In this document: positions 1-64,000 of the stretch, in pieces
Position numbering within the stretch: position 1 is the first letter of the stretch
Layout: every line of letters begins with the position of its first letter
Program-made: the position numbers and the translations under genes
Notes under the pieces: model-generated
Database searches by the model: none
Told to the model about the DNA's origin: nothing
What the model saw: only the letters and a program-made list of their open reading frames with translations
Source: Ornithinimicrobium pekingense DSM 21552
GTDB taxonomy: Bacteria; Actinomycetota; Actinomycetes; Actinomycetales; Dermatophilaceae
Length of the DNA stretch: 64,000 nt
Reading direction: 5' to 3'
NCBI RefSeq assembly: GCF_000421185.1
Contig: NZ_ATWJ01000009.1
Span: 250,868-314,867, forward strand

Positions 1-55
1 GACCCTATGGTGCGGGAGCGGGGAGCAGCGAGCGGGCCGCACCCTGGCCACGCAT

Positions 56-74
56 TACTACATACCGTAGGATC
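56..74 (+). promoter_or_regulatory. Palindromic operator TACTAC-N5-GTAG overlapping a -10 box
   Basis: TACTAC (56-61), five bases, then GTAG (67-70). The overlapping TAGGAT (68-73) is a good actinobacterial -10 box for the small membrane protein gene downstream. The same 19 bases occur at 38479-38497 before the zinc alcohol dehydrogenase, and the same pattern with another spacer occurs at 33215-33229 and 35555-35569. Position over the -10 suggests a repressor site. The cognate regulator is unknown. Confidence 0.6.
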
Positions 75-93
75 GAGGGAGGAGGTGGTGTCG

Positions 94-303
94 ATGGCGA
101 CATCCCAGACGTCCACCCGCTGGCCCTCGGTCGGCCTCGGCCTGGTCGCCGGCGCCGCGCTGGCGGTGCCGGCCGCGGCCCTGATGGACTGGCCGCTCGC
201 GCTCGCCGTCGCGGCCGGGGCCGCGCTCGGCGTCGTCGCCGGTGCGGTCGCAGCCGCGTCGGGCTCGTCGGGCTCGTCCGGTTCGTCGGACTCTCGGTCC
301 TGA
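94..303 (+). CDS. Small membrane protein of unknown function
   Basis: 69 residues. After about 12 polar residues there are two closely spaced Ala/Val/Leu-rich hydrophobic stretches (about residues 13-30 and 33-55), so it is probably a double-pass inner-membrane protein, ending in a Gly-Ser linker-like tail. The ATG at 94 is preceded by GAGGGAGGAGG about eight bases upstream. A GTG at 88 is in frame but too close to this Shine-Dalgarno. The gene ends 29 bp before the DUF3043 gene and has its own promoter with the operator at 56-74. No family recognised. Confidence 0.6.
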   Translation: MATSQTSTRWPSVGLGLVAGAALAVPAAALMDWPLALAVAAGAALGVVAGAVAAASGSSGSSGSSDSRS

Positions 304-332
304 CCGCCCCGCGCGCCGCCTACACTGGACGG

Positions 333-938
333 GTGCGTTTCGGGAAGAAGTCGGAGCCGGTCGAGCTGACCGCGAGCCAGTCCACCACCGTGGAGGAGGC
401 GGCCGTCACCGACCGGTCCCGTCCCCAGGGCAAGGGGCGTCCCACCCCGCGGCGCCGCGAGGCCGAGGCCGCCAACCGGCGCCCGCTCGTGCAGTCGACC
501 AAGGGCAGGTCGCCCGAGGACAAGGCCAAGATCCGCGCCGAGCGCGCCAAGGCCCGCGACGGCATGATGCGCGGCGAGCAGAAGTACCTGATGGAGCGCG
601 ACCGCGGGCCGGAGCGCCGCTTCCTGCGTGACGCCGTCGACCGCCGCTGGAACGTCGGAGAGATCCTGCTCCCCGCGATGGTCGTCATCCTGGCGCTGTC
701 GTTCCTGCCCTACGACTGGGCCCGCCAGCTCTTCGTCGGCGCCTACGCCCTGATCCTCTTCGGCATCCTCGACGGCTGGCTGCTGTGGAAGCGCACGAAG
801 GCCAGGTTCATCGAGACCTTCGGCACGGAGCCGGGCCGGGGGTCCGCCTGGTATGTCGTGCTCCGCTCCTTCCAGATGCGCGCCTCGCGCGTCCCGCGTC
901 CGGCGGTCGCCCGCGGCGAGGAGCTGCGCCGGCACTGA
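333..938 (+). CDS. DUF3043 family membrane protein
   Basis: 201 residues. A long basic, polar N-terminal half (residues 1-105) with the conserved look of actinobacterial DUF3043 proteins (charged stretch near KAKIRAERAKARDGMMRGEQ) precedes two membrane segments around 109-126 and 132-151 and a basic tail, so the N-terminus is probably cytoplasmic. Function unknown. The GTG start is six bases after a TACACT -10 box (321-326) and has no Shine-Dalgarno, so the message is probably leaderless. Confidence 0.85.
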   Translation: MRFGKKSEPVELTASQSTTVEEAAVTDRSRPQGKGRPTPRRREAEAANRRPLVQSTKGRSPEDKAKIRAERAKARDGMMRGEQKYLMERDRGPERRFLRDAVDRRWNVGEILLPAMVVILALSFLPYDWARQLFVGAYALILFGILDGWLLWKRTKARFIETFGTEPGRGSAWYVVLRSFQMRASRVPRPAVARGEELRRH

Positions 939-968
939 GCCGAAGGCGGCTCCCGACCTGGCGCCGGG

Positions 969-1184
969 CTACTCCGCGGGGCTGAGGCTCATCGGGCCGT
1001 AGACCACGTCCTCGCCGCGACGCAGGGTCACGGTCTGGACGCCGGCGTCGGCCAGGGTGGGCCACTCCTGCGACAGCCACGCCTCGGCGTCCGCCTGGGT
1101 GGGGAAGGTCACCGAGGCCATGGCCAGCTCGCCCATGGGGGTGCCGTCGTTGTTCTCGTAGCTCCAGGTGTAGTTCTCGCTCAT
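969..1184 (-). CDS. Conserved 71-residue actinobacterial protein
   Basis: Small acidic soluble protein of a type common in Actinobacteria, with Trp/Tyr-rich N-terminus (MSENYTWSYEN), a central FPTQADAEAWL motif and a C-terminal VYGPMSL motif. No known catalytic motif; function unknown. On the minus strand TACGGT (1191-1196) lies six bases before the ATG with no ribosome-binding site, so it is probably leaderless. It is divergent from the DUF937 gene and shares an 86-bp regulatory region with it. Confidence 0.75.
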   Translation of the reverse strand: MSENYTWSYENNDGTPMGELAMASVTFPTQADAEAWLSQEWPTLADAGVQTVTLRRGEDVVYGPMSLSPAE

Positions 1185-1270
1185 CCCTCAACCGTATGCG
1201 GCGACTCCGACGGTGTCCTACTGTCGTGGGGGACGAGGTCTCGCCGAGGCCGACGACGAAGGGACGCCCC

Positions 1271-1822
1271 ATGATCGAGCAGCTGATGAACGCCATCCCG
1301 ACCCGGCAGCTCGCCGAGGCCGTGGGTGAGGACGAGGCGACGACCCGCCAGGCGGTGCAGGCCGCGCTGCCGGCCCTTCTCGGAGGGCTGAGCGCCAACG
1401 CCCAGCAGGGCGACGGCGCGCGGTCGCTGCTCGACGCGCTGGGCCAGCACCAGGACGGCCTGGCCGACGACGTCCGGCTGGACTCGATCGACACCCGCGA
1501 CGGCGAGAAGATCGTCGGCCACGTCTTCGGCGGCAACACCGACGCCGTCGTCACCCAGCTGGGCGGGCTGGGCGGCGGCCAGTCCTCGGCCCTGGTCCGC
1601 AAGCTGCTGCCGATCCTGGCCCCGATCGTGCTGTCCTGGCTGGCCAAGCAGGTAGGTGGTGCGACCGGCGGGCAGGCCTCCGCCGGCCGCGCCGAACCGA
1701 CCTCGGTCCTGCAGGACATCCTCGGCTCCGCCCTCGGGTCGGCGACTGGGCGCCAGCCCCAGTCCGGGGGCGGGGGCATCCTCGGCGACGTGCTGGGCGG
1801 CATCCTGGGTGGCCGGCGCTGA
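1271..1822 (+). CDS. DUF937 domain protein
   Basis: 183 residues. The body is typical of the YidB-like DUF937 family: an early segment with ATTRQAVQAALPALLGGL, the conserved KIVGHVFGG and a helix with LVRKLLPILAPIVLSWLAK, followed by a Gly-rich tail containing GGGGILGDVLGGILGG. Role unknown. The ATG at 1271 has AAGGGA about seven bases upstream; an in-frame upstream ATG at 1196 would add an arginine-rich stretch unlike the family and is rejected. A TACTGT -10 box is at 1219-1224. Confidence 0.8.
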   Translation: MIEQLMNAIPTRQLAEAVGEDEATTRQAVQAALPALLGGLSANAQQGDGARSLLDALGQHQDGLADDVRLDSIDTRDGEKIVGHVFGGNTDAVVTQLGGLGGGQSSALVRKLLPILAPIVLSWLAKQVGGATGGQASAGRAEPTSVLQDILGSALGSATGRQPQSGGGGILGDVLGGILGGRR

Positions 1823-1944
1823 CGCTGCCCGGTTCGGCAGGGGTGTGTTCCCCGACGGGGACCGCCTCTGACCGGTCGCTATGCTGACGCCCAGGCGCGC
1901 ACCGGCTCCGCGCGTCGGCCCCGGCAGGACGTAGGAGACCTTCC

Positions 1945-2493
1945 ATGACCGCGACCCTCGTGCTCGGTGGCCCCTGCAGCGGGAAGTCGCGCCACGCGGC
2001 GGCGCTGCTGGCCCGCCACCCCAGGGTGACGGTCGTCTCGACCCGCCCTGCCCCGGCCCAGGAGCACGACGACGGTGCTCCTGCGCGCTCCCCGGAGCAG
2101 CACCCCGCGGAGTGGCGGACCCTGGAGACCCTCGACCTCACGCAGGCCCTGCTCGCCTCACGCCACCCGGTCCTCATCGACGACCTCAGCGGTTGGCTGC
2201 AGGGGCTGCTGGACGAGGACGCGCTGGCCGACGACCCGCAGCGGGCGCGCGCCTTCGTGGAGGATCGGCTGGACGAGCTGAGCGTGGCGCTGCGGGCGAT
2301 GCCGTTCGAGGTCGTCACGGTCTCCCAGGACACCTCCTGGGTGCAGGTCCCCCAGGACCCCCGTGAGCGGCTCACCCTCGAGTTGATCTCCCACGTCAAC
2401 CAGCGTGTGTCTGCCGCCTGCCCGCACGTCTACGCCGTCATCGGCGGCCGCGTGCTGGACCTCAGCAGGGCTCCCCTGCTCGGCAGCGTCTGA
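1945..2493 (+). CDS. cobU: CobU-like adenosylcobinamide kinase/guanylyltransferase
   Basis: 182 residues, the usual CobU length. An N-terminal P-loop (GGPCSGKS, residues 8-15) matches the family GGxxSGKS motif; the VVSTRP strand, an H-P-x-x-W-x-T-x-E segment near residues 53-61 and VLIDDLSGWL fit the family order. CobU phosphorylates adenosylcobinamide and transfers GMP in late cobalamin synthesis or salvage. No other cobalamin gene is nearby, and the region after the P-loop is somewhat divergent, so substrate is not certain. ATG follows a GTAGGAGA ribosome-binding site. A strong hairpin follows the stop. Confidence 0.75.
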   Translation: MTATLVLGGPCSGKSRHAAALLARHPRVTVVSTRPAPAQEHDDGAPARSPEQHPAEWRTLETLDLTQALLASRHPVLIDDLSGWLQGLLDEDALADDPQRARAFVEDRLDELSVALRAMPFEVVTVSQDTSWVQVPQDPRERLTLELISHVNQRVSAACPHVYAVIGGRVLDLSRAPLLGSV

Positions 2494-2502
2494 CCCGCGG
2501 GT

Positions 2503-2534
2503 GCGGCGGGCGCCCCCGCGGGGGGGCCCGCCGC
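2503..2534 (+). terminator. GC-rich hairpin after cobU
   Basis: GCGGCGGGC pairs with GCCCGCCGC around a G/C-only core, a near-perfect 32-nt palindrome ten bases after the cobU stop and before the 3' end of the convergent secreted-protein gene. It could stop transcription from both sides. No T-run follows. Confidence 0.6.
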
Positions 2535-2572
2535 AGACCCGGTCCGACCCACCTGTGCCCGGCGGCCGTCCG

Positions 2573-2779
2573 TCACAGGGCGACGTGATGGGTAGGCCCG
2601 AACCCTCTGCCCTCGGCCTGCTCCCCCGGCTGGACGGACCCGCACACCACCGTGGGGTGGGCGCCTGCCTGGGGCGCCGGGCCGTGACCGGCGTAGGCGA
2701 TGCCGGTGCCGGCCAGCAGACCGGCCACGGTCCCTGCCCCGACGACGGCCAGCAACCGGGTACGCACGCGCGTGTTCAT
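2573..2779 (-). CDS. Small secreted protein with Sec signal peptide
   Basis: 68 residues. Basic n-region (MNTRVRTR), hydrophobic core (LLAVVGAGTVAGLLAGTGIA) and likely cleavage after YAG or AYA near residues 29-31. The mature part is only about 37 residues, with one cysteine and several histidines; no family recognised. The ATG at 2779 has AGGAGGATC immediately upstream, a strong ribosome-binding site. The gene is divergent from the LuxR-type regulator at 2960 across 180 bp, so it is a plausible target of that regulator. Confidence 0.65.
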   Translation of the reverse strand: MNTRVRTRLLAVVGAGTVAGLLAGTGIAYAGHGPAPQAGAHPTVVCGSVQPGEQAEGRGFGPTHHVAL

Positions 2780-2959
2780 GTCGATCCTCCTGTGCCGGGC
2801 CCCCGCCCCGTCCGGACGACCGGGCTGTGAGTGCTGGTTCCCACGCTGCCCCCCGGGCGCGTCCGACGGAATACGACGTTCTTCGTAGTACGCGGATGCG
2901 CGTATGGCGCGCCCGCACGGACCGGGCCTACGCTGGGGACAACGTCGCAGGAGGCCCGC

Positions 2960-3765
2960 ATGGGCGAGAAGAGCATCACCGGTCACGACATCTCCCTGCT
3001 GCGTGACATCCTCGCCCTGGGCCGGGCCGGCGCACCCGGCTCCACCGCCACGGGGCCACCTTCCAGCTGCTCGAGCGGCTGGACCGGCTGCTGGGCAGCG
3101 ACTGGTCCTCCTTCGGCGACATGACGGTGGCGTTCGGCCGACGGTTCTCCCGCTCCCACCTGCAGCTCGTCGAGCAGGGCGAGCGGGAGCTCCTGCTCGC
3201 TCCCCAGGTCGCCCAGCTCGACGCGCTGGGCGGCTCGGACGTCATGGAGCAGTACTGGTGGCAGCTGGACTGCAGCCTCGTCGACCGCACGGGCCTGGCC
3301 TGCGTCACCTCGACCCGGACCTTCTTCACCGCCGGGGAGTGGGCCAACCACCCCGTGGCGGCCGAGTACCCGTGCGTCGACGAGATCTTGCTCGCCTATC
3401 CGCTCCCGGGAGGACGGTCACTGCGGCTGCGCACCGGTCGGGACTCCGGGCAGCCCTACGGGGAGCGCGAGCTCACGCTGACGCAGCTGCTCCTGCCCCA
3501 CCTGCGGCCGTTGCTGCAGGCGACGCTGGCCGATCACGCGGACACCTCCCGGCCCGCGGAGCCGCACGACCTGACCGTGCGGCAGCGGGCGATCCTGCAG
3601 CTGGTCGCCCTCGGCATGCCCAACCGGACGGTCGGGCGACGGCTCGGCATCTCCGAGGGAACCGTCCGCAAGCACCTGGAGAACGCCTACGAGCGCATCG
3701 GTGCCCAGAGCCGCACCGAGGCCGTCCTCTGGCTCCGCGAGCACCAGGACGTGGCGACCGGCTGA
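2960..3765 (+). pseudogene. LuxR-type regulator interrupted by a frameshift
   Basis: A strong ribosome-binding site (GCAGGAGG) precedes ATG 2960, which opens a frame reading MGEKSITGHDISLLRDILAL. The homologous continuation (ATFQLLERLDRLLGSDW) is in another frame beginning about 3052 and runs to 3765, ending in a LuxR/GerE helix-turn-helix (LTVRQRAILQLVALGMPNRTVGRRLGISEGTVRKHLENAYERI). The downstream frame has a TGA at 3004 and no credible start until ATG 3121, which lacks a Shine-Dalgarno. A one-base deletion (or two-base insertion) between about 3004 and 3055 explains this. If genuine, a 214-residue N-truncated protein could only come from a weak start at 3121. Confidence 0.7.
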
Positions 3766-3777
3766 CCGCCGGCCGGG

Positions 3778-4884
3778 TCAGGAGCTGGCGCCGCCCTCCA
3801 CGAACGGCGGCTTCTTCACCTCGGCCTCGACCGCGCGGCCACGCACGTCGATGGTCACGGCCGTGCCCTCCTCGACGCCGCGGTCGAGCAGCGCCAGCGC
3901 GACACCCTGCTTGAGCGTCGGGGAGAAGGTGCCGGAGGTGACCTCGCCGACCTGGTTGCCGTCGGCGTCGAGCACCGACTGCCCCGCGCGCGGGATGCCG
4001 CGCCCGGTGACCAGCAGCCCGTTGGACAGGCGGCCCTCCTTGGCCTCGCGCTGGGCCGAGAGGGCCTCCTTGCCCCAGAACGAGTTCTTCTTCCAGCCGA
4101 CCGCCCACCCGGTGCGGGCCATGACAGGGGTGATGTCGAGGGAGAGCTCGTTGCCGTGCAGCGCGTAGCCCATCTCGGTGCGCAGGGTGTCGCGCGAGCC
4201 GAGGCCGCAGGGCAGCCCGTCGAAGGGCTGCATCGCCTCGACGACCGCGTCCCAGACCGCCGGGGCGTCCTCCACCCGGCACACCAGCTCGTAGCCCTTC
4301 TCCCCCGTGTACCCGGTCCGGCACACCGAGAGCGGGTGGCCCTGCCACTGCGTGTCCACGAAGCTCATGTACTCGTGGCCGGTGGGCAGCCCCATCGCCT
4401 CGACCACCTCGTCGGCCCGCGGGCCCTGCACGGCGAGGATCGCGTGCTGGCCGTGGACGTTCTGCACCGTCACGCCCTCGGGGGCGGCCTCGGTCAGCCG
4501 GCGCACCACCTCGGCGTTGTTGGCCGCGTTGGGGATGAGGAAGACGTCGTCGTCCCCGCGCAGGTAGGCGATGAGGTCGTCCACGACGCCGCCGCTCTCG
4601 TCGCAGCACATCGTGTACTGCGCCTTGCCCGCCTGGATCCGCTCCAGGTCGTTGGTCAGGCAGGAGTTGAGGAAGTCCTTGGCGCCCGGGCCGGTCACCG
4701 TGGCGGTGCCCAGGTGCGAGACGTCGAAGACGCCGACGCGCTCGCGCACGGCCGTGTGCTCGGCGACGACCCCGCCACCGGGGTACTCGATCGGCATCGA
4801 CCAGCCGCCGAAGTCCGCCATCTTGGCCCCCAGCGCCACGTGCTTGTCGTGCAGCGGGGAGGTCTTCGTCGTGGAGTCGCTCAT
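3778..4884 (-). CDS. gcvT: Aminomethyltransferase, glycine cleavage system T protein
   Basis: 368 residues, normal for GcvT. It transfers the methylene group from aminomethylated H-protein to tetrahydrofolate, releasing ammonia. Family signatures: HVALGAKMADFGGWSMPIEY near the N-terminus, GVFDVSHLG, the folate-binding core with GYTGEKGYEL, GLGSRDTLRTEMGYALHG, and the C-terminal GEVTSGTFSPTLKQGVALAL barrel. No gcvH or gcvP is in the window. ATG 4884 lies seven bases after a TAGGGT -10 box (4892-4897) without ribosome-binding site, so it is likely leaderless. It is divergent from pepA and ends 12 bp from the LuxR gene. Confidence 0.95.
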   Translation of the reverse strand: MSDSTTKTSPLHDKHVALGAKMADFGGWSMPIEYPGGGVVAEHTAVRERVGVFDVSHLGTATVTGPGAKDFLNSCLTNDLERIQAGKAQYTMCCDESGGVVDDLIAYLRGDDDVFLIPNAANNAEVVRRLTEAAPEGVTVQNVHGQHAILAVQGPRADEVVEAMGLPTGHEYMSFVDTQWQGHPLSVCRTGYTGEKGYELVCRVEDAPAVWDAVVEAMQPFDGLPCGLGSRDTLRTEMGYALHGNELSLDITPVMARTGWAVGWKKNSFWGKEALSAQREAKEGRLSNGLLVTGRGIPRAGQSVLDADGNQVGEVTSGTFSPTLKQGVALALLDRGVEEGTAVTIDVRGRAVEAEVKKPPFVEGGASS

Positions 4885-4971
4885 GTCCGCCACCCTAGCC
4901 ACCCCGCGCGTGACATACCCTCGTGGGCGGTAACCATCACGGCACGTGAACACAGACAAAGGACGTCGTAC

Positions 4972-6498
4972 ATGCCCGACCGCAGCCCGACCACACTTCT
5001 GCTCACCGACCAGGCCCCCAGTGCGGTGGAGGCCGACGCCCTGGTCGTGGGCGCCCGGAAGAACGACGACAAGCAGGTCACCCTCGTCGCCGACCACGGC
5101 CTCGACGCGGAGACGGCCGCCCACCTGGAGGAGGCGCTCGCGGCCGTGGGGGCCGAGGCCTCGGCCGAGGAGGCCACCCGGCTCGCGGGCGTCCCGGGCG
5201 TCGCGGCCCGTCTCGTGGTCGTCGTCGGTATGCCGTCCGGCGGCGTCCTCACGCGCACCGAGCAGCTGCGCCGCGCGGCGGGCGTGGGCGCCCGTGCGCT
5301 GGCCGGCCGGTCCCGGGCCGTCTTCGCTCTCGGCCAGTCCGGCACCGACGAGGCGACCGCCGTCGCGCAGGGCGCGGCCCTCGGCGCGTACACCTTCGAG
5401 GAGCACCACGGCGTCGGGAAGGCCGACTCGGCCAGGGCGCCCCTCGGCGAGGCCGTCGTCCCCGGCGTCCCCGCCGACGAGGCCGAGGCCGGCACGGCCG
5501 CCGCGACGGCCGTGGTGGACGCCGTCCGCTTCGCCCGCGACCTCGTCAACACCCCGCCCAACGTGCTCTACCCCGAGTCCTTCGCCGACACCGTCACCGG
5601 CCGCCTGGGTGACACGGTCACCGCCGAGGTCTGGGACCCCGAGCGGCTGGAGCAGGAGCGCTGCGGTGGCATCCTCGGCGTGGGCCAGGGCTCGGCCCGC
5701 GGCCCGCGCCTGGTCACCCTGACCTACGCGCCCGAGGGTGCGACCAAGCACCTGGCCCTGGTGGGCAAGGGCATCACCTTCGACTCCGGCGGCCTGTGCA
5801 TCAAGCCCGGCGCCTCGATGGTCACGATGAAGATGGACATGGCCGGTGCCGCCGCCTGCGCCGCGGCCGTCCTGGCCGTCGCCGAGCTCGGCCTGCCGGT
5901 GCGGGTGACCGCATACCTGTGCCTCGCCGAGAACATGACCGGCGACCTGGCCCAGCGCCCCGGCGACGTCGTCACCATGCGCGACGGGCGCACCGTCGAG
6001 ATCATCAACACCGACGCCGAGGGCCGCCTGGTCATGGCCGACGGGCTGGCGCTGGCGACCGAGCAGGGCCCGGACGCCATCGTCGACGTCGCGACCCTGA
6101 CCGGTGCGTGCATCATCGCGCTGGGCGACCGGACCATGGGCGTCATGGGCAACGACGACGAGCTGCGCGAGACCGTCACCCGCCTGGCCAACGCGGCCGG
6201 TGACACCGCCTGGCCGCTGCCGCTGCCCGAGGAGATCCGCCCGACGCTCGACACGCCGGTCGCCGACCTCAAGCACACCGGTGAGCGGTCCGCCGGGGCG
6301 AGCGTCGCGGCGACGTTCCTCAAGGAGTTCGTCGGCACGCGCGGCGAGGGCGAGGGCGCGAGCCAGATCCCGTGGGCGCACCTGGACATCGCCGGCCCGG
6401 CGTTCAACGAGAAGGCGGCGTGGGGCTACAGCCCCAAGGGCGCGACCGGCGCCGCGGTCCGCACGCTGGTGGAGCTGGCGCGGAGCTACTCCGGCTGA
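4972..6498 (+). CDS. pepA: Leucyl aminopeptidase (M17)
   Basis: 508 residues. Cytosolic two-metal aminopeptidase of the M17 family that removes N-terminal residues from peptides. The catalytic C-terminal domain shows VGKGITFDSGGLCIKPG (metal-ligand Lys and Asp), MKMDMAGAA and the M17 signature NTDAEGRL with metal ligands Asp and Glu and the catalytic Arg. The N-terminal macro-like domain spans about residues 1-170. ATG at 4972 follows AAAGGACG. It is divergent from gcvT. Two 36-bp repeats and a large hairpin follow the stop. Confidence 0.95.
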   Translation: MPDRSPTTLLLTDQAPSAVEADALVVGARKNDDKQVTLVADHGLDAETAAHLEEALAAVGAEASAEEATRLAGVPGVAARLVVVVGMPSGGVLTRTEQLRRAAGVGARALAGRSRAVFALGQSGTDEATAVAQGAALGAYTFEEHHGVGKADSARAPLGEAVVPGVPADEAEAGTAAATAVVDAVRFARDLVNTPPNVLYPESFADTVTGRLGDTVTAEVWDPERLEQERCGGILGVGQGSARGPRLVTLTYAPEGATKHLALVGKGITFDSGGLCIKPGASMVTMKMDMAGAAACAAAVLAVAELGLPVRVTAYLCLAENMTGDLAQRPGDVVTMRDGRTVEIINTDAEGRLVMADGLALATEQGPDAIVDVATLTGACIIALGDRTMGVMGNDDELRETVTRLANAAGDTAWPLPLPEEIRPTLDTPVADLKHTGERSAGASVAATFLKEFVGTRGEGEGASQIPWAHLDIAGPAFNEKAAWGYSPKGATGAAVRTLVELARSYSG

Positions 6499-6508
6499 CG
6501 CGCCACCC

Positions 6509-6596
6509 GCGCGTGCACGTCTCACTCACCTGAGTGGCGCGTGCGCCCCATACTCGGCCGGCGCGTGCACGTCTCACTCACCTGAGTGGCGCGTGC
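6509..6596. repeat. Two identical 36-bp hairpin repeats, period 52
   Basis: Identical 36-bp copies at 6509-6544 and 6561-6596. Each can fold: TGCACG pairs with CGTGCA (five of six pairs in the first copy) and CACTCA with TGAGTG across a two-base loop. They follow the pepA stop and precede the palindrome at 6611-6644, giving three hairpins in a row between convergent genes. Likely role is termination or mRNA 3'-end protection (inference). Confidence 0.7.
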
Positions 6597-6610
6597 ACGC
6601 CGGACATGCA

Positions 6611-6644
6611 CGAGGGGCACCTCCCGATCGGGAGGTGCCCCTCG
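6611..6644. terminator. 34-bp perfect palindrome, bidirectional terminator
   Basis: CGAGGGGCACCTCCCGA is followed by its exact reverse complement, between the convergent 3' ends of pepA and the DUF5302 gene. The symmetry suits termination in both directions. No long T-run is present, as is common in high-GC Actinobacteria. Confidence 0.75.
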
Positions 6645-6666
6645 CGTCCGCGACGGACGGCGTCCG

Positions 6667-6843
6667 TCAGCCGCTCTTGCGGCGGAACATCTGCTGGGTC
6701 CCGGAGGTCTTGGCTCCGCGCTCCCTGCCGACCTTGCCGTGCTCGGAGTGGTCCGAGACGTCGGTGCCGCCATGGGCCCGCTTCTTCGCCAGCGCCTCTC
6801 GGAACTTGGCCTTGACGTCGTCCGTGACCGGAGAGTCGTTCAC
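6667..6843 (-). CDS. DUF5302 family small protein
   Basis: 58 residues, charged and probably largely disordered, with VKAKFREALAKKRAHGG and a C-terminal SGTQQMFRRKSG motif typical of actinobacterial DUF5302 proteins. Function unknown. The GTG start at 6843 has a very strong AAAGGAGGTG ribosome-binding site, which favours it over an upstream in-frame ATG at 6909. It is convergent with pepA and divergent from lpdA. Confidence 0.75.
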   Translation of the reverse strand: MNDSPVTDDVKAKFREALAKKRAHGGTDVSDHSEHGKVGRERGAKTSGTQQMFRRKSG

Positions 6844-6974
6844 GGCCACCTCCTTTCTCCCGGGGACAGGGTCGGTGCCACTGTGACACGGCGCCGTCCC
6901 GCCTGTCACCAGGTTTGCGGCGGCGTGGCTACCCGCACCGGCCCCCCGGCGGCCGGGATGGCAGGATTGCCGCC

Positions 6975-8354
6975 ATGCCTGCGGAAGAGTTCGACATCGT
7001 CATCCTGGGTGCCGGCAGCGGAGGCTACGCCTGCGCGCTGCGCGCCGCACAGCTCGGCAAGCGCGTGGCGCTGGTGGAGAAGGACAAGCTGGGCGGGACC
7101 TGCCTGCACTGGGGGTGCATCCCGACGAAGGCGATGCTGCACACCGCCGAGGTCGCCGACAGCGTCCGGGACGGGGCACGGTATGGCGTGAGCGCAGCGC
7201 TCGAGGGGATCGACATGGCCGCCGTGCACAGCTACAAGGACGGTGTCGTCGGCCGGCTGCACAAGGGGCTGCAGGGTCTGGTCAAGGCTGCCGACGGGAT
7301 CACCTACGTCGAGGGCAAGGGCCGGCTGACGTCGGCGACCACGGTCACCGTCGGTGACCGTGAGCTCACCGGGCAGCACGTCGTGCTGGCGACCGGCTCC
7401 TACGCCCGCACGCTGCCCGGCGTCGAGGTCGGCGGCCGCATCATGACCAGCGAGCAGGCGCTGCAGGTCGACCACGTGCCCGACCGCGTCATCGTCCTCG
7501 GGGGCGGGGTCATCGGTGTGGAGTTCGCCTCCGTCTTCCGCAGCTTCGGGGCCGAGGTGACCGTGGTCGAGGCGCTCGAGCGGCTGGTCGCCGTGGAGGA
7601 CCCGGCGGTCTCCAAGGCCCTGGAGCGCGGCTTCCGCAAGCGCAAGATCGCGGTGCGCACCGGGGCGAAGGTGGCCTCCGCCACGCAGGACGACGCCGGG
7701 GTGCGCGTCGAGCTCGAGGGCGGCGACGTGCTCGAGGCCGACCTGCTGCTCGTCGCCGTCGGACGCGGGCCGCGCACCCAGGACCTGGGTTACGAGCAGG
7801 TCGGCGTCACCCTCGACCGCGGCTACGTCCCCACCGACGAGCGGCTGCGCACCAACGTCGAGGGCGTCCGCGCGGTCGGCGACCTGGTGCCCGGCCCGCA
7901 GCTGGCCCACCGGGGCTTCGCCCACGGGATCTTCGTGGCCGAGGACATCGCCGGGCTCGAGCCCACGCCGGTCGACGACACCCTGGTGCCCAAGGTGACC
8001 TACTGCGACCCCGAGATCGCCACCGTCGGCCTCACCGAGGAGCAGGCGCGGGAGAAGCACGGGGAAGGTGTGTCCGTCTACGAGTACAACCTCGGCGGCA
8101 ACGGCAAGTCCCAGATCCTGGGCACCGCCGGCTTCATCAAGCTCGTGCGCTCGGCACCCGACGGCCCGGTCGTCGGCGTGCACATGGTCGGCGCCCGGAT
8201 GGGCGAGCAGGTCGGCGAGGCCCAGCTCATCGTCGGCTGGGAGGCGCTGCCGGAGGACGTGGCGCAGTTCGTCCACGCCCACCCCACCCAGAACGAGGCC
8301 CTCGGCGAGGCGCACCTGGCGCTGGCGGGCAAGCCGCTGCACGCCCACGCCTGA
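6975..8354 (+). CDS. lpdA: Dihydrolipoyl dehydrogenase (E3)
   Basis: 459 residues. FAD-dependent E3 component that reoxidises dihydrolipoyl groups of 2-oxoacid dehydrogenases with NAD+. It has the FAD-binding GAGSGGYACALRAAQLG, redox-active disulfide GGTCLHWGCIPTK, NAD-binding GGGVIGVEFASVF, the second FAD motif RAVGDLVPG and the C-terminal His-Glu pair in HAHPTQNEALGE. ATG 6975 lies seven bases after CAGGAT (a weak -10), without Shine-Dalgarno, so it may be leaderless. It is followed 60 bp later by sucB, which supplies its lipoyl substrate. Confidence 0.95.
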   Translation: MPAEEFDIVILGAGSGGYACALRAAQLGKRVALVEKDKLGGTCLHWGCIPTKAMLHTAEVADSVRDGARYGVSAALEGIDMAAVHSYKDGVVGRLHKGLQGLVKAADGITYVEGKGRLTSATTVTVGDRELTGQHVVLATGSYARTLPGVEVGGRIMTSEQALQVDHVPDRVIVLGGGVIGVEFASVFRSFGAEVTVVEALERLVAVEDPAVSKALERGFRKRKIAVRTGAKVASATQDDAGVRVELEGGDVLEADLLLVAVGRGPRTQDLGYEQVGVTLDRGYVPTDERLRTNVEGVRAVGDLVPGPQLAHRGFAHGIFVAEDIAGLEPTPVDDTLVPKVTYCDPEIATVGLTEEQAREKHGEGVSVYEYNLGGNGKSQILGTAGFIKLVRSAPDGPVVGVHMVGARMGEQVGEAQLIVGWEALPEDVAQFVHAHPTQNEALGEAHLALAGKPLHAHA

Positions 8355-8414
8355 CCTGACCTCGCGGCAATCCACTGCGTAGACTTCCAACCCCCGGACG
8401 AGGAGAGACAACAG

Positions 8415-10358
8415 ATGTCGGAACGTGTATCGATGCCGGCCCTCGGTGAGTCCGTCACCGAAGGGACCGTGACCCGCTGGCTCAAGAACGTCGGCGACAG
8501 CGTGGAGGTCGACGAGCCACTGCTGGAGGTGTCGACCGACAAGGTCGACACCGAGATCCCCTCCCCGGTGGCCGGCACGCTGCTGGAGATCCTCGCCCAG
8601 GAGGACGACACGGTCGAGGTCGGTGCCGACCTGGCCGTCGTCGGTGACTCCTCCGAGTCCTCCGGCGGTGACGGCGGCTCCGACGACGAGTCCGGGTCGC
8701 AGGAGCAGGCCGAGGAGCCGCAGGCCCAGGAGGAGCCCGCCGACGAGCAGGCCGAGGAGCCGCAGGCCCAAGAGGAACCCGCCGAGGAGCCGCAGGCCGA
8801 GCAGCAGTCCTCTGGGTCCGGCGGGTCCGGCGGGTCCGGTGGCGGCGAGGTCAGCGGCGGCGAGACCGTGACCATGCCCGCGCTGGGTGAGTCGGTGACC
8901 GAGGGCACCGTGACGCGCTGGCTGAAGTCCGAGGGTGACACGGTCGAGGTCGACGAGCCCCTCCTGGAGGTCTCCACCGACAAGGTCGACACCGAGATCC
9001 CCTCCCCCGTCGCCGGTGTCCTGACCAAGATCCTGGTCGGCGAGGACGACGTGGTCGAGGTCGGGGGCGAGCTGGCGATCATCGGTGGCGAGTCCTCCGG
9101 CGGCGGCTCTGCCGACGCCCAGGAGGAGCCCGCCTCCGAGTCGGAGCAGGAGTCCACGCCGGAGCCCGAGCCGGAGTCCCAGGCGCCCACCGAGGAGCCC
9201 GAGACCCACGACTCCGAGACCGACGACGGCGGCAGCGACGACCTTGCCGAGGAGCAGCGCACGCACCAGGTCGCCGCCGAGGAGTCGGCCTCCAAGGGTG
9301 GCTCCGGTGACGTCAAGGAGCCCGAGGAGGCCGTCGGTGTCGGCACCACCTCGCCGGAGACCGGGTCCTCCTCCCACAAGGACGTCTCGGAGGCCGTGCC
9401 GGCCGAGGGCGGCCAGGACGTCTCGGCCTACGTGACCCCGCTCGTGCGCAAGCTCGCGGCGCAGCACGGTGTCGACCTGGCCAGCCTCACTGGCACCGGG
9501 GTCGGCGGGCGCATCCGCAAGCAGGACGTGCTCGACGCCGCCAAGGCCAAGGAGGCCCCGGCAGCCGAGGCCGCGCCGGCGCAGCAGGAGGCCCCGGCCC
9601 AGGCCCAGGCACCGGCCGCGTCCACGCCGGCCGCGAGCGCTGAGTCGCAGGCCAAGCGCGGCACGACCGAGAAGATGTCGCGGCTGCGCAAGGTCATCGC
9701 CCAGCGGATGGTCGAGTCCCTGCAGACCAGCGCGCAGCTCACCACCGTCCTGGAGGTGGACGTCACCAAGGTGGCCCGCCTGCGCAAGCGCTCCAAGGAC
9801 GAGTTCCTCCAGCGCGAGGGCACCAAGCTGTCGTTCCTGCCGTTCTTCGCGCAGGCGGCGATCGAGGCGCTCAAGGCCTACCCGATCGTCAACTCCAGCG
9901 TCGAGGACGACACGGTCGTCTACCACGGCTCCGAGAACCTCGGCGTCGCGGTCGACACCCCGCGCGGTCTGCTCGTGCCGGTCATCAAGGACGCCGGCGA
10001 CCTCAACATCGCCGGGCTGGCCCGCAAGATCGCCGACCTGGCCGCGCGCACGCGCGACAACAAGGTCGGTCCGGACGAGCTGTCCGGCGCGACGTTCACG
10101 CTGACCAACACCGGTTCGCGCGGCGCGCTCTTCGACACGCCGATCATCAACCAGCCCAACGTGGCGATCCTCGGCACGGGCGCGGTCGTCAAGCGCCCGG
10201 TCGTGGTGACCGACGAGGACGGCGGGGAGACCATCGCGATCCGCGACATGGTCTACCTGGCGCTGAGCTACGACCACCGTGTGGTCGACGGCGCCGACGC
10301 CGCCCGCTTCCTCGTCGCCATGAAGGAGCGCCTGGAGGACGGCAACTTCGAGGTCTGA
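8415..10358 (+). CDS. sucB: Dihydrolipoamide acyltransferase E2 with two lipoyl domains
   Basis: 647 residues. Two near-identical N-terminal lipoyl domains (about residues 3-77 and 153-227), each with the lipoylated lysine in [12 protein letters not shown], separated and followed by acidic Glu/Pro/Gln/Ala linkers. A peripheral subunit-binding domain follows ([36 protein letters not shown]), then the catalytic domain with the active-site histidine in [19 protein letters not shown]. In Actinobacteria one such E2 often serves pyruvate and/or 2-oxoglutarate dehydrogenase, so DlaT is an equal name. Start ATG follows GAGGAGAGA. lpdA, lipB and lipA nearby fit its lipoate dependence. Confidence 0.93.
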
Positions 10359-10381
10359 GACGCACCCGTCCGGGAGACGAG

Positions 10382-10425
10382 GGCGCGGCCCCAGGGATCG
10401 ACATGGTCCCTGGGGTCGCGCCTTT
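10382..10425 (+). terminator. Rho-independent-like terminator after sucB
   Basis: A 16-bp stem (10382-10397 with 10407-10422, one G-U pair) with a nine-base loop and a short T-run, starting 24 bases after the sucB stop. Confidence 0.85.
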
Positions 10426-10513
10426 CCCGCGCCGGCTGCCCCCACCCCGGCGCACGGCATACCGGGTGAGGCCTCGGGCGGAATGGGGCCCGAGCGCGGG
10501 GTGTTCTCCCGTC

Positions 10514-11635
10514 GTGACGTCGGAGCCCGTGCTGCCGCTGTTCGAACCCCCACCCCCGACCCCGCTGGACGATGCCGCCTGCCGGCTGCTGCAGGTCCGG
10601 TCCATCTACGCCGAGCCCGAGGCCCTGGCCACCCCGCGCGGGCAGCAGGTCCTCGGCCGCTTCCCCGACGCCCGCGTCGTGGAGGTGCCCTCGCACTGGC
10701 AGATCCCCGAGCTGCACGGCAACGAGGGCAACGTCGAGCGGTGGGTGCGGGTCAAGACCGAGACGCTCGTCCTGGGCGTGAAGAAGTCGCTGTCCGCCCG
10801 CCTCAACGGGCGCTCCTCCGACTTCATCGCCCCCTCCACCGCCAACGGCTGCGCCATGGCGTGCGCGTACTGCTACGTGCCGCGCCGCAAGGGCTACGCC
10901 AACCCGATCACGGTCTTCACCAACATCGAGCAGATCACCCGCTACCTGCGCGGCCACGTGGGCCGGCAGGGGATCAAGACCGAGCCGGACCAGGTCGACC
11001 CGGTCGCCTGGGTCTACGACATCGGCGAGAACAACGACTGCTCGGTCGACGCGCTCGTCAGCGACAACGTGGCCGACCTCGTCGCGACCTTCCGCACCCT
11101 GCCCACCGCCAAGGCCAGCTTCGCGACCAAGCTGGTCAACCGACAGCTGCTCGACCTCGACCCGCAGGGCCGCACCCGCATCCGGTTCTCGCTCATGCCC
11201 GAGCAGGACGCACGGGTGCTCGACCTGCGCACCAGCCCGGTCGGCGAGCGCATCGCCGCCATCGACGACTTCGTCGAGGCGGGGTATGAGGTGCACCTCA
11301 ACTTCTCCCCCGTCGTGCTGCGCGAGGGGTGGGAGCTCGACTGGGCCGAGCTGCTGCGGCGGCTCGACGACGAGGTCGGCGCGCCCTTCAAGGCGCAGGC
11401 CGCGTGCGAGGTCATCATGCTGACGCACAACCGCGACCTGCACGAGGTGAACCTGGGCTGGCACCCGAAGGCGGAGGAGGTGCTCTGGACGCCTGCGCAG
11501 CAGCAGCCCAAGCGCTCGCAGAGCGGCATGTGGAACGTGCGCTACCGCAACGACGTCAAGCGCCAGGGCCTGACGCGGCTGCAGGAGCTGATCGGCGAGC
11601 ACGCGCCCTGGCTGCGTGTGCGCTACGCCTTCTGA
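10514..11635 (+). CDS. Spore-photoproduct-lyase family radical SAM protein
   Basis: About 373 residues from GTG 10514. The cluster motif CAMACAYC (CxxxCxxC) follows SSDFIAPSTANGCAM, and the remainder (YDIGENNDCSVDAL, KASFATKLVN, RIRFSLMPEQDARVLDLRTSPVGERI) matches the non-spore SplB-like family common in Actinobacteria. True SplB repairs the thymine-dimer spore photoproduct; this organism group does not make endospores, so a repair role on other DNA damage is inference. The start is uncertain: no Shine-Dalgarno is obvious and an upstream in-frame ATG at 10403 lies inside the sucB terminator, so I reject it. Confidence 0.8.
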   Translation: MTSEPVLPLFEPPPPTPLDDAACRLLQVRSIYAEPEALATPRGQQVLGRFPDARVVEVPSHWQIPELHGNEGNVERWVRVKTETLVLGVKKSLSARLNGRSSDFIAPSTANGCAMACAYCYVPRRKGYANPITVFTNIEQITRYLRGHVGRQGIKTEPDQVDPVAWVYDIGENNDCSVDALVSDNVADLVATFRTLPTAKASFATKLVNRQLLDLDPQGRTRIRFSLMPEQDARVLDLRTSPVGERIAAIDDFVEAGYEVHLNFSPVVLREGWELDWAELLRRLDDEVGAPFKAQAACEVIMLTHNRDLHEVNLGWHPKAEEVLWTPAQQQPKRSQSGMWNVRYRNDVKRQGLTRLQELIGEHAPWLRVRYAF

Positions 11636-11664
11636 CAGGTCGGATGCACCGCGAGGAGAGACGC

Positions 11665-12133
11665 GTGAGGACGGACGGTGACCGGGTCGACCGCGCGGAG
11701 CGGGTCGTCGCCGCCGGGCCAGGGGCGGTCTATGCGGCCCTTCTCGACCCCGTCGCGCTGGAGTCCTGGCTGCCCCCGGCCGGAGCGACCGGGAGAGTCA
11801 CCGGCCTCGACGCGAGACCGGGCGGCGGCTTCCGGATGGAGCTGCGGTTCGCGGACCCCGTGGACCCCAAGACCACGGCGGACTCCGACGTCACCGTCGT
11901 CCACCTCGTCGCTCTGCGTCCCGACCGACTCGTCGAGCAGGCCGTCACCTTCGAGTCCTCGGACGCGCGGTTCGGCGGGACGATGCGGATGACGTGGCAG
12001 CTGCAGCCGGAGGTGGGCGGGACCCGAGTGACCGTCACGGCGCGCGACGTGCCGGCCGGCATCGGCCATGAGGAGCACGAGGCCGGCCTGGCCAGCTCGC
12101 TTGGCCAACCTCGCCGCCTACCTCGCGTCCTAG
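11665..12133 (+). pseudogene. SRPBCC (START-like) protein with a 3' frameshift
   Basis: GTG 11665 has GAGGAG six bases upstream. The product has the AHSA1/SRPBCC pattern: AERVVAAGPGAVYAALLDPVALESWLPPAG, MELRFADP, and a C-terminal long helix starting GIGHEEHEAGLASSL. At 12101-12102 an extra T shifts the frame; without it the helix would finish [10 protein letters not shown] and stop at TAG 12131-12133, where family members end. As written the frame continues to 12411, antisense to the kinase gene. Either a sequence error or a recent insertion. The family binds hydrophobic ligands; substrate unknown. Confidence 0.7.
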
Positions 12134-13827
12134 CCCGGCCCCCAGGACCACAGCCGCCACGGCTCCGCGTCGCCCTCCCGGGTCAGCACGAGGCGGACGT
12201 CGTCGGTGGTGGCCGGATGCTCGGCCACGGTGCCGCCGTCGGACCCGACGGCCCGCAGACCGTCACGCAGGACCAGCGCGTCGACCGTGAGCCGCGCGTC
12301 GTCCTGGCCGACCACCTCGGCAGCCTCGACCCTGAAGCGGACGTCGGGATAACGCACTCCCTGGTCCCGGGCGTCGGCGAGCGCGGCCGTCTCGGTGTCC
12401 AGGGCGGGTGACCCGTCGGCTACGACGCCGTCGAGCAGGGCCGGGTCACCGGTCCGCCACGCCTCCGCGCGTCCGTCCACCAGGCCCTGGAGGGCCGGGG
12501 CGAGGTCGACAGGCCCCTGCTCAGGCAGGGGCGACCGCGTCGGCGATGGCGGTGCCTCCGCGTCGGCCGCGGCTCCCGCGACCCCGGTGACCGCCTCGTC
12601 CTCGGTTGCCGACGGCGGGGCCATCGACGGCGGGGCCATCGACGGCGGGGGCGACGGGACGGCGGACGGGGACTCTCCGGAGCCCGCCCGGGCCAGGTCC
12701 AACACCCCGGGCCCGAGGCGGGTCCCGGCCACCACGGCGCCGAGCACGAGAACCACGGCGACCACCGCGGCGGCGAACAGGCGGGCCCGGTCGGGCGACG
12801 CAGCGCCCTCCCTCAGACGCTTCCGCCGGTGCGTGCCCGATCGGGCGGACCGCCCGGTCGGCGGGCGTCCCCGCGCGGCGGCGCCCGCGTCGGGCCGCGA
12901 CCGCCGCCAGGGCGCCCGCCACCTCGGCCGCGACAGCTCCTGGCTCTCGGGCCCCAGGTCCTCGTGCGCCTGGCGTCGAAGGCGCTCGGTCAGGTCGTGG
13001 CCGGAATCGGCGTCCGGCGCCACCTCGACCGGCTCCGGCGTGGCCACCGCCAGCAGCCCGAGCGCGACCTCCTCGGCGTCGGGGCGGTCGCCGGGCTCGG
13101 GGGCGAGGCACTGGGTGACCAGGTCGGTCAGCCCGGCGGGTAGCCCCGGTGCGAGCTCCTCCAGGGTGCCGCGCGACCACGGCGGTCCCGGTGGCTCACC
13201 GGCCAGGCACAGCCAGGCGACCGCCCCCAGCTGGTAGACGTCGGACTCCTGCGTGGGCGAGAACCCCTCGACCACCTCCGGCGCGACCAGCCCTGACCTC
13301 ACGCCGGTGCCCTGGGGGTCACCGGCCGGTGCCCCGGTGATCCGGGCGGCACCGAGGTCGGCCAGCAGCGGCATGCCGTCCCGCAGGAACAGCACGTTGC
13401 CGGTCGACAGGTCGCCGTGCACGACCCCCTGGGCGTGCAGGTCGGCGAGCGCCCCGGCGACCGGCTGGAGAGCCGTCACCAGCTCACCCGCCGACAGGAT
13501 CCGCCGGCGGGTCAGCACCTGCCCCAGGGAGCCACCGCCGGCCAGCTGGGTGGCCAGGGCCACCGCGACCGGCCGGCCGGTCGCGGGGTCGGGCAGCGGA
13601 AGGACGTCGTAGAGCCGCACGACGTGCCGGTGCCGCACCCCGGCCAGCAGCCCGGCCTCCCGGAGACCCTCCGTCACGTCCCCACCAGCCGGCGTGAGCA
13701 CCTTGAGGGCCACGACGAGCCCGTCGCCGAGGCGACGCGCACGCCATACCGTCGCGCTGGCCCCCTGCCCCAGCGGACCGAGCACCTCGTAACCCGGCAC
13801 CTGCGGCGCGTGCTCCATACCCTCCAT
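12130..13827 (-). CDS. Membrane-anchored Ser/Thr protein kinase-like protein
   Basis: 565 residues. N-terminal Pkn-type kinase domain (about 10-255): Gly loop [15 protein letters not shown] lysine in VALKV, catalytic loop [18 protein letters not shown] where DFG is usual, and an APEVVEGF activation segment. A long basic Pro/Arg linker leads to one membrane helix (about 355-376) and an extracytoplasmic part with a Ser/Pro-rich stalk and a SnoaL/NTF2-like region. The HRD arginine is Gly (HGD), so it is a non-RD kinase; activity may be unusual but catalytic Asp and Asn remain. ATG 13827 has GGAGGGAGGA upstream. Confidence 0.85.
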
Positions 13828-13915
13828 GCGTCCTCCCTCCGACGTGCTCCACCGTGCCAGCGACCGCCCACCGCCCGCAGAACTTGTCCACAGGCCCCGG
13901 CGTAGAGTGACCGTC

Positions 13916-14560
13916 ATGCGTTTCGAGCACCTCGGCTTCGCCCCGGACTACGTCGACTACCTGCAGGCGTGGGACCACCAGCGCGAGGTGCACCGGCAGG
14001 TCGTGGCGGGCGAGCTGCCGGACACCGTGCTGCTGCTGGAGCACGCTGCGGTCTACACCGCGGGCAAGCGCACCGAGGCGCACGAGCGACCGCTGGACGG
14101 CACGCCGGTCATCGACGTCGACCGCGGCGGCAAGATCACCTGGCACGGGCCGGGGCAGCTGGTGGGCTACCCGATCGTGCGGCTCGGCCAGCCGGTCGAC
14201 GTCGTCGGTCACGTCCGCCGGCTCGAGGACATGATGATGGGGGTATGCCGTGAGCTCGGCGTCCAGACCCGTCGCGTCGAGGGGCGCTCGGGGGTCTGGG
14301 TCGACGCCGACGAGCGCGGGCCGGAGCGCAAGATCGGCGCCATCGGCATCCGCGTGAGCCACGACGTGACGATGCACGGCTTCGCGCTCAACTGCGACAA
14401 CGACCTGGGTTACGCCGACGTCGTCATCCCGTGCGGCATCACCGACGCCGGTGTCACGTCCCTGAGCAAGGAGCTCGACCGCGACGTGACCGTCGCCGAG
14501 GTGCTGCCGGTCGTGACCGCCCACCTGGAGCGGGTGCTGGAGGGCGCTGCCGCGCACTGA
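13916..14560 (+). CDS. lipB: Octanoyl-[ACP]:protein N-octanoyltransferase
   Basis: 214 residues. Moves octanoyl from acyl carrier protein to the lipoyl-domain lysine, the first step of lipoate synthesis. Family motifs: [17 protein letters not shown], the active-site Lys in [18 protein letters not shown] and the catalytic Cys in VVIPCGI. ATG 13916 lies seven bases after TAGAGT (13903-13908), so a leaderless message is likely. It is divergent from the kinase gene, 88 bp apart. Its product feeds LipA (21092), whose final target is SucB. Confidence 0.95.
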
Positions 14561-14653
14561 CCCTCCTCCCGCAGGTGCCGCCCACCGTCGCGGTCGACCT
14601 GCCTGTGGACAACGGCTGCCCGCGCCGGCGGGGCACGGCTAGCGTCGCGCCCC

Positions 14654-15274
14654 ATGGTGACGTGGAGCGATGTCGACGAGGCGGTCCTGCACGTGGGCGG
14701 CCGCCGGTCCGCCGGCAAGCAGCGGCCGATGGTGGTGTTCGTCGAGCTCACGGCTGCTCTCACCGCGGGTATGGTGCTGGGCTCGCTGGAGTCGCCGCCC
14801 GCGAGACCGGGCCTGTTCGTGGCGGTGTGGGCCGCGTTCACCCTCTACACCTTCGTCGTGTGCGCGTGCTGGGGCTACGGGCGGGTGACCGTCACCGACC
14901 GTGAGCTGCGCATGCGGACGTGCCGCGGTGAGACGTGCATCCCCCGGGGCGCCGTGGCCACGGCCGTCCACGTGGAGGCCCTCGCGCTGCCCACCTCGGT
15001 CGACGGCTACCTCATCCTGCTCGACGCCTGGGGCACCCCGCTGTGGCAGAGCCTGACCGGCTGCTGGACCGACGAGACGGTGGAGGCGCTGCTCGCCGTC
15101 GCCCCTGAGGTGGTCACGATGCCCGTCGCGTCACCGGCCCTGCTCGAGGCAGAGTGGCCAGGGGTCCTGCCCCGGAACTGGGCGGGGCACCCCCGCAGGT
15201 TCTGGACGATCGCCGCGGGCACGGCGGGGGTCCTGGCCGCCGGCATCGGGGTCGTCGCCCTGGTGAGCACGTGA
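14654..15274 (+). CDS. Membrane protein of unknown function
   Basis: 206 residues. Two membrane segments near residues 25-45 and 52-72, a soluble middle part with a PH-like pattern (GRVTVTDRELRMRT, IPRGAVATAVHVEALAL, GYLILLDAWGTPLWQSL) and a C-terminal helix (about 183-205). This recalls actinobacterial bPH-like membrane proteins, but I do not recognise the family firmly. ATG is eight bases after TAGCGT (14640-14645), so probably leaderless. Confidence 0.65.
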   Translation: MVTWSDVDEAVLHVGGRRSAGKQRPMVVFVELTAALTAGMVLGSLESPPARPGLFVAVWAAFTLYTFVVCACWGYGRVTVTDRELRMRTCRGETCIPRGAVATAVHVEALALPTSVDGYLILLDAWGTPLWQSLTGCWTDETVEALLAVAPEVVTMPVASPALLEAEWPGVLPRNWAGHPRRFWTIAAGTAGVLAAGIGVVALVST

Positions 15275-15374
15275 GACACGCTGCAACAGATGGTGCACCT
15301 GCGACACAGACGCGGTGTTGACTTGGTGCGCAGGGTCCGGGCGAGCACGTCCGGGCGGACGAGGAGAAGCACGG

Positions 15375-16451
15375 ATGGGTGTCGCCATGTCGGCGGACGA
15401 GGGGCTGGCGGTCGCCACCCGGGGGCTGCGCAAGACCTACCGGACGGTCAGAGGCCGGCGCGTCGCCGTGCACGGCCTCGACCTCGACGTGCCCGCAGGG
15501 GGCGTGCACGGCTTCCTCGGCCCCAACGGGTCGGGCAAGACGACCACGATCCGCATGCTGCTGGGCCTGACCCGCGCCGACGGCGGCACCATGCACCTCT
15601 TCGGCACCCCGGTCCCCCAGCGGCTGCCGGAGGTGGTCGGCCGTGTCGGCGCCATCGTGGAGTCGCCCAAGTTCTTCCCGACCTTCTCGGCCGAGCGCAA
15701 CCTGACCCTGCTCGCCGACGCCATCGGCACCCCCCGCACGCGCGTGGGCGAGGTGCTCGACAGCGTGGGCCTGGGCGACCGCGGCAAGGACCACTTCCGG
15801 GCCTACAGCCTGGGCATGAAGCAGCGTCTGGCGATCGCCGCGACGCTGCTGAAGTCGCCCGACCTGCTCATCTTTGACGAGCCCACCAACGGCCTGGACC
15901 CGGCGGGCATCTCCGAGATCCGCCAGACCATGCGCCGCCTCGGCGACGAGGGCCGCACCGTGCTGGTCAGCAGCCACATCCTCTCCGAGATCGAGCAGAT
16001 CGCCGACACCGTCTCCATCATCGGTCGCGGGCGGGTGCTGGCCCAGGGGTCGGTCGCCGGTCTCATCGGCGGGGGCGGCGAGACGGTCGAGGTGGGCGTG
16101 CGCCACCCCGGCGCGGCGATCAGGGTCCTGCGCGAAGCAGGGTTCACCGCGGAGTGGATGGCCCGCCCCACCGGCAGCGACGCGGCCGAGGGCCTGCGCC
16201 ACCGCTACGAGAGCACCGAGGAGGCCGGCCTGCTCACCGTCACCGGCGCGGAGCCGGCGGAGATCTCCCGCCTGCTGGGACAGCAGGGCCTGTGGGTCGA
16301 GCGCCTCGTTCCTAGCCGGCGCGGCCTGGAGCAGATCTTCCTCGAGCTCACCCAGGGCGAGGGCCTGCCCGCCCCGACCGTCGACGCCGGCGCCGTGGGA
16401 CAGCAGCCCGAGGCACCGCATACCCGCACCGACCGGGAGGAGGCCCGATGA
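15375..16451 (+). CDS. ABC transporter ATP-binding protein
   Basis: 358 residues. ATPase of an ABC-2 type exporter: Walker A GPNGSGKTT, Q-loop region, signature YSLGMKQRLAIA, Walker B LLIFDEPTNGLDP and the switch His in VLVSSHILSEIEQIAD. The C-terminal extension from about residue 240 is typical of drug or peptide exporters of the DrrA/BcrA type. ATG 15375 has GAGGAG eight bases upstream. Its stop overlaps the permease start (ATGA), so the two are translationally coupled. Substrate unknown. Confidence 0.9.
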   Translation: MGVAMSADEGLAVATRGLRKTYRTVRGRRVAVHGLDLDVPAGGVHGFLGPNGSGKTTTIRMLLGLTRADGGTMHLFGTPVPQRLPEVVGRVGAIVESPKFFPTFSAERNLTLLADAIGTPRTRVGEVLDSVGLGDRGKDHFRAYSLGMKQRLAIAATLLKSPDLLIFDEPTNGLDPAGISEIRQTMRRLGDEGRTVLVSSHILSEIEQIADTVSIIGRGRVLAQGSVAGLIGGGGETVEVGVRHPGAAIRVLREAGFTAEWMARPTGSDAAEGLRHRYESTEEAGLLTVTGAEPAEISRLLGQQGLWVERLVPSRRGLEQIFLELTQGEGLPAPTVDAGAVGQQPEAPHTRTDREEAR

Positions 16452-17422
16452 TCCGCCTGACCCGGGTCGAGCTGCGGCGCCTCGCCGCGCGCAGGATCGG
16501 CTGGTTCACCCTCTTCGGCGTCCTGGCCATCGTCCTGGTCACGCTGGCCGGGGTCTTCTTCCAGGCGCGCGACCTCGACCTGGCCCGCGCCGGCATGAAC
16601 GAGGACTACGCCCAGGTCCTCGCCGACCACGAGCGCTTCGAGGCCCAGTGCCTGCAGGAGGAGGCGCTCGAGCGGCGCCGCACCGGTGACCCCGCGGTCG
16701 ACTTCGGGTGCACCGACATGCAACCGCCGACGATCGAGGAGATGTACGGCACGATGCCCTCGCTGGCCGAGCAGTACGGCTTCCTGCTGCAGGGGCTGGT
16801 CTACCCCTTCGCCTTCCTCGCCCTGGTGATGGGCTCGACCGCCGTGGCCGCGGAGTTCTCCCACCGCACGATGGGCAGCTGGCTGACCTTCGAGCCGCGG
16901 CGCACCCCCGTGGTGGTCTCCAAGATCGTCGCGCCGGCGCTCGCGGCGCTGCCGGTGACCGTCGCCGGTCTGGCCCTCGTCCTGGTCGGCGTGCCGGCGG
17001 TCTTCCGCTGGTTCCGGCTCGACGACGGCGTCAGCGGGCAGGAGTGGGTCGACCTGGCGTGGACGGCGGTCCGGCTGGTCGTCGTCGCGATGGCCGCCGG
17101 GGCGCTCGGCGCTGGCGCCGCCTTCCTGGTGCGGCACAGCGGGGTCGTCGTCGGCGTCGTCGTGGGATACCTCGTGCTCGTCGAGGGGATGCTCGGTGGC
17201 GGGCTGTCCGCGGTCCAGCCCTACCTGCTCGGACGCAACATCAGCGCCTTCGTCCAGGACGGGACCACCTGGGAGACCTGGACCAACTGCACCGGCTTCG
17301 ACGGCTGCGAGCCCGTCCGGCACAGCCTGTCCATGGCGCACGGGGCGACCGTGCTCGCAGCCCTTGTCGGCGTCGTGCTGCTCATCGCCTGGGCCCGCTT
17401 CCGCACGGCCGACATCGACTGA
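16448..17422 (+). CDS. ABC-2 type permease
   Basis: 324 residues with about six membrane helices and a large extracytoplasmic loop after the first (residues about 40-105) containing two cysteines (AQCLQEE, FGCTDM); a second Cys pair sits near residues 281-287 (WTNCTGFDGCEP), possibly disulfides. Overlaps the ATPase gene by four bases. Together they form an exporter or ABC-2 membrane complex of unknown substrate. A hairpin follows at 17453-17492. Confidence 0.85.
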   Translation: MIRLTRVELRRLAARRIGWFTLFGVLAIVLVTLAGVFFQARDLDLARAGMNEDYAQVLADHERFEAQCLQEEALERRRTGDPAVDFGCTDMQPPTIEEMYGTMPSLAEQYGFLLQGLVYPFAFLALVMGSTAVAAEFSHRTMGSWLTFEPRRTPVVVSKIVAPALAALPVTVAGLALVLVGVPAVFRWFRLDDGVSGQEWVDLAWTAVRLVVVAMAAGALGAGAAFLVRHSGVVVGVVVGYLVLVEGMLGGGLSAVQPYLLGRNISAFVQDGTTWETWTNCTGFDGCEPVRHSLSMAHGATVLAALVGVVLLIAWARFRTADID

Positions 17423-17452
17423 CAGGTATGCGGTCGCCCGGGTGCAGATGCA

Positions 17453-17492
17453 CTCACGGCCCACAGCCCAGTGAGGAGCCGTGGGCCGTGAG
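17453..17492. terminator. Hairpin between convergent genes
   Basis: CTCACGGCCCAC (17453-17464) pairs perfectly with GTGGGCCGTGAG (17481-17492) across a 16-base loop, between the ABC permease stop and the codB-like stop. Likely bidirectional terminator. Confidence 0.8.
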
Positions 17493-17500
17493 CGCAGCGA

Positions 17501-18805
17501 TCACCGCGTTGCGATGGGTGCGCGGCGGACGTTCCCGAGGACGAGTGCTCCGAGGAGGGCAACCACCATGCCGATGACCGGCGGGATGAAGAAGCCCACC
17601 TCGTTGGCTGCCCAGGCCACGAGGCACGCCGCCGCGTACACCGCGACGTTGTCCCAGCGCACGCTGGCGACCGTCATCGAGACCCCGTCTCGCCACTCCG
17701 CACGTCGGGCAAGGTGGTCCCCCAGAATCACGCCGCCGAGCGGTGGGATGAGGATGCCCAACCACACCAGGTAGGTGATCAGGCTGTCGTAGATGCCAGT
17801 CACGGCGAGCAGCGTGCCGATGACGACGCCCGCCACGACGAAGGGCTTGCGCGTCCGCACGTCGAACAGCTCAGCACCGGCGACCCCGACGTTGTAGGCG
17901 GTGTTGTCGTTGGTGGTCCAGATGTTGGCCACCAGGAACAGCAGGCCCCAGACCACCAGCCCGAGGTTGAACAACACGACCACGAAGTCACCCTCGCCGA
18001 AGGCCAGCGCCCCGATCGCGCCCGAGAAGAGCATGAGCAGCTGGGCGCCGAGGAAGGCAGCGATGCAGGTCCAGAAGCCGGCTACCGGGGTGCGCGCGAA
18101 GCGTGTCCAGTTGGGTGCTTGCGTGCCTCCTGAGGCAAAGGTGCCCACGATCAGCGTGACCGCCATGGCCATGCCCATGGACGATTCCGGACGGATCTGC
18201 AGCATCCCGCCGAGCCCACCGACCTCGTCGAACGCACGCCACGCCACCCAGGCACCGAGAATCAGCATCAAGGGCAGTGCCACCAGCGAGAGCACGTACA
18301 TGCCTCGGTAGCCGATGTAGGCCGTGATCCCCATCAGCAGACCTGAGCCCAACATCAGCCAGCGGACCGCGCCCTCGCTCTCCCAGCCCAGTGCCTGGCC
18401 GGTGAGCAGAGCCAGTGTTGCCACCGAGACTCCGTACCAGCCGATCTGTGTGCCACCGAGGAGGAGCGAGGACAGCTTCGCGCCACGGCGACCAAAGGTG
18501 TTCCGGGCCATCATGGCGGTCGTGAGGTTGGTGCTGGCGCCCAACCACCCGAGGGCGCTGACGTAGACACCCAGCACCAGGCTGCCGAGCAGCAGCACGC
18601 CCATAAGCGGGAGGAAGGCATAGCCTGCACCGATCTGCGCGCCGGCCAGCATGGTCGGGGTGAACATGGTGAACCCGACAAGGACCACGGCCAGGGAGAA
18701 CGTGGACTTCCTGGCGTGACGGGGCACCGGGTCTACCGGGTAGTCGGGGTCGACCGCCCCCGGTTGCAGCTCCGCCACCTGCTCCTCACCCGTCGCGCGA
18801 GTCAT
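17501..18805 (-). CDS. codB: Cytosine permease, NCS1 family
   Basis: 434 residues, about 12 membrane helices, NCS1 (CodB-type) proton or sodium symporter: MLAGAQIGAGYAFLPLMGVLLLG and TTAMMARNTFGRRGAKLSSLLLGGTQIGWYGVSV match CodB substrate-site regions, and NIWTTNDNTAYN is characteristic. The ATG at 18805 overlaps the deaminase stop by four bases (ATGA). With that gene it forms a cytosine uptake and deamination operon; substrate assignment rests on this context and family. Confidence 0.88.
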   Translation of the reverse strand: MTRATGEEQVAELQPGAVDPDYPVDPVPRHARKSTFSLAVVLVGFTMFTPTMLAGAQIGAGYAFLPLMGVLLLGSLVLGVYVSALGWLGASTNLTTAMMARNTFGRRGAKLSSLLLGGTQIGWYGVSVATLALLTGQALGWESEGAVRWLMLGSGLLMGITAYIGYRGMYVLSLVALPLMLILGAWVAWRAFDEVGGLGGMLQIRPESSMGMAMAVTLIVGTFASGGTQAPNWTRFARTPVAGFWTCIAAFLGAQLLMLFSGAIGALAFGEGDFVVVLFNLGLVVWGLLFLVANIWTTNDNTAYNVGVAGAELFDVRTRKPFVVAGVVIGTLLAVTGIYDSLITYLVWLGILIPPLGGVILGDHLARRAEWRDGVSMTVASVRWDNVAVYAAACLVAWAANEVGFFIPPVIGMVVALLGALVLGNVRRAPIATR

Positions 18806-19299
18806 GAACGCTCCTCCCCGATGTCCTCGGCCCACAGCTCCGGGCTCCGCTGGATGAAGTCGGTCATCAGCCCGACGCAGCTGGGGTCATCCACGACCGT
18901 CACCTCGATGCCGTGCTCTTCCAGCCAGTCGTGCCCGCCGTGGAAGGTGCTGGCCTCTCCCACGATGAGCCGAGAGATGGCGAACTGGCGCACGAGGCCG
19001 GAGCAGTACCAGCACGGGGACAGGGTCGTCACCATCGTCATCCCGCGGTAGTGCGGCTGCCGTCCGGCGTCGCGAAACGCTTCTGTCTCCGCGTGTGCGG
19101 AAGGATCACCCGCCTGAACCCGCCTGTTGTGTCCTCGGCCGATGATGCGGCCGTCGGCCGCCAGCAGAACTGCGCCGATCGGCACCCCGCCCTCCTGCTG
19201 ACCCTGACGGGCCTCGTGCAGAGCCGCCTCGAGCCCAGCGCGGTCCGAGGGGCTGAGCTGCGCGCTCGGACTGTCGTCAACTACCGCGTGGTCGGTCAT
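18802..19299 (-). CDS. Fungal-type cytosine deaminase (CDA fold)
   Basis: 165 residues. Zinc deaminase of the cytidine deaminase superfamily: the metal and catalytic motif is SAHAETEAF (His ligand, proton-shuttle Glu) and SPCWYCSG (two Cys ligands). Size and TTLSPCWYC resemble yeast Fcy1 and guanine/tRNA-adenosine deaminase relatives, unlike the amidohydrolase CodA of E. coli. Coupling with an NCS1 permease favours cytosine to uracil conversion (inference). The stop overlaps the codB start. Divergent from the PucR regulator. Confidence 0.83.
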   Translation of the reverse strand: MTDHAVVDDSPSAQLSPSDRAGLEAALHEARQGQQEGGVPIGAVLLAADGRIIGRGHNRRVQAGDPSAHAETEAFRDAGRQPHYRGMTMVTTLSPCWYCSGLVRQFAISRLIVGEASTFHGGHDWLEEHGIEVTVVDDPSCVGLMTDFIQRSPELWAEDIGEERS

Positions 19300-19390
19300 G
19301 AGTGAATACCTCCGTCGTCCGGCGTCCTCATCGACGCCCGTGTGGACGAGCGTCCCAGCACCGTCGGCGTCCGGCAACGGGCGGAATGTC

Positions 19391-19420
19391 TTGCCTGGAC
19401 GGGTCCGACCCCGACAGGAT
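19391..19420 (+). promoter_or_regulatory. Putative pucR-type gene promoter
   Basis: TTGCCT (19391-19396), 18-base spacer, CAGGAT (19415-19420), 35 bases before the GTG start of the PucR-family regulator. Predicted by eye only. Confidence 0.4.
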
Positions 19421-19455
19421 GTCCGGTACCCCACCTTGTGTCAGGAGGCACACGA

Positions 19456-20952
19456 GTGCTCACTCTCGCCGAGTTCCTCAGCCACGAGAGCGTCTGCCGC
19501 GCGGACCCGCAGTTCCTGGGGCGGGACTACCACCTAGAGCGCCCAGTGCACTGGGTGCATTCGAGCGAGATCTACGAGATCGCGCCCCTCCTGTCCGGAG
19601 GTGAGGTCCTGCTCACCACCGGACTGGGGTTGGCGGGGGCGGACGCGGGGTCCCGACGGCACTGGGTGCGCGATGTCGCAGCGCGAGGCGTCGCAGCCGT
19701 GGCCCTCGAGCCTGGCCGCTCGCTCTCCGAGATGCCGCCGGAGATGATCGCAGAAGCACGGCGCGCCGACCTTCCGCTGGTGGTGCTTCGGCAGGTCGTG
19801 CCCTTCGCCGAGATCTGCAGGCAGGTCAACTCGGACCTGCTCTCCACGGAGCTGACCAGGCTCCGCCGCAGCGACTCGCTCGTGCAGCAGCTGCACGACG
19901 ACGCAGCCGACGGAGCCGGGGTCGAAGAGGTGGTCGCCAGGATCGCGCGGACCGCCGGCCTACCCGTCGAGGTGTGCACGCTCTCGGGACAGGTGGTCGC
20001 CGCCTCGGCCACCCCAGGCGCACCAGGCCACCGCCCGGACGAGCGCCCGGCCACCGCGGTCGTCCGGACGGCAGGGTCACCATGGGGCCACGTCTTCGTC
20101 GGAGCGCGGGCCACACCGGACACCCAGTTCCTCGCCGATCGGATCGCGGCTGTGGTGGGCCTGGTCGTCGAACGCTCCGCCCTCGACGGCGTCAGTCCCG
20201 CCCGGCCTGGAGTGGCACTGCTCAACGACCTGATCGAGAGGGGGCCCTCGGCAGGTCCAGCACGCACCAACCTGCTGGCGCGGGCAGCGGTGTGCGGCTT
20301 TCACCCGACGCCGAGGCAGCGGGTCGTCGGGCTGGCCGGTGTCAGCGCCGACCCCAGACGCAGCGCGATGCTGCTCTCGCGCACGGAGGGCCTGGCAACG
20401 CACCTTGTCGAGGCCGTGCGCGGTCAGGTGGTGGGGCTCGTGGCTGTGAGCTCCGAAGGGGACGCTTCGGGCCGGATCGCGCAGCTCCTCGACGAGGCCG
20501 CGATCCGGTCGGGCACAGAGGTCGTCGTCGGCCCGCCCGTCGACCTGGCTACGGCTGCACGGACCCTGGCGCGGGCTCGGGCTGGCCTGTCGGTGGCTGC
20601 GGGGGTCGAGGGTGCCCGCACCTGGCGGGGTTCCACAGTCCCTCATCTGCTCACGCACGTCCCGACGGACCAGCTGGACACCTTCGTGGAGGACGCACTA
20701 GGACCGCTGCGCCGGTGGGACGAGGTGCACTCGGGGCACCTGCTGCGGACCCTGGCGACCTGGATCGAGCACGGACTCAACATCAGCTCCACGGCCGGGG
20801 CTCTCCACGTCCGGCGCCAGACCGTCCACGAACGGATGTCCCGGATCCACCGCCTGCTGGGGTACGACCCCACCGCCGGCTCAGAACTGAACCACCTCGT
20901 GACCGCGGTCGCGGCGGCCCAGCTTCGCGCGGCCGGTGACGGCCGCACCTGA
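19456..20952 (+). CDS. PucR-family transcriptional regulator
   Basis: 498 residues. N-terminal PucR (purine catabolism regulator-like) domain: LTLAEFLSHESVCRADPQFLGRDYHLERPVHWVHSSEIYEIAPLL and GGEVLLTTGLGL. C-terminal HTH_30 domain: LLRTLATWIEHGLNISSTAGALHVRRQTVHERMSRIHRLLG. GTG 19456 has AGGAGG seven bases upstream. Divergent from the deaminase-permease operon with a 156-bp gap, it is the likely activator of that operon, responding to a pyrimidine or purine signal (inference). Confidence 0.88.
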   Translation: MLTLAEFLSHESVCRADPQFLGRDYHLERPVHWVHSSEIYEIAPLLSGGEVLLTTGLGLAGADAGSRRHWVRDVAARGVAAVALEPGRSLSEMPPEMIAEARRADLPLVVLRQVVPFAEICRQVNSDLLSTELTRLRRSDSLVQQLHDDAADGAGVEEVVARIARTAGLPVEVCTLSGQVVAASATPGAPGHRPDERPATAVVRTAGSPWGHVFVGARATPDTQFLADRIAAVVGLVVERSALDGVSPARPGVALLNDLIERGPSAGPARTNLLARAAVCGFHPTPRQRVVGLAGVSADPRRSAMLLSRTEGLATHLVEAVRGQVVGLVAVSSEGDASGRIAQLLDEAAIRSGTEVVVGPPVDLATAARTLARARAGLSVAAGVEGARTWRGSTVPHLLTHVPTDQLDTFVEDALGPLRRWDEVHSGHLLRTLATWIEHGLNISSTAGALHVRRQTVHERMSRIHRLLGYDPTAGSELNHLVTAVAAAQLRAAGDGRT

Positions 20953-20966
20953 CCGGCGCGAGGTCA

Positions 20967-20985
20967 CCGAGAGGAAGGCTCTCGG
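20967..20985 (+). terminator. Short hairpin after the PucR-type gene
   Basis: CCGAGAG and CTCTCGG flank a five-base loop, 14 bases after the stop codon. Compact stem without T-run. Confidence 0.55.
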
Positions 20986-21091
20986 CTCAGCCTGCCCAGC
21001 CACCCGCGTTTCGGCATACCCCGGTCCGCGCTTAGGCTGATGGGGTGCATGCCCGCCGTGGCGGGCGCCGTTCCAACGCTAGGAGCAGCCT

Positions 21092-22159
21092 GTGACCATC
21101 GCACCGGAGGGCCGTCGCCTGCTGCGGGTCGAGGCCCGCAACGCCGAGACGCCCATCGAGCGCAAGCCCTCGTGGATCCGCACCACCGCCAAGATGGGGC
21201 CGGAGTACCAGGAGCTGCACTCCATGGTGCGCAAGGGCGGGCTGCACACGGTGTGCCAGGAGGCCGGCTGCCCCAACATCTTCGAGTGCTGGGAGGACCG
21301 CGAGGCCACCTTCCTCATCGGCGGAGACATCTGCACCCGCCGCTGCGACTTCTGCGACATCGCCACCGGCCGCCCCAACCCGCTGGACATGGAGGAGCCG
21401 CGCAAGGTCGCCGAGTCGATCCGGACGATGGACCTGCGCTACGCCACCATCACCGGTGTGGCCCGCGACGACCAGAAGGACGGCGCGGCCTGGCTCTACG
21501 CCGAGGTCATCCGCAAGGTGCACGAGCTCAACCCGAACACCGGCGTGGAGATCCTGCCGCCGGACTTCGGCGCGGTCCCCGAGCTGGTCCAGCAGGTCTT
21601 CGACGCCCGGCCCGAGGTCTTCGCGCACAACCTGGAGACCGTGCCGCGCATCTTCAAGAAGATCCGCCCGGCGTTCACCTACGACAAGTCGCTGCGGGTG
21701 CTGTCGATGGCTCGCGAGAACGAGCTGGTCACCAAATCCAACCTCATCCTGGGCATGGGCGAGGAGGAGCACGAGATCGAGCAGGCGATGCGCGACCTGC
21801 ACGACGCCGGCTGCGACATCCTCACGATCACCCAGTACCTGCGCCCCTCCAAGCTGCACCACCCGATCGACCGGTGGGTCAAGCCCGAGGAGTTCGTGCA
21901 CTGGTCCGAGCTGGCCGAGGAGATCGGCTTCAAGGGCGTCATGGCCGGCCCGCTGGTGCGCAGCTCCTACCGCGCCGGCAAGCTCTACGCCTCGGCCATG
22001 ACCAAGTGGGGCCGGCCCATCCCGGAGAACCTGTCGCACCTGCGCGAGCAGTTCGAGGCCGCCGTGCCCGCCCGCCAGGAGGCCGCCTCGCTGGTCTCCA
22101 AGGGGCTCGTCGGCGACCCGCGCGGCGACCTGGGCACCGTCCGGCGCAGCGCCTGCTGA
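21092..22159 (+). CDS. lipA: Lipoyl synthase
   Basis: 355 residues. Radical SAM enzyme that inserts two sulfurs into octanoylated lipoyl domains. Auxiliary-cluster cysteines [12 protein letters not shown], radical SAM motif CTRRCDFC, and the C-terminal RSSYRAG that ligates the auxiliary cluster. GTG start follows AGGAGCAG. TAGGCT at 21033-21038 is a likely -10; the resulting leader contains a GCCCGCC/GGCGGGC hairpin (21051-21066) before the ribosome-binding site. It is separated from lipB by about 6.5 kb. Confidence 0.96.
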
Positions 22160-22187
22160 GCCTCCGGCACCCCGTATCCTGATCCCT

Positions 22188-22979
22188 ATGTCCTCCAGCA
22201 CCCCCGACGGCGGCGAGCCGACGAAGAAGGGCCTGTTCGGCCGCCGCGCCACCAAGGCCAAGGACCCCAAGAAGCCGGGTCGTATGGCGCAGGTCCGCCA
22301 GGTCTTCACGATGACCCGCAAGGCCGACCCGGCCGCGGTCTGGTGGATGATCCTCGCCGCGCTGGCCGTGCTGGTCGTCGCGGTGCTCGTCGGCATCTGG
22401 ATCGACCAGGTCGTCTACACGCTGATCATCGGCCTGCCGCTGGCCATCCTGGCCGCGACGGTCGTGCTGGGCCGACGCGCCGAGAAGGCTGCCTTCGCCC
22501 AGATCGAGGGCCAGCCGGGCGCCACGTCCGCCGTGATGGGGCAGCTGAAGCGGGGATGGTTCTACGACCAGGAGCCCGTCGCGGCCGAGGCCGGTGGCCA
22601 GATGCGCGGCATGCGCGACCTGCACAACGCCGCGATGGTCTTCCGCGCCGTGGGCAAGCCCGGCGTCGTGCTCATCGCCGAGGGCCCCCGGGGTGCCGCC
22701 CAGCGCCTGGCGGCCGCCGAGCGCAAGCGCGTCAGCCGGGTCGTCGGCGACGAGGTGCCGGTGCACACGATCACCGTCGGCTCGGGCGAGAGCGACACCA
22801 CCCTGCGCAAGGTCGTCCCCACCATCAAGAAGCTGCCCAAGAAGCTGTCCAACGACGAGGCCCTCGTCGTCCAGCAGCGGCTCAAGGCGCTCGGTGGCAA
22901 GAACCGCCCGCCGATCCCCGCCGGCATCGACCCGAGCCGTGCCCCGCGGATGAGCCGCAAGGCCCTGCGCGGCCGCTGA
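22188..22979 (+). CDS. DUF4191 membrane protein
   Basis: 263 residues. Basic N-terminus, two membrane helices (about 52-71 and 76-94), then a soluble domain with FAQIEGQPGATSAVMGQLKRGWFYDQEPV and a basic C-terminus, the actinobacterial DUF4191 pattern. Commonly found beside lipA in this phylum; function unknown. ATG is seven bases after TATCCT (22175-22180), so likely leaderless, though it could also be read through from lipA 28 bp upstream. Confidence 0.88.
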   Translation: MSSSTPDGGEPTKKGLFGRRATKAKDPKKPGRMAQVRQVFTMTRKADPAAVWWMILAALAVLVVAVLVGIWIDQVVYTLIIGLPLAILAATVVLGRRAEKAAFAQIEGQPGATSAVMGQLKRGWFYDQEPVAAEAGGQMRGMRDLHNAAMVFRAVGKPGVVLIAEGPRGAAQRLAAAERKRVSRVVGDEVPVHTITVGSGESDTTLRKVVPTIKKLPKKLSNDEALVVQQRLKALGGKNRPPIPAGIDPSRAPRMSRKALRGR

Positions 22980-23029
22980 GGCGTGGAGCGGCCGCGGTCA
23001 CCCCGACACCCGGCCGTCCGCGGCCGCCT

Positions 23030-23069
23030 GTGGTGACCTCGTGTCGCCCTGGCAGCACGTAGTCACCAC
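23030..23069. terminator. Interrupted hairpin between convergent genes
   Basis: GTGGTGAC-N2-CGTG pairs with CACG-N2-GTCACCAC around a 12-base loop, between the DUF4191 stop and the response-regulator stop. Likely bidirectional terminator. Confidence 0.7.
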
Positions 23070-23072
23070 GGT

Positions 23073-23756
23073 CTACTCGCCCTCCCCCACCCCGACGAGC
23101 CCGCTGCGGTAGGCCAACGCCGCCACCTGCACCCGGTCGCGCAGGTCCAGCTTGGTCAGCAGCCGTGAGACATAGGTCTTGACGGTCGCCTCGCTGAGGA
23201 ACAGCGTCGCCCCGATCTCGGCGTTGGACAGGCCGCGCGCGACCAGCCGCGCCACCTCCAGCTCGCGCTCGGTGAGCTCGGCCAGCTCGGGCGGGGGCGC
23301 TCCCGGCAGCGGGCGGGCGGTGAACCGCTCCAGCAGCCGGGAGATCAACGCCGGGGCCAGCATCGACTCACCCCGGGCGACCACCCGCACCGCGTGCACC
23401 AGGTCCTCGGGCGAGACGTCCTTGAGCAGGAAGCCGGAGGCCCCGGCCCGGACCGCCTCGTAGACGTACTCGTCCAGGTCGAAGGTGGTCAGCACGAGCA
23501 CCCGCGGCCGGGGCCCGGCGAGCTCCATGACGCGCCGGGTCGCCTCCACCCCGTCCAGCCGGGGCATCCGGATGTCCATGAGCACGACGTCGGGGCGGAC
23601 CTCCCGCACGAGCTCCACCGCCTCGAGACCGTCACCGGCCTCCCCCAGCACCATGAGACCGGCGCGCTCGAGGATGAGCCGGAAGCCCATCCGCACCAGC
23701 TCCTGGTCGTCGACGACCACCACGGTCGTGGCGGCACCCGGCGAGGGCTGCGTCAT
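23073..23756 (-). CDS. NarL/LuxR-type response regulator
   Basis: 227 residues. Receiver domain with acidic pocket VVDDQ, phospho-acceptor Asp in DVVLMDIRMPRLDG, conserved Thr in LVLTTF and Lys in FLLKD; C-terminal GerE HTH (LTERELEVARLVARGLSNAEIGATLFLSEATVKTYVSRLLTKL). Its start overlaps the histidine kinase stop (ATGA). Probable targets are its own operon and the divergent membrane protein at 25118, whose shared promoter region has repeated GTCATCC half-sites. Confidence 0.93.
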   Translation of the reverse strand: MTQPSPGAATTVVVVDDQELVRMGFRLILERAGLMVLGEAGDGLEAVELVREVRPDVVLMDIRMPRLDGVEATRRVMELAGPRPRVLVLTTFDLDEYVYEAVRAGASGFLLKDVSPEDLVHAVRVVARGESMLAPALISRLLERFTARPLPGAPPPELAELTERELEVARLVARGLSNAEIGATLFLSEATVKTYVSRLLTKLDLRDRVQVAALAYRSGLVGVGEGE

Positions 23757-24916
23757 ACCCGCTCCAGCGGCAGCACCGCGCGCACGGTGAACCCGTGCTC
23801 CCCCGCGTCGGCCTCGACCCGCCCGCCGAAGAGGGCGACGCGCTCGCGCATCCCGACCAGCCCGTGCCCAGGCTCAGCCCCCGGCTGCCGCGCGGGTCCG
23901 GCGTCGGTGACCCTGATCTCCAGCGACTCGGGCGCGAACTGCATCGCCACCCGGGCGCTGGTCGCCCGGGAGTGGCGACGCACGTTGGTCAGGGCCTCCT
24001 GGACCACCCGGTATGCGGTGAGGTCGAGGCCCGCGGGCAGGGTGGGCGGCACACCGCTCACGTCGAGGTCGACCGACAGACCCACGCCACGGGCGGCCTC
24101 GACCAGGTCCGGCAGGGCGGCGATGCCCGGCTGCGGTGCGAGGTCGTGGCCCAGGCCGGGGTCCGGGTCACGCAGCATGCCCACGAGCCGGCGCATCTCG
24201 GCCAGGGCGCCTGACCCGGTCGTGCGGATGGTGGCCAGCGCCCGGCGGGCGAACTCCGGGTCGTCCTCGACCACCTGCTCCGCGGCGCCGGCCTGCACGA
24301 CGATGACCCCGACGGAGTGGGCGACGATGTCGTGCAGCTCGCGGGCGATCCGGGCCCGCTCGTCGGAGATCGCGGCCAGCTCCCGCTCCCGAGCCGTCGT
24401 CTCCGCGACATGGGCCCGGACAGCCTCGGCCGCCGCCCGGTCGGCGGACACCCGCAGCCCGTGCCCGACCAGCCACACGAGGGTGAGCACGCCCCAGTGG
24501 AAGAGCAGCTCGTTGGGCGACTGCAGGAGGGGGACGAAGAGGTCCGCGAGGGCGATGAAGGCGATGGCCGCGCCGGTCCCCACCCGCCGGTAGGTGCCCG
24601 TCCCGTGCCGGGCGATGGTGAAGACCAGCACGAGCACCGGCACGAGCTGACCGAAGAAGAGCAGGTGCAGGCCCTGCCCGCCCTCGAACACCCCGAGCAG
24701 GGGCCAGACCAGCAGCCCCGCCAGCGCCACCCACGGCCGGGCCCGGCGCACGGCCAGGTGCGCGGCGAACCAGACCACCCCGACGGTGCTCACGAACGGT
24801 GAGCCGTCCCCGGACAGCGACTCGAAGGGCACCCACACCTCGAGCAGGCCGACCGCCGCGACCAGGCCGGCGACGGCCACGTCGACGGCCCACCCGCGCC
24901 TGCTCAGCGGCTCCAC
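23753..24916 (-). CDS. Histidine kinase, HisKA_3/NarL type
   Basis: About 387 residues. N-terminal membrane domain with several helices (to about residue 150), dimerisation helix with phospho-acceptor His in RARIARELHDIVAHSVGVIVVQA, and an HATPase domain with VVQEALTNVRRHS and GHGLVGMRERV. The -10 TAGATT (24923-24928) lies six bases before GTG 24916, which suggests a leaderless start there; a GTG at 24922 directly abutting the -10 is the other option. No extracytoplasmic sensor domain: signal probably sensed in the membrane. Confidence 0.9.
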   Translation of the reverse strand: MEPLSRRGWAVDVAVAGLVAAVGLLEVWVPFESLSGDGSPFVSTVGVVWFAAHLAVRRARPWVALAGLLVWPLLGVFEGGQGLHLLFFGQLVPVLVLVFTIARHGTGTYRRVGTGAAIAFIALADLFVPLLQSPNELLFHWGVLTLVWLVGHGLRVSADRAAAEAVRAHVAETTARERELAAISDERARIARELHDIVAHSVGVIVVQAGAAEQVVEDDPEFARRALATIRTTGSGALAEMRRLVGMLRDPDPGLGHDLAPQPGIAALPDLVEAARGVGLSVDLDVSGVPPTLPAGLDLTAYRVVQEALTNVRRHSRATSARVAMQFAPESLEIRVTDAGPARQPGAEPGHGLVGMRERVALFGGRVEADAGEHGFTVRAVLPLERV

Positions 24917-24950
24917 GAGCACAATCTAGGGCCCGGTGGCCCCGGCCGTC

Positions 24951-25012
24951 GTCATCCTGGGGTTGACCGGCCCCACCCCTCAGGGATGACACGGTCCGGA
25001 GCCGTCATCCTT
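24951..25012. promoter_or_regulatory. Candidate response-regulator sites (GTCATCC half-sites)
   Basis: GTCATCCTG at 24951 and AGGGATGAC at 24982-24990 form an inverted repeat; a third half-site GTCATCCTT lies at 25004-25012. They sit between the divergent histidine-kinase operon and the membrane protein gene at 25118. NarL-type regulators commonly bind such heptamer pairs, but assignment to this regulator is inference. Confidence 0.5.
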
Positions 25013-25117
25013 GCGTCGCTGCACGCACGACCTCAGGCCGATCCGCGGCGTCCCCCGGGTGCCTAGCGTCGGGGCAGACGGACCGCAGGGGTCCGCCACC
25101 TGGCAGGGAGGACCACC

Positions 25118-25801
25118 ATGAGCACCGCATCACTCACCCGCACGGCCGTCGCCGCGGCCCTGGTCGTCGGGGTCGCGCTGACCGTCGTCAGCGTGGCCAC
25201 GATGCCTGACTTCTCCGGGGACCAGGCCGAGAGGCTGCAGGCGGTCGCCGCCAGTCCTCGGGCACCCCTGTCAGCGTGGACCTGGGTCCTGTCCCAGCCG
25301 CTGCTCGGGATCGGGGTCGTCGGTGTGGCCCATCTGGCCCGCCGGTCCGCACCCGTCCTGGCCACCCTCGCCGCGGTGGCCTTCGGGCTCGGGGTGCTGG
25401 GGCACGCCGTCTACGGGGGCATCAACCTCGCGATGCTGGCGATGGCCGAGGACCTCGGCGCGCTCGAGGCCCACGTCGCCGTGCTCGACCGCCTCGAGGG
25501 TGGCCTCATGCTGCCGTTCATGGCCGCCGGGCTGCTCGGGACCGTGCTCGGCGTCCTGCTGCTGGCAGCCACGACCTGGCGTGCCGGCCTCGGCCCGCGC
25601 TGGGTCGGCCCGGCCCTGGTGGTGTGGGTCGTCGTGGAGTTCGTCGGGTCCGGCCTGGTCGAGTGGGCCGGCGTCGCCTCGGGAGCGCTGCTCACCGTGG
25701 CGTTCGGAACGCTGGCGGCCACCGTCTGGCGCTCCTCGATCACCCACTGGCAGACGGCCGCCGAGACGACGGCGGCCGCCCCTGACGCCGTGACGGTCTG
25801 A
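25118..25801 (+). CDS. Multi-pass membrane protein (DUF4386-like)
   Basis: 227 residues with about six membrane segments; an acidic loop after the first (PDFSGDQAERLQA). Resembles the DUF4386-type membrane proteins of Actinobacteria, not firmly. ATG has GGCAGGGAGG upstream; TAGCGT at 25064-25069 is a plausible -10. It is divergent from the two-component operon and is probably its regulated output (inference from the shared GTCATCC sites). Confidence 0.65.
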   Translation: MSTASLTRTAVAAALVVGVALTVVSVATMPDFSGDQAERLQAVAASPRAPLSAWTWVLSQPLLGIGVVGVAHLARRSAPVLATLAAVAFGLGVLGHAVYGGINLAMLAMAEDLGALEAHVAVLDRLEGGLMLPFMAAGLLGTVLGVLLLAATTWRAGLGPRWVGPALVVWVVVEFVGSGLVEWAGVASGALLTVAFGTLAATVWRSSITHWQTAAETTAAAPDAVTV

Positions 25802-27499
25802 CTACCGCGGCCGGGCGAACCAGTCGCCCGTGACCGCCAGGTCGGACACGGCATACGCCTCGCGCAGCAGCTCGGCGCCGTCGGCCCCGGGGAGGACCTC
25901 CCCGTCGGAGCTGACCGCCGAGCCGCTGTGCGGACCGAGCAGCGTGCGGCCCATGACCGCACCGGCGTAGCGCTCGGCGGGGATCCCCAAGAGCTGGGCC
26001 AGCGTCGGCAGCACGTCGACCTGGCCCCCGGACGTGGAGATGCGACGCCCGTCCATCCCGGGGACGTGGACCAGGAAGGGCACCCTGTCCTCGTTGTCGT
26101 CCAGCCACAGCTCGTCCTCCGCGACGTAGCGGCTCGGGCCCTGGTGGTCGCCGACCACGACGATCGCCGACCGCTCCAGCAGACCCCGCTCCTCCAGCTC
26201 GCGGGCGAACTGCCCCAGCTGGGCGTCGGTGTAGTGCACGGTCTGCAGGTAGCGGCTGGTCGCGTCGTCGCCGGGCAGCTCCAGCCCCTGCAGAGGCTCC
26301 GGCAGGTGCCAGGGCGTGTGCGACGTGGTGGTGATCAGGTGCAGGAAGCGCGGCGCGGGCAGGCGGTCGATCTCGCGCAGCGCCTGGTCGAAGAGGTCCT
26401 CGTCCGCCAGGCCCATGCCCAGCTCGGTGCCGTGGGCGAAGTCCCGTTCGGCGACGTAGCGCTCGTAGCCCAGCCGCGGGAAGACCCGGTCGCGGTTCCA
26501 AAAGGTCCGGACGTCACCGTGCAGCGCCACGGGCCGGTAGCCCTCAGCCTGCAGCAGCCGGGGCAGGCTCGTGTAGCCGGCGTTGTCCGGGAAGCGCATG
26601 AAAGCCGCCCCGGAGCGCAGCGGGTAGACACCCGCGAGCATGAGCAGCTCGGCGTCGGAGCTGGTGCCGTCGCGGACCTGCTCGACGACGTGGTCGAAGA
26701 CCAGGCTCTCCTCCATCCAGCCGTTGAGCGTCGGCGTGACCTCCTGACCGAACGGCTCGGCCTCGAGCACCACCTCCTCCAGCGACTCGAACTGCACGAG
26801 GTAGACGTCGCGGCCCTCCAGCAGGCCGACCAGGTCGGCGTGCTCAGGCGCGACCTCGCGCTGGTATGCGGCGTTGCCGGCGAGCCAGTCGCCCACCCGC
26901 TCCCGCTCGGCCGGCGTCAGCGCGCGGTTGATGTCGACCAGCTCGTCGTAGGCCTCGTGGGCATGGGCGCCGAGCGGGGACAGGGCCACGACCCGCAGCC
27001 CGGGGTCGGAGCTCTGGGCGAGCACCTGCACGGCGAAGGCCAGGGCCGCACCGCCGGCCACCAGTGCCGCCGTGCGCGGACGCACCCTGCGGTGCTGCTT
27101 CCGCGGGTGGCTGCGCCGCCACCGCGCGGAGGCCGCCAGCGCCCCCAGGGCGAGCAGGTCCGCGAAGAGCACCACGTCATACCAGCGGACCATGGCCAGC
27201 ACCGAGGACCCGAGGCCCTCGAAGCTGCCGGCCGCGGCGACCATGTGCAGGCTGAGCAGGCGGCCCGACGCGCGGGCGTTGAGCAGGTCGGCGACCAGCA
27301 GCAGCGTGACGAGCACGTCGGCACTCACGAGGTATGCGGTGCGCGACCGCCCGTGCAGGAGCAGCGCGGGGCTGACCAGCAGGGCGATCAGCGGCAGCGC
27401 GCTGAGGGCGACCAGCGCCGCCCACCGGTCCATCTCGAGGACCGCCGCCGCCACGAGGACGGACTTGGCCGCCAGCGCGGCCGTGACCAGAAGGAGCAC
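25802..27499 (-). CDS. LtaS-like membrane sulfatase/phosphoglycerol transferase
   Basis: 565 residues. About five N-terminal membrane helices (to about residue 170) then an extracytoplasmic alkaline-phosphatase-fold domain: metal-site Glu in LVQFESLEEV, nucleophile Thr in RDGTSSDAELLMLAG, fold motifs GYTSLPRLLQAEGYRPVALHGD and LITTTSHTPW, and metal ligands in VVVGDHQGP. LtaS-family enzymes transfer glycerol-phosphate onto lipoteichoic acid; many actinobacterial members have unproven substrates. The GTG start is 18 bp after the RDD-gene stop, so both are likely one operon. Confidence 0.85.
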   Translation of the reverse strand: MLLLVTAALAAKSVLVAAAVLEMDRWAALVALSALPLIALLVSPALLLHGRSRTAYLVSADVLVTLLLVADLLNARASGRLLSLHMVAAAGSFEGLGSSVLAMVRWYDVVLFADLLALGALAASARWRRSHPRKQHRRVRPRTAALVAGGAALAFAVQVLAQSSDPGLRVVALSPLGAHAHEAYDELVDINRALTPAERERVGDWLAGNAAYQREVAPEHADLVGLLEGRDVYLVQFESLEEVVLEAEPFGQEVTPTLNGWMEESLVFDHVVEQVRDGTSSDAELLMLAGVYPLRSGAAFMRFPDNAGYTSLPRLLQAEGYRPVALHGDVRTFWNRDRVFPRLGYERYVAERDFAHGTELGMGLADEDLFDQALREIDRLPAPRFLHLITTTSHTPWHLPEPLQGLELPGDDATSRYLQTVHYTDAQLGQFARELEERGLLERSAIVVVGDHQGPSRYVAEDELWLDDNEDRVPFLVHVPGMDGRRISTSGGQVDVLPTLAQLLGIPAERYAGAVMGRTLLGPHSGSAVSSDGEVLPGADGAELLREAYAVSDLAVTGDWFARPR

Positions 27500-27517
27500 C
27501 GGGGTCTGTCCGCTGCC

Positions 27518-27943
27518 TCAGCGGGCCCGGACGACGACCGTGCGGGCGGCCTTGTCGTGCAGACCGCGGCCGTCGGCATCCATGATGATGGCGGGGACGA
27601 AGAGGACGATGAGCGCGGCCCGGGCCACGGACCGCAGCGGCGGCGGTGGAGCCGCCTGCTCCAGCGCGTCGACCGACACGACCCGGATGCCCAGGAGGCG
27701 GTGCCCGATGGTCGTCCCGAGGGTGGTGACGAGCAGGACGTTCATGGCGAGCAGGATGCCGAGCGGCAGGAAGGCGTAGGCGCCCTCCACCTCGCCCCAC
27801 GGCATACCCAGCCCGACGGCGATGAGCAGGCACAGCGCCCAGTCGACGCAGAAGGCGGCGGTGCGGCGCAGGAGCGGCGCCACCGACCCCCCACCGGCCG
27901 GGGGCAGACCGAGGGACTGTCCCTGGTAGGTGGGTGCGCTCAC
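27518..27943 (-). CDS. RDD family membrane protein
   Basis: 141 residues. RDD pattern: LLRRTAAFCVDWALCLLIAVGLG, TTLGTTIGHRLLGIRVVSVD, and an Asp-Lys end GLHDKAARTVVV, with about three membrane segments. Function of the family is poorly known (ion transport or membrane protein partner). GTG 27943 lies seven bases after TACCCT (27951-27956): leaderless. Divergent from glnA, and its promoter is beside the GlnR boxes. Confidence 0.85.
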   Translation of the reverse strand: MSAPTYQGQSLGLPPAGGGSVAPLLRRTAAFCVDWALCLLIAVGLGMPWGEVEGAYAFLPLGILLAMNVLLVTTLGTTIGHRLLGIRVVSVDALEQAAPPPPLRSVARAALIVLFVPAIIMDADGRGLHDKAARTVVVRAR

Positions 27944-27965
27944 GCCACCCAGGGTATCGATCGGT

Positions 27966-28019
27966 GAAACACTTCTGAAACATCGGGTTGACCGAGCCGA
28001 AACCGCTGCCCGGTAACCT
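27966..28019 (+). promoter_or_regulatory. GlnR-type operator and glnA promoter
   Basis: GAAAC at 27966, 27977 and 27999 and TTGAC at 27988 are spaced exactly 11 bp apart, the geometry of actinobacterial GlnR double boxes (GTNAC-n6-GAAAC repeated). TAACCT at 28014-28019 is a possible -10, about 37 bases before the ATG. GlnR activates or represses nitrogen genes; its gene is not in the window. Confidence 0.7.
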
Positions 28020-28055
28020 CGTGCGGGACCGAGACGGGTCCATCTAGGAGGCACC

Positions 28056-29480
28056 ATGTTCAGCAACGCGGAGGAGGTCCTCGCCTTCATCAAGGACGAG
28101 GACGTGAAGTTCATCGACATCAGGTTCTGCGACCTGCCAGGGGTCATGCAGCACTTCAACGTGCCGGCGGCGTCGTTCGACGAGGACGCCTTCAACACCG
28201 GGCAGATGTTCGACGGCTCCTCGATCCGGGGTTTCAAGTCGATCCACGAGTCCGACATGAAGCTCATCCCGGACCCGCAGACGGCCTACCTCGACCCGTA
28301 CCGGACCGAGAAGACGCTGATCATGAACTTCTCGATCGTCGACCCCTTCACCGACGAGCCCTACGAGCGCGACCCGCGGCAGATCGCGCGCAAGGCCGAG
28401 GAGCACCTGCGCTCCACCGGCATCGCCGACACCGCCTACTTCGGCGCCGAGGCCGAGTTCTACGTCTTCGACGACATCCGCTTCGCCTCCCAGCCCCAGG
28501 GCAGCTACTACTACATCGACTCCATCGAGGCGGCCTGGAACACCGGGCGCGCCGAGGAGGGCGGCAACCGGGGCTACAAGACCCGCTTCAAAGGTGGCTA
28601 CTTCCCCGTCCCGCCGGTCGACCACTTCGCCGACCTGCGCGACCGGATGTGCCTGGACCTGGCGCACGTCGGCATCGACGTCGAGCGCTCCCACCACGAG
28701 GTGGGCACCGCGGGCCAGCAGGAGATCAACTACCGCTTCAACACGCTGCTGCACTCCGGCGACGACATGATGAAGTTCAAGTACGTCATCAAGAACACCG
28801 CCTGGGCCGCCGGCAAGACCGCCACCTTCATGCCCAAGCCCCTCTTCGGCGACAACGGCTCCGGGATGCACACCCACCAGAGCCTGTGGAAGGACGGCGA
28901 GCCGCTCTTCTACGACGAGAACGGCTACGGCGGCCTGTCCGACATCGCGCGCTGGTACATCGGTGGCCTGCTGGCGCACGGCCCGTCGCTGCTGGCGTTC
29001 ACCAACCCGTCGATGAACTCCTACCACCGTCTGGTCCCCGGTTTCGAGGCGCCGATCAACCTGGTCTACTCCGCGCGCAACCGCTCCGCCTGCGTGCGCA
29101 TCCCGATCACCGGCTCCTCGGCGAAGGCCAAGCGCATCGAGTACCGCGTGCCGGACCCCTCGGCCAACCCCTACCTGGCCTTCTCCGCGCAGCTGATGGC
29201 CGGCCTGGACGGCATCCGGAACCGCATCGAGCCGCCGGAGCCGGTGGACAAGGACCTCTACGAGCTGCCGCCGGAGGAGCTGCACGACATCGCGCAGCTG
29301 CCGACGTCGCTGCCAGAGGTGCTGGACGCCCTCGAGGACGACCACGCCTACCTCACCGAGGGTGACGTGTTCACCGAGGACCTGCTGGAGGCGTGGGTCG
29401 ACTACAAGCGCGTCAACGAGGTGCAGCCGATCCGCCTGCGCCCGCACCCGCACGAGTTCGAGATGTACTTCGACATCTGA
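28056..29480 (+). CDS. glnA: Type I glutamine synthetase
   Basis: 474 residues, full-length GSI-beta. Makes glutamine from glutamate, ammonia and ATP; dodecamer. Motifs: [17 protein letters not shown], metal-site [16 protein letters not shown]-region [25 protein letters not shown], glutamate loop NRSACVRIP, and the adenylylation tyrosine in [10 protein letters not shown], so GlnE control is expected. A GlnR box lies upstream. The last codons (F-D-I-stop) are part of an 88-bp repeat that follows. ATG has TAGGAGG upstream. Confidence 0.97.
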
Positions 29481-29672
29481 CGAAGCGCGTCAGCGGGTGG
29501 GACGGGTGAGGAACGAACCCGCCCCACCCGCAGCGCGAGGAAGGTGTCGCGACGGGTTCGACATCTGACGAAGCGCGTCAGCGGGTGGGACGGGTGAGGA
29601 ACGAACCCGCCCCACCCGCAGCGCGAGGAAGGTGTCGCGACGGGTTCGACATCTGACGAAGCGCGCCAGCGG
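29469..29672 (+). repeat. 88-bp tandem repeat that includes the glnA stop codon
   Basis: Two identical 88-bp copies (29469-29556, 29557-29644) and a partial third (29645 to about 29672, one mismatch). Each copy starts with the glnA codons Phe-Asp-Ile-stop and contains a hairpin whose 15-bp arms (GCGGGTGGGACGGGT with ACCCGCCCCACCCGC) have one mismatch, probably the glnA terminator duplicated in tandem. The remaining 29673-29887 holds no gene that I can support. Confidence 0.85.
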
Positions 29673-29887
29673 CGCAGGGTGGAGCGGACCACCCTCCGCC
29701 GCTCGCGTCCACCACCTGGTGCGCAGGGGGCAGCACGTGACGGACGTGGCGGACGAGCGAGCGGTGACAGGAGCTCAGCGCTACGGTTGATCTCGGCCCG
29801 GCAGTCCTTCTTCGGACGGCACCGGGCCGCCAACATGTCCGGGGTCAGACAGCAGCGGGGCCCCGCCCGGTCCGCGAACGCGAACGC

Positions 29888-29953
29888 TCGTGCAGCTCTG
29901 TCGTGTCACGCCTGTCGCTGGGACGACGGGCGTGTCACGACAGAACGGCACGA
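29888..29953. repeat. 66-bp palindromic repeat, copy A
   Basis: Begins TCGTGCAGCTCTGTCGTG and ends with an imperfect reverse complement around a TGGG centre. One of four 66-bp copies in the window (others 31127, 39728, 43923). REP/BIME-like by form; between the glnA repeats and the broken gene below. Confidence 0.75.
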
Positions 29954-30006
29954 GGCTGTGCGGCACTCTTCCGCTGCCCGCTCCCTCCTCCGCAGCCGCC
30001 ACACCC

Positions 30007-31023
30007 TCACCCTGCCGGCCGCTCCTCGCTCCCCTGCCGGACGACCCGGACAGCTGGGCCAGGACCGGCGAGGCCGAGGTCGACGACCTTGCGCAGCCTG
30101 GTGAGGAACCGGGCGGGGCAGGTGTAGAGGGTCCATGGGGAGACTCCGATGACCCGGACCCCTGCGGCGACGAGGTCGCTGTCCTTCTCGACCGTGCTGC
30201 CCCAGCGGTCGCCACCCTGGTCGTCGATCCCCTGGTGGTAGGTCCGGGAGTGCACCTAGATCGCCACCCCGGCAGCCTCGAAGTATCCGTCCGGCGTCCC
30301 GATCGGCACGCCGGCGAGGGTCGTGAGCCGACAGTTCGTGATGAGCTCGGGATAGCTGCCCTGGCCGTCCACGACCTCCCGGAGCACCACCTCGGGGCGC
30401 GACCACGCCCCGTCGACGAACGCCTCGAGGCCCTTCCAGACCGGAGCGACCTTCCTCGCCGGGCGCAGCCACAGCTCCCTCTCGAGGGCGTCGGGCGTGG
30501 CCAGCCCCCGCTGCAGGACACTGATGGCCAGGTGCTCCAGGTCCTTCCGGTCGTGCACCTCATACACAGCAGCGTCTGCGAGGGCGCGTGCCGCACCCGC
30601 GAACCGGGCCGCCTCGAGACCATGGGTGACCTGCACCGGCCGCAGCGACCGGACGCAGCGCACCGTCTTGTGCTCCCTCGCCCGTGACGACTCCGGTATG
30701 ACGAACGTCGTCCGGTCCTTGCGCCGCACCTTCACGCCGTGGCAGCGGAGGGCCACACCGCCGGTCAGGACCGCTTTGTCGCCCGCCCAGAGCGCGGCAG
30801 CTACCACGCGGGTGGGCCCGTCGACCGGACCGCGATGGGGTGCGACCACCCTGGGCATGGGCTCCTGCCAGATGGTGGCGCGGGCGTGGCGCAGGGCGGA
30901 GGCGGTCCAGCCTGCCCGGAGGAGCTGGACCACGGTGGCCAGGCCCCGCTGTCCGGGGAGGTCAGGGAACGGCGGCCGCGAGGGCCTGGCCATGGGCGAC
31001 GTGGTGGACGCGACGGTCGACAT
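30007..31023 (-). pseudogene. Gene broken by an in-frame TAG (AbiEi/DUF559-like)
   Basis: One reading frame codes from about 31023 to 30007 except for TAG at 30256-30258. The upstream part (255 residues) has an LLRAGWTASALRHARATIW N-terminal winged-helix-like region and LTGGVALRCHG, as in AbiEi-like proteins with a C-terminal endonuclease-fold (DUF559-like) region. The stop falls where VAI-x-VHSRTYHQG reads across, most simply a Gln CAG to TAG change. Downstream, 82 residues (STVEKDSDLVAAGVRVIGVSPWTLYT) remain open and conserved-looking. Family assignment is tentative; start could also be ATG 30993. Either sequence error, recent inactivation or readthrough. Confidence 0.6.
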
Positions 31024-31126
31024 GACCGCCAGCATGGTCGTGGGGCCACTACCTGCGCAGGCGTGCGGCAACGTCCTGTGGACAGAGGAGGTCGGGCCGC
31101 CATCTCAGGCATGCCGTCGAGAACCG

Positions 31127-31192
31127 TCGTGCCGTTCTCTCGTGTCACAGCCGTCGCTGGGACGACCGCCGTGTCACGACAGAACGGCACGG
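31127..31192. repeat. 66-bp palindromic repeat, copy B
   Basis: TCGTGCCGTTCTCTCGTG...ACGACAGAACGGCACGG with a TGGG centre; lies in the 283-bp gap between the broken gene's 5' end and the gene at 31307, so here it is upstream of genes on both sides and not a simple terminator. Confidence 0.75.
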
Positions 31193-31306
31193 GGGTATGG
31201 AGCCCGGTGCGCGGACAACGTGGGGACCGTGTGGCGGGCAACGGCGTGGCGGCGCCACGTCACGCACCTCCGCTGCCCAGGACCCTTCCGATGCCACGAT
31301 GCACCC

Positions 31307-32071
31307 GTGAGCTACGACATCACGCTGATGCCGCGCCGGCCCGGCCAGAGCTGGGACGAGGCGCTGGAGGAGTCCAACGACACTCAGATCGCCGACCGCA
31401 CCGGCCTGCTGCGGACCTGGGAGCGGATCGAGGAGCGGCTGGGCGGGGTGCTGGACGGACAGGTAGAAGTCTACCGCAGCGCACCGGACTCCCCGGAGCT
31501 GACGGTCGGCGAGCTGTCGGCGCTGGACACCGGCATCCAGGTCCAGCTCTTCCCCGGTCAGGCCGCGGTGTCCTTCGCCTACTGGGAGCAGGCTGACCCC
31601 GAGGACTTCCACCGCCAGGTGCGCGAGGCGGTCCGGGTCGTCGTGGAGGAGACGGGGTATGCGGCGTACGACCCGCAGACGGGTGAGGGGTTCGACGGCT
31701 CGTTCGACGACGAGACGGGCCTGACGTTCACCCGTCAGCTGCAGCAGGACGGCGGAGGGGCCAGCGGTGCGGCCCTGCCGGTCGACCCGGCGGGCACGCA
31801 CGGGCAGCCTTCGGCCGAGCTGGACGCCTACCTGCAGCGGGCCTCCACCGAGCAGCCGCGCCGACGCTTCTCCGGTCGGCGCCGGGCCGGCACCTACCTC
31901 GCGGTCGGGGCGGTCGTCACCATCTTCGCCGTGTGGTCGCTCACCTCGGGCAACGGCGGCGCGCTCTCCTGGGTGGCGCTCGTCATCGGCGTGGTCGACC
32001 TGCTCGTCGGCGTCGTCTCGTGGCGTTCCAGCACCTCGGACTCGGTGACCACTCCGCCGCCCGGCACGTAG
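31307..32071 (+). CDS. Hypothetical protein with C-terminal membrane helices
   Basis: 254 residues. Soluble N-terminal domain (1-150) beginning SYDITLMPRRPGQSWDEALE, a pattern common to actinobacterial hypothetical proteins with acidic alpha/beta domains, then a Pro/Gln linker and two membrane helices (about 193-212 and 218-236). Function unknown. GTG 31307 is six bases after CACGAT, a possible weak -10 of a leaderless gene. Its last 178 bp overlap the 3' end of the convergent radical SAM gene. Confidence 0.7.
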   Translation: MSYDITLMPRRPGQSWDEALEESNDTQIADRTGLLRTWERIEERLGGVLDGQVEVYRSAPDSPELTVGELSALDTGIQVQLFPGQAAVSFAYWEQADPEDFHRQVREAVRVVVEETGYAAYDPQTGEGFDGSFDDETGLTFTRQLQQDGGGASGAALPVDPAGTHGQPSAELDAYLQRASTEQPRRRFSGRRRAGTYLAVGAVVTIFAVWSLTSGNGGALSWVALVIGVVDLLVGVVSWRSSTSDSVTTPPPGT

Positions 32072-33207
32072 GCACAGCTGGGATCCTCCCCCAGCGGGTC
32101 ACCGGTCACCGCGTAGGCGTGAGAGCGCGAGCCGCCGCACACCTCGCGGAACTCACAGACGCCACACCTCCCGCCGAACCCGTCCGGCGTCCGCAGCGCC
32201 CGCATGACGGGTGCGTCGCGGTAGATCTCCGTCACCGGCGTGACCCGCACGTCCCCGGCGACCTGCGGCAGGAAGCCCGAGGGGTAGACCTTGCCGGTGT
32301 GGTCGACGAACATGAAGCCGCGCCCGGAGTTGACGTCGATCGGCGGCCGGGCGGGCCGCTCGCGGACCGCGACACCGGCCAGGGTCTCGCGGGTGGCGGC
32401 GACGAGCCGGTGGTAGAGGTCACCGCGGCCGGCGGACGGGTCCTCGCCCCTGGCGACAGCGGCCTCGCGCTGCAGCACCACCCGGCGGAAGTGCGGCGCC
32501 TCCGTCGTCTTGACCGCGATGAAGCGCGACACCTCGGCGAGCCAGTGCAGGACGTCCTCGACCTCGTCGGCCGACAGGGCCTGCAGCCGCTGACCACGGC
32601 CCGTGGGCACCAGGAAGAACACGCTCCACAGCAGGGTGCCGAAATCGATGACGTCACGCAGCAGCGCGGGCAGCTCCTCGACCGTCGACCGCGTCACCGT
32701 CGAGTTGACCTGCAGGCGGAACCCAGCGGCCTTGACCTGCTCGGCGGCGACCCGCGTCGCGGCGTAGGTCCCCTCGAAGCCACGGAAGGCGTCGTGCGTC
32801 CCCGCCCGGGCACCGTCCAGGGACAGCGACACCGCCTTGGCGCCGGCATCGCGCAGCTCGGCGAGACGTCCGGGCGTCAGGTTCGGCGTCACCGACGGCG
32901 ACAGCGACACCGACAGCCCGAGCGAAGACCCGTGCCGCACCAGGTCGGCGAGGTCGGGGCGCTCGAACGGGTCGCCCCCGGTCAGCACCACCAGCGGGTA
33001 TGGCGCCGGGAAGCTCGCGATCCCCTCCAGCAGGGCCTTGCCCTCCTCGAGCGTCAGCTCCCCCGGGTTGCGCCGGGTGATGGCGTCGGCGCGGCAGTGC
33101 AGGCAGGCCAGCTGGCAGGCGCGCGTCACCTCCCAGATGACGATGAAGGGACGGTCGTGGACGTCGTGCCGCTGCCGCCGGACGGCGCGGGAGGGAGCCA
33201 GGGTCAC
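31894..33207 (-). CDS. Radical SAM/SPASM protein, TIGR04053-like
   Basis: 437 residues. Radical SAM motif CQLACLHC after VIWEVTRA, GGDPFERPDL, then C-terminal SPASM-type cysteines (CGVCEFREVCGGSRSHAYA...DPSCAY). This resembles the TIGR04053 family, relatives of heme-modifying and peptide-modifying enzymes; reaction unknown. GTG 33207 lies six bases from TAGTAT (33214-33219), so leaderless; an operator palindrome overlaps that -10. The last about 38 residues are low-complexity Thr/Ser/Pro and antisense to the convergent gene; a lost stop is suspected. Confidence 0.82.
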   Translation of the reverse strand: MTLAPSRAVRRQRHDVHDRPFIVIWEVTRACQLACLHCRADAITRRNPGELTLEEGKALLEGIASFPAPYPLVVLTGGDPFERPDLADLVRHGSSLGLSVSLSPSVTPNLTPGRLAELRDAGAKAVSLSLDGARAGTHDAFRGFEGTYAATRVAAEQVKAAGFRLQVNSTVTRSTVEELPALLRDVIDFGTLLWSVFFLVPTGRGQRLQALSADEVEDVLHWLAEVSRFIAVKTTEAPHFRRVVLQREAAVARGEDPSAGRGDLYHRLVAATRETLAGVAVRERPARPPIDVNSGRGFMFVDHTGKVYPSGFLPQVAGDVRVTPVTEIYRDAPVMRALRTPDGFGGRCGVCEFREVCGGSRSHAYAVTGDPLGEDPSCAYVPGGGVVTESEVLERHETTPTSRSTTPMTSATQESAPPLPEVSDHTAKMVTTAPTAR

Positions 33208-33214
33208 GGCGCAA

Positions 33215-33229
33215 TACTACACTTTGTAG
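33215..33229. promoter_or_regulatory. Palindromic operator TACTAC-N5-GTAG before the radical SAM gene
   Basis: TACTACACTTTGTAG: CTACA and TGTAG are perfect inverted arms around CTT. On the minus strand it overlaps the TAGTAT -10 of the leaderless radical SAM gene starting at 33207. Third of four copies in the window. Confidence 0.65.
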
Positions 33230-33246
33230 GATTTAGCGGACGCCGC

Positions 33247-34122
33247 TCAGCCGCCTGGTTCGCGCAGGGCCGCTCCCCGCAGGTGGGCCCATGCGGCCAC
33301 CAGGCTGACGACCACCACGACCGAGACCATCACCGCGGGCACCACCGCACCGCTCTGGCCGGCGGCCGTGGTCAGCACCATCGCCGCCACGATGCTCGAG
33401 CCCATGAGCACGGAGAAGGCCAGCCACGTCCCCACCCAGAACAGACCGGCCTCCCGCCCCCGCAGGACGGACACCCCGGACAGGACGAACGCCGGCAGCA
33501 CCACCGACAGGTCGATCACATGGACCGGGTTGACCACGAGCCCCGCCCCGGTCAGGGTCGCCGGCACCTGGCCCGAGACGGTCGCCGGCACCAGCTCGGC
33601 CAGCCACAGACCCGCGAAGAGGACGCCGATCGCCACCAGGGCGACAGCCGGCCAGGTCCGGGCCCCTTCGCCCGGGTGCAGCACGACCGACCGGCGCAGC
33701 ACAGGGACGTGCACCAGCACGCCCCACGCGCTCAGCCCCAGCACCGCGACATACACGAGGAAGAGGTAGTTGAGGTGCACCGCCATCGCGTAGATGACGA
33801 AGGCGTAGACGAGGTAGAGCAGCGTGCCGAGCCACACCAGCCCGGCGGGCGCCGACCCGGCCGCCCAGCGGCGGGCGGCGAGCGCGAGGACGACGACCGC
33901 CAACAGGTTGCCGACGTCCTGGCCCTGCGCCTGCAGCGCCCAGTTGGCGGTCTCCTCCTGGTAGACGCGGGGGTCGAGCAGACCGGCGACACTGGTGACC
34001 GTCACCAGCACGACCAGCGCACCGGTCCAGGTAAGGACCGAGCGCGGCGCCACCGGGCCGCCCGGTGCCGGGGGCTGCGGGGAGGCAGCACCCGGCACCG
34101 ACGGTGCCCTGGTGGAGGTCAC
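33247..34122 (-). CDS. Multi-pass membrane protein
   Basis: 291 residues, about eight membrane helices after a Pro/Ser-rich start. No family recognised. GTG 34122 overlaps the stop of the DUF4389 gene by four bases (GTGA), so it is translationally coupled to it and probably acts with it in the membrane. An upstream in-frame start would lie inside the neighbouring gene and is rejected. Confidence 0.75.
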   Translation of the reverse strand: MTSTRAPSVPGAASPQPPAPGGPVAPRSVLTWTGALVVLVTVTSVAGLLDPRVYQEETANWALQAQGQDVGNLLAVVVLALAARRWAAGSAPAGLVWLGTLLYLVYAFVIYAMAVHLNYLFLVYVAVLGLSAWGVLVHVPVLRRSVVLHPGEGARTWPAVALVAIGVLFAGLWLAELVPATVSGQVPATLTGAGLVVNPVHVIDLSVVLPAFVLSGVSVLRGREAGLFWVGTWLAFSVLMGSSIVAAMVLTTAAGQSGAVVPAVMVSVVVVVSLVAAWAHLRGAALREPGG

Positions 34123-35534
34123 CGGTGCTCCCTGGCGGAGGCCGTCCGCACGCCCAGCGTCACGGCTGCGGCGCCGCCCAGGAGGAGGATGATCCCTACG
34201 GTCAGGAGCGCACCGGCGGCCGGCTCGAGCCACGGGAACGTGGCGGCGACGTCGACCTTCGCGCTCACACCCGCGCTGCCGTCGGTCGGCATGACGACCG
34301 CGACCCAGCTGCCGGGACGCGCCTCGATCTCGACGGCCTGCCGACCCGGGCCGGACGCGCTGGCCAGCCAGGCATCGGTCTGCTGGGGCAGCGTGGCCGG
34401 GGCCGCGCCGGACCGCTGCAGGTCGCCTCCGGGCAGGGCCCCGCGCAGGACCGTGTGCCGCACGCCGGCGAGGTAGGCCTGGGCCTCCCGTGCCTCGGCG
34501 ATGCCGACGAAGACCTCTCCGCCGTCCGTCGCCTCGGCGCGGATGCGGATCAGACCGAGCGCGTCGTCGACCGCGGCGCCCTCCAGGAGGGCGGTCTCGG
34601 TGGCGACGGCATACCCAGGGCTGTCGACGGTGAGCGTCGGACTGGTGACGAAGCCGTCGTCCGGCGCCGCCAGGAGCACGCCACCGGTGGTGGTCGTGCC
34701 CAGTCCGAGGAGGACGGCGACCGCGCCGGCGACCACGGTGGCGACCGGGCCGGCCGTCCAGACGGACGCAGGGCGCGCCGGCTGTGCAGCCGGTGCCGCG
34801 ACGGGCTCACCGAGGGGCGGCGGGTATGCGGTGTCCTCCGGGGCCGGCCGCGGCTCGACCTGCCCGCCCTGGTCCAGCCGGAACGGCGGGTAGACGTCGG
34901 TCATCAGCGCCGCGTAGCCGGTGACGCGCATGGTCCAGCGGTTGATGCCGAGCAGCAGGTCGTAGAGCCCCTGCGGGTAACGGCCCGTGAAGAGCAGCGC
35001 CACGCCGACGATCAGGGCGATCATGCCGATGAGGCCGCCCTCGAAGATCAGCTCTCCCCGCCCCCGCTCGTCGCCGAGGGTGATCGTCGCGTAGGAGATC
35101 GCCCCGGCGAGCAGGTAGTGCGGCAGCACGAGGAGCCACCACTTGACCAGCGCCTTCCCGCGCGAGAGGTGCTCGGGGTAGTCCACGTCCAGGTGCGCCG
35201 GGTAGTCGGGGACGTCGTGCAGCGTGAACGGCGGGTAGCGGTCGGTGGCCAGCGCGCCGTAGGAGTAGTAGGAGACACGCCAGCCCCACCGCATCACACC
35301 GACGTTGAAGTCGAAGATCGCCCGCGGGTAGCGGCCGGTCGCGAGGATCGAGACGAGGGCCACCACGCTCAGCACGAGGAAGGCCGCCCAGAGGAGGGCG
35401 AGCACGACCACGTGCGGGATGACCAGAAGCCACTTGACCAGCCACAGTCCTCTGGACGGACGGTCCGGGGTGGGTGGGGCCGTGAGGTGGACGGGGTATG
35501 CGGGAACCGTTCCCGTAGCGAGGACAGCAGTCAT
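34119..35534 (-). CDS. Protein with two DUF4389 domains
   Basis: 471 residues. Two DUF4389 units (about 25-90 and 118-200): paired helices with RGLWLVKWLLVIPHVVVLALLW...TGRYPRAIFDFNVGVMRW and KALVKWWLLVLPHYLLAG...TGRYPQGLYDLLLGINRW, then a Pro-rich linker, a membrane helix (about 260-280), an extracytoplasmic domain and a final helix. Function unknown. ATG 35534 has GAGAAGAAGG eight bases upstream; earlier in-frame starts at 35540 and 35543 are too close. The operator palindrome at 35555 lies just upstream. Confidence 0.85.
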   Translation of the reverse strand: MTAVLATGTVPAYPVHLTAPPTPDRPSRGLWLVKWLLVIPHVVVLALLWAAFLVLSVVALVSILATGRYPRAIFDFNVGVMRWGWRVSYYSYGALATDRYPPFTLHDVPDYPAHLDVDYPEHLSRGKALVKWWLLVLPHYLLAGAISYATITLGDERGRGELIFEGGLIGMIALIVGVALLFTGRYPQGLYDLLLGINRWTMRVTGYAALMTDVYPPFRLDQGGQVEPRPAPEDTAYPPPLGEPVAAPAAQPARPASVWTAGPVATVVAGAVAVLLGLGTTTTGGVLLAAPDDGFVTSPTLTVDSPGYAVATETALLEGAAVDDALGLIRIRAEATDGGEVFVGIAEAREAQAYLAGVRHTVLRGALPGGDLQRSGAAPATLPQQTDAWLASASGPGRQAVEIEARPGSWVAVVMPTDGSAGVSAKVDVAATFPWLEPAAGALLTVGIILLLGGAAAVTLGVRTASAREHR

Positions 35535-35554
35535 CGCCATCACCTTCTTCTCTC

Positions 35555-35569
35555 TACTACTTAAGGTAG
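35555..35569. promoter_or_regulatory. Palindromic operator TACTAC-N5-GTAG before the DUF4389 gene
   Basis: TACTAC-TTAAG-GTAG; 20 bases upstream of the DUF4389 ATG on the minus strand, directly upstream of its ribosome-binding site. Fourth member of the set. Confidence 0.6.
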
Positions 35570-35633
35570 CGAGAGAGGCGGCGGCGCATAACCCCCTTCC
35601 GGTGTGACGAGGCAGACACTGCTGCCTAGGGGC

Positions 35634-36773
35634 TCAGTAGCGCAGCACCGCCGCCACCGGCGCGCCGTCGGGCAGCTCCTCGAGCATGCGCACCGCTCCC
35701 CCGTTGCGGAGGGTGGCGCGGGCGGCGGAGTCGACGACGCCGCAGACGTCGCCGTCGCGCAGCGGGCGGACGACCTCGGGCCCGTCGAGGCCACCGGTGT
35801 AGCAGCCGTCGGCGGTCATGAGCAGGGTGTCGACCCGACCCTCCTCGGCGGCGGTCGCCACGGCCTCGGCCCCGGCGGCGCCGGTGCCCCGGGCGCGCTG
35901 CTCGTGGAAGCGGTCCAGCAGCCGGGCGCCGTCCTGCTCGAGCCGCTTCTCGACCAGCTCCCAGGCCGCGGCCCGCAGGTCCTCGGCGCTCATCGCGTCG
36001 GGGTTGTGCTCGATCGCCGCGTCGACGAGGTGGGGGTAGGAGTTGAGCTCGCGGTAGACCGCGACCCACTCGGGCAGGCCGGCCAGGATCATCGGGATCG
36101 AGCGGCCCGCCAGGTGCTCCTCGACGCCGCGGGAGACCTCGCGGAAGAACTCGACCACGTCCTCCTTGTGCACGTTGTCGGTCGAGCTGGCGCCGTAGTA
36201 GACCGCGCCGCCCTGGCTCGCCCGCCCCGAGGCGTTGGGCCGCGGGACGGAGTCGGACTGCGGCCCGTCGGCCTCGAAGACGTCGCCGAAGGCCTCCGGC
36301 ACGGCGGGCACGTCGAGCTCGCCGATGCGGTCGCGGCTGCCGCGCAGCACGCGGACGTGCTTCTGGCTCAGCGTGAGCACGACGTAGTTCTGGTCGCTGA
36401 GCAGGGGCAGCACCGGGCCCAGGACGAAGCCGGGGCCCACGGCCGCGAGCTCGGGCAGCTCCAGCGGGACCCGGTAGGTGGCGCTCCACCCGGGGGCGAG
36501 GTACATGGCGAGCCCGTCACCCATGTGGCTCCACGCCATACCGTCGCCGTGCAGCTCCCGGGCCGGCGCGAGCAGCTGCTCGACGTCACGCCGCTCGTGC
36601 CCGTCCTCGAGCAGCGCACCCTCGACGGCGGCCAGCAGGTTCTTCCACCGGAGGCGGTCGGCGTCGGCCTCCTTGGGGCCACCCACGCGGTGGGTCGGGG
36701 CGAAGAGCGACACCCGTGTGCCCTCCCCGTCTCCCACCAGCTGCTCGAACTCGGCCCGGGTCATCAAGTCCAT
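35634..36773 (-). CDS. baeRF family protein (eRF1-like)
   Basis: 379 residues. Resembles bacterial archaeo-eukaryotic release factor (baeRF) families: SLFAPTHRVGGPKEADADRLRWKNLL near the start, a middle part with LTLSQKHVRVLRG, VYYGASSTDNVHKEDVVEFFREVSRGVEEHL and ILAGLPEWVAVYREL, and a C-terminal TLLMTADGCYTG domain. The family is proposed to act on ribosomes or peptidyl-tRNA; no direct function for this member. ATG 36773 has GGAGG five bases upstream and TAGCCT as likely -10. Confidence 0.82.
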   Translation of the reverse strand: MDLMTRAEFEQLVGDGEGTRVSLFAPTHRVGGPKEADADRLRWKNLLAAVEGALLEDGHERRDVEQLLAPARELHGDGMAWSHMGDGLAMYLAPGWSATYRVPLELPELAAVGPGFVLGPVLPLLSDQNYVVLTLSQKHVRVLRGSRDRIGELDVPAVPEAFGDVFEADGPQSDSVPRPNASGRASQGGAVYYGASSTDNVHKEDVVEFFREVSRGVEEHLAGRSIPMILAGLPEWVAVYRELNSYPHLVDAAIEHNPDAMSAEDLRAAAWELVEKRLEQDGARLLDRFHEQRARGTGAAGAEAVATAAEEGRVDTLLMTADGCYTGGLDGPEVVRPLRDGDVCGVVDSAARATLRNGGAVRMLEELPDGAPVAAVLRY

Positions 36774-36860
36774 GAGGTCCTCCAGTCGATCGGGGTTGCA
36801 GCCGAGGCTACGCCGACCCGGGCACTCTCGCAGGTGGGCGCCGGGAAGCGAGGTATGCCG

Positions 36861-38018
36861 TCAGGGCTGCCGCGGGCGGTCGGCCCTGCCGGCGGCGTCC
36901 TCGAGGGCCCGCACGGCCGCCGCGTAGGACAGCCCGAGGACCCGCAGCATGTCGACGGCGGCGGCGCGGACCTGCCACGCCAGGGCCTGCTCCGCAGGTG
37001 ACGGGCCCGCCCGCAGCACGGTGGAGGCGGTGACGGCGGCGCGCAGCACCTCGTCGCGCGCCGTGGACATCTGCGCCTGGCCGCGGACCCAGCCGCGCAG
37101 GACCAGCAGGGCCTCGGCGAGCTCGTCGACGGAGGTGACCAGGGCCGCGTGGGGGTGGCTGCCGTGCCGGGCGATGGTCGCCACCGCCCGGGCGGTCGAG
37201 CGCGCGGAGGTCACCATGATCCCGGCCCGCACCGCCAGCTGCTCGATCGCCCGCAGCCGGCGCCGCTGCGTCAGCCGCACCCGCGCGGGCGCGAGCGTGA
37301 TCCGCTCGCCGGTGGCGTCGATCGCGGTCTGCAGGTCGCGCCCGGCCGTCTCGAGCCGAGCCAGGTCACGGTGGGCCGCGCGGGCCAGCTCCAGGTCGGC
37401 CTCGTCGAGGGCCCGCGCGAGCTCGCGGTAGGCGGCGGCCAGCCGCTCGAGGAGCTGCTCGGAGGTGGTGAGCGCGATGCGGTGCGGGTCGGGGGCGAGC
37501 ACCGCGTTGAGCGCGACCGCGACGGCGCCGCCGATCATCGCGTCGCCGAGCCGCACCAGCGCAGGGGTGTCCTGCAGCGGCACGAGCACCATGACGAAGA
37601 CGCCCGCGACCGCCGCCTGGTTGGCCATGAGCTGGCTCGCGCGCAGCGCTACCGCCGCCGACATGCCCAGCAGCACCGCGATCGCCAGCTGCCAGGGGCC
37701 GGCGCCGATGACCCGGGTGAGCAGGTCGGCCATGACCAGCCCGAGGACGACCCCGGCGCTGATCTCGACCGCGCGCACGAGCCGCTGACCGGCGGACAGC
37801 CCGGTGGCGACCACCGCCGCGATCGGGGCGAAGACCGCGTCCTCGGCCGTGAACACCAGGCTGGCCAGCAGGTAGGCCAGCCCGGCGGCGCTCGCCGCCA
37901 GCAGGAGGTGCGGGGCGTGCCGTCGGACGCGCCGCACCGCGCGGACCAGCCGCGTGCGCGGCCGGGCCCGCCGCAGCCACTGCGCCGGGTCCCGCCTGCG
38001 GTCGGGGTCGGTGCTCAC
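36861..38018 (-). CDS. FUSC/aromatic acid exporter family membrane protein
   Basis: 385 residues. N-terminal membrane block with about six helices (residues 36-165; AVFAPIAAVVATGLSAGQRLVRAVEISAGVVLGL is typical of FUSC proteins) and a cytoplasmic helical C-terminal half. Related to YccS/AaeB exporters; substrate unknown. The GTG start overlaps the HIT gene stop by four bases, so the two are co-translated. Confidence 0.8.
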   Translation of the reverse strand: MSTDPDRRRDPAQWLRRARPRTRLVRAVRRVRRHAPHLLLAASAAGLAYLLASLVFTAEDAVFAPIAAVVATGLSAGQRLVRAVEISAGVVLGLVMADLLTRVIGAGPWQLAIAVLLGMSAAVALRASQLMANQAAVAGVFVMVLVPLQDTPALVRLGDAMIGGAVAVALNAVLAPDPHRIALTTSEQLLERLAAAYRELARALDEADLELARAAHRDLARLETAGRDLQTAIDATGERITLAPARVRLTQRRRLRAIEQLAVRAGIMVTSARSTARAVATIARHGSHPHAALVTSVDELAEALLVLRGWVRGQAQMSTARDEVLRAAVTASTVLRAGPSPAEQALAWQVRAAAVDMLRVLGLSYAAAVRALEDAAGRADRPRQP

Positions 38019-38440
38019 CCCGGGTCGGCCCCTGGTGCCAGCACCGCCCGCAGCCGGCGCCCGTAGTCCGCCGCCTCACCCTCGGCATACTTCGTGCGCG
38101 GCCAGAAGAAGCCGCGCAGGCCGTCGCCCTTGGTGCGCGGGACGACGTGCACGTGCAGGTGCGGCACGGACTGGCTGACGACGTTGTTCATCGCCACGAA
38201 CGAGCCCTGCGCCCCGAGGACCTGCGTCATCGCCCCGGCCACCGTGCGTGCCGCGGTGAACAGCGGCGTCACCTGATCGTCGGGCAGGTCGGTCAGCGTG
38301 GGTATGTGGTCACGCGGCACCAGCAGCACGTGCCCCTTGAACACCGGCCGGGTGTCGAGGAAGCCGACCGCCGCGTCCGTCTCGAGGACGACCTCGGCGG
38401 GCACCTCGCCGGCGACGATGCGGCAGAACAGACAGTCCAC
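38015..38440 (-). CDS. HIT family hydrolase
   Basis: 141 residues. Histidine triad protein: CLFCRIVAGEVPAEVV at the N-terminus with the HIT-type cysteines, KGHVLLVPRDHI, and the triad HLHVHVV. Family members hydrolyse nucleoside phosphoramidates or dinucleotides; here the substrate is unknown. GTG 38440 is six bases after CATCAT (minus strand), possibly a leaderless start. Couples to the FUSC gene by a GTGA overlap. Confidence 0.9.
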   Translation of the reverse strand: MDCLFCRIVAGEVPAEVVLETDAAVGFLDTRPVFKGHVLLVPRDHIPTLTDLPDDQVTPLFTAARTVAGAMTQVLGAQGSFVAMNNVVSQSVPHLHVHVVPRTKGDGLRGFFWPRTKYAEGEAADYGRRLRAVLAPGADPG

Positions 38441-38478
38441 GCGCCGATGATGGCACGCCACAGCCCTTCACCCGGCGC

Positions 38479-38497
38479 TACTACATACCGTAGGATC
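38479..38497 (+). promoter_or_regulatory. Palindromic operator TACTAC-N5-GTAG with -10 box
   Basis: The same 19 bases as at 56-74, with TAGGAT (38491-38496) as -10, about 80 bases before the alcohol dehydrogenase ATG. It shows a shared regulator for two distant genes. Confidence 0.65.
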
Positions 38498-38575
38498 AAG
38501 GTGCAGCCCGGACGTCGACGGTCGACGGGGCCACCGCCGACCGCGCAGCGGGCGCCACGGCGAAAGGAAGCGCAC

Positions 38576-39622
38576 ATGAAGGCGCTCGTCTACCACGGAC
38601 CCGGCTCCAAGGCCTGGGAGGACGTCCCGGACCCCGTCCTGCAGGACCCCACGGACGCCATCGTCAAGGTCGAGACCACCACCATCTGCGGGACCGACCT
38701 GCACATCCTCAAGGGCGACGTGCCGGCGGTGACCGACGGCCGCATCCTCGGGCACGAGGGGGTCGGCGTGGTCACCGAGGTCGGCGAGGCCTGCACGAGG
38801 GTCAAGGTCGGTGACCGGGTGATCATCTCCTGCATCAGCAAGTGCATGGAGTGCGACTACTGCAAGGGGGGGCTGACCTCCCACTGCCAGACCCTGGGCG
38901 GCATCGGCTGGATCTTCGGCCACCTCATCGACGGCACCCAGGCGGAGTACGTGCGGGTGCCCTTCGCCGACAACGGGCTGATCCCGCTGCCGGAGGGCGT
39001 CACGCCCGAGCAGGGTGCGATGCTCTCGGACATCCTGCCGACCGGTTTCGAGATCGGCGTGCAGTACGGCCACGTCAAGGACGGCGACGTCGTCGCGGTC
39101 ATCGGCGCCGGACCGGTGGGGCTCGCGGCGATCATGACCGCCGCGTCATCCGGTGCGGCCAAGGTCATCGCCGTGGACGGCAACAAGTTCCGCCTCGAGG
39201 CGGCGCGCGACTTCGGGGCGACCGACACCCTCGAGGCCGGGCCCGACGTCGTCGACCAGCTACGTGCGATGGGCCGCGGCGGGGGCGGCGTCGACGTGGC
39301 GATCGAGGCGGTCGGCATCCCGGCGACCTTCACCACCTGCCTGGACTCCATCCGCCCCGGCGGCCGCGTCGCCAACGTGGGCGTCCACGGCGCGCCGGTG
39401 AGCTTCCCGATCGAGCGTGACTGGATCAACAACATCACCGTCACGACCGGGCTCGTCAACGCCACGACCACCGAGCAGCTGCTCGGTGACATCTCGGCGG
39501 GGAAGATCGCGCCGGAGAAGTTCGTCACCCACCGGTTCACCTTCGACCAGTGGGAGGAGGCCTACGACACCTTCGCGCGCGCCGCCGACGAGCACGCGCT
39601 GAAGGTCATCGTGACGGCCTGA
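38576..39622 (+). CDS. Zinc-dependent alcohol dehydrogenase
   Basis: 348 residues, medium-chain dehydrogenase/reductase. Catalytic zinc: Cys in TTICGTDLHIL and the GHEGVG motif; structural zinc cysteines in CISKCMECDYCKGGLTSHC; NAD-binding GAGPVGLAAIMTA. Sequence is of the Zn-dependent secondary or glutathione-independent formaldehyde-type ADH group; substrate unknown. ATG has AAAGGAAG upstream, and the leader of about 80 nt follows the operator-bearing promoter at 38479. Confidence 0.88.
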   Translation: MKALVYHGPGSKAWEDVPDPVLQDPTDAIVKVETTTICGTDLHILKGDVPAVTDGRILGHEGVGVVTEVGEACTRVKVGDRVIISCISKCMECDYCKGGLTSHCQTLGGIGWIFGHLIDGTQAEYVRVPFADNGLIPLPEGVTPEQGAMLSDILPTGFEIGVQYGHVKDGDVVAVIGAGPVGLAAIMTAASSGAAKVIAVDGNKFRLEAARDFGATDTLEAGPDVVDQLRAMGRGGGGVDVAIEAVGIPATFTTCLDSIRPGGRVANVGVHGAPVSFPIERDWINNITVTTGLVNATTTEQLLGDISAGKIAPEKFVTHRFTFDQWEEAYDTFARAADEHALKVIVTA

Positions 39623-39727
39623 CAGCCGGGGCGCCCGACGCCCGGCCCGGCGCAGGGGGTCGGGTCGGGCGCCGTCGCGCCGGCCCACGGCGTCCCCGCG
39701 CGAGCCGCGACCCGGCACGAGCAACCT

Positions 39728-39793
39728 TCGTGCAGCTCTGTCGTGTCACATCGGTCGTTGGGACGACCGATGTGACACGACAGCAGCGCACGA
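39728..39793. repeat. 66-bp palindromic repeat, copy C
   Basis: The most symmetrical copy: CTGTCGTGTCACATCGGTCGT and its perfect reverse complement flank TGGG (21-bp stem), with TCGTGC/GCACGA ends. Between the convergent alcohol dehydrogenase and AbgT genes, where it may also act as a terminator. Confidence 0.8.
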
Positions 39794-39799
39794 GGGTCC

Positions 39800-41380
39800 T
39801 CACTCGCCCAGGAAGACGCCGTTCCCCGGGCCGAGCGGCAGGTCGGCGAAGTACCAGACGCCCGCCAGGGTCGCCCACGCCAGCCAGAAGGGCACGACGA
39901 ACGGCAGCAGCCGGGCGATGACGGTGCCCAGCCCGGCATCGGGCTCGTAGCGGCGCAGCAGGCCCAGGATGACGATCATGTAGGGGTTGAGCGGCGTGAT
40001 GACCTGGGTCGCAGAGTCACCGACGCGGAACGCCGCCTGGGTGAAGGCCGGCTCCAGGCCGATGAGGGCGAACATCGGCACGAAGACCGCTCCCATCAGC
40101 GTCCACATGGACGAGCCGGAGATGATGAAGAGGTTGAGCAGCGAGGCCAGCAGGATGAAGCCGAGGACGGCGGGGAAGCCGGTCAGGCCGCTGGCCTGCA
40201 GTCCCTCGGCGCCGCGGACGGCGATCCACGACCCCAGCCCGCTCCAGGCGAAGAGCGCGATGAACTGGCCCAGGATGAAGGCCAGGACGAGGAAGCTCAT
40301 CATGTCCCCCAGCGCCTGGCCCATCATCGTGACGGCGTCCTTCATCGACCGCAGCACACCCATCACGCGCCCGTAGACGGCGCCCATGAGCATGAAGTAG
40401 GCGACGACGATGAAGACGATCGAGGACAGCAGCGGCGAGCGGGGCAGGAAGCCGCCCTCCTCGTTGCGCCACGGCGACCCGGGCAGGAGGACCGCCACCA
40501 GCAGCAGTGCGGTGAACGCCAGCCCGGCCAGGAGGGACAGGCGCAGCGCCGTGTTCTCCCGCGGGCTCAGCTCGGCCCTCGGCTCCTCCGCGACCTCGCG
40601 CTCGCCCTCCTGCGCCTCCTCCGAGCGCTCGGTGGTCACCCCCTGGCGCACCAGCCGCGGCTCGAGCACCTTGTCGATGATGAAGCCGCACAGCATGCCC
40701 AGCACGATCGCGGCGGCGATGTTGAAGTAGTAGTTCGAGACGGGGTTGACCGGGGCGTACTCGATCCCCGGCAGCGTCTCCATGACCGCGGTCGTGATGC
40801 CGGCGAACAGCGCGTCGAGCGAGGTCGGCACGAGCGCGGTGGAGTAACCCGCGCCCACCGCGGCGAAACCGCCGAGCAGACCGGCCACGGGGTGACGGCC
40901 GGCCGCCTTGAAGACCAGCGCGGCCAGCGGCGGCACGACGATGAAGGCGGAGTCGGCCATGATGGAGGCGGTCACGCCGACGAGGCCGACGACGTAGGGC
41001 AGCATCCAGCGCGGCGCGGAGCCGAACGACTTGCGCACGACGGCGCCGAGCATGCCGGTCTTCTCCGCGATGCCCACGGCGAGCAGGATCGGCAGCACGG
41101 TCTTCAGCGGCGGGAAGCCGAGGTAGTTCTCCCCCAGGTTGGAGGTGAACCAGGCCAGACCCTCGCCGGTGAACAGGCCCTGCATCACCACCGGCTCGCC
41201 GTCACCGCCGGGCACGACGACGGAGACGTCGGACCACGCCATTGCGGTGGAGATCACCCCGGTGAGCAGGAAGAGGATGACGAAGAGGGTGAACGGCTCG
41301 GGCAGCTTGTTGCCGACGTTCTCGACGCCCGTGAGCATCCGGTCGGTGAAGGTGCGACGTTCGGTGGTCGTGCTGCTCAT
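39800..41380 (-). CDS. AbgT family transporter (p-aminobenzoyl-glutamate type)
   Basis: 526 residues, about 11-12 membrane helices. AbgT family: VENVGNKLPEPFTLFVILFLLTG at the N-terminus, the cytoplasmic acidic loop, and a C-terminal core with GDSATQVITPLNPYMIVILGLLRRYEPDAGLGT. E. coli AbgT imports p-aminobenzoyl-glutamate; other members export sulfonamides. ATG has CAGGAG upstream. It is the last gene of an operon with the M20 hydrolase 89 bp upstream and the ATP-grasp gene before that. Confidence 0.88.
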   Translation of the reverse strand: MSSTTTERRTFTDRMLTGVENVGNKLPEPFTLFVILFLLTGVISTAMAWSDVSVVVPGGDGEPVVMQGLFTGEGLAWFTSNLGENYLGFPPLKTVLPILLAVGIAEKTGMLGAVVRKSFGSAPRWMLPYVVGLVGVTASIMADSAFIVVPPLAALVFKAAGRHPVAGLLGGFAAVGAGYSTALVPTSLDALFAGITTAVMETLPGIEYAPVNPVSNYYFNIAAAIVLGMLCGFIIDKVLEPRLVRQGVTTERSEEAQEGEREVAEEPRAELSPRENTALRLSLLAGLAFTALLLVAVLLPGSPWRNEEGGFLPRSPLLSSIVFIVVAYFMLMGAVYGRVMGVLRSMKDAVTMMGQALGDMMSFLVLAFILGQFIALFAWSGLGSWIAVRGAEGLQASGLTGFPAVLGFILLASLLNLFIISGSSMWTLMGAVFVPMFALIGLEPAFTQAAFRVGDSATQVITPLNPYMIVILGLLRRYEPDAGLGTVIARLLPFVVPFWLAWATLAGVWYFADLPLGPGNGVFLGE

Positions 41381-41469
41381 GGCACTCCTGCAGGGTCAGG
41401 GTGGGGCAGGTCGGGGTGGGGCGGTAGGACGTCAGGGGTATGCGGTCGCGCCGGGGCGGGCGCGGTCGG

Positions 41470-42819
41470 TCAGGCGAAGTAGGTGGCCGGGTCGAGCGGG
41501 CCGCCGGCGTCGGCAAACTCCTGGGCGACGGCGGTGGCCAGCTCGTCGTCGGCCAGGAAGTCCCACGCCGAGTGGGCCAGGCCGATGGCGCCGTCGACCG
41601 CGGCCGCCTCACCGCGCGGCCCGCCGGCGGCGTCGGCGAACTCCCGCGTGTGCAGGGCCTGGTCGGGCGTGCCCACGGCGATCATGGGGTGGATGCCGGG
41701 GACCCGGACGCTGACGTTGCCGAAGTCGGTGGAGGCGGCGAGGACGTCTGGGACGACCCCGGCGGGCAGCACCTCGCGCCCGCGCTCGGCGAGCGACCTC
41801 GCCCAGTGGGCACCGAGGGTGAGGTTGCCGCGCACGGGCAACGACGGCGGGTAGTGGTCCCACTCGACCTCGACCGAGGTGTCGGTCATCATCGCCGCGC
41901 CGTGCATGATCCGCTCGACGCGGGCGGACAGGTCCAGGAGCGTCTCGGGGTAGGCCGAGCGCACGTAGAGCTGCATGGTGGAGCTGTCGGTGATGATCGA
42001 GGGTCGCGTGCCGCCGTCGGTGATCACGGCGTGGACGCGGTCCGAGGGCGGCATCTGCTGCCGCAGCAGCCCGATCGCTTGGTAGGCGAGGCTGGCGGCG
42101 TCCAGCGCGTTGCGGCCCTGGAACGGCTGGGCGGAGGCGTGCGCCGGCTGCCCGGTGAAGGTGACCCGGAGCAGGCGGCGACCGATGAAGAGCACGTCGA
42201 CCACGTCATACCCGTAGGGGTGCGTCATCACGGCCGCGTCCAGTCCCTCCCACGCGCCCTCGGCGGCCATGACCTCCTTGCCGGAGTGACCCTCCTCGGC
42301 GGGGGTGCCGAGGAAGACGACCTTGCCCTCCACCTGGCTGCTGCCCGAGGAGATCAGCCGGGCCAGCGCCACGAAGGCGCCCACGCCCGTCGCGGCGATG
42401 ACGTTGTGCCCGCACGCGTGCCCGATCTCCGGCAGGGCGTCATACTCGCTGAGCACGGCCACCGTGCGGTGCCGCTGCGGGTCGAACCCCGCGGTGGCGA
42501 CCTCCGCGCGCAGGGCGGTGGGCACGCCGTGGGCGCCGGTCTGCACCGCCGCCCCGGTGAGGTTCGTGATGACCTCGGCCAGCAGCGCCGCGGAGCGGGT
42601 CTCCTCGAACGCCACCTCGGGGTCGGCGTGCAGGGTCCGCACGATGCGGTGCAGCTCGCCGGCGGCCTCCTCCACCGTCGCGGTCAGGTGGCTTCGGTCA
42701 GCCTTCGGCGCCCCGGCGAAGGGGGTCGACGGAGGCTCGGCGGCGGCCATCGTCGCCTGCGTCTGGGCCTCGAGCCGGTCGAGGAAGGCGGTGGAGACCG
42801 ACGGCCGTGACGCGTTCAT
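41470..42819 (-). CDS. M20 family amidohydrolase (AbgB/PM20D2-like)
   Basis: 449 residues. M20D zinc hydrolase: HADPEVAFEE, SEYDALPEIGHACGHNVIAATGVGA, GTPAEEGHSGKEVM with the catalytic Glu, HPYG, and a dimerisation domain with TFTGQPAHASAQPFQGRNALDA. AbgB-like members split p-aminobenzoyl-glutamate; PM20D2-like ones act on beta-alanyl dipeptides. Pairing with AbgT favours aminobenzoyl-glutamate or related amide hydrolysis, as inference. Preceded by a short leader; TATA-rich GTGTATATC just upstream. Confidence 0.88.
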   Translation of the reverse strand: MNASRPSVSTAFLDRLEAQTQATMAAAEPPSTPFAGAPKADRSHLTATVEEAAGELHRIVRTLHADPEVAFEETRSAALLAEVITNLTGAAVQTGAHGVPTALRAEVATAGFDPQRHRTVAVLSEYDALPEIGHACGHNVIAATGVGAFVALARLISSGSSQVEGKVVFLGTPAEEGHSGKEVMAAEGAWEGLDAAVMTHPYGYDVVDVLFIGRRLLRVTFTGQPAHASAQPFQGRNALDAASLAYQAIGLLRQQMPPSDRVHAVITDGGTRPSIITDSSTMQLYVRSAYPETLLDLSARVERIMHGAAMMTDTSVEVEWDHYPPSLPVRGNLTLGAHWARSLAERGREVLPAGVVPDVLAASTDFGNVSVRVPGIHPMIAVGTPDQALHTREFADAAGGPRGEAAAVDGAIGLAHSAWDFLADDELATAVAQEFADAGGPLDPATYFA

Positions 42820-42863
42820 GCCGGGCACGATATACACGCGTCCGGCCGCGCCGCCATCTGATC

Positions 42864-43841
42864 TCAGACGCCGCTGGTCACCACCGGGCTGGCGAGGGAG
42901 GCGAGGTAGCGGGCCAGCGTGCGCGGCGCGGAGCGCGGAGCCACCGCCTCGACCGCGGCGTTGTAGTTGGTGTTGGTGTTGACGTCGTAGGTGAGCAGCC
43001 GCCCGTCGACGGACTCGATGAACTCGATCCCGCACACCTCGATGCCGTTGGTCCGGGCGAACTCGATGTACTGGTCGATGATCGGGTGGTCGAAGCCCTC
43101 CCGCAGGGAGAACAGCTGCTGGTCGGCCTCAGGCTCGACCGTGGCGCCGGGAGGCATGATCGGGCGGCCGGTCTCGGGGTCGATGGCGCACGCGTCGGCC
43201 GGGCAGAGCTGGAAGCCGCCGCGCGCGGTGTCGGCGTCGATGGCGTAGACGAACTCGCCGCCGACGATCTCGACGCGCGTGATCCGCGGTTCCCGCGCGA
43301 CGACGAACTCCTGGACCAGCGTGATGCCGTCCTGCGGCTCCTCGAACTCCTCGGACTCCACATAGGCCACCAGCTCGTCGTAGGTGTCGAACCGGCGCAC
43401 CCCCAGGCCCTTTCCGCCCTGGTTGTGCTTGGTGACGAACGGGGTCGGGAAGCCCTGGGCGGCGCGCAGCACCTGGTCACGGCCGATCGCGGCCACCGTG
43501 CGCGGGGTCTGGATGCCCGCGGCCCGCAGCGCCGTGAGCTGGTCGACCTTGCTCATCTCCAGCTCCAGGACCCGGCGGCCGTTGACCGTGCGCCGACCGT
43601 GCGACTCGAGCCAGGACAGCACCGCGCGGGTGTAGTCCTTGGACAACCCGTGGTCCCGGGTGTGCGCGGAGGCGCTGATCCGCGACCAGAAGATCCCCTC
43701 CGGCGGGCTCGCACCAAGGTCGAGGGTGCCCTCGGTGAGCAGCCACTCCTCGACCTCCACGCCCTCCTCGGCGAAAGCCTGGGCGAAGGGCGGGAACCAC
43801 TCGGGGTTCTCGTGCAGGGCGTAGATCCTGGGGGCGGTCAT
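42864..43841 (-). CDS. RimK-like ATP-grasp ligase
   Basis: 325 residues. ATP-grasp fold: TPFVTKHNQGGKGLGVRRF (ATP-binding loop), VQEFV with adenine-binding region, ITRVEIVGGEFVYAIDAD, and metal-binding GIEFIESVDGRLLTYDVNTNTNYN. RimK-type enzymes ligate glutamate or other amino acids to carboxyl groups. ATG 43841 lies 44 bp upstream of the M20 gene in the same direction, so a ligase, a hydrolase and a transporter are probably co-transcribed. Substrate unknown. Confidence 0.8.
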   Translation of the reverse strand: MTAPRIYALHENPEWFPPFAQAFAEEGVEVEEWLLTEGTLDLGASPPEGIFWSRISASAHTRDHGLSKDYTRAVLSWLESHGRRTVNGRRVLELEMSKVDQLTALRAAGIQTPRTVAAIGRDQVLRAAQGFPTPFVTKHNQGGKGLGVRRFDTYDELVAYVESEEFEEPQDGITLVQEFVVAREPRITRVEIVGGEFVYAIDADTARGGFQLCPADACAIDPETGRPIMPPGATVEPEADQQLFSLREGFDHPIIDQYIEFARTNGIEVCGIEFIESVDGRLLTYDVNTNTNYNAAVEAVAPRSAPRTLARYLASLASPVVTSGV

Positions 43842-43922
43842 GGCACGGTCAACACGGTGAGGGGCGGCTCGTGTTCCCCCGCGGTGGCTCAAGAGGGGCG
43901 CCGCGCGCGCCCTCCCGCACCG

Positions 43923-43988
43923 ACGTGCGTCGCTGTCGTGTCACACGTGTCGTCCAGACGACCGATGTGACACGACAGACTCGCACGA
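43923..43988. repeat. 66-bp palindromic repeat, copy D
   Basis: Shares the CTGTCGTGTCACA arm and GACGACCGATGTGACACGAC arm with the other copies but has CCAG at the centre. In reverse orientation it matches the 5' flank of copy C (AACCTTCGTGC). Upstream of the ATP-grasp gene and downstream of oligopeptidase B. Confidence 0.75.
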
Positions 43989-44041
43989 AGGTTGCGCGCG
44001 GCTCGCCACACTCCCGTCAGAGAGTCAGGACCGCCCGCAGG

Positions 44042-46180
44042 TCAGCTGCCGCCCACGGCCTCGGTGGCACCCAGCTGGTCGACCATGAACGCGATCTCGA
44101 AGGCGGTCTCGCGCCACGCGTCATACCTGCCCGTCTTGCCTCCGTGGCCGGCGACCATCTCGGTCTTGAGCAGGATCGGCCGCTCGGCGGGGTCGTTGGT
44201 GACGGTCTCGCGCAGGCGCGCGACCCACTTGGCCGGCTCGACGAAGAAGACGCGCGTGTCGTTGAGGCCGGTGGTCGCCAGGATCGCCGGGTATGCGGTC
44301 TCGCGGATGTTCTCGTAGGGGCTGTAGGAGCGCATGATCTCGTAGATCTCGGCCGACTCGACCGGGTTGCCCCACTCCTCCCACTCGCCCACCGTCAGCG
44401 GCAGGGCCGGGTTGAGGATGGTCGTGAGCGCGTCGACGAAGGGGACGCCGGCGTGGACGACGCGGAAGCGCTCCGGTGCGAGGTTGAGCACCGCACCCAT
44501 GAGCAGGCCGCCGGCGGAGCGGCCCTCGGCCGCGAGCCGGTCCGGCGCGACCCAGCCGCTCTCGACGAGGTGGTCGGCGCAGGTGACGAAGTCGGTGAAG
44601 GTGTTGCGCTTGTGCTCCATGCGACCGGTCTCGTACCAGCCACGCCCCATCTCGCCGCCGCCGCGCACGTGCGCGATCGCGTAGACGACACCGCGGTCGA
44701 GGTAGGACAGGCGCGACACCGAGAAGTAGGGGTCGATGGAGATCTCGTAGGAGCCGTAGCCGTAGATGAGCCCGGGGTTGGTGCCGTCGGGCCGCACGTC
44801 CTTGCGGGCGACGAGCGAGATCGGGATCTGCGTGCCGTCCGCGGCGGTCGCCCAGAGGCGGTGCTGCTGGTAGTCGGCCGGGTCGAAGTCGCCGAGGACC
44901 GGCTGGCGCTTGACCAGGTCGAGCTCGCCGCTGACCAGGTCGAGGTCGTAGATGCTGCGCGGGGTGACCAGCGACTCGACCACGACCTGCAGCGTCTCGG
45001 TGTCGTAGGTGGGGTTGGCACCGGTCTCGATCGAGTAGACCTCCTCCTCGACCGGCACCTGGTAGCCGTGCCCGACGGGCAGTCCGGCGGCCGAGAGCGG
45101 CAGGACCTGCACCTGGGTCAGCCCGTCGCGTCGCAGCGACAGCGCCAGGTGCCCGGAGAAGGCCTCGACGCCGCTGACCCGCACGCCCTCCTCACCCGGG
45201 ATCACGGTGCGCCAGTCCTGCGCCGAGGTGCTCTCCAGCGGGGCGACCGCCAGCTCGAAGTCGCGGTGCTCGCGGTTGTGCACGATCCACAGCCGACCGC
45301 CGGCCGGCTCGACCTCGTACTCCACACCCTCCTGCCGGGGCGCGACCACGCGGAACTCGCCCAGCGGGTCCTCCGCCGACAGCAGCCGGAACTCGGAGGT
45401 GTTCTTGCTGCCCAGGCCGATGACGACGTGCCGGTCGTCGCGCGAGCTGCCCACGCCCATCCAGAAGCGCTCGTCGTCCTCCTGGTAGACGAGCACGTCG
45501 CTGTCGGCCGCCGCGCCGACCTCGTGCCGCCACACCTGGAAGGGGCGCCACGCGTCGTCGACACGGGTGTAGAAGATGTGCGCCGCGTCGGCCGACCAGG
45601 CCGTCCCGTAGCCGATCCCGGTGACGGCCTCGTCGATGACCTCGCCGGTCGCCAGGTCCTTGATGCGCAGGTCGAAGCGCTCGTCACCGCTGGTGTCGAC
45701 GGCGTAGGCCAGCCGGTCGCCGGAGGCGCTGACGTCGAAGGCGCCGAGGGAGAAGAACTCCAGGCCCTCGGCCTCCGCGTTGCCGTCGAGCAGCACCTGC
45801 TCACCCTCTGGGGTCGCCCCCGGGTCGAGCACGGGGCGGTCGGGTGACTCGCCGACCGCGATCCGGCCGTGCACGGCATACTGCTGGCCCTCGATCGTGC
45901 GCGTGTAGTACCACCAGTCGCGGTGGCGCACCGGCACCGACAGGTCGGTCTCCTGGGTGCGGCCCTTGATCTCGCCGAAGATCGACTCGCGCAGGCCCTC
46001 CAGGTGAGCGGTCATCGCCTCGGTGTAGGAGTTCTCCGCGGTGAGGTGCGCGACGACGTCCGGGTCCTCCTTGTCGCGCAGCCACTCGTAGGGGTCGGTG
46101 ACGTCCTCCCCGTGGTGGCTGCGGACGGTGTCGCGGCGTTCGGCGACGGGCGGGAGGGGGCGCGTGGTCTCGGCAGTCAC
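44042..46180 (-). CDS. ptrB: Oligopeptidase B (S9A)
   Basis: 712 residues, full-length prolyl oligopeptidase family serine peptidase cutting short peptides after basic residues. N-terminal beta-propeller (about 70-410), C-terminal alpha/beta hydrolase with GGGEMGRGWYE, nucleophile Ser in EGRSAGGLLMG, Asp in LNDTRV and His in GHGGKTGR. GTG 46180 lies seven bases after TAGCGT (46188-46193), so leaderless. Upstream neighbour is the 2OG oxygenase operon with a 61-bp gap. Confidence 0.93.
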   Translation of the reverse strand: MTAETTRPLPPVAERRDTVRSHHGEDVTDPYEWLRDKEDPDVVAHLTAENSYTEAMTAHLEGLRESIFGEIKGRTQETDLSVPVRHRDWWYYTRTIEGQQYAVHGRIAVGESPDRPVLDPGATPEGEQVLLDGNAEAEGLEFFSLGAFDVSASGDRLAYAVDTSGDERFDLRIKDLATGEVIDEAVTGIGYGTAWSADAAHIFYTRVDDAWRPFQVWRHEVGAAADSDVLVYQEDDERFWMGVGSSRDDRHVVIGLGSKNTSEFRLLSAEDPLGEFRVVAPRQEGVEYEVEPAGGRLWIVHNREHRDFELAVAPLESTSAQDWRTVIPGEEGVRVSGVEAFSGHLALSLRRDGLTQVQVLPLSAAGLPVGHGYQVPVEEEVYSIETGANPTYDTETLQVVVESLVTPRSIYDLDLVSGELDLVKRQPVLGDFDPADYQQHRLWATAADGTQIPISLVARKDVRPDGTNPGLIYGYGSYEISIDPYFSVSRLSYLDRGVVYAIAHVRGGGEMGRGWYETGRMEHKRNTFTDFVTCADHLVESGWVAPDRLAAEGRSAGGLLMGAVLNLAPERFRVVHAGVPFVDALTTILNPALPLTVGEWEEWGNPVESAEIYEIMRSYSPYENIRETAYPAILATTGLNDTRVFFVEPAKWVARLRETVTNDPAERPILLKTEMVAGHGGKTGRYDAWRETAFEIAFMVDQLGATEAVGGS

Positions 46181-46241
46181 CCGCCCAACGCTACCTGTGC
46201 GTCGCCGAGTTCGGGTATGCAGCACGCGCTCGGGTGCTCGC

Positions 46242-46886
46242 TCACCCCGCGACGAAGCACAGCGCCGAGATGATGCGGGTCCCGCCCGGGTCGACCGGCA
46301 GGGTCTCGTGGGGCAGCAGACCGCCGAGCAGCACGATGCTCTGGCCGGGAGCGGCCTTGACCAGGCCCAGGCCGACCTCGCCGAGCCTGCGGACCTCGTG
46401 CAGGTCCCGGCCCAGGTGGGCGGCGTGGACGAGCAGCCCGCCCGAGGGCCGGTCTGGTCCCGCGTCGTCGCGCAGCACGCTGATCAGGGTGACGTCGCAG
46501 GTCTCGATGTCCAGGTGCAGCCCGAGGTGGTCGCCGGGGTGCACGTAGTAGCTGTAGCTGCCGCGGGTGCCTGTCGGGCGGACCCGGGTCCCGCACAGGT
46601 GCGAGAGATAGTCGCTGAGCCACGGCGCGTTGTAGAGCGCGTCCTGCACCGGGCCGCCGCCGGAGGTGTACAGGTGCCGCGCCGGGGTGCCTCCACGACC
46701 GGCGGTCCCGTCGTCGACGTCGACGTCCTGCCGGTCGGACTCTGCGTAGCGACTGTGCGCCTCCTGCGTCAGCGCCCCGAGCACACCCGGCTCGGGCAGC
46801 CCGTCGACGACCATGACGCCGCCGGCCGCCCCCACGGGGCCGCGCAGCAGGCGCTGCGCGGCCCCGGGCAGGGTCGCCGTGCTCAT
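46242..46886 (-). CDS. 2-oxoglutarate/Fe(II)-dependent oxygenase-like protein
   Basis: 214 residues. Double-stranded beta-helix oxygenase: Fe ligands H124 and D126 in HLGLHLDIETCDVT, distal H193 in LLPHETLP, 2OG-binding R204 in GGTRIISA. Resembles prolyl-hydroxylase-type members in layout. ATG overlaps the stop of the prodomain-like gene (ATGA); it is the last gene of a four-gene operon with a subtilase that has a proline-rich tail, its possible substrate (inference). Confidence 0.78.
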   Translation of the reverse strand: MSTATLPGAAQRLLRGPVGAAGGVMVVDGLPEPGVLGALTQEAHSRYAESDRQDVDVDDGTAGRGGTPARHLYTSGGGPVQDALYNAPWLSDYLSHLCGTRVRPTGTRGSYSYYVHPGDHLGLHLDIETCDVTLISVLRDDAGPDRPSGGLLVHAAHLGRDLHEVRRLGEVGLGLVKAAPGQSIVLLGGLLPHETLPVDPGGTRIISALCFVAG

Positions 46887-47239
46887 GTCGGCTCCGGACC
46901 GTGCAGCTCGGCGGGCCGCTCGAGGGCGACGGCGACGAGCTCGCGCTGCAGGTCCTCCGGCAGGCCGGAGAGGGGCAGCTCGTCACCGACCTCCGTCGTC
47001 CAGCCCCCGTCGGCCGCCGGCACCGGTGCGACGCCGAAGGTGTCCTCGAAGGTCGCGACCGGTGCCTCGACCGCGAAGGTCGGGCCGCTGGCCGGGCCGC
47101 AGGCGAAGCCTGCCTCGGTCAGACGACCGGCGACCGCGTCGACGGCCTCGGTCGTCCGGGCCAGGACGAGGGCCACGACGGCCCTGCCCCCGTCGCCGTG
47201 GTCCGGCGGCGGCGACGGCACCGAGGGTGGGACGGACAT
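46883..47239 (-). CDS. Free prodomain-like protein
   Basis: 118 residues with a Pro-rich start. The core AVDAVAGRLTEAGFACGPASGPTFAVEAPVATFEDTFGVA aligns with subtilase residues 84-120 (VQQAAAALEDAGFTVLQV...QTFEQAFGA), the S53-like/subtilase prodomain pattern of a beta-alpha-beta fold. It could act in trans as chaperone or inhibitor of the protease. GTG/ATG start: ATG 47239 lies 12 bp after the subtilase stop; its own stop overlaps the oxygenase start. No catalytic motif. Confidence 0.6.
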   Translation of the reverse strand: MSVPPSVPSPPPDHGDGGRAVVALVLARTTEAVDAVAGRLTEAGFACGPASGPTFAVEAPVATFEDTFGVAPVPAADGGWTTEVGDELPLSGLPEDLQRELVAVALERPAELHGPEPT

Positions 47240-47251
47240 GCTCGGCCTCCC

Positions 47252-49240
47252 TCAGATCTCGGGCGGGTTGTCGGACTCGATGATGAAGCGCTCCAGCTCG
47301 GCCAGGTCCTCGGCGGTGATGCCAGAGCCCTGGCCGGGGGCCGGCGCGGCGCCGGGCTGCTCCATACCCATGGCCTGCTCGGCACCACCCATGACCTGCT
47401 CGGCGCCGTAGGCCTGCTGACCCGGCTCCTGCCATCCCGGCTGCTCCTCGAAGGGGCCGGGGTCGATCGGCGGCCGGAAGGGCAGCACCGGCGGCCGGAA
47501 CGGCAGGATCGGCCCGATGACGGGGTGGAACGGCCGCACCGGGCCGATCGCCGGGTGGATGGGGCGCACCGGCCCGATCGCCGGGTGGATCGGGCGCACC
47601 GGCAGCGTCGGCAGCACCGGACGGAACGGGCGCACCGGGCCGATCGCCGGGTGGATCGGCACGACGGGCACGACCGGACCGACGATGCAGCGCAGCTTGG
47701 CGATGAGCACCGCGCGGTGGGCGTCGACGAGCCCGTTGCCGGTGGCGGTGTCCGGCCCCACCACCGCGGAGTTGCCGAAGTTGGGGTGGTTGGTGCCCTG
47801 GGTGACGTCCCGGGCGGTGTCCATGAGCACCTGGCGCACCTGCGCCGGGGTCAGCCGCGCGCACACCTGCCGGATCAGCGCGCAGACGCCGGCGATCTGC
47901 GGGCAGGAGGCACTGGTGCCGCTGAAGGCGCCCCATCCGTCGTTCGTCGCCGTCTCGTCCCCGTTGGGGTGCGTGCCGCCGCCGCTGCCCTGGTCGATGG
48001 CGCAGCCGGCCGGGATGGGCAGCATGAGGTAGGCGGCTCTGGGCAGCATCCCCACCAGTCCCGAGACGTCGGGCACTCGGCGGCCGGGGTAGATGTTGGA
48101 CATGAAGCCGCTGGAGTAGTCGGAGGCCTCGAGCGTGCCGTCCGGACGCCGGTGCACCCCGCCGACGGAGATGACGTCGGGGTGCTGCCCGGGGAAGCCC
48201 CAGCCGCCGTTGCTGGCGGAGAAGCAGACGATGATGCCGTTGGCCACCGCGCCGGCGACGGCCGCGGCGAGCGCCTGGTTGGCCGCGCTGAGCGGCCCGA
48301 ACCGCTGGCTCGAGCCCCAGCTGTTGGTGATGATGTGGGGGTTCAGTGCTGCCGCGGCGTTGAAGGCCGCGGTGACGTTGACGAGCGCACCCGAGGCGGT
48401 CGCCGTCTTGACCGGGTAGAGCGTGATGTCGGGGGCGGTGGCGAAGATGTTGGCCGACTCCCCCGTCCCGTGACCGTTCTCGTCGATCGTCGGGTCGGCC
48501 GTGCCCGGGCCGAGCGTGGTCGGCTCGACGCGGTAGCCGTGGTCGGTGAAGAAGGCATGGTCCTGGAAGCCGGTGTCGACCATCGCGACCCGGATGCCCT
48601 TGCCGGTGATGCCGTTGCGGTGCGGCCGCTCGGCGTTGAGCGCCACAGACACGTCGTCGGGGACGCGCAGGTGCCAGTAGTCGACGATCGGCGGCAGGGA
48701 CAGCGGCGCGTGCAGGTAGTAGGGCTCCTCGATCGCGACACCCTCCAGCACCTGGGCGAACTCGGTGCCCTCGGTCTCGACGAGGCCGGGCACCGCGGTG
48801 TCGGCGTTGTCGATGAAGGTCGCCTCCGCCTCCACCGCACCCGGCTTGATGACGGCCCTCTGCTCGGTGAAGAGGTGCGCACCGAAGGCCTGCTCGAAGG
48901 TCTGCGCGTCCCCGGCGAAGTTGATGAGCAGGTTGCTGACCTGCAGCACCGTGAAGCCGGCGTCCTCCAGCGCGGCGGCGGCCTGCTGGACGTCGTCGTC
49001 GGAGGAGACGAAGGCGTCGACGGTCTCGGCGGTCGCCACCACGTCGGGGGTGAAGAGGGAGGTCCCACCCACGGACGGGGGCGAGGCCACCGCATAGATG
49101 AGGTCGGGGAAGTCCCGACCCCGCCCGGACGAGCGCGGCGAGCTGCCCTTCCCCTTCGCGGCGCTCCTGGACCTGGTCGTGCTCTTCGTGGTCCTGCGGG
49201 TGCTGTTGCCTGTCGCCGGGTTGTCGTCGTCGTTGGCCAT
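47252..49240 (-). CDS. Subtilisin-like (S8) protease with proline-rich repeat tail
   Basis: 662 residues. No signal peptide: a polar basic N-terminus (1-43), a kumamolisin-like prodomain region (44-180), then an S8 domain with catalytic D222 (VAMVDTG), H257 (NGHGTGESAN), oxyanion N344 (SASNGGWG) and S443 (SGTSASCPQIAG). The tail at 521-597 has 26 Pro in 77 residues with three copies of a ten-residue unit IHPAIGPVRP (529-538, 551-560, 561-570), then a Gln/Gly/Pro-rich part and a charged C-terminus. ATG has AGGAGCTAG upstream and starts two bases after the glycosyltransferase stop. Confidence 0.87.
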   Translation of the reverse strand: MANDDDNPATGNSTRRTTKSTTRSRSAAKGKGSSPRSSGRGRDFPDLIYAVASPPSVGGTSLFTPDVVATAETVDAFVSSDDDVQQAAAALEDAGFTVLQVSNLLINFAGDAQTFEQAFGAHLFTEQRAVIKPGAVEAEATFIDNADTAVPGLVETEGTEFAQVLEGVAIEEPYYLHAPLSLPPIVDYWHLRVPDDVSVALNAERPHRNGITGKGIRVAMVDTGFQDHAFFTDHGYRVEPTTLGPGTADPTIDENGHGTGESANIFATAPDITLYPVKTATASGALVNVTAAFNAAAALNPHIITNSWGSSQRFGPLSAANQALAAAVAGAVANGIIVCFSASNGGWGFPGQHPDVISVGGVHRRPDGTLEASDYSSGFMSNIYPGRRVPDVSGLVGMLPRAAYLMLPIPAGCAIDQGSGGGTHPNGDETATNDGWGAFSGTSASCPQIAGVCALIRQVCARLTPAQVRQVLMDTARDVTQGTNHPNFGNSAVVGPDTATGNGLVDAHRAVLIAKLRCIVGPVVPVVPIHPAIGPVRPFRPVLPTLPVRPIHPAIGPVRPIHPAIGPVRPFHPVIGPILPFRPPVLPFRPPIDPGPFEEQPGWQEPGQQAYGAEQVMGGAEQAMGMEQPGAAPAPGQGSGITAEDLAELERFIIESDNPPEI

Positions 49241-49242
49241 TG

Positions 49243-50211
49243 CTAGCTCCTGGTGTGCATGGGCATGAGCACCGCCGTGGGCGTGGACCGGTGGGCGAGC
49301 CAGCCCAGCGCGGTGCGGGTGTCGGTGGAGAAGTAGTGGCAGAGCAGCCAACGGTCGACCGGGGTCGCCCCCGGGTCGGCCAGCTCACCGTTCTGCGCGA
49401 CGTGCGCGGGCGACAGGAACCCGGTGGTCAGCCCGGGGAGGGCGCCCAGCGAGAGCCAGGTGGCGACCTCCTCGACGATCCACTGGTTCGCCGACGGATA
49501 GGGCAGCGCCCGCGCGCGCTGCTCCCCCGAGGCCAGCAGGTGGGCGGCCTCGACACGCTCGAGCGTGCCGTAGCCGCTGCCCGCCGTGTGGGCGGGCGTG
49601 AGCGACATCCACACCACGAGGTGCCAGACGCACCGGACAAACCACTCGTGCAGCGCCGCCAGGTGCGTGCTGCGGCCGTGGTTGAGCAGGACCACCCCGG
49701 TGTTGAAGGGGGGTATGGCGTGCACGCCCAGCCCGTGCACGAGGCGCAGCAGCGCGGGCAAGTCGAGGAAGTCCCGGTCCGGGCCGTAGCGGCTGGGGCC
49801 GGTGTGCACCTCCTCGCGGGCGTAGACGTCGGCCTCGGTGTAGCGGGCGGCCAGGTCCTCGACGTCGCCGGCGAAGAGGGTGTCGGCGTCGCAGCACAGC
49901 ACCCGGTCGACAGGGCCCAGGGCGCCGTGGGACAGGAACTTGTGCAGCGTCGGGTTCGCGGCCAGCACCGGCCAGCCCTCGGGGCACAGCGAGGCGAGGC
50001 GGGCGGCATACGAGCCCATCTCGAGGAGGTCCGCACCGTAGGTGCGGCAGATCTCCGGCAGCCCGGCGGGAGGCTCGTCGTGGACGAGGACGACCGCGGG
50101 GACGCGGGTGTTGTGCCGGCGCAGGCTCCACAGGCTGGTCCGCAGCTGGTCGAGCAGCCGGGACGGGTCCGTGGCCGGATCGAACGAGAGCGAGTACTGC
50201 ACCAGCATCAT
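49243..50211 (-). CDS. GT-A fold glycosyltransferase-like protein
   Basis: 322 residues. Nucleotide-sugar binding DxD motif at 108-110 (VDRVLCCDADTLF), followed by FNTGVVLLN (169-177), as in GT8-like and related enzymes. Donor and acceptor unknown. First gene of the operon with the subtilase; ATG ATG start after GGGGAGGC. If it modifies the protease tail, the DxD plus operon context would make sense, but this is untested. 138-bp upstream region holds two hairpins and follows dnaE. Confidence 0.75.
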   Translation of the reverse strand: MMLVQYSLSFDPATDPSRLLDQLRTSLWSLRRHNTRVPAVVLVHDEPPAGLPEICRTYGADLLEMGSYAARLASLCPEGWPVLAANPTLHKFLSHGALGPVDRVLCCDADTLFAGDVEDLAARYTEADVYAREEVHTGPSRYGPDRDFLDLPALLRLVHGLGVHAIPPFNTGVVLLNHGRSTHLAALHEWFVRCVWHLVVWMSLTPAHTAGSGYGTLERVEAAHLLASGEQRARALPYPSANQWIVEEVATWLSLGALPGLTTGFLSPAHVAQNGELADPGATPVDRWLLCHYFSTDTRTALGWLAHRSTPTAVLMPMHTRS

Positions 50212-50241
50212 GCCTCCCCGAAAGGGCCCGATACCGCTGGG

Positions 50242-50313
50242 GGCTCATGCTCCTCCTGAGCCGAACCCGCGCGCAAGACCCATCTGCGCAGAGACGGGGC
50301 GACCGGCGCAGAT
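50242..50313. terminator. Two hairpins between dnaE and the glycosyltransferase gene
   Basis: GGCTCA/TGAGCC arms (50242-50262) and ATCTGCGC/GCGCAGAT arms (50282-50289, 50306-50313). They lie in the 138-bp gap after the dnaE stop; they may stop dnaE transcription before the four-gene operon. Confidence 0.5.
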
Positions 50314-50349
50314 ACGCCCTCTACGCCGGCCGGCCGGCGACCTCCGGGG

Positions 50350-53300
50350 TCAGCCGCTGATGCAGGCCGGCCCGAGCAGCGCCTTCAGCTCGCCGAAGAG
50401 CTCCGCCGAGGCTTTCACCCGCAGCGACTCGTCGAGCTTGAGCAGCACGTTGCGTCCTGGCTGCACCAGGTTGACGTGCACCTCGGTGCTGCCCGGATGG
50501 TTGGTCAGGACGCCCTTGAGCTTGTGCGCGAGCCCGTCGGTGGCGCGGGACAGCGGCATGTTGAGCACGACCGGCCCGCGCGGGCCCTGCTTGATGTCGG
50601 GCAGCATCAGCTCGTTGGCGAGCAGCTCGGAGCCGTCGTCGCCCTTCTTGAGCCGGCCCTTGACCACGGCGACGGTGTCCTCGGCCAGCATCGTCGAGAT
50701 CGTCATGTAGGTCTTGGGCCAGAAGACGACGTCGATCGAGCCGGCCATGTCCTCGATGGACAGGCGGGCGTAGGGGTCGCCGTTCTTGGTGCGCTTGAGC
50801 TGCAGGTTGGTCATCATCCCCGCGACGGTGATGAAGTCACCGTCCTTGGCCCCGTCCTCGCCCACGATCTCCAGGATCGAGGCGCTGGCGTGCTGGGACA
50901 GGATGTGCTCGATGCCGTTGAGCGGGTGGTCGGAGACGTAGAGGCCGAGCATCTCCCGCTCGAAGGCAAGCAGCACCGACTTGTCCCACTCCAGGGAGGG
51001 CACCGGTGGCAGGGTGACGATCTGCATGCTCTCGTCGGGCTGCCCGTCGTCGCCGAAGCCGAACCCGGAGAACAGGCTGTCCTGCCCGATCGCCTCCTGG
51101 CGCTTCTCGTCCACGAGCGCCTCGACATACCTCTCGTGCACGCTGACCAGACCCTGGCGGGTGTGCCCGAGGCTGTCGAACGCGCCGGCCTTGCACAGCG
51201 ACTCGATGGTCCGCTTGTTGCAGACGACCACCGGCGACTTGCGCAGGAAGTCCTCGAAGGAGGTGAACTCCCCCTTCTCCTCGCGCGCAGCCACGATCCC
51301 GGCGACGACGTTGCGGCCGACGTTGCGGATCGCGGAGAGGCCGAAGCGGATGTCGTCGCCGACCGCGGCGAAGTTGGCGACCGACTGGTTCACGTCGGGC
51401 GGCAGCACCGCGATGCCCATCCGCCGGCACTCGGCCAGGTAGAGCGCGGTCTTGTCCTTGTCGTCGCCCACGCTGGTGAGCAGGGCTGCCATGTACTCGG
51501 CCGGGTAGTTGGCCTTGAGGTAGCCGGTCCAGTAGGAGATGACGCCGTAGGCCGCGGTGTGGGCCTTGTTGAACGCGTAGTCGGAGAAGGGGACCAGCAC
51601 GCCCCACAGCGCGGCGATCGACGCCTCGTTGTAACCGTTGGCCTTCATGCCCTCGGAGAAGGGGACGTACTCGGCGTCGAGCACCTCCTTCTTCTTCTTG
51701 CCCATCGCCCGGCGGAGCAGGTCGGCGTTGCCGAGCGTGTACCCCGCGAGCTTCTGGGCGATCTCCATCACCTGCTCCTGGTAGATGCAGAGACCGTAGG
51801 TGTTGCCCAGGATCGGCCCGAGCGCCTCCTCCATCTGCGGCTGCAGCTTGCCCTTCAGCTGCGGGTCGAGCGGGACGACCTCCTGCTGGCCGTTCTTGCG
51901 CAGGGCGAAGTTGGTGTGGGCGTTCACGCCCATCGGGCCGGGCCGGTAGAGCGCGAGCGCCGCGGAGATGTCCTCGAAGTTGTCCGGGCGCATGAGCCGC
52001 AGCAGCTGGCGCATGCCGTTGCCGTCGAGCTGGAAGACGCCGAGCGTGTCACCGCGACCGAGCAGCTTGTAGGTCGCCTCGTCGGTCATGTCCTTGGACA
52101 GCGCGTCGAGGTCGATGTCCTCGCCGCGGTTGTCCTTGATGTTGTTGATCGCGTCGTCGAGGACCGTGAGGTTGCGCAGGCCCAGGAAGTCCATCTTGAC
52201 CAGCCCGAGGGTCTCGCACGTCGGGTAGTCGAACTGGGTGATGATCTGGCCGTCCTGGTCGCGGCGCATGATCGGGATGACGTCCAGCAGCGGCTCGCTG
52301 GACATGATGACGCCGGCCGCGTGCACGCCCCACTGACGCTTCAGGCCCTCCAGGCCCTTGGCGGTCTCGAAGACCTCGGCGGCATGCGGGTCCTCGACGA
52401 GCAGCTCGCGGAACTCGCCGGCCTCGCCATACCTCTTGTGGTCGGGGTCGTGGATCCCGGTGAGCGGGATGCCCTTGCCCATGACGTCCGGCGGCATCGC
52501 CTTGGTGAGCTTCTCGCCCATCGCGAAGGGGTAGCCCATCACACGCGAGGCGTCCTTGAGGGCCTGCTTGGCCTTGATCGTGCCGTAGGTGACGATCATC
52601 GCCACGCGGTCGTCGCCGTACTTCTCGGTGACGTAGCGGATGACCTCGGAGCGTCGCCGGTCGTCGAAGTCGACGTCGAAGTCGGGCATCGACCTGCGCT
52701 CGGGGTTGAGGAAGCGCTCGAAGATCAGGCCGTGGGGGATCGGGTCGAGGTCGGTGATGCCCATCGCGTAGGCGCACATGGAACCGGCACCCGAACCACG
52801 ACCCGGCCCCACCCGGATGCCGTTCTTCTTGGCCCAGTTGATGAAGTCGGCGACGACGAGGAAGTAGCCGGCGTAGCCCTTGGAGATGATCACCTCGGAC
52901 TCGTAGGCGGCCTGCTTCGTCGCGTAGTCCGGCACCCCCTCGGGGAAGCGCCGCTGCAGGCCGGTCTCAACCTCGGAGAGGAACCAGCTGGTCTCGTCGT
53001 GACCCTCGGGGCAGGGGAAGCGGGGCATGTAGCGCCCCTCCCCCTCGGTGAAGGAGATGTCGCAACGCTCGGCGACGACGAGGGTGTTGTCGCACGCCTC
53101 GGGCAGCTCGCGCCAGATGTGGCGCATCTCCTGGGCGGTCTTGAGGTAGTAGCCGTCGCCGTCGAACTTGAACCGGTTGGGGTCCTGCATCGTCGAGCCA
53201 GACTGCACGCACAGCAGCGCCGAGTGCGCCTTGGCGTCCTCCTGCGTGGTGTAGTGCAGGTCGTTGGTCGCCAGCAGCGGCAGGCTCAGCTCCTTGGCGA

Positions 53301-53934
53301 GCCTGAGCAGGTCCTGGCGCGTCTGGCGCTCGATGGCGATGCCGTGGTCCATCAGCTCGACGTAGACGTTCTCCGCGCCGAAGATGTCCTTGAGGTCGGA
53401 GGCCCACTGCACCGCCTCGTCCCACTGCCCCAGCCGCAGGCGCGTCTGCACCTCGCTGGACGGGCAGCCGGTCGTGACGATCATCCCCTGGCCGTACTGC
53501 TCCAGCAGCTCGCGGTCCATGCGCGGCTTGAAGTAGTAGCCCTCCATCGAGGCCAGCGAGGCCATCCGGAAGAGGTTGTGCATGCCGTTGTTGTTGCGCG
53601 CCAGCATCGTCATGTGGGTGTAGGCACCACCACCGGAGACGTCGTCGCGGCCACCCTCGCCGTACTTCACCCGGGTCTTGTCGGTGCGGTGCGTGCCCGG
53701 CGTCAGGTAGGCCTCGAGGCCGATGATCGGCTTGACGTCGTACTTCTGCGCGGTCTTCCAGAACTCGTAGGCGCCGAAGATGAACCCGTGGTCGGTCGTC
53801 GCGATCGCCGGCATGCCCAGGTCGGCCGCGGTGGAGAGCATGTCCTCGATCCGGGCCGCACCGTCGAGCATCGAGTACTCGGTGTGGTTGTGCAGGTGGA
53901 CGAAGTTCTGCGCGGGGCTGGCTGGCGATGACAT
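50350..53934 (-). CDS. dnaE: DNA polymerase III alpha subunit
   Basis: 1194 residues, full-length replicative DnaE1. N-terminal PHP domain (FVHLHNHTEYSMLDGAARIEDM, TDHGFIFGAYEFWKTA), catalytic region with PDFDVDFDDRRRSEVIRYV, palm and thumb domains, GVLVPFSDYAFNKAHTAAYGVISY, and a C-terminal OB domain. Essential for chromosomal replication. TAGGAT (53943-53948) is eight bases before the ATG with no ribosome-binding site: leaderless or near-leaderless. Divergent from the arsR-like gene. Confidence 0.97.
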   Translation of the reverse strand: MSSPASPAQNFVHLHNHTEYSMLDGAARIEDMLSTAADLGMPAIATTDHGFIFGAYEFWKTAQKYDVKPIIGLEAYLTPGTHRTDKTRVKYGEGGRDDVSGGGAYTHMTMLARNNNGMHNLFRMASLASMEGYYFKPRMDRELLEQYGQGMIVTTGCPSSEVQTRLRLGQWDEAVQWASDLKDIFGAENVYVELMDHGIAIERQTRQDLLRLAKELSLPLLATNDLHYTTQEDAKAHSALLCVQSGSTMQDPNRFKFDGDGYYLKTAQEMRHIWRELPEACDNTLVVAERCDISFTEGEGRYMPRFPCPEGHDETSWFLSEVETGLQRRFPEGVPDYATKQAAYESEVIISKGYAGYFLVVADFINWAKKNGIRVGPGRGSGAGSMCAYAMGITDLDPIPHGLIFERFLNPERRSMPDFDVDFDDRRRSEVIRYVTEKYGDDRVAMIVTYGTIKAKQALKDASRVMGYPFAMGEKLTKAMPPDVMGKGIPLTGIHDPDHKRYGEAGEFRELLVEDPHAAEVFETAKGLEGLKRQWGVHAAGVIMSSEPLLDVIPIMRRDQDGQIITQFDYPTCETLGLVKMDFLGLRNLTVLDDAINNIKDNRGEDIDLDALSKDMTDEATYKLLGRGDTLGVFQLDGNGMRQLLRLMRPDNFEDISAALALYRPGPMGVNAHTNFALRKNGQQEVVPLDPQLKGKLQPQMEEALGPILGNTYGLCIYQEQVMEIAQKLAGYTLGNADLLRRAMGKKKKEVLDAEYVPFSEGMKANGYNEASIAALWGVLVPFSDYAFNKAHTAAYGVISYWTGYLKANYPAEYMAALLTSVGDDKDKTALYLAECRRMGIAVLPPDVNQSVANFAAVGDDIRFGLSAIRNVGRNVVAGIVAAREEKGEFTSFEDFLRKSPVVVCNKRTIESLCKAGAFDSLGHTRQGLVSVHERYVEALVDEKRQEAIGQDSLFSGFGFGDDGQPDESMQIVTLPPVPSLEWDKSVLLAFEREMLGLYVSDHPLNGIEHILSQHASASILEIVGEDGAKDGDFITVAGMMTNLQLKRTKNGDPYARLSIEDMAGSIDVVFWPKTYMTISTMLAEDTVAVVKGRLKKGDDGSELLANELMLPDIKQGPRGPVVLNMPLSRATDGLAHKLKGVLTNHPGSTEVHVNLVQPGRNVLLKLDESLRVKASAELFGELKALLGPACISG

Positions 53935-54076
53935 CGCAGACGATCCTAGATCGCCCCACCGACAGGTATGACGAGCCGGTCACCGACTCGTCCGGGCCGC
54001 TGCGCCGACCTGCACCGACGCCAGGGTCCGGCGCGGCGGACCGCACACCCGACAGCTCTTCCGAGCGGATTGAGCA

Positions 54077-54091
54077 GATGCTAAATTCATC
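54077..54091. promoter_or_regulatory. AT-rich inverted repeat before the ArsR-type gene
   Basis: GATG-CTAAATT-CATC, in a short AT-rich patch unlike its surroundings, 30 bases before the GTG. Likely autoregulatory ArsR operator, by form and position. Confidence 0.45.
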
Positions 54092-54119
54092 AAACCATCC
54101 TATCTCGATCCGAGGAACC

Positions 54120-54479
54120 GTGCCCGACAGCTCCCCCGACGCCCCGCTCTACGAGATCAAGGCCAACCTCTTCAAGGCCCTGGCCCACCCCGCCCGCGTG
54201 CGGATCCTGGAGATCCTCGTCGCCGCCGGCGGCCCGTGCCCCGTCAGCGACCTTCTCGACGCGCTCGGCCTCGAGGCGTCGCTGCTCTCCCAGCACCTCG
54301 CCGTCCTGCGCCGCCACCACGTCGTGACGTCCACGCGCAGCGGCAACGCCGTCACCTACGAGCTGGCCCACCCGCAGGTCGCCGACCTGCTGGCGGTCGC
54401 CCGCTCCTTCCTCCTCGACCGGCTCACCACCCAGCAGAAGCAGCTCGCGCTGGCCACCCGGCTGGAGTCGGCACGATGA
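54120..54479 (+). CDS. ArsR/SmtB-family transcriptional regulator
   Basis: 119 residues. Winged helix: YEIKANLFKALAHPARVRILEIL, recognition region VSDLLDALGLEASLLSQHLAVLRRHHVVTSTRSGNAVTYEL. It lacks the usual ELCVCDL metal-binding Cys motif (here GGPCPVSDL has one Cys), so metal sensing is doubtful. GTG start has CGAGGA nearby. Its stop overlaps the SulP start (ATGA). Pairing of this ArsR type with SulP transporters recurs in Actinobacteria. Confidence 0.85.
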   Translation: MPDSSPDAPLYEIKANLFKALAHPARVRILEILVAAGGPCPVSDLLDALGLEASLLSQHLAVLRRHHVVTSTRSGNAVTYELAHPQVADLLAVARSFLLDRLTTQQKQLALATRLESAR

Positions 54480-56146
54480 GTCTCGCCGCCCTGCGGGGAC
54501 TGCTGCCCAGCCCGGCCGACTACGCCGACGTCCCGCGGCACTGGCGCTCCGACCTGGCGGCGGGCGCGACCGTCGGCATCGTCGCACTCCCCCTGGCGCT
54601 CGCCTTCGGCATCAGCTCCGGGGCCGGCGCCGCCGCAGGCCTCGTCACCGCCGTCGTCGCCGGCCTCGTGGCCGCGGTCTTCGGCGGGTCCAACGTCCAG
54701 GTGTCCGGGCCGACGGGGGCCATGGCCGTCGTCCTCGTGCCGATCGTCGGCGAGCACGGCGTGGCCGCGCTGGCGGTCGTGGGCATCCTCGCCGGCCTGA
54801 TGCTGATGGTCGCGGGGGCGCTGCGGCTGGGCCAGCTGATCGGGCTCGTCCCGTGGCCGGTGATCGCCGGCTTCACCGCCGGGATCGGCGTCATCATCTT
54901 CCTGCAGCAGGTCCCGCTCGTGCTCGGACCGGTGGAGGCGGGCACCCGGCCTGTCACCGCAGCCTGGCACGCGCTGCAGGGCGCGGACTGGGCCGCTGCG
55001 GTGTGGCCGCTGGCGGTCGTCGCCGTGGTCGTCGCGCTCATGCTCGTCGTTCCGCTGTGGAACGACCGCCTCCCCGTCTCCCTGCTGGCCATCGTCCTCG
55101 TGACCGTCGCAGCCGAGGTGCTGGACCTGCCGCTGGCCCGGATCGGGCAGATCCCCTCCTCGCTGCCGGTGCCCACGCTCCCCTCGGTCGACCCCGCGCT
55201 CCTGCAGACGGTGCTCACCGCCGCGATCGCCGTCGCCGCCCTGTCAGCCATCGAGTCGCTGCTGTCGGCGCGGGTGGCGGTCGACCTGTCGGGCGACGCC
55301 CGCTACAACCCCGACCGCGAGCTCGTCGGGCAGGGTATGGCGTGCATCGCCTCCGGCGCGTTCGGCGGCATACCCGCTACCGGCGCCATCGCGCGCACGG
55401 CCGTCAACGTGCGTGCCGGCGGGCGCACCCGGCTGTCCGTGATCACGCACTCCCTCGTCCTGCTCGGCGTGATCTACCTCGCCTCCGGGCCGGTCTCCCG
55501 CATCCCGATGGCCGCGCTGGCCGCCGTGCTGATGCTCACCGCCGTGCGGATGGTCCCGGCCCGCGAGATCCGGACCATCCTGCGCTCCACCCGCTCCGAC
55601 GCCGTCGTGCTGGTGCTCACCATGGTGGTCACGGTGCTCGTCGACCTCGTCGAGGCGGTCCAGATCGGCATCGCGGTCGCGGCGGTCTTCGCCCTGCGCG
55701 CCGTCGCCCGCACCAGCGGCGTCCGCCGGGAGCCGATCGACAGCGCGCCGGACCCCGCCGACGAGCGCATCGCGGTCTACCGGCTGTCCGGCTCGATGTT
55801 CTTCGGCGCCGCCGAGCGCGTCCGCAGCGACGTCCAGGCCGAGGGTCACATCGACGTCGTCATCCTCGCCTTCTCCCAGCTGCGCACGCTGGACGCCACC
55901 GGCGCCAACACCCTGGCCGAGATCGTCCGCGCCCTGGAGCGCCAGGGCGTCACCGTGCTCATCAAGGGGGTTCCGAGCCAGCACATGGCCCTCATGCGCT
56001 CGGTCGGCGTCATCGACGCCCTGCGCGACCGACGGCACCTCTTCGACGCCTTCCCCGACGCGCTCGAGCACGCCAGGGGCCACGTGCGCCGCGCAGCCGC
56101 CTCGCCCCCGGCCGCGCCGCTCGGCGAGCCGGTCCCGACGGGCTGA
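54476..56146 (+). CDS. SulP family anion transporter
   Basis: 556 residues. About 10-12 membrane helices (DLAAGATVGIVALPLALAFGISSGAGAAAGLVTAVVAGLVAAVFGGSNVQVSGPTGAM) and a C-terminal STAS domain (about 425-520: RIAVYRLSGSMFFGAAERV..., LDATGANTLAEI). SulP proteins carry sulfate, bicarbonate or other anions; which one is unknown here. Translationally coupled to the ArsR gene, which probably controls it. Confidence 0.92.
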   Translation: MSLAALRGLLPSPADYADVPRHWRSDLAAGATVGIVALPLALAFGISSGAGAAAGLVTAVVAGLVAAVFGGSNVQVSGPTGAMAVVLVPIVGEHGVAALAVVGILAGLMLMVAGALRLGQLIGLVPWPVIAGFTAGIGVIIFLQQVPLVLGPVEAGTRPVTAAWHALQGADWAAAVWPLAVVAVVVALMLVVPLWNDRLPVSLLAIVLVTVAAEVLDLPLARIGQIPSSLPVPTLPSVDPALLQTVLTAAIAVAALSAIESLLSARVAVDLSGDARYNPDRELVGQGMACIASGAFGGIPATGAIARTAVNVRAGGRTRLSVITHSLVLLGVIYLASGPVSRIPMAALAAVLMLTAVRMVPAREIRTILRSTRSDAVVLVLTMVVTVLVDLVEAVQIGIAVAAVFALRAVARTSGVRREPIDSAPDPADERIAVYRLSGSMFFGAAERVRSDVQAEGHIDVVILAFSQLRTLDATGANTLAEIVRALERQGVTVLIKGVPSQHMALMRSVGVIDALRDRRHLFDAFPDALEHARGHVRRAAASPPAAPLGEPVPTG

Positions 56147-56172
56147 CCTCACCGACCGTCGGGCGTGTGTCC

Positions 56173-56829
56173 TCAGAAGTCGAACCCGCCGAAGTCGCCG
56201 CCGAAGTCGCCCGAGCCGAGCTCCCCGCCGAAGTCTCCGCCGCCGAACTCCTGGCCGCCGAACTCCCCGCCACCGGCCTCGGCACCCGCCGCGTCACCAC
56301 CGTCACCGGCGCCCGTGTCACCGACACCCTCTCCGGCGTCCGCGGCCTCGGGCGACGTCTCGTAACCACCGAAGAGCGACTGGGCGATGGCACTGCCCAC
56401 GACGACACCGGCGATGGTGCCCAGCATCGAGCCGGCCATCATCGAGCCCATGCCGGGGCCGGCGAAGGCCGACTGCATGTATCCGGGCTGCCGCATCTCG
56501 GCCCGCGTGGCCGACCGCGCCAGGTCGCCCGGGTCGTCGGACTGCGGCGCCTCACCGGTGGGCAGGTCCTGGCTCAGCCGGCCGAGGACCTGCTGGCGCT
56601 GCTCCGGCGACAGCTGCGCGAACGCCTCGGCGTGCACCTCCTCCAGGCGCTCCGGCGGGGCGGTGCGCAGCAGGTAGCGGTAGCGCGCGACGGCCCGCTC
56701 GTTCTCCGAGGAGACGGCCTCGCCGACGGGCCGCATCGAGCCCTGCTGCGCCGGGAGAGGCGGCTCGTAGCCGCCGGTCGGCCGCTGCTGCTGCGGCTCA
56801 CGTCCGAGAAGTCGATCGAGGAAGCCCAT
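56173..56829 (-). CDS. Hypothetical protein with Gly-rich DFGG tail
   Basis: 218 residues. MGFLDRLLGRE start, a helical middle (EAVSSENERAVARYRYLLRTAPPERLEEVHAEAFAQLSPEQRQQVL), a hydrophobic Gly/Met/Ala helix (about 125-150), and a tail of repeating GGxFGG units. No family name recognised; such proteins recur in Actinobacteria. ATG lies six bases after TAACGT (56836-56841), inside the end of rluD, so likely leaderless. Convergent with the SulP gene, 26 bp apart. Confidence 0.6.
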   Translation of the reverse strand: MGFLDRLLGREPQQQRPTGGYEPPLPAQQGSMRPVGEAVSSENERAVARYRYLLRTAPPERLEEVHAEAFAQLSPEQRQQVLGRLSQDLPTGEAPQSDDPGDLARSATRAEMRQPGYMQSAFAGPGMGSMMAGSMLGTIAGVVVGSAIAQSLFGGYETSPEAADAGEGVGDTGAGDGGDAAGAEAGGGEFGGQEFGGGDFGGELGSGDFGGDFGGFDF

Positions 56830-56838
56830 GCCTCGACG

Positions 56839-57768
56839 TTAGCCGCGGATGACGTCCAGCGCGTGCTGCAGGTCGTCGGGGTAGGGCGACTCGAACTCGA
56901 CATACTCCCCGCTGCCGGGGTGCAGGAAGCCGAGCTTGGTCGCGTGCAGCCACTGCCGGGTCAGCCCCAGCCGCTTGGCGAGCGTGGGGTCGGCGCCGTA
57001 GGTCAGGTCGCCGCAGCACGGGTGGTGCAGCGCGGAGAAGTGCACGCGGATCTGGTGCGTGCGTCCAGTCTCGAGGTGGATCTCCAGCAGGCTGGCGGAG
57101 CGGTGCGCCTCGAGCAGCTCGTAGTGCGTCAGGCTCGGCCGGCCGTCGCGACGGACCGCGAAGCGGTAGTCGTGCCCGGGGTGGCGCCCGATCGGGGCGT
57201 CGATCGTGCCCTCGTGCGGGTCGGGCAGGCCCTGCACCAGTGAGTGGTAGGTCTTGTCGACGGTCCGGTCGCGGAAGGCCTGCTTGAGCACGGTGTAGGC
57301 CCGCTCGGACTTGGCGATCACCATGAGCCCGGAGGTGCCGACGTCCAGGCGCTGCACGATCCCCTGCCGCTCCGGCGCGCCGGAGGTGGAGATGCGGTAG
57401 CCCGCGGCGGCCAGCCCGCCCACGACGGTCGGACCGGACCAGCCGACGCTCGGGTGGGCGGCGACCATGGCCGGCTTGTCGACGACGACCATCTCGGTGT
57501 CGTCGTGCACGATGCGCATGCCCTCGACCGGCTCGGCCACCACCTCCAGGCCGGGCGGCGGCCCGACTGGCGGCAGGACGACCTCGATCCAGCTGCCACC
57601 CACGACCCGGTCGGACTTGCCGACGACGCGTCCGTCCTGGCTGACGTGCCCGCCGGCGGCGAGGTCGGCGACCTTGGACCGCGACAGGCCGAGGAGCCGT
57701 GCGAGGGCGGCGTCGACCCGCTCGCCCTCCAGCCCGTCGGGCACCAGAAAGGTGCGCGACTCGCTCAC
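56839..57768 (-). CDS. rluD: Pseudouridine synthase, RluD family
   Basis: 309 residues. N-terminal S4 domain ([31 protein letters not shown]), catalytic domain with HRLD-type [19 protein letters not shown] carrying the nucleophile Asp, and KTYHSLVQG and GRTHQIRVH. Acts on 23S rRNA uridines in related proteins. GTG start overlaps the lspA stop by four bases (GTGA), one operon with traR and lspA. Confidence 0.93.
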
Positions 57769-58388
57769 CGGCCGGGCTCCGTCCGGTCCGCGGAGGTATG
57801 CGGTGCCGCCGCGTCGTGCGTGGTGTCGTCGTCGTCGGCCTGCGTGCGCGGCGACTCATAAGCCTCGTCGGACTTGCCCTCGCGCGTGCCGTCGGGGTGG
57901 AAGCCGCGCAGCGCCAGCAGCGCGATCAGGCAGGCGGCCGTCGTCACGCCGATGTCGGCGACGTTGAAGATCGGGAAGTTGGGCAGGCGCAGGAAGTCCA
58001 CGACGTGGCCAAGCCCGGGGGCGGGGGCGCGGAAGAAGCGGTCGACGAGGTTGCCCACCGCGCCGCCGAGCAGCAGCCCGAGCGCGATGGCCCAGGGCAG
58101 GCTGCGGACCTTGAGCGCCTGCCAGACGATCAGCACGGAGATGATCGAGGCGACGACGGTCAGCACGCCGGTCGAGCCGGTGCCGAGCGAGAACGCCGCC
58201 CCGGAGTTGTAGATCAGGTGCAGCCGCAGCAGGTCGCCCACGACCTGCACCGGCTCCCCCAGGGTCAGGGCTCGTTCGGCCCACAACTTGGTGACCTGGT
58301 CGAGGACGATCCAGACCGCGGCGATGCCGAGGACGAGGAGGGTCCGACGGGGGCGTCGGCTCAGCGGCGTTCCTGCTTCTGCTTGCAT
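57765..58388 (-). CDS. lspA: Lipoprotein signal peptidase (prolipoprotein peptidase II)
   Basis: 207 residues. Four membrane helices; catalytic Asp residues in VGNLVDRFF and NVADIGVT, and the conserved NSGAAFSL. Cuts lipoprotein signal peptides. Starts within the end of the traR gene: ATG 58388, or ATG 58397, gives a 28-37 bp overlap and no Shine-Dalgarno is visible, so start is uncertain. A charged C-terminal tail (about 45 residues) is longer than in E. coli. Confidence 0.92.
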
Positions 58389-58798
58389 GTCATGCATAGC
58401 GTCGCACGGGGAAAGGCCTGGAGCCGCATCTTGCCCACGGGCCGCCCGCACGACTCGCAGTCGCCGTAGGTGCCGTTGTTCATCCGCTCCAGGGCGTGGA
58501 GGGTCTGCAGCAGCAGCGCCTTGGCGTTGTTGGTCAGCGACAGCTCGTGCTCCCGCTCCCAGGTGGCCGCCCCCGCGTCTGCCTGGTCGTCGCCGGCCCC
58601 GTCGCCGTAGCTGCGCATGAGCTCGACCAGGTCGTGCTCGGCCTCGTGCACCTCGGCGCTCAGGCGCTCGGCGTCGGCCTCCAGCTCGGCGCGCACCTCG
58701 GCCAGCTCCTCGGCCGACCAGGGCGCCTCGTCGTCGCGCACGCTCAGCGTCTCGTGCACGTCCTCGGGTGGGGTGGTGATGTTCTTCGCCTTGGCCAC
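58361..58798 (-). CDS. TraR/DksA family zinc-finger protein
   Basis: 145 residues. N-terminal charged coiled coil (SAEELAEVRAELEADAERLSAEVHEAEHDLVELMRS) and C-terminal four-Cys zinc finger [25 protein letters not shown]. DksA-like proteins bind RNA polymerase; this actinobacterial version lies in the division cluster. GTG 58798 has GAAGGG eight bases upstream. Promoter at 58864-58892. Its 3' end overlaps lspA. Confidence 0.9.
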   Translation of the reverse strand: MAKAKNITTPPEDVHETLSVRDDEAPWSAEELAEVRAELEADAERLSAEVHEAEHDLVELMRSYGDGAGDDQADAGAATWEREHELSLTNNAKALLLQTLHALERMNNGTYGDCESCGRPVGKMRLQAFPRATLCMTCKQKQERR

Positions 58799-58863
58799 AC
58801 CGGTGCCCTTCTCTGGCAGGAAGCCCGACCGGTCCCTGCTGCCGGATCGCGCGTGGTGCGGGA

Positions 58864-58892
58864 AGGATAGGACACCGAATAGCCGTTGACAA
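58864..58892 (-). promoter_or_regulatory. Sigma-A-like promoter of the traR-lspA-rluD operon
   Basis: On the minus strand TTGTCA (58887-58892), exact 17-base spacer, TATCCT (58864-58869). It is the closest match to a vegetative promoter that I noticed in the window, about 60 nt before the start codon. Confidence 0.7.
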
Positions 58893-58969
58893 CGACTTTG
58901 GTCACTCCGGTCCCTCGTGTCGCCGCGCGCCGAGGCCGGGCCCCAACGAGACCATGACCACGGCATACA

Positions 58970-59013
58970 CGACGAGGGCGCCCCGGCCGCAGCCGGGACG
59001 CCCTCGCGCGTCG
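58970..59013. terminator. Long hairpin after wag31
   Basis: CGACG-AGGGCG-...GGC pairs with GCC...CGCCCT-...CGTCG around CGCA, with small internal bulges. Directly after the wag31 stop; separates wag31 from the traR promoter. Confidence 0.7.
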
Positions 59014-59022
59014 TGAGAAACG

Positions 59023-60363
59023 TCAGTCGTTGGAGTTCTCGACCTTGGACAGCTGGTCGGACAGGAACGCCCGGAGCCGGTCGCGCAGCTCGACCTCCTG
59101 GGTCTGCAGCTCGCCGATGCGGCCGGTCAGGGAGTTCTGCCGCGTGGTGAGGTCCTCGAGGATGCCAGCGCGCTGCTGCTCGGCCTCGCCGACCATCTGG
59201 TCGCGGGAGGTCTGGCCCTCGGTGACCAGCGTGTCGTGCGTCTGCTGGCCGGTCGTGACCAGCTCGTCGTGCTTGGCCTGACCCTCGGTGACGAGGCGGT
59301 GCCGCTCCTGCTGGCCCTCCTGGACGAGGTTGTCGTGGGTCTGCTGGCCGGTCTGGACGAGCTCGTCGTGCTTGGCGTGCCCCTCCTGGACCAGGCGGTC
59401 GTGCGTCTCCTGGCCGGTCTGCACGAGCTCGTCGTGGCGGGTCTGGCCCTCGGTGACGAGACGGTCGTGGGTCTCCTGGCCGTCGGTGATGAGCTCGTCG
59501 CGCTTCTGGTCGGCCTCGGTCACGACGCGGTCGCGGTAGGTCTCGGCCTCCTCGACCAGGCGGGCCTTGGTCGTCTCGCCCTCGGCGACGTGCTGGTCGT
59601 GCAGGCGCTGGGCCAGGGAGATGATCGTGGTGGGGTCCTCACCGGGCTGGCCCGGTGCGGCGGCGGCCATCATCGGGGCGGCGGCGCCGACCTCCTGCGC
59701 CTGGCGGGCCGACTCCTCGGCCTCGAGCGCGCGCTGCTGGGCCTGCTGCAGCTCGTCCTCCAGCTGGCGGACGCGCTCGTCGGCGGCGGTCACGCGGCCC
59801 CGCAGGTCCTCGGCCTCGGCGGTCGAGCTCTCCGCGCCCTCGCTGTGGGCCTGCTCGGCGGCACGGGCGCGCTCCTCGGCCTCGGCGCGGGCCGCCTGGC
59901 ACTCCTGGAGCTGGCGCCGCAGGTCCTCGACCTCGCCGGAGCGGTCCTCGACGGCCGGAGCGGCCTCGGCGGCCTGCTCCGCCTCGCCCTGAGAGGCGAC
60001 GCGCTGCTCGAGCTCGGCCGCGGTGCGGCGGGCGTCGTCGGCCTCGGCCTGGGCCCGCTCGGCGGCGGCGCGCTCGGACTCGACCTGGGCGCGGAGCTGC
60101 TCGAGCTCGGCCTCGAGGTCGTCACGGCCCTGGTCGGGCGCGAAGGAGGCGGTGCGGAAGTTGTCGGTCTGGTCCCCGCCGTAGCCCTGCCCCGCACGGC
60201 AGTCCTCGAGGTCGGAGCGGAGCCCGTCGTTCTCGGCGAGCAGCCTGCGCAGCTCGACGACCACCTCGTCGAGGAAGTCGTCGACCTGGGTCTCGTCATA
60301 CCCTCGCCTCAGGTGCGTCGCACTGAAGCTCTTCTTGATGACGTCCTCGGGGGACAGCGCCAT
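59023..60363 (-). CDS. wag31: DivIVA/Wag31 polar growth protein with hendecad repeats
   Basis: 446 residues, longer than typical Wag31 (about 260-300). Conserved N-terminal DivIVA domain (LSPEDVIKKSFSATHLRRGYDETQVDDFLDEVVVELRRLL), an Ala/Glu/Arg coiled coil, then twelve 11-residue repeats of form xLVxxGQxxHD at residues 268-399 (59167-59562) and a final conserved helix. Marks cell poles and septum and recruits growth proteins. ATG follows GAGGTG; TAGAGT at 60450-60455 is a possible -10, giving a leader of about 80 nt. Confidence 0.93.
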   Translation of the reverse strand: MALSPEDVIKKSFSATHLRRGYDETQVDDFLDEVVVELRRLLAENDGLRSDLEDCRAGQGYGGDQTDNFRTASFAPDQGRDDLEAELEQLRAQVESERAAAERAQAEADDARRTAAELEQRVASQGEAEQAAEAAPAVEDRSGEVEDLRRQLQECQAARAEAEERARAAEQAHSEGAESSTAEAEDLRGRVTAADERVRQLEDELQQAQQRALEAEESARQAQEVGAAAPMMAAAAPGQPGEDPTTIISLAQRLHDQHVAEGETTKARLVEEAETYRDRVVTEADQKRDELITDGQETHDRLVTEGQTRHDELVQTGQETHDRLVQEGHAKHDELVQTGQQTHDNLVQEGQQERHRLVTEGQAKHDELVTTGQQTHDTLVTEGQTSRDQMVGEAEQQRAGILEDLTTRQNSLTGRIGELQTQEVELRDRLRAFLSDQLSKVENSND

Positions 60364-60507
60364 GTTTCACCTCGATCAGGAAGTCACCGGCCGTGCCCCC
60401 TCACGACAGGGCATGCCCGATGACGTGCGGTCATGCACGTGCAACGGCAACTCTAACCCACACCCGGCACGCCGGCCACGCGCGAAGCAGCAGGCCAGCG
60501 GCCCGCC

Positions 60508-60792
60508 TCAGAAGGGCAGGGCCAGGACCAGCTGCCGACCGAAGCTCACGGCGATGATCAGCACCAGGAAGCCTAGGTCGAGCGCGACGTTGCCCAGCCG
60601 CAGCGGCGGGATGACGCGGCGCAGGGCGCGCAGGGGCGGGTCGGTGAGCGCGTAGATCCCGTTGGCCAGCACCAGGATCGGCCCCTTGGGCCGCCAGTCC
60701 CGCGCGAAGACCTGCACCCAGTCGAAGACCAGGCGTCCGATGAGGACGAAGAGGTACAGGCTGAGGATGAGCGAGAGGAGCTGGCCGACCAT
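60508..60792 (-). CDS. YggT family membrane protein
   Basis: 94 residues, two hydrophobic helices (LLSLILSLYLFVLIGRLVFDWV and LDLGFLVLIIAVSFG) and the family motif ALTDPPLRALRRVIPPLRLG. A regular member of the sepF-wag31 neighbourhood; role in division or osmotic homeostasis is not settled. ATG lies six bases after TAACCT (60799-60804): leaderless. Confidence 0.92.
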   Translation of the reverse strand: MVGQLLSLILSLYLFVLIGRLVFDWVQVFARDWRPKGPILVLANGIYALTDPPLRALRRVIPPLRLGNVALDLGFLVLIIAVSFGRQLVLALPF

Positions 60793-60865
60793 GCGCCAAG
60801 GTTACGTGACCGTCATGGCCGTCAGGTCCACGAGCAGGGCACCTGCCCCCGCCAGGGCTGCGGAC

Positions 60866-61588
60866 TCACCGGGGACCGTGGTGATCAGCCAGAGCAAGGG
60901 GCCGGCGCGCGGTCACGAACACCGAGACACCGGGCGCTCGACGGACGGGCAGGTGGCGTTCGAGGCGGACGACGAGTCCCAGAGCGGTGTTGACGACGGC
61001 GCGTGGCTCGTCCAGATCACTGCCGGACGAACGACGTCGGTGCAGAGCGACGAGGGGTCTGAGCAAGACCATCCACGAACGTGACTCCACCACCTCCAGC
61101 CCGGCGCTCTCGAGCAGGGCGAGGAACTCTGGTCGTCGGTATCGACGCAGATGCCCCACCGCAACGTCATGGGCGGACCACAGTCCCGGGTCGACCGGGA
61201 CAGACGCGATCAGCGTTCCCCCTGGTTTGAGGACACGGACCACCTCGGCCACGGCGCACCTGTCATCAGACAGATGCTCAAGAACATCAAGCGCAACCAC
61301 CAGGTCGAACGCGCGGCTCGCGACCGGCAGGTGGTGCGCATCCGCCCTGACGACCTCCAGCCCGCGCTCCCGTGCGGACTGGCCGCCTTCCCGCGTGAAC
61401 TCAAGGGCGATCACCTTCCACCCGAGAGCCTTCAGCACACGGGTGTTTCCGCCTCCCGCCGCGCCGATGTCGAGCGCCAGCCCCGGTGCGAGATCCCGGG
61501 CGCGACGCCTGAGCAGGTCACGTCGTTCGGCATACCACCAGTGCCGATCCTCCAGCCGCACCAGCTTCCGGATCTCTTCCGCGTCCAA
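60866..61588 (-). CDS. Class I SAM-dependent methyltransferase
   Basis: 240 residues. SAM-binding ALDIGAAGGGNTRVLKALGW, acidic VVRADAHHLPVASRAFDLVVALDVLEHL and LKPGGTLIASVPV fit Methyltransf_11; N-terminal WWYAERRDLLRRRA is common in methyltransferases linked to surface polymers. Substrate unknown. Start uncertain: TTG 61588 or GTG 61561; no Shine-Dalgarno seen. Its place between yggT and sepF is unusual, and the local base use looks less GC-rich than its neighbours. Confidence 0.8.
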   Translation of the reverse strand: MDAEEIRKLVRLEDRHWWYAERRDLLRRRARDLAPGLALDIGAAGGGNTRVLKALGWKVIALEFTREGGQSARERGLEVVRADAHHLPVASRAFDLVVALDVLEHLSDDRCAVAEVVRVLKPGGTLIASVPVDPGLWSAHDVAVGHLRRYRRPEFLALLESAGLEVVESRSWMVLLRPLVALHRRRSSGSDLDEPRAVVNTALGLVVRLERHLPVRRAPGVSVFVTARRPLALADHHGPR

Positions 61589-61631
61589 GCCGGCGCCGTC
61601 AGACGTAGATGCGCTGGGAGGGGTCCAGGCC

Positions 61632-62153
61632 TCAGCTCTGGTTGAAAGGACCCTGGGCGTTGCGCGCCGGGGTCTCCGCCCCGCCGTCCACCTCGATGTA
61701 CTCCGGGCTGAGCAGGAAGACCTTGCTCGTGACCCGCTCGATGGAGCCGTGCAGGCCGAAGGCCAGGCCGGCGGAGAAGTCGACCAGGCGCTTGGCGTCG
61801 GCGTCGTCCATGTCGGTGAGGTTGATGATCACCGGGACGCCGTCGCGGAAGGCCTCACCGATGTTCTTGGCCTCGTTGTAGGTGCGCGGGTGGATCGTGG
61901 TGATGCGGTTGAGTTCGCTCATCTGGGGCTCCCGGACGACCTGCTTGGCGGGCGTGCGCCGCGGAAGGGGGGTGACCTCGGCGCCCACGTGCGGGCGCTC
62001 CTCGTCGTCGCGCACGGCACGCACCGGCGAGACCGGGGCCTCGTCGCGGACGGGCTCGCGACGGGTGTCGTCGTAGGCGTCGTAGTCGTCGTAACGCTCG
62101 TCGGACTCGGCGAGTCCGAGGTACTCCATCGTCTTGCGCAGCGCCCCGGCCAT
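61632..62153 (-). CDS. sepF: SepF cell-division protein
   Basis: 173 residues. N-terminal amphipathic membrane-binding segment (MAGALRKTMEYLGL), a charged disordered linker, and the SepF/DUF552 core (ITTIHPRTYNEAKNIGEAFRDGVPVIINLTDMDDADAKRLVDFSAGLAFGLHG). Links FtsZ to the membrane. ATG 62153 has AAGGAG eight bases upstream. Confidence 0.95.
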   Translation of the reverse strand: MAGALRKTMEYLGLAESDERYDDYDAYDDTRREPVRDEAPVSPVRAVRDDEERPHVGAEVTPLPRRTPAKQVVREPQMSELNRITTIHPRTYNEAKNIGEAFRDGVPVIINLTDMDDADAKRLVDFSAGLAFGLHGSIERVTSKVFLLSPEYIEVDGGAETPARNAQGPFNQS

Positions 62154-62212
62154 GTGTGCGAGCTCCTTGGTGCGACGGGCTGACACCCGTGGTGGATCGG
62201 TCGCTGCCGACG

Positions 62213-62944
62213 CTACAGCCGGGACCCCATGATGGCGGTGCCGACACGCAGGTGTGTCGCACCACAGGTCACAGCAGTTTCAAGGTCGCCGCTCATGCCC
62301 GCGGACAGCCACGTGGCCTCCGGGTGCTCCCGGCGCAGGTCCTCGCCGAGCCGGGCCAGCCGCTCGAAGGCCGCACGCGTCCCGTCATCGTCGAGACCGA
62401 GGGGCGCGACGGCCATGAGCCCGCGCAGCTGCAGGTGCTCGGCGGCCGCCACGGCGTCCGCGAGGGCGGGCACCTCCTCGGGCGCCGCTCCCCCGCGGCC
62501 CCGGTCCTCCCCCTGCCCCAGGTCGACCTGCAGGGTCACGGCGAGGGGGGTATGGCGTGCGCCCTCCTCGAGGGCGTTGCCCACGCCGCGGTCCAGCGCC
62601 CGGACCAGCTTGGCGCGGTCGACCGACTGGACGACGTCGGCATACCTCGTGACGTGGTTCGCCTTGTTGGTCTGCAGCTGGCCGATGAAGTGGACCGTGA
62701 GCCGCGACCGCACCTGCTCGTCCAGCTCGGCGACCTTGGGCCCGGCCTCCTGGTCGCGGTTCTCCCCCACGTGCTCGACCCCGAGCCCGGCCAGCTCGAC
62801 GACGTCATCACCGGGGAAGAACTTGGTGACGACGACGAGGGTGACCTCGGACGGGTCGCGGCCCGCAGCACGGCAGGCGTCGTCGATGCGGGTCTGGACG
62901 GCGGCGAGGTTGGCGGCGAGCTCGTCGCGTCGGCTGTCGGTCAC
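62213..62944 (-). CDS. yggS: PLP homeostasis protein YggS/PROSC
   Basis: 243 residues. PLP-binding alanine racemase-like barrel with the Schiff-base lysine in VTLVVVTKFFP, the signature HFIGQLQTNKANHV, and phosphate-binding GMSGDLETAV...GTAIMGSR. Controls free pyridoxal phosphate. GTG 62944 overlaps the pgeF stop by four bases, so it is translationally coupled to it. Confidence 0.94.
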   Translation of the reverse strand: MTDSRRDELAANLAAVQTRIDDACRAAGRDPSEVTLVVVTKFFPGDDVVELAGLGVEHVGENRDQEAGPKVAELDEQVRSRLTVHFIGQLQTNKANHVTRYADVVQSVDRAKLVRALDRGVGNALEEGARHTPLAVTLQVDLGQGEDRGRGGAAPEEVPALADAVAAAEHLQLRGLMAVAPLGLDDDGTRAAFERLARLGEDLRREHPEATWLSAGMSGDLETAVTCGATHLRVGTAIMGSRL

Positions 62945-63711
62945 GCGACCTGCTCCCGCTCGAGCAGGCGCACGACGCCGACGAACCGGCCCGTCTGGCC
63001 GTCGCGGCGGTGGGAGTAGAGGTCGGGGTTCTCCCGGGTGCAGCCGGGCAGCCACCGCACGGGGACACCCTCCCGCACGAGCTGCTCCACGACACCGGCC
63101 GCGACGTCGATCGCGGGCGTCCCTGTCCAGGTGACCGCCGCGGCGCTCGGAGCGACGGCGGCCGCGGCGTCGCGCATCTCGGCCGGCACCTCGTAGCAGC
63201 GCGCGCACACCGACGGCCCGACCAGCGCCTCGATGTCCTCGGCGCCCAGCTCCCGCATGCCCGCGACGGTGGCGGGTACGACGCCGGTGACCATGCCGAG
63301 GCGGCCCGCGTGCACCGCGGCGACGAAGCCCTCGGTGCGGTCCACCAGCAGCACCGGCACGCAGTCGGCCACCATCACGACGAGGGCCTCGTCCGTCCGG
63401 CCGGAGATCAGCCCGTCGACGGAGGGTGCGGCGTCCGCCTGCTCCTGGTCGTGGTCCTGCGTGCCCGGCGTGACGGCCACGTCGCAGCCGTGCACCTGAT
63501 CCATGAAGCGCAGGTCGGCCAGCCGCAGCCCTAGCTCGTGGGCCAGGCGGTGGCGGTTGGTCGTCACCGCCTCGTCGAGGTCACCGACGTGGCGGGCGAG
63601 GTTGAGCTGGTCGAACGGTGCCTGGCTCGACCCGCCCCGGCGGTCGGTGAAGGCCCACTCGACGCCGTACCGCGCGCCGCTCGGCTCGATCCGCTCCCGC
63701 CAGAAGAACAC
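62941..63711 (-). CDS. pgeF: Laccase-domain protein PgeF (YfiH family)
   Basis: 256 residues. Zinc-site motifs: MDQVHGCDV, ADCVPVLL and AVHAGRLGMVTGVV, plus GPSVCARCYEVP. Members edit muropeptide or cleave purine nucleosides in different species. GTG 63711 lies six bases after TACCCT (63718-63723), inside the end of the upstream gene: leaderless. Part of the conserved ftsZ-side block. Confidence 0.92.
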   Translation of the reverse strand: MFFWRERIEPSGARYGVEWAFTDRRGGSSQAPFDQLNLARHVGDLDEAVTTNRHRLAHELGLRLADLRFMDQVHGCDVAVTPGTQDHDQEQADAAPSVDGLISGRTDEALVVMVADCVPVLLVDRTEGFVAAVHAGRLGMVTGVVPATVAGMRELGAEDIEALVGPSVCARCYEVPAEMRDAAAAVAPSAAAVTWTGTPAIDVAAGVVEQLVREGVPVRWLPGCTRENPDLYSHRRDGQTGRFVGVVRLLEREQVA

Positions 63712-63715
63712 CTGG

Positions 63716-64000
63716 TCAGGGTAGCGCCGGGGCGTGGGCCTCCGAGCCCGTGGTCGCGCCGAGCCGCCACTCCTCGTCGTCGAGGCTCGCGAGCTGCTGC
63801 TGCACGAGCGCCCGCAGCCGGTCGCGGTAGGCACCCTGCTGCTCGTCCAGCTCGACGATGCGCCGCTCGAGCACCGCGCGCCTGGCCTGCAGGTCGGCGA
63901 GGATGCCGGCACGCTCGGCCTCGGCGTCGGCGATGAGCCGGTCCCGCTCGGCCTGGCTCGCCTGCACCAGCCGCTCCTTCTCCACCGTCGCCGCGTCCGT
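63716..64000 (-). CDS. DivIVA-like coiled-coil protein, 5' end outside window
   Basis: At least 94 residues; the frame is open to the window edge, so the N-terminus is missing. The end RAGILADLQARRAVLERRIVELDEQQGAYRDRLRALVQQQLASL matches the final helix of Wag31 (RAGILEDLTTRQNSLTGRIGELQTQEVELRDRLRAFLSDQLS), so it may be a DivIVA paralogue. It sits where ftsZ would be expected before pgeF. The pgeF -10 box lies within its stop-codon region. Confidence 0.7.
   Translation of the reverse strand, partial: TDAATVEKERLVQASQAERDRLIADAEAERAGILADLQARRAVLERRIVELDEQQGAYRDRLRALVQQQLASLDDEEWRLGATTGSEAHAPALP

What the first reader, a model, noticed from the sequence alone, without database searches (positions are those of the whole stretch)
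46242..50211. Four-gene operon: glycosyltransferase, subtilase with proline repeat tail, free prodomain, 2OG-Fe(II) oxygenase
Spacings of +2, +12 and -4 bp imply co-expression. The protease has an internal prodomain, no Sec signal and a 77-residue tail with 26 prolines (IHPAIGPVRP repeats). A hydroxylase-type oxygenase and a DxD glycosyltransferase beside it suggest hydroxylation and glycosylation of the tail, resembling extensin or collagen logic. I know of no described system with this content. The alternative is a protease-modified secreted peptide system.
Basis: partly seen in the sequence, partly recalled or inferred. Interest (0 to 1): 0.8.

Follow-up and report, generated by a model that had tools for sequence, protein, structure and literature searches.

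The report
Protease cassette with proline repeat tail
A four-gene insert in a bacterial genome pairs an unusual internal protease, carrying a repetitive proline-rich tail, with a spare copy of its own regulatory domain and two likely peptide-decorating enzymes, suggesting a so far undescribed way of making modified peptides, though the chemistry is unproven.

Summary
The four minus-strand genes are real, with gaps of +2, +12 and -4 bp. They form one insert of about 4.1 kb: in the nearest relative by DnaE, dnaE and ptrB lie about 105 bp apart, and none of 27 same-genus flanks behind dnaE (1.5 kb each) matches any of the four. The protease belongs to a distinct S8 clade with a kumamolisin-type prodomain, spread over several phyla. 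Two of its settings look like peptide-product clusters: Flavisolibacter (APH kinase, HopA1 lyase, LanC, repeat protein) and Rhizobium/Mesorhizobium (small repetitive peptide, adenylating-like protein, purine enzymes). The "free prodomain" is a recurring partner, fused at the C-terminus in one genus and apparently free in Calothrix and G462. The tail has prolines every 3-4 residues and three exact IHPAIGPVRP copies; no relative examined has it. The oxygenase is probably a 2OG-Fe(II) enzyme; the glycosyltransferase call rests on motifs alone. No close relative of either was found in the genomes searched. Best reading: a peptide-maturation cassette whose protease carries a substrate-like tail for the oxygenase and glycosyltransferase. 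Hydroxylation and glycosylation of that tail are plausible but untested. Structure models were useless.

The parts
49243..50211 (-). putative GT-A type glycosyltransferase (322 aa), first gene of the cassette; DADT at residues 108-111, FNTGVVL at 169
   Evidence: sequence; motif likeness to a GT8 protein (L066) only, pairwise E 0.005 over 32 residues; no family match; no relative besides itself in 97 + 345 genomes, overlapping samples
47252..49240 (-). S8 subtilase (662 aa) with internal kumamolisin-type prodomain and repetitive Pro-rich tail; triad D222, H257, S443
   Evidence: Pfam PF00082 2.3e-28, PF09286 0.0011 below cut-off; residues checked; family alignment; tree
48671..49108 (-). N-terminal prodomain region of the subtilase (about residues 45-190; limits approximate)
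   Evidence: Pro-kuma_activ match at residues 72-124; alignment
47774..48604 (-). S8 catalytic domain (residues 213-489)
   Evidence: PF00082 match
47450..47686 (-). Pro-rich repeat tail (residues 519-597; 26 Pro in 79; IHPAIGPVRP x3 plus FHPVIGPILP)
   Evidence: absent from the 8 aligned relatives and 3 further species
47255..47449 (-). post-tail segment (residues 598-662), Gln/Gly/Met-rich then the acidic C-terminus ITAEDLAELERFIIESDNPPEI
   Evidence: no significant likeness to the Flavisolibacter repeat protein (756 of 1000 shuffles score as high)
46883..47239 (-). 118-aa free prodomain-like protein
   Evidence: 57% identical over residues 32-114 to the C-terminal domain of a relative protease; a profile from these two, not the single sequence, finds the N-terminal prodomains
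46242..46886 (-). 214-aa putative 2OG-Fe(II) oxygenase; H124, D126, H193, R204
   Evidence: H124, D126, H193 invariant against three weak relatives, one of which Pfam places in HalD; hhalign probability 97.3; 8 of 14 weak plasmid hits annotated 2OG-Fe(II) oxygenase, 7 of them from Mycetohabitans
46181..50349 (.). extent of the insert between dnaE stop and ptrB start (about 4.1 kb); neighbours are dnaE 50350-53934 and ptrB 44042-46180, both minus strand
   Evidence: empty site in same-genus genomes

Best explanation
It is a horizontally gained, self-contained peptide-maturation cassette built on an S8 protease of a family that also occurs in RiPP-type gene clusters. The protease folds in the cytoplasm with an N-terminal kumamolisin-type prodomain that keeps it latent, and the separate 118-aa prodomain copy binds the same enzyme in trans, as inhibitor, chaperone or substrate-docking part. 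The C-terminal tail, a PxxP repeat expected to form an extended polyproline II rod, is the peptide that the cassette works on: the oxygenase hydroxylates residues in the repeats (Pro, or an aliphatic or His side chain), the glycosyltransferase adds sugar to the new hydroxyl groups, and the protease then releases the modified peptide by self-cleavage, or keeps it as a modified appendage. Shown here: gene order, the insert as a unit, the protease family, the repeat, and (by profile) the prodomain duplication. Supported but not proven: the 2OG oxygenase identity. Inferred: the glycosyltransferase identity, the tail as substrate, hydroxylation followed by glycosylation, release, and that the insert was gained rather than lost by the others.
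For: Four tightly packed genes with +2/+12/-4 bp spacing. They are absent from the dnaE-ptrB gap of same-genus genomes: of 28 other genomes, ptrB follows dnaE within about 110 bp in 8 and at 0.9-1.1 kb in 2, is not within the 1.5 kb held in 17, and 1 has no flank; none of the 27 flanks hits any of the four genes at 1e-5. Sequence likeness to relatives stops near the dnaE stop codon and resumes some tens of bases after the oxygenase gene. A relative protease (50% identity) in Flavisolibacter stands beside a 494-aa Cys/Thr/Pro-rich repeat protein, an APH kinase (2.6e-10), HopA1 (1.6e-35) and LanC-like (4.3e-62) genes; APH + HopA1 enzymes dehydrate a lanthipeptide precursor in vitro (PMC9486802, abstract and passages). 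Rhizobium and Mesorhizobium relatives stand near 88- and 83-aa Ala/Glu/Ser repeat peptides. A prodomain copy recurs: fused C-terminally in 4 species of one genus, apparently free in Calothrix and G462. The tail repeat is non-random and was seen only beside the two enzymes. The best-covered weak relative of the oxygenase (84% of it, E 0.07) lies between radical SAM/HEXXH peptide-modification genes and a TPR gene in Paracoccus.
Against: Only one example of tail plus enzymes exists in what was searched, so the association cannot be tested statistically. Most settings of the protease that I read have no recognisable peptide-modifying neighbour: the four-species genus, G374, G462, Calothrix, Nonomuraea. 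The tail has no Ser and only one Thr, so any sugar must sit on a hydroxylated or otherwise unusual residue. Tail and post-tail show no sequence likeness to the Flavisolibacter repeat protein. I noticed no transporter or separate precursor gene among the four genes; no search for a RiPP recognition element was run. The glycosyltransferase rests on motifs only, and PF13640 and PF01501 give no match in the window's genome even at E 10. The 118-aa protein alone (phmmer) finds only the fused C-terminal domain, not the prodomains, and the prodomain region alone finds nothing in plasmids at 1e-3.
Confidence: 0.38

Rival explanations
1. The cassette is a peptide- or protein-processing unit, but the tail is not the substrate: it is a polyproline II spacer or docking rod that brings the oxygenase, glycosyltransferase and free prodomain to the protease, and the modified target is another protein or peptide encoded elsewhere.
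For: RiPP-like relatives have the repetitive protein as a separate gene; the tail lacks Ser and has one Thr; Pro-rich rods are common linkers (general knowledge). Regular PxxP spacing suits a binding rod as well as a substrate.
Confidence: 0.27
2. A conflict or defence-like unit: a latent intracellular protease, held by a second prodomain, is set free by a trigger; oxygenase and glycosyltransferase modify the tail or the prodomain as the sensor or lock.
For: Sporadic distribution and presence as a block, free inhibitor-like prodomain next to a protease, patchy spread across phyla. The protease matches PADLOC's 'subtilase' model (9e-11, catalytic part), which may ring for subtilases in general (not tested).
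Against: The other three proteins match no PADLOC model at 0.01; protease relatives in one genus are single genes with shared neighbours; two settings look biosynthetic.
Confidence: 0.12
3. An extensin/collagen-like structural system: the protease tail is hydroxylated on proline and glycosylated to make a stiff, protease-resistant rod, with no peptide release.
For: Prolines at every third or fourth position, an oxygenase of probable 2OG type and a DxD protein alongside.
Against: No Gly-X-Y pattern and no Ser-Pro3-5 pattern in the tail; no signal-like start by eye, so not visibly a wall protein; the oxygenase matches no prolyl hydroxylase family in Pfam.
Confidence: 0.13
4. The two flanking genes are mis-named: the 322-aa and 214-aa proteins are not a glycosyltransferase and an oxygenase, and the cassette is only a protease with an accessory prodomain and two unknown partners.
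For: No family library matches for either; single-sequence structure models have mean pLDDT 36.8 and 32.7 and give no support.
Against: HxD...H of the 214-aa protein is invariant against three weak relatives, one of which Pfam places in HalD (6.6e-13), hhalign 97.3%; the DADT and FNTGVVL motifs resemble those of a GT8 protein, though at different spacing (61 against 50 residues).
Confidence: 0.1

Closest known systems
Class V lanthipeptide-type cluster with S8 protease (here in Flavisolibacter nicotianae, L017)
   Same: A related S8 protease (50% identity over residues 15-523) beside a repetitive, substrate-like protein and dedicated modifying enzymes
   Different: There the repeat protein is a separate gene rich in Cys/Thr/Pro and the enzymes are APH kinase, HopA1 lyase and LanC; in the window the repeat is fused to the protease, has no Cys or Ser, and the enzymes differ
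S8 leader proteases of RiPPs (NisP, ElxP, PatA/PatG, AmyP), as reviewed in PMC10885120 (passages seen)
   Same: Subtilisin-fold protease dedicated to a peptide pathway; ElxP is likewise cytoplasmic
   Different: The passages seen did not describe a kumamolisin-type prodomain, a second free prodomain or a repeat tail; the review's main text had 0 hits for 'prodomain' and 'kumamolisin'
Pro-kumamolisin (S53) activation domain, PF09286
   Same: Prodomain of the protease and, weakly, the 118-aa protein match it (E 0.0011 and 0.29, both below the curated cut-off)
   Different: The catalytic domain is S8, not S53, and one prodomain copy is free-standing
2OG-Fe(II) oxygenases of the HalD kind (Mycetohabitans relative L026)
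   Same: HxD...H motif, Arg in the same column as R204, 25% identity over 211 residues
   Different: The window protein itself scores with no Pfam model; of three weak relatives scanned only this one has a HalD/2OG match
Extensins / collagens (hydroxyproline glycoproteins; general knowledge and search listing)
   Same: Pro-rich repeat with a putative hydroxylase and glycosyltransferase nearby
   Different: No Gly-X-Y or Ser-Hyp4 repeat, no signal-like start seen, fused to a probably intracellular protease; modification not shown

Membership tests
S8 subtilase | Peptidase_S8 domain with Asp-His-Ser triad | tested here: met
   PF00082 2.3e-28; D222, H257, S443
RiPP cluster | precursor peptide with leader and core | tested here: inconclusive
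   No separate small precursor seen within the insert; the Pro tail is a candidate core in cis, untested
RiPP cluster | peptide-modifying enzymes in the same operon | tested here: inconclusive
   Oxygenase supported by motif and hhalign; glycosyltransferase by motif only
Class V lanthipeptide | APH-type kinase plus HopA1-type lyase | tested here: not met
   Present in Flavisolibacter, absent from the four window genes
2OG-Fe(II) oxygenase | HxD/E...H metal triad | tested here: met
   H124, D126, H193 present and invariant in alignment A1 of four sequences
2OG-Fe(II) oxygenase | 2OG-binding Arg/Lys about ten residues after the second His | tested here: inconclusive
   R204 lies 11 after H193; same column as an Arg in 1 of 3 relatives, the other two have Arg or Lys one column earlier
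2OG-Fe(II) oxygenase | double-stranded beta-helix fold | tested here: inconclusive
   Model pLDDT 32.7, unusable
Prolyl 4-hydroxylase | match to a P4H family | tested here: not met
   No Pfam match of any kind
Prolyl 4-hydroxylase | hydroxylation of peptidyl proline | not testable with these tools
   needs an assay
GT8-like glycosyltransferase | PF01501 family match | tested here: not met
   No match in the own genome at E 10, first look found no candidate
GT-A glycosyltransferase | DxD metal motif in a GT-A fold | tested here: inconclusive
   DADT at 108 with GT-like flanks; fold model unusable, pLDDT 36.8
Extensin / collagen-like protein | Ser-(Hyp)3-5 or Gly-X-Y repeats and secretion signal | tested here: not met
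   Tail sequence; N-terminus without a signal-like stretch by eye

The most novel reading that the evidence does not exclude
A protease that carries its own repetitive polyproline peptide as a fused substrate, which dedicated partners hydroxylate and then glycosylate, with a second prodomain in trans timing the protease: a precursor-in-cis peptide pathway that would make hydroxylated, glycosylated proline-repeat peptides in a bacterium.
Probability: 0.27. Interest if true: 0.78.

Novelty: new variant of a known kind. Interest (0 to 1): 0.55.

Why it matters
If the tail is modified, bacteria would have a compact route to hydroxylated and glycosylated proline-repeat peptides, chemistry mostly known from plants and animals, and a peptide pathway whose precursor is fused to its protease. 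Even without that, the survey shows an S8 subfamily spread over several phyla with a recurring second prodomain copy and some links to peptide-natural-product clusters, which gives a handle for finding new clusters.

Tried and rejected
Glycosyltransferase relatives: 1 of 97 near genomes (own only, 30 other members of the genus among them); 2 of 345 class genomes (own plus G219, whose hit lies on the other strand of what reads by eye as a DNA polymerase I gene, with a stop inside, taken as chance); none in plasmids or phages at 1e-5; 11 plasmid records at E 10, with unrelated or no annotation; none in viral contigs by peptide pattern. GT8 (PF01501) occurs in 1 of 98 class genomes at 1e-10. Oxygenase relatives: 1 of 198 order genomes (own); 2 of 236 class genomes (own plus G330, E 5.6e-4 over 111 residues with a stop inside, taken as chance, not examined further); none in plasmids or phages at 1e-5 or viral contigs by pattern.

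The 118-aa protein: 4 of 198 order genomes (own, G137, and G148 and G162 at about 6e-4, which I did not follow up). Single-sequence phmmer found only the G137 C-terminal domain among 9 domains; the two-sequence profile that found the others was run with filters off on 9 targets and included a little of the G137 catalytic end. The prodomain region of the protease alone gave no plasmid match at 1e-3.

Structure prediction of the oxygenase and the 322-aa protein (single sequence) gave mean pLDDT 32.7 and 36.8; I ran no fold search on such models. The idea that the tail or post-tail resembles the Flavisolibacter repeat protein was tested and failed (594 and 756 of 1000 shuffles score as high). tblastn of the tail against the relative loci without composition correction gave a few weak hits of low complexity (best E 0.001, in L020 and elsewhere in the window, none at the end of a protease), taken as chance. 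The downstream S9 peptidase ptrB was set aside as a member because dnaE-ptrB adjacency exists without the cassette. Promoter and terminator scans found nothing. The Flavisolibacter repeat protein has no plasmid match at 1e-3. Literature: searches gave 0 papers; some searches gave listings in which I saw no description of this gene combination (titles and abstract starts only).

Limits: the protease searches scored only 3 candidates per genome, so relatives may be missed. Of 13 plasmid records with a protease relative I fetched 6. The genome-contig scan finds close relatives only and returned 1. One of the genome's five S8 genes (L001) dropped out of the tree because my ORF filter found no frame for it. 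Of 28 same-genus loci, L057 has only 5 bases behind dnaE and tells nothing.
Full report
OBSERVATION. The window has four tightly packed genes on the minus strand between dnaE (50350-53934, named from its sequence by eye) and a prolyl oligopeptidase-family gene (ptrB, 44042-46180; S9 domains by Pfam, oligopeptidase B by NCBIfam below that model's cut-off): a 322-aa protein, an S8 protease of 662 aa, a 118-aa protein and a 214-aa protein. Gaps are +2, +12 and -4 bp. GC3 is 0.92-0.97, against 0.965-0.969 in the neighbours. The protease carries the triad D222, H257, S443, a prodomain matching Pro-kuma_activ weakly (E 0.0011, under the Pfam cut-off), and a tail at residues 519-597 with 26 prolines in 79 residues. 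Three exact IHPAIGPVRP copies occur, and 0 of 10,000 shuffles of the tail give any repeated 10-mer. 22 of 25 proline spacings are 3 or 4; 0 of 10,000 shuffles reach that. This spacing would put prolines on one face of a polyproline II helix (inference from general knowledge).

THE UNIT. I looked behind dnaE in 30 genomes of the genus; 29 gave a match, one of them the window's own. Of the 28 others, 8 have ptrB within about 110 bp of dnaE on the same strand (in one, L058, the distance is estimated past a partial dnaE match), 2 have it at 0.9-1.1 kb, 17 have no ptrB within the 1.5 kb held, and 1 (L057) has no flank. None of the 27 flanks matches any of the four genes (tblastn 1e-5). The nearest by DnaE (G571, 91%) has the two genes about 105 bp apart; the second nearest (G585, 88%) has no ptrB in the flank. 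Alignments show likeness ending near the dnaE stop and resuming some tens of bases after the oxygenase stop, just before ptrB. The four genes therefore fill an insert of about 4.1 kb. Gain in this lineage is the simplest reading, since the first gene is in 1 of 97 near genomes, the window's own.

THE PROTEASE FAMILY. Relatives were found in 5 of 396 genomes of the order (own plus four of one genus, 57-63% identity), 3 of 394 of the class (own, G374, G462), one named genome by pattern scan (Flavisolibacter nicotianae, 50%) and 13 plasmid records (Calothrix, Nonomuraea, Rhizobium x8, Paenibacillus, Mesorhizobium, Aminobacter). In a tree of 16 rows, the 13 family members separate from three other subtilases of the same genome (100/99); order inside the clade is partly open, and two rows have long branches. 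None of the 8 relatives aligned, nor three further species, has the proline tail; the Paenibacillus C-terminus was not judged. Where the tail begins, the four-species genus has instead a C-terminal domain 55-58% identical to the 118-aa protein.

THE SECOND PRODOMAIN. A profile of the 118-aa protein and that C-terminal domain finds the N-terminal prodomains and the free partners (domain E 6e-7 to 6e-3, filters off, only 9 targets); the single 118-aa sequence finds only the fused domain. The alignment shows a shared A-x-x-L-x-x-x-G-F/L ... F/W-E-x-x-F-like pattern. In Calothrix an annotated hypothetical protein (103 aa, 244 bp upstream of the protease) and in G462 an ORF called by my script (123 aa, 14 bp upstream) show the same pattern. 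A duplicated prodomain, free or fused, is thus probably a recurrent companion. That it acts as inhibitor, chaperone or docking part is inference.

RiPP LINKS. In Flavisolibacter the protease is followed by a 494-aa protein with repeated blocks of Cys/Thr/Pro-rich sequence and by genes that Pfam names APH (2.6e-10), HopA1 (1.6e-35) and LANC_like (4.3e-62). APH-like CaoK and HopA1-like CaoY dehydrate the class V lanthipeptide precursor CaoA in vitro (PMC9486802, abstract and passages). In Rhizobium and Mesorhizobium the protease lies near an 88- or 83-aa Ala/Glu/Ser-repeat protein and a 496- or 492-aa protein (weak AMP-binding match, 9e-4 and below cut-off, for the first; none for the second) and purine-pathway genes. 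S8 proteases are known for leader removal (PMC10885120, passages). The other settings read (the four-species genus, G374, G462, Calothrix, Nonomuraea, Paenibacillus) show no clear peptide-modifying set, so the link holds for some members and is not universal.

THE TWO ENZYMES. The 214-aa protein has no family match. In a plasmid scan at E 10 it gave 14 records; 8 lie under features annotated 2OG-Fe(II) oxygenase (7 Mycetohabitans, 1 Metabacillus), while the best E (6e-3, Cupriavidus) has no annotation. Alignment with three relatives keeps H124, D126 and H193. R204 shares its column with an Arg in the Mycetohabitans protein; the other two have Arg or Lys one column earlier. Of the three relatives scanned, Pfam places only the Mycetohabitans one in HalD (6.6e-13). 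A profile of four relatives aligns with hhalign probability 97.3; they were picked from a large scan, so pairwise E-values (3e-9, 9e-10) overstate. The relative covering most of the protein (84%, E 0.07) lies beside a radical SAM protein and a 'HEXXH motif-containing putative peptide modification protein' in Paracoccus yeei. The 322-aa protein is called a glycosyltransferase only from DADT in a hydrophobic setting and FNTGVVL, resembling a GT8 protein of another genome (32 residues, E 0.005, motif spacing 61 against 50); PF01501 does not match. Structure models were unusable.

DOES THE TAIL GO WITH THE ENZYMES? tblastn of the glycosyltransferase and oxygenase against 13 relative loci found neither at E 1, and none of the 11 relative proteases read has the tail. 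So tail and enzymes are present together once and absent together elsewhere: consistent with the tail as their substrate, but a sample of one. The tail's lack of Ser and single Thr means that a sugar would need a hydroxyl made by the oxygenase; that gives the gene set an internal logic, but it is inference.

MECHANISM. I commit to a peptide-maturation cassette with the substrate-like repeat fused to the protease (0.38), against a docking-rod reading (0.27) and others. Hydroxylation, glycosylation and release are all unshown. Against the extensin/collagen picture: no Gly-X-Y or Ser-Pro repeats and no visible signal. A defence reading stays open: the protease rings PADLOC's subtilase model (9e-11), the other three proteins ring none. 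For membership: it is an S8 subtilase; it is not a class V lanthipeptide cluster; RiPP membership stays open because no precursor has been shown.

NOVELTY. In the open-access library searched I saw no paper that combines these features (with 0 papers; 31, 74, 75, 77, 98, 107 listings only). I rate it a new variant of a known kind, with a bolder reading kept open.

Noticed in passing
L021 4972-14559 and L024 (Rhizobium leguminosarum plasmids); L023 2810-13599 (Mesorhizobium): A protease of this family sits with a small Ala/Glu/Ser-repeat peptide, an adenylate-forming-like protein and purine enzymes; in Rhizobium also FolE, adenylosuccinate synthetase and lyase, QueE, QueC, IMPDH and a nitrile hydratase alpha subunit (PF02979 6.3e-50). 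It looks like a peptide-linked purine or deazapurine pathway; one literature search gave 0 papers.
   Followed up: partly
L017 7986-14578 (Flavisolibacter nicotianae): Class V lanthipeptide-like set (APH, HopA1, LanC) with a 494-aa repeat protein as possible multi-core precursor and an S8 protease.
   Followed up: partly
L029 100-4069 (Paracoccus yeei plasmid): Radical SAM + HEXXH peptide-modification protein + unannotated 212-aa oxygenase-like protein + TPR protein: a likely RiPP cluster.
   Followed up: partly
L022 7866-9890 (Paenibacillus amylolyticus plasmid): Protease of this family, with further matching sequence just past its annotated end, followed by a protein with a weak tyrosinase-domain match (PF00264, 3.1e-4, below cut-off) annotated as Tat pathway signal protein.
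   Followed up: no
L009 and L010 (G162, G148): Weak matches (about 6e-4) to the 118-aa protein inside longer open frames in two genomes of another family of the order.
   Followed up: no
window 50283-50312: Palindromic TCTGCGCAGA and a second GCGCAGA in the short gap between dnaE and the first cassette gene; could be an operator or chance.
   Followed up: no
window 39800-43892: AbgT-like transporter, M20-type amidohydrolase and ATP-grasp-like protein in a row downstream of ptrB; functions read from sequence by eye only.
   Followed up: no
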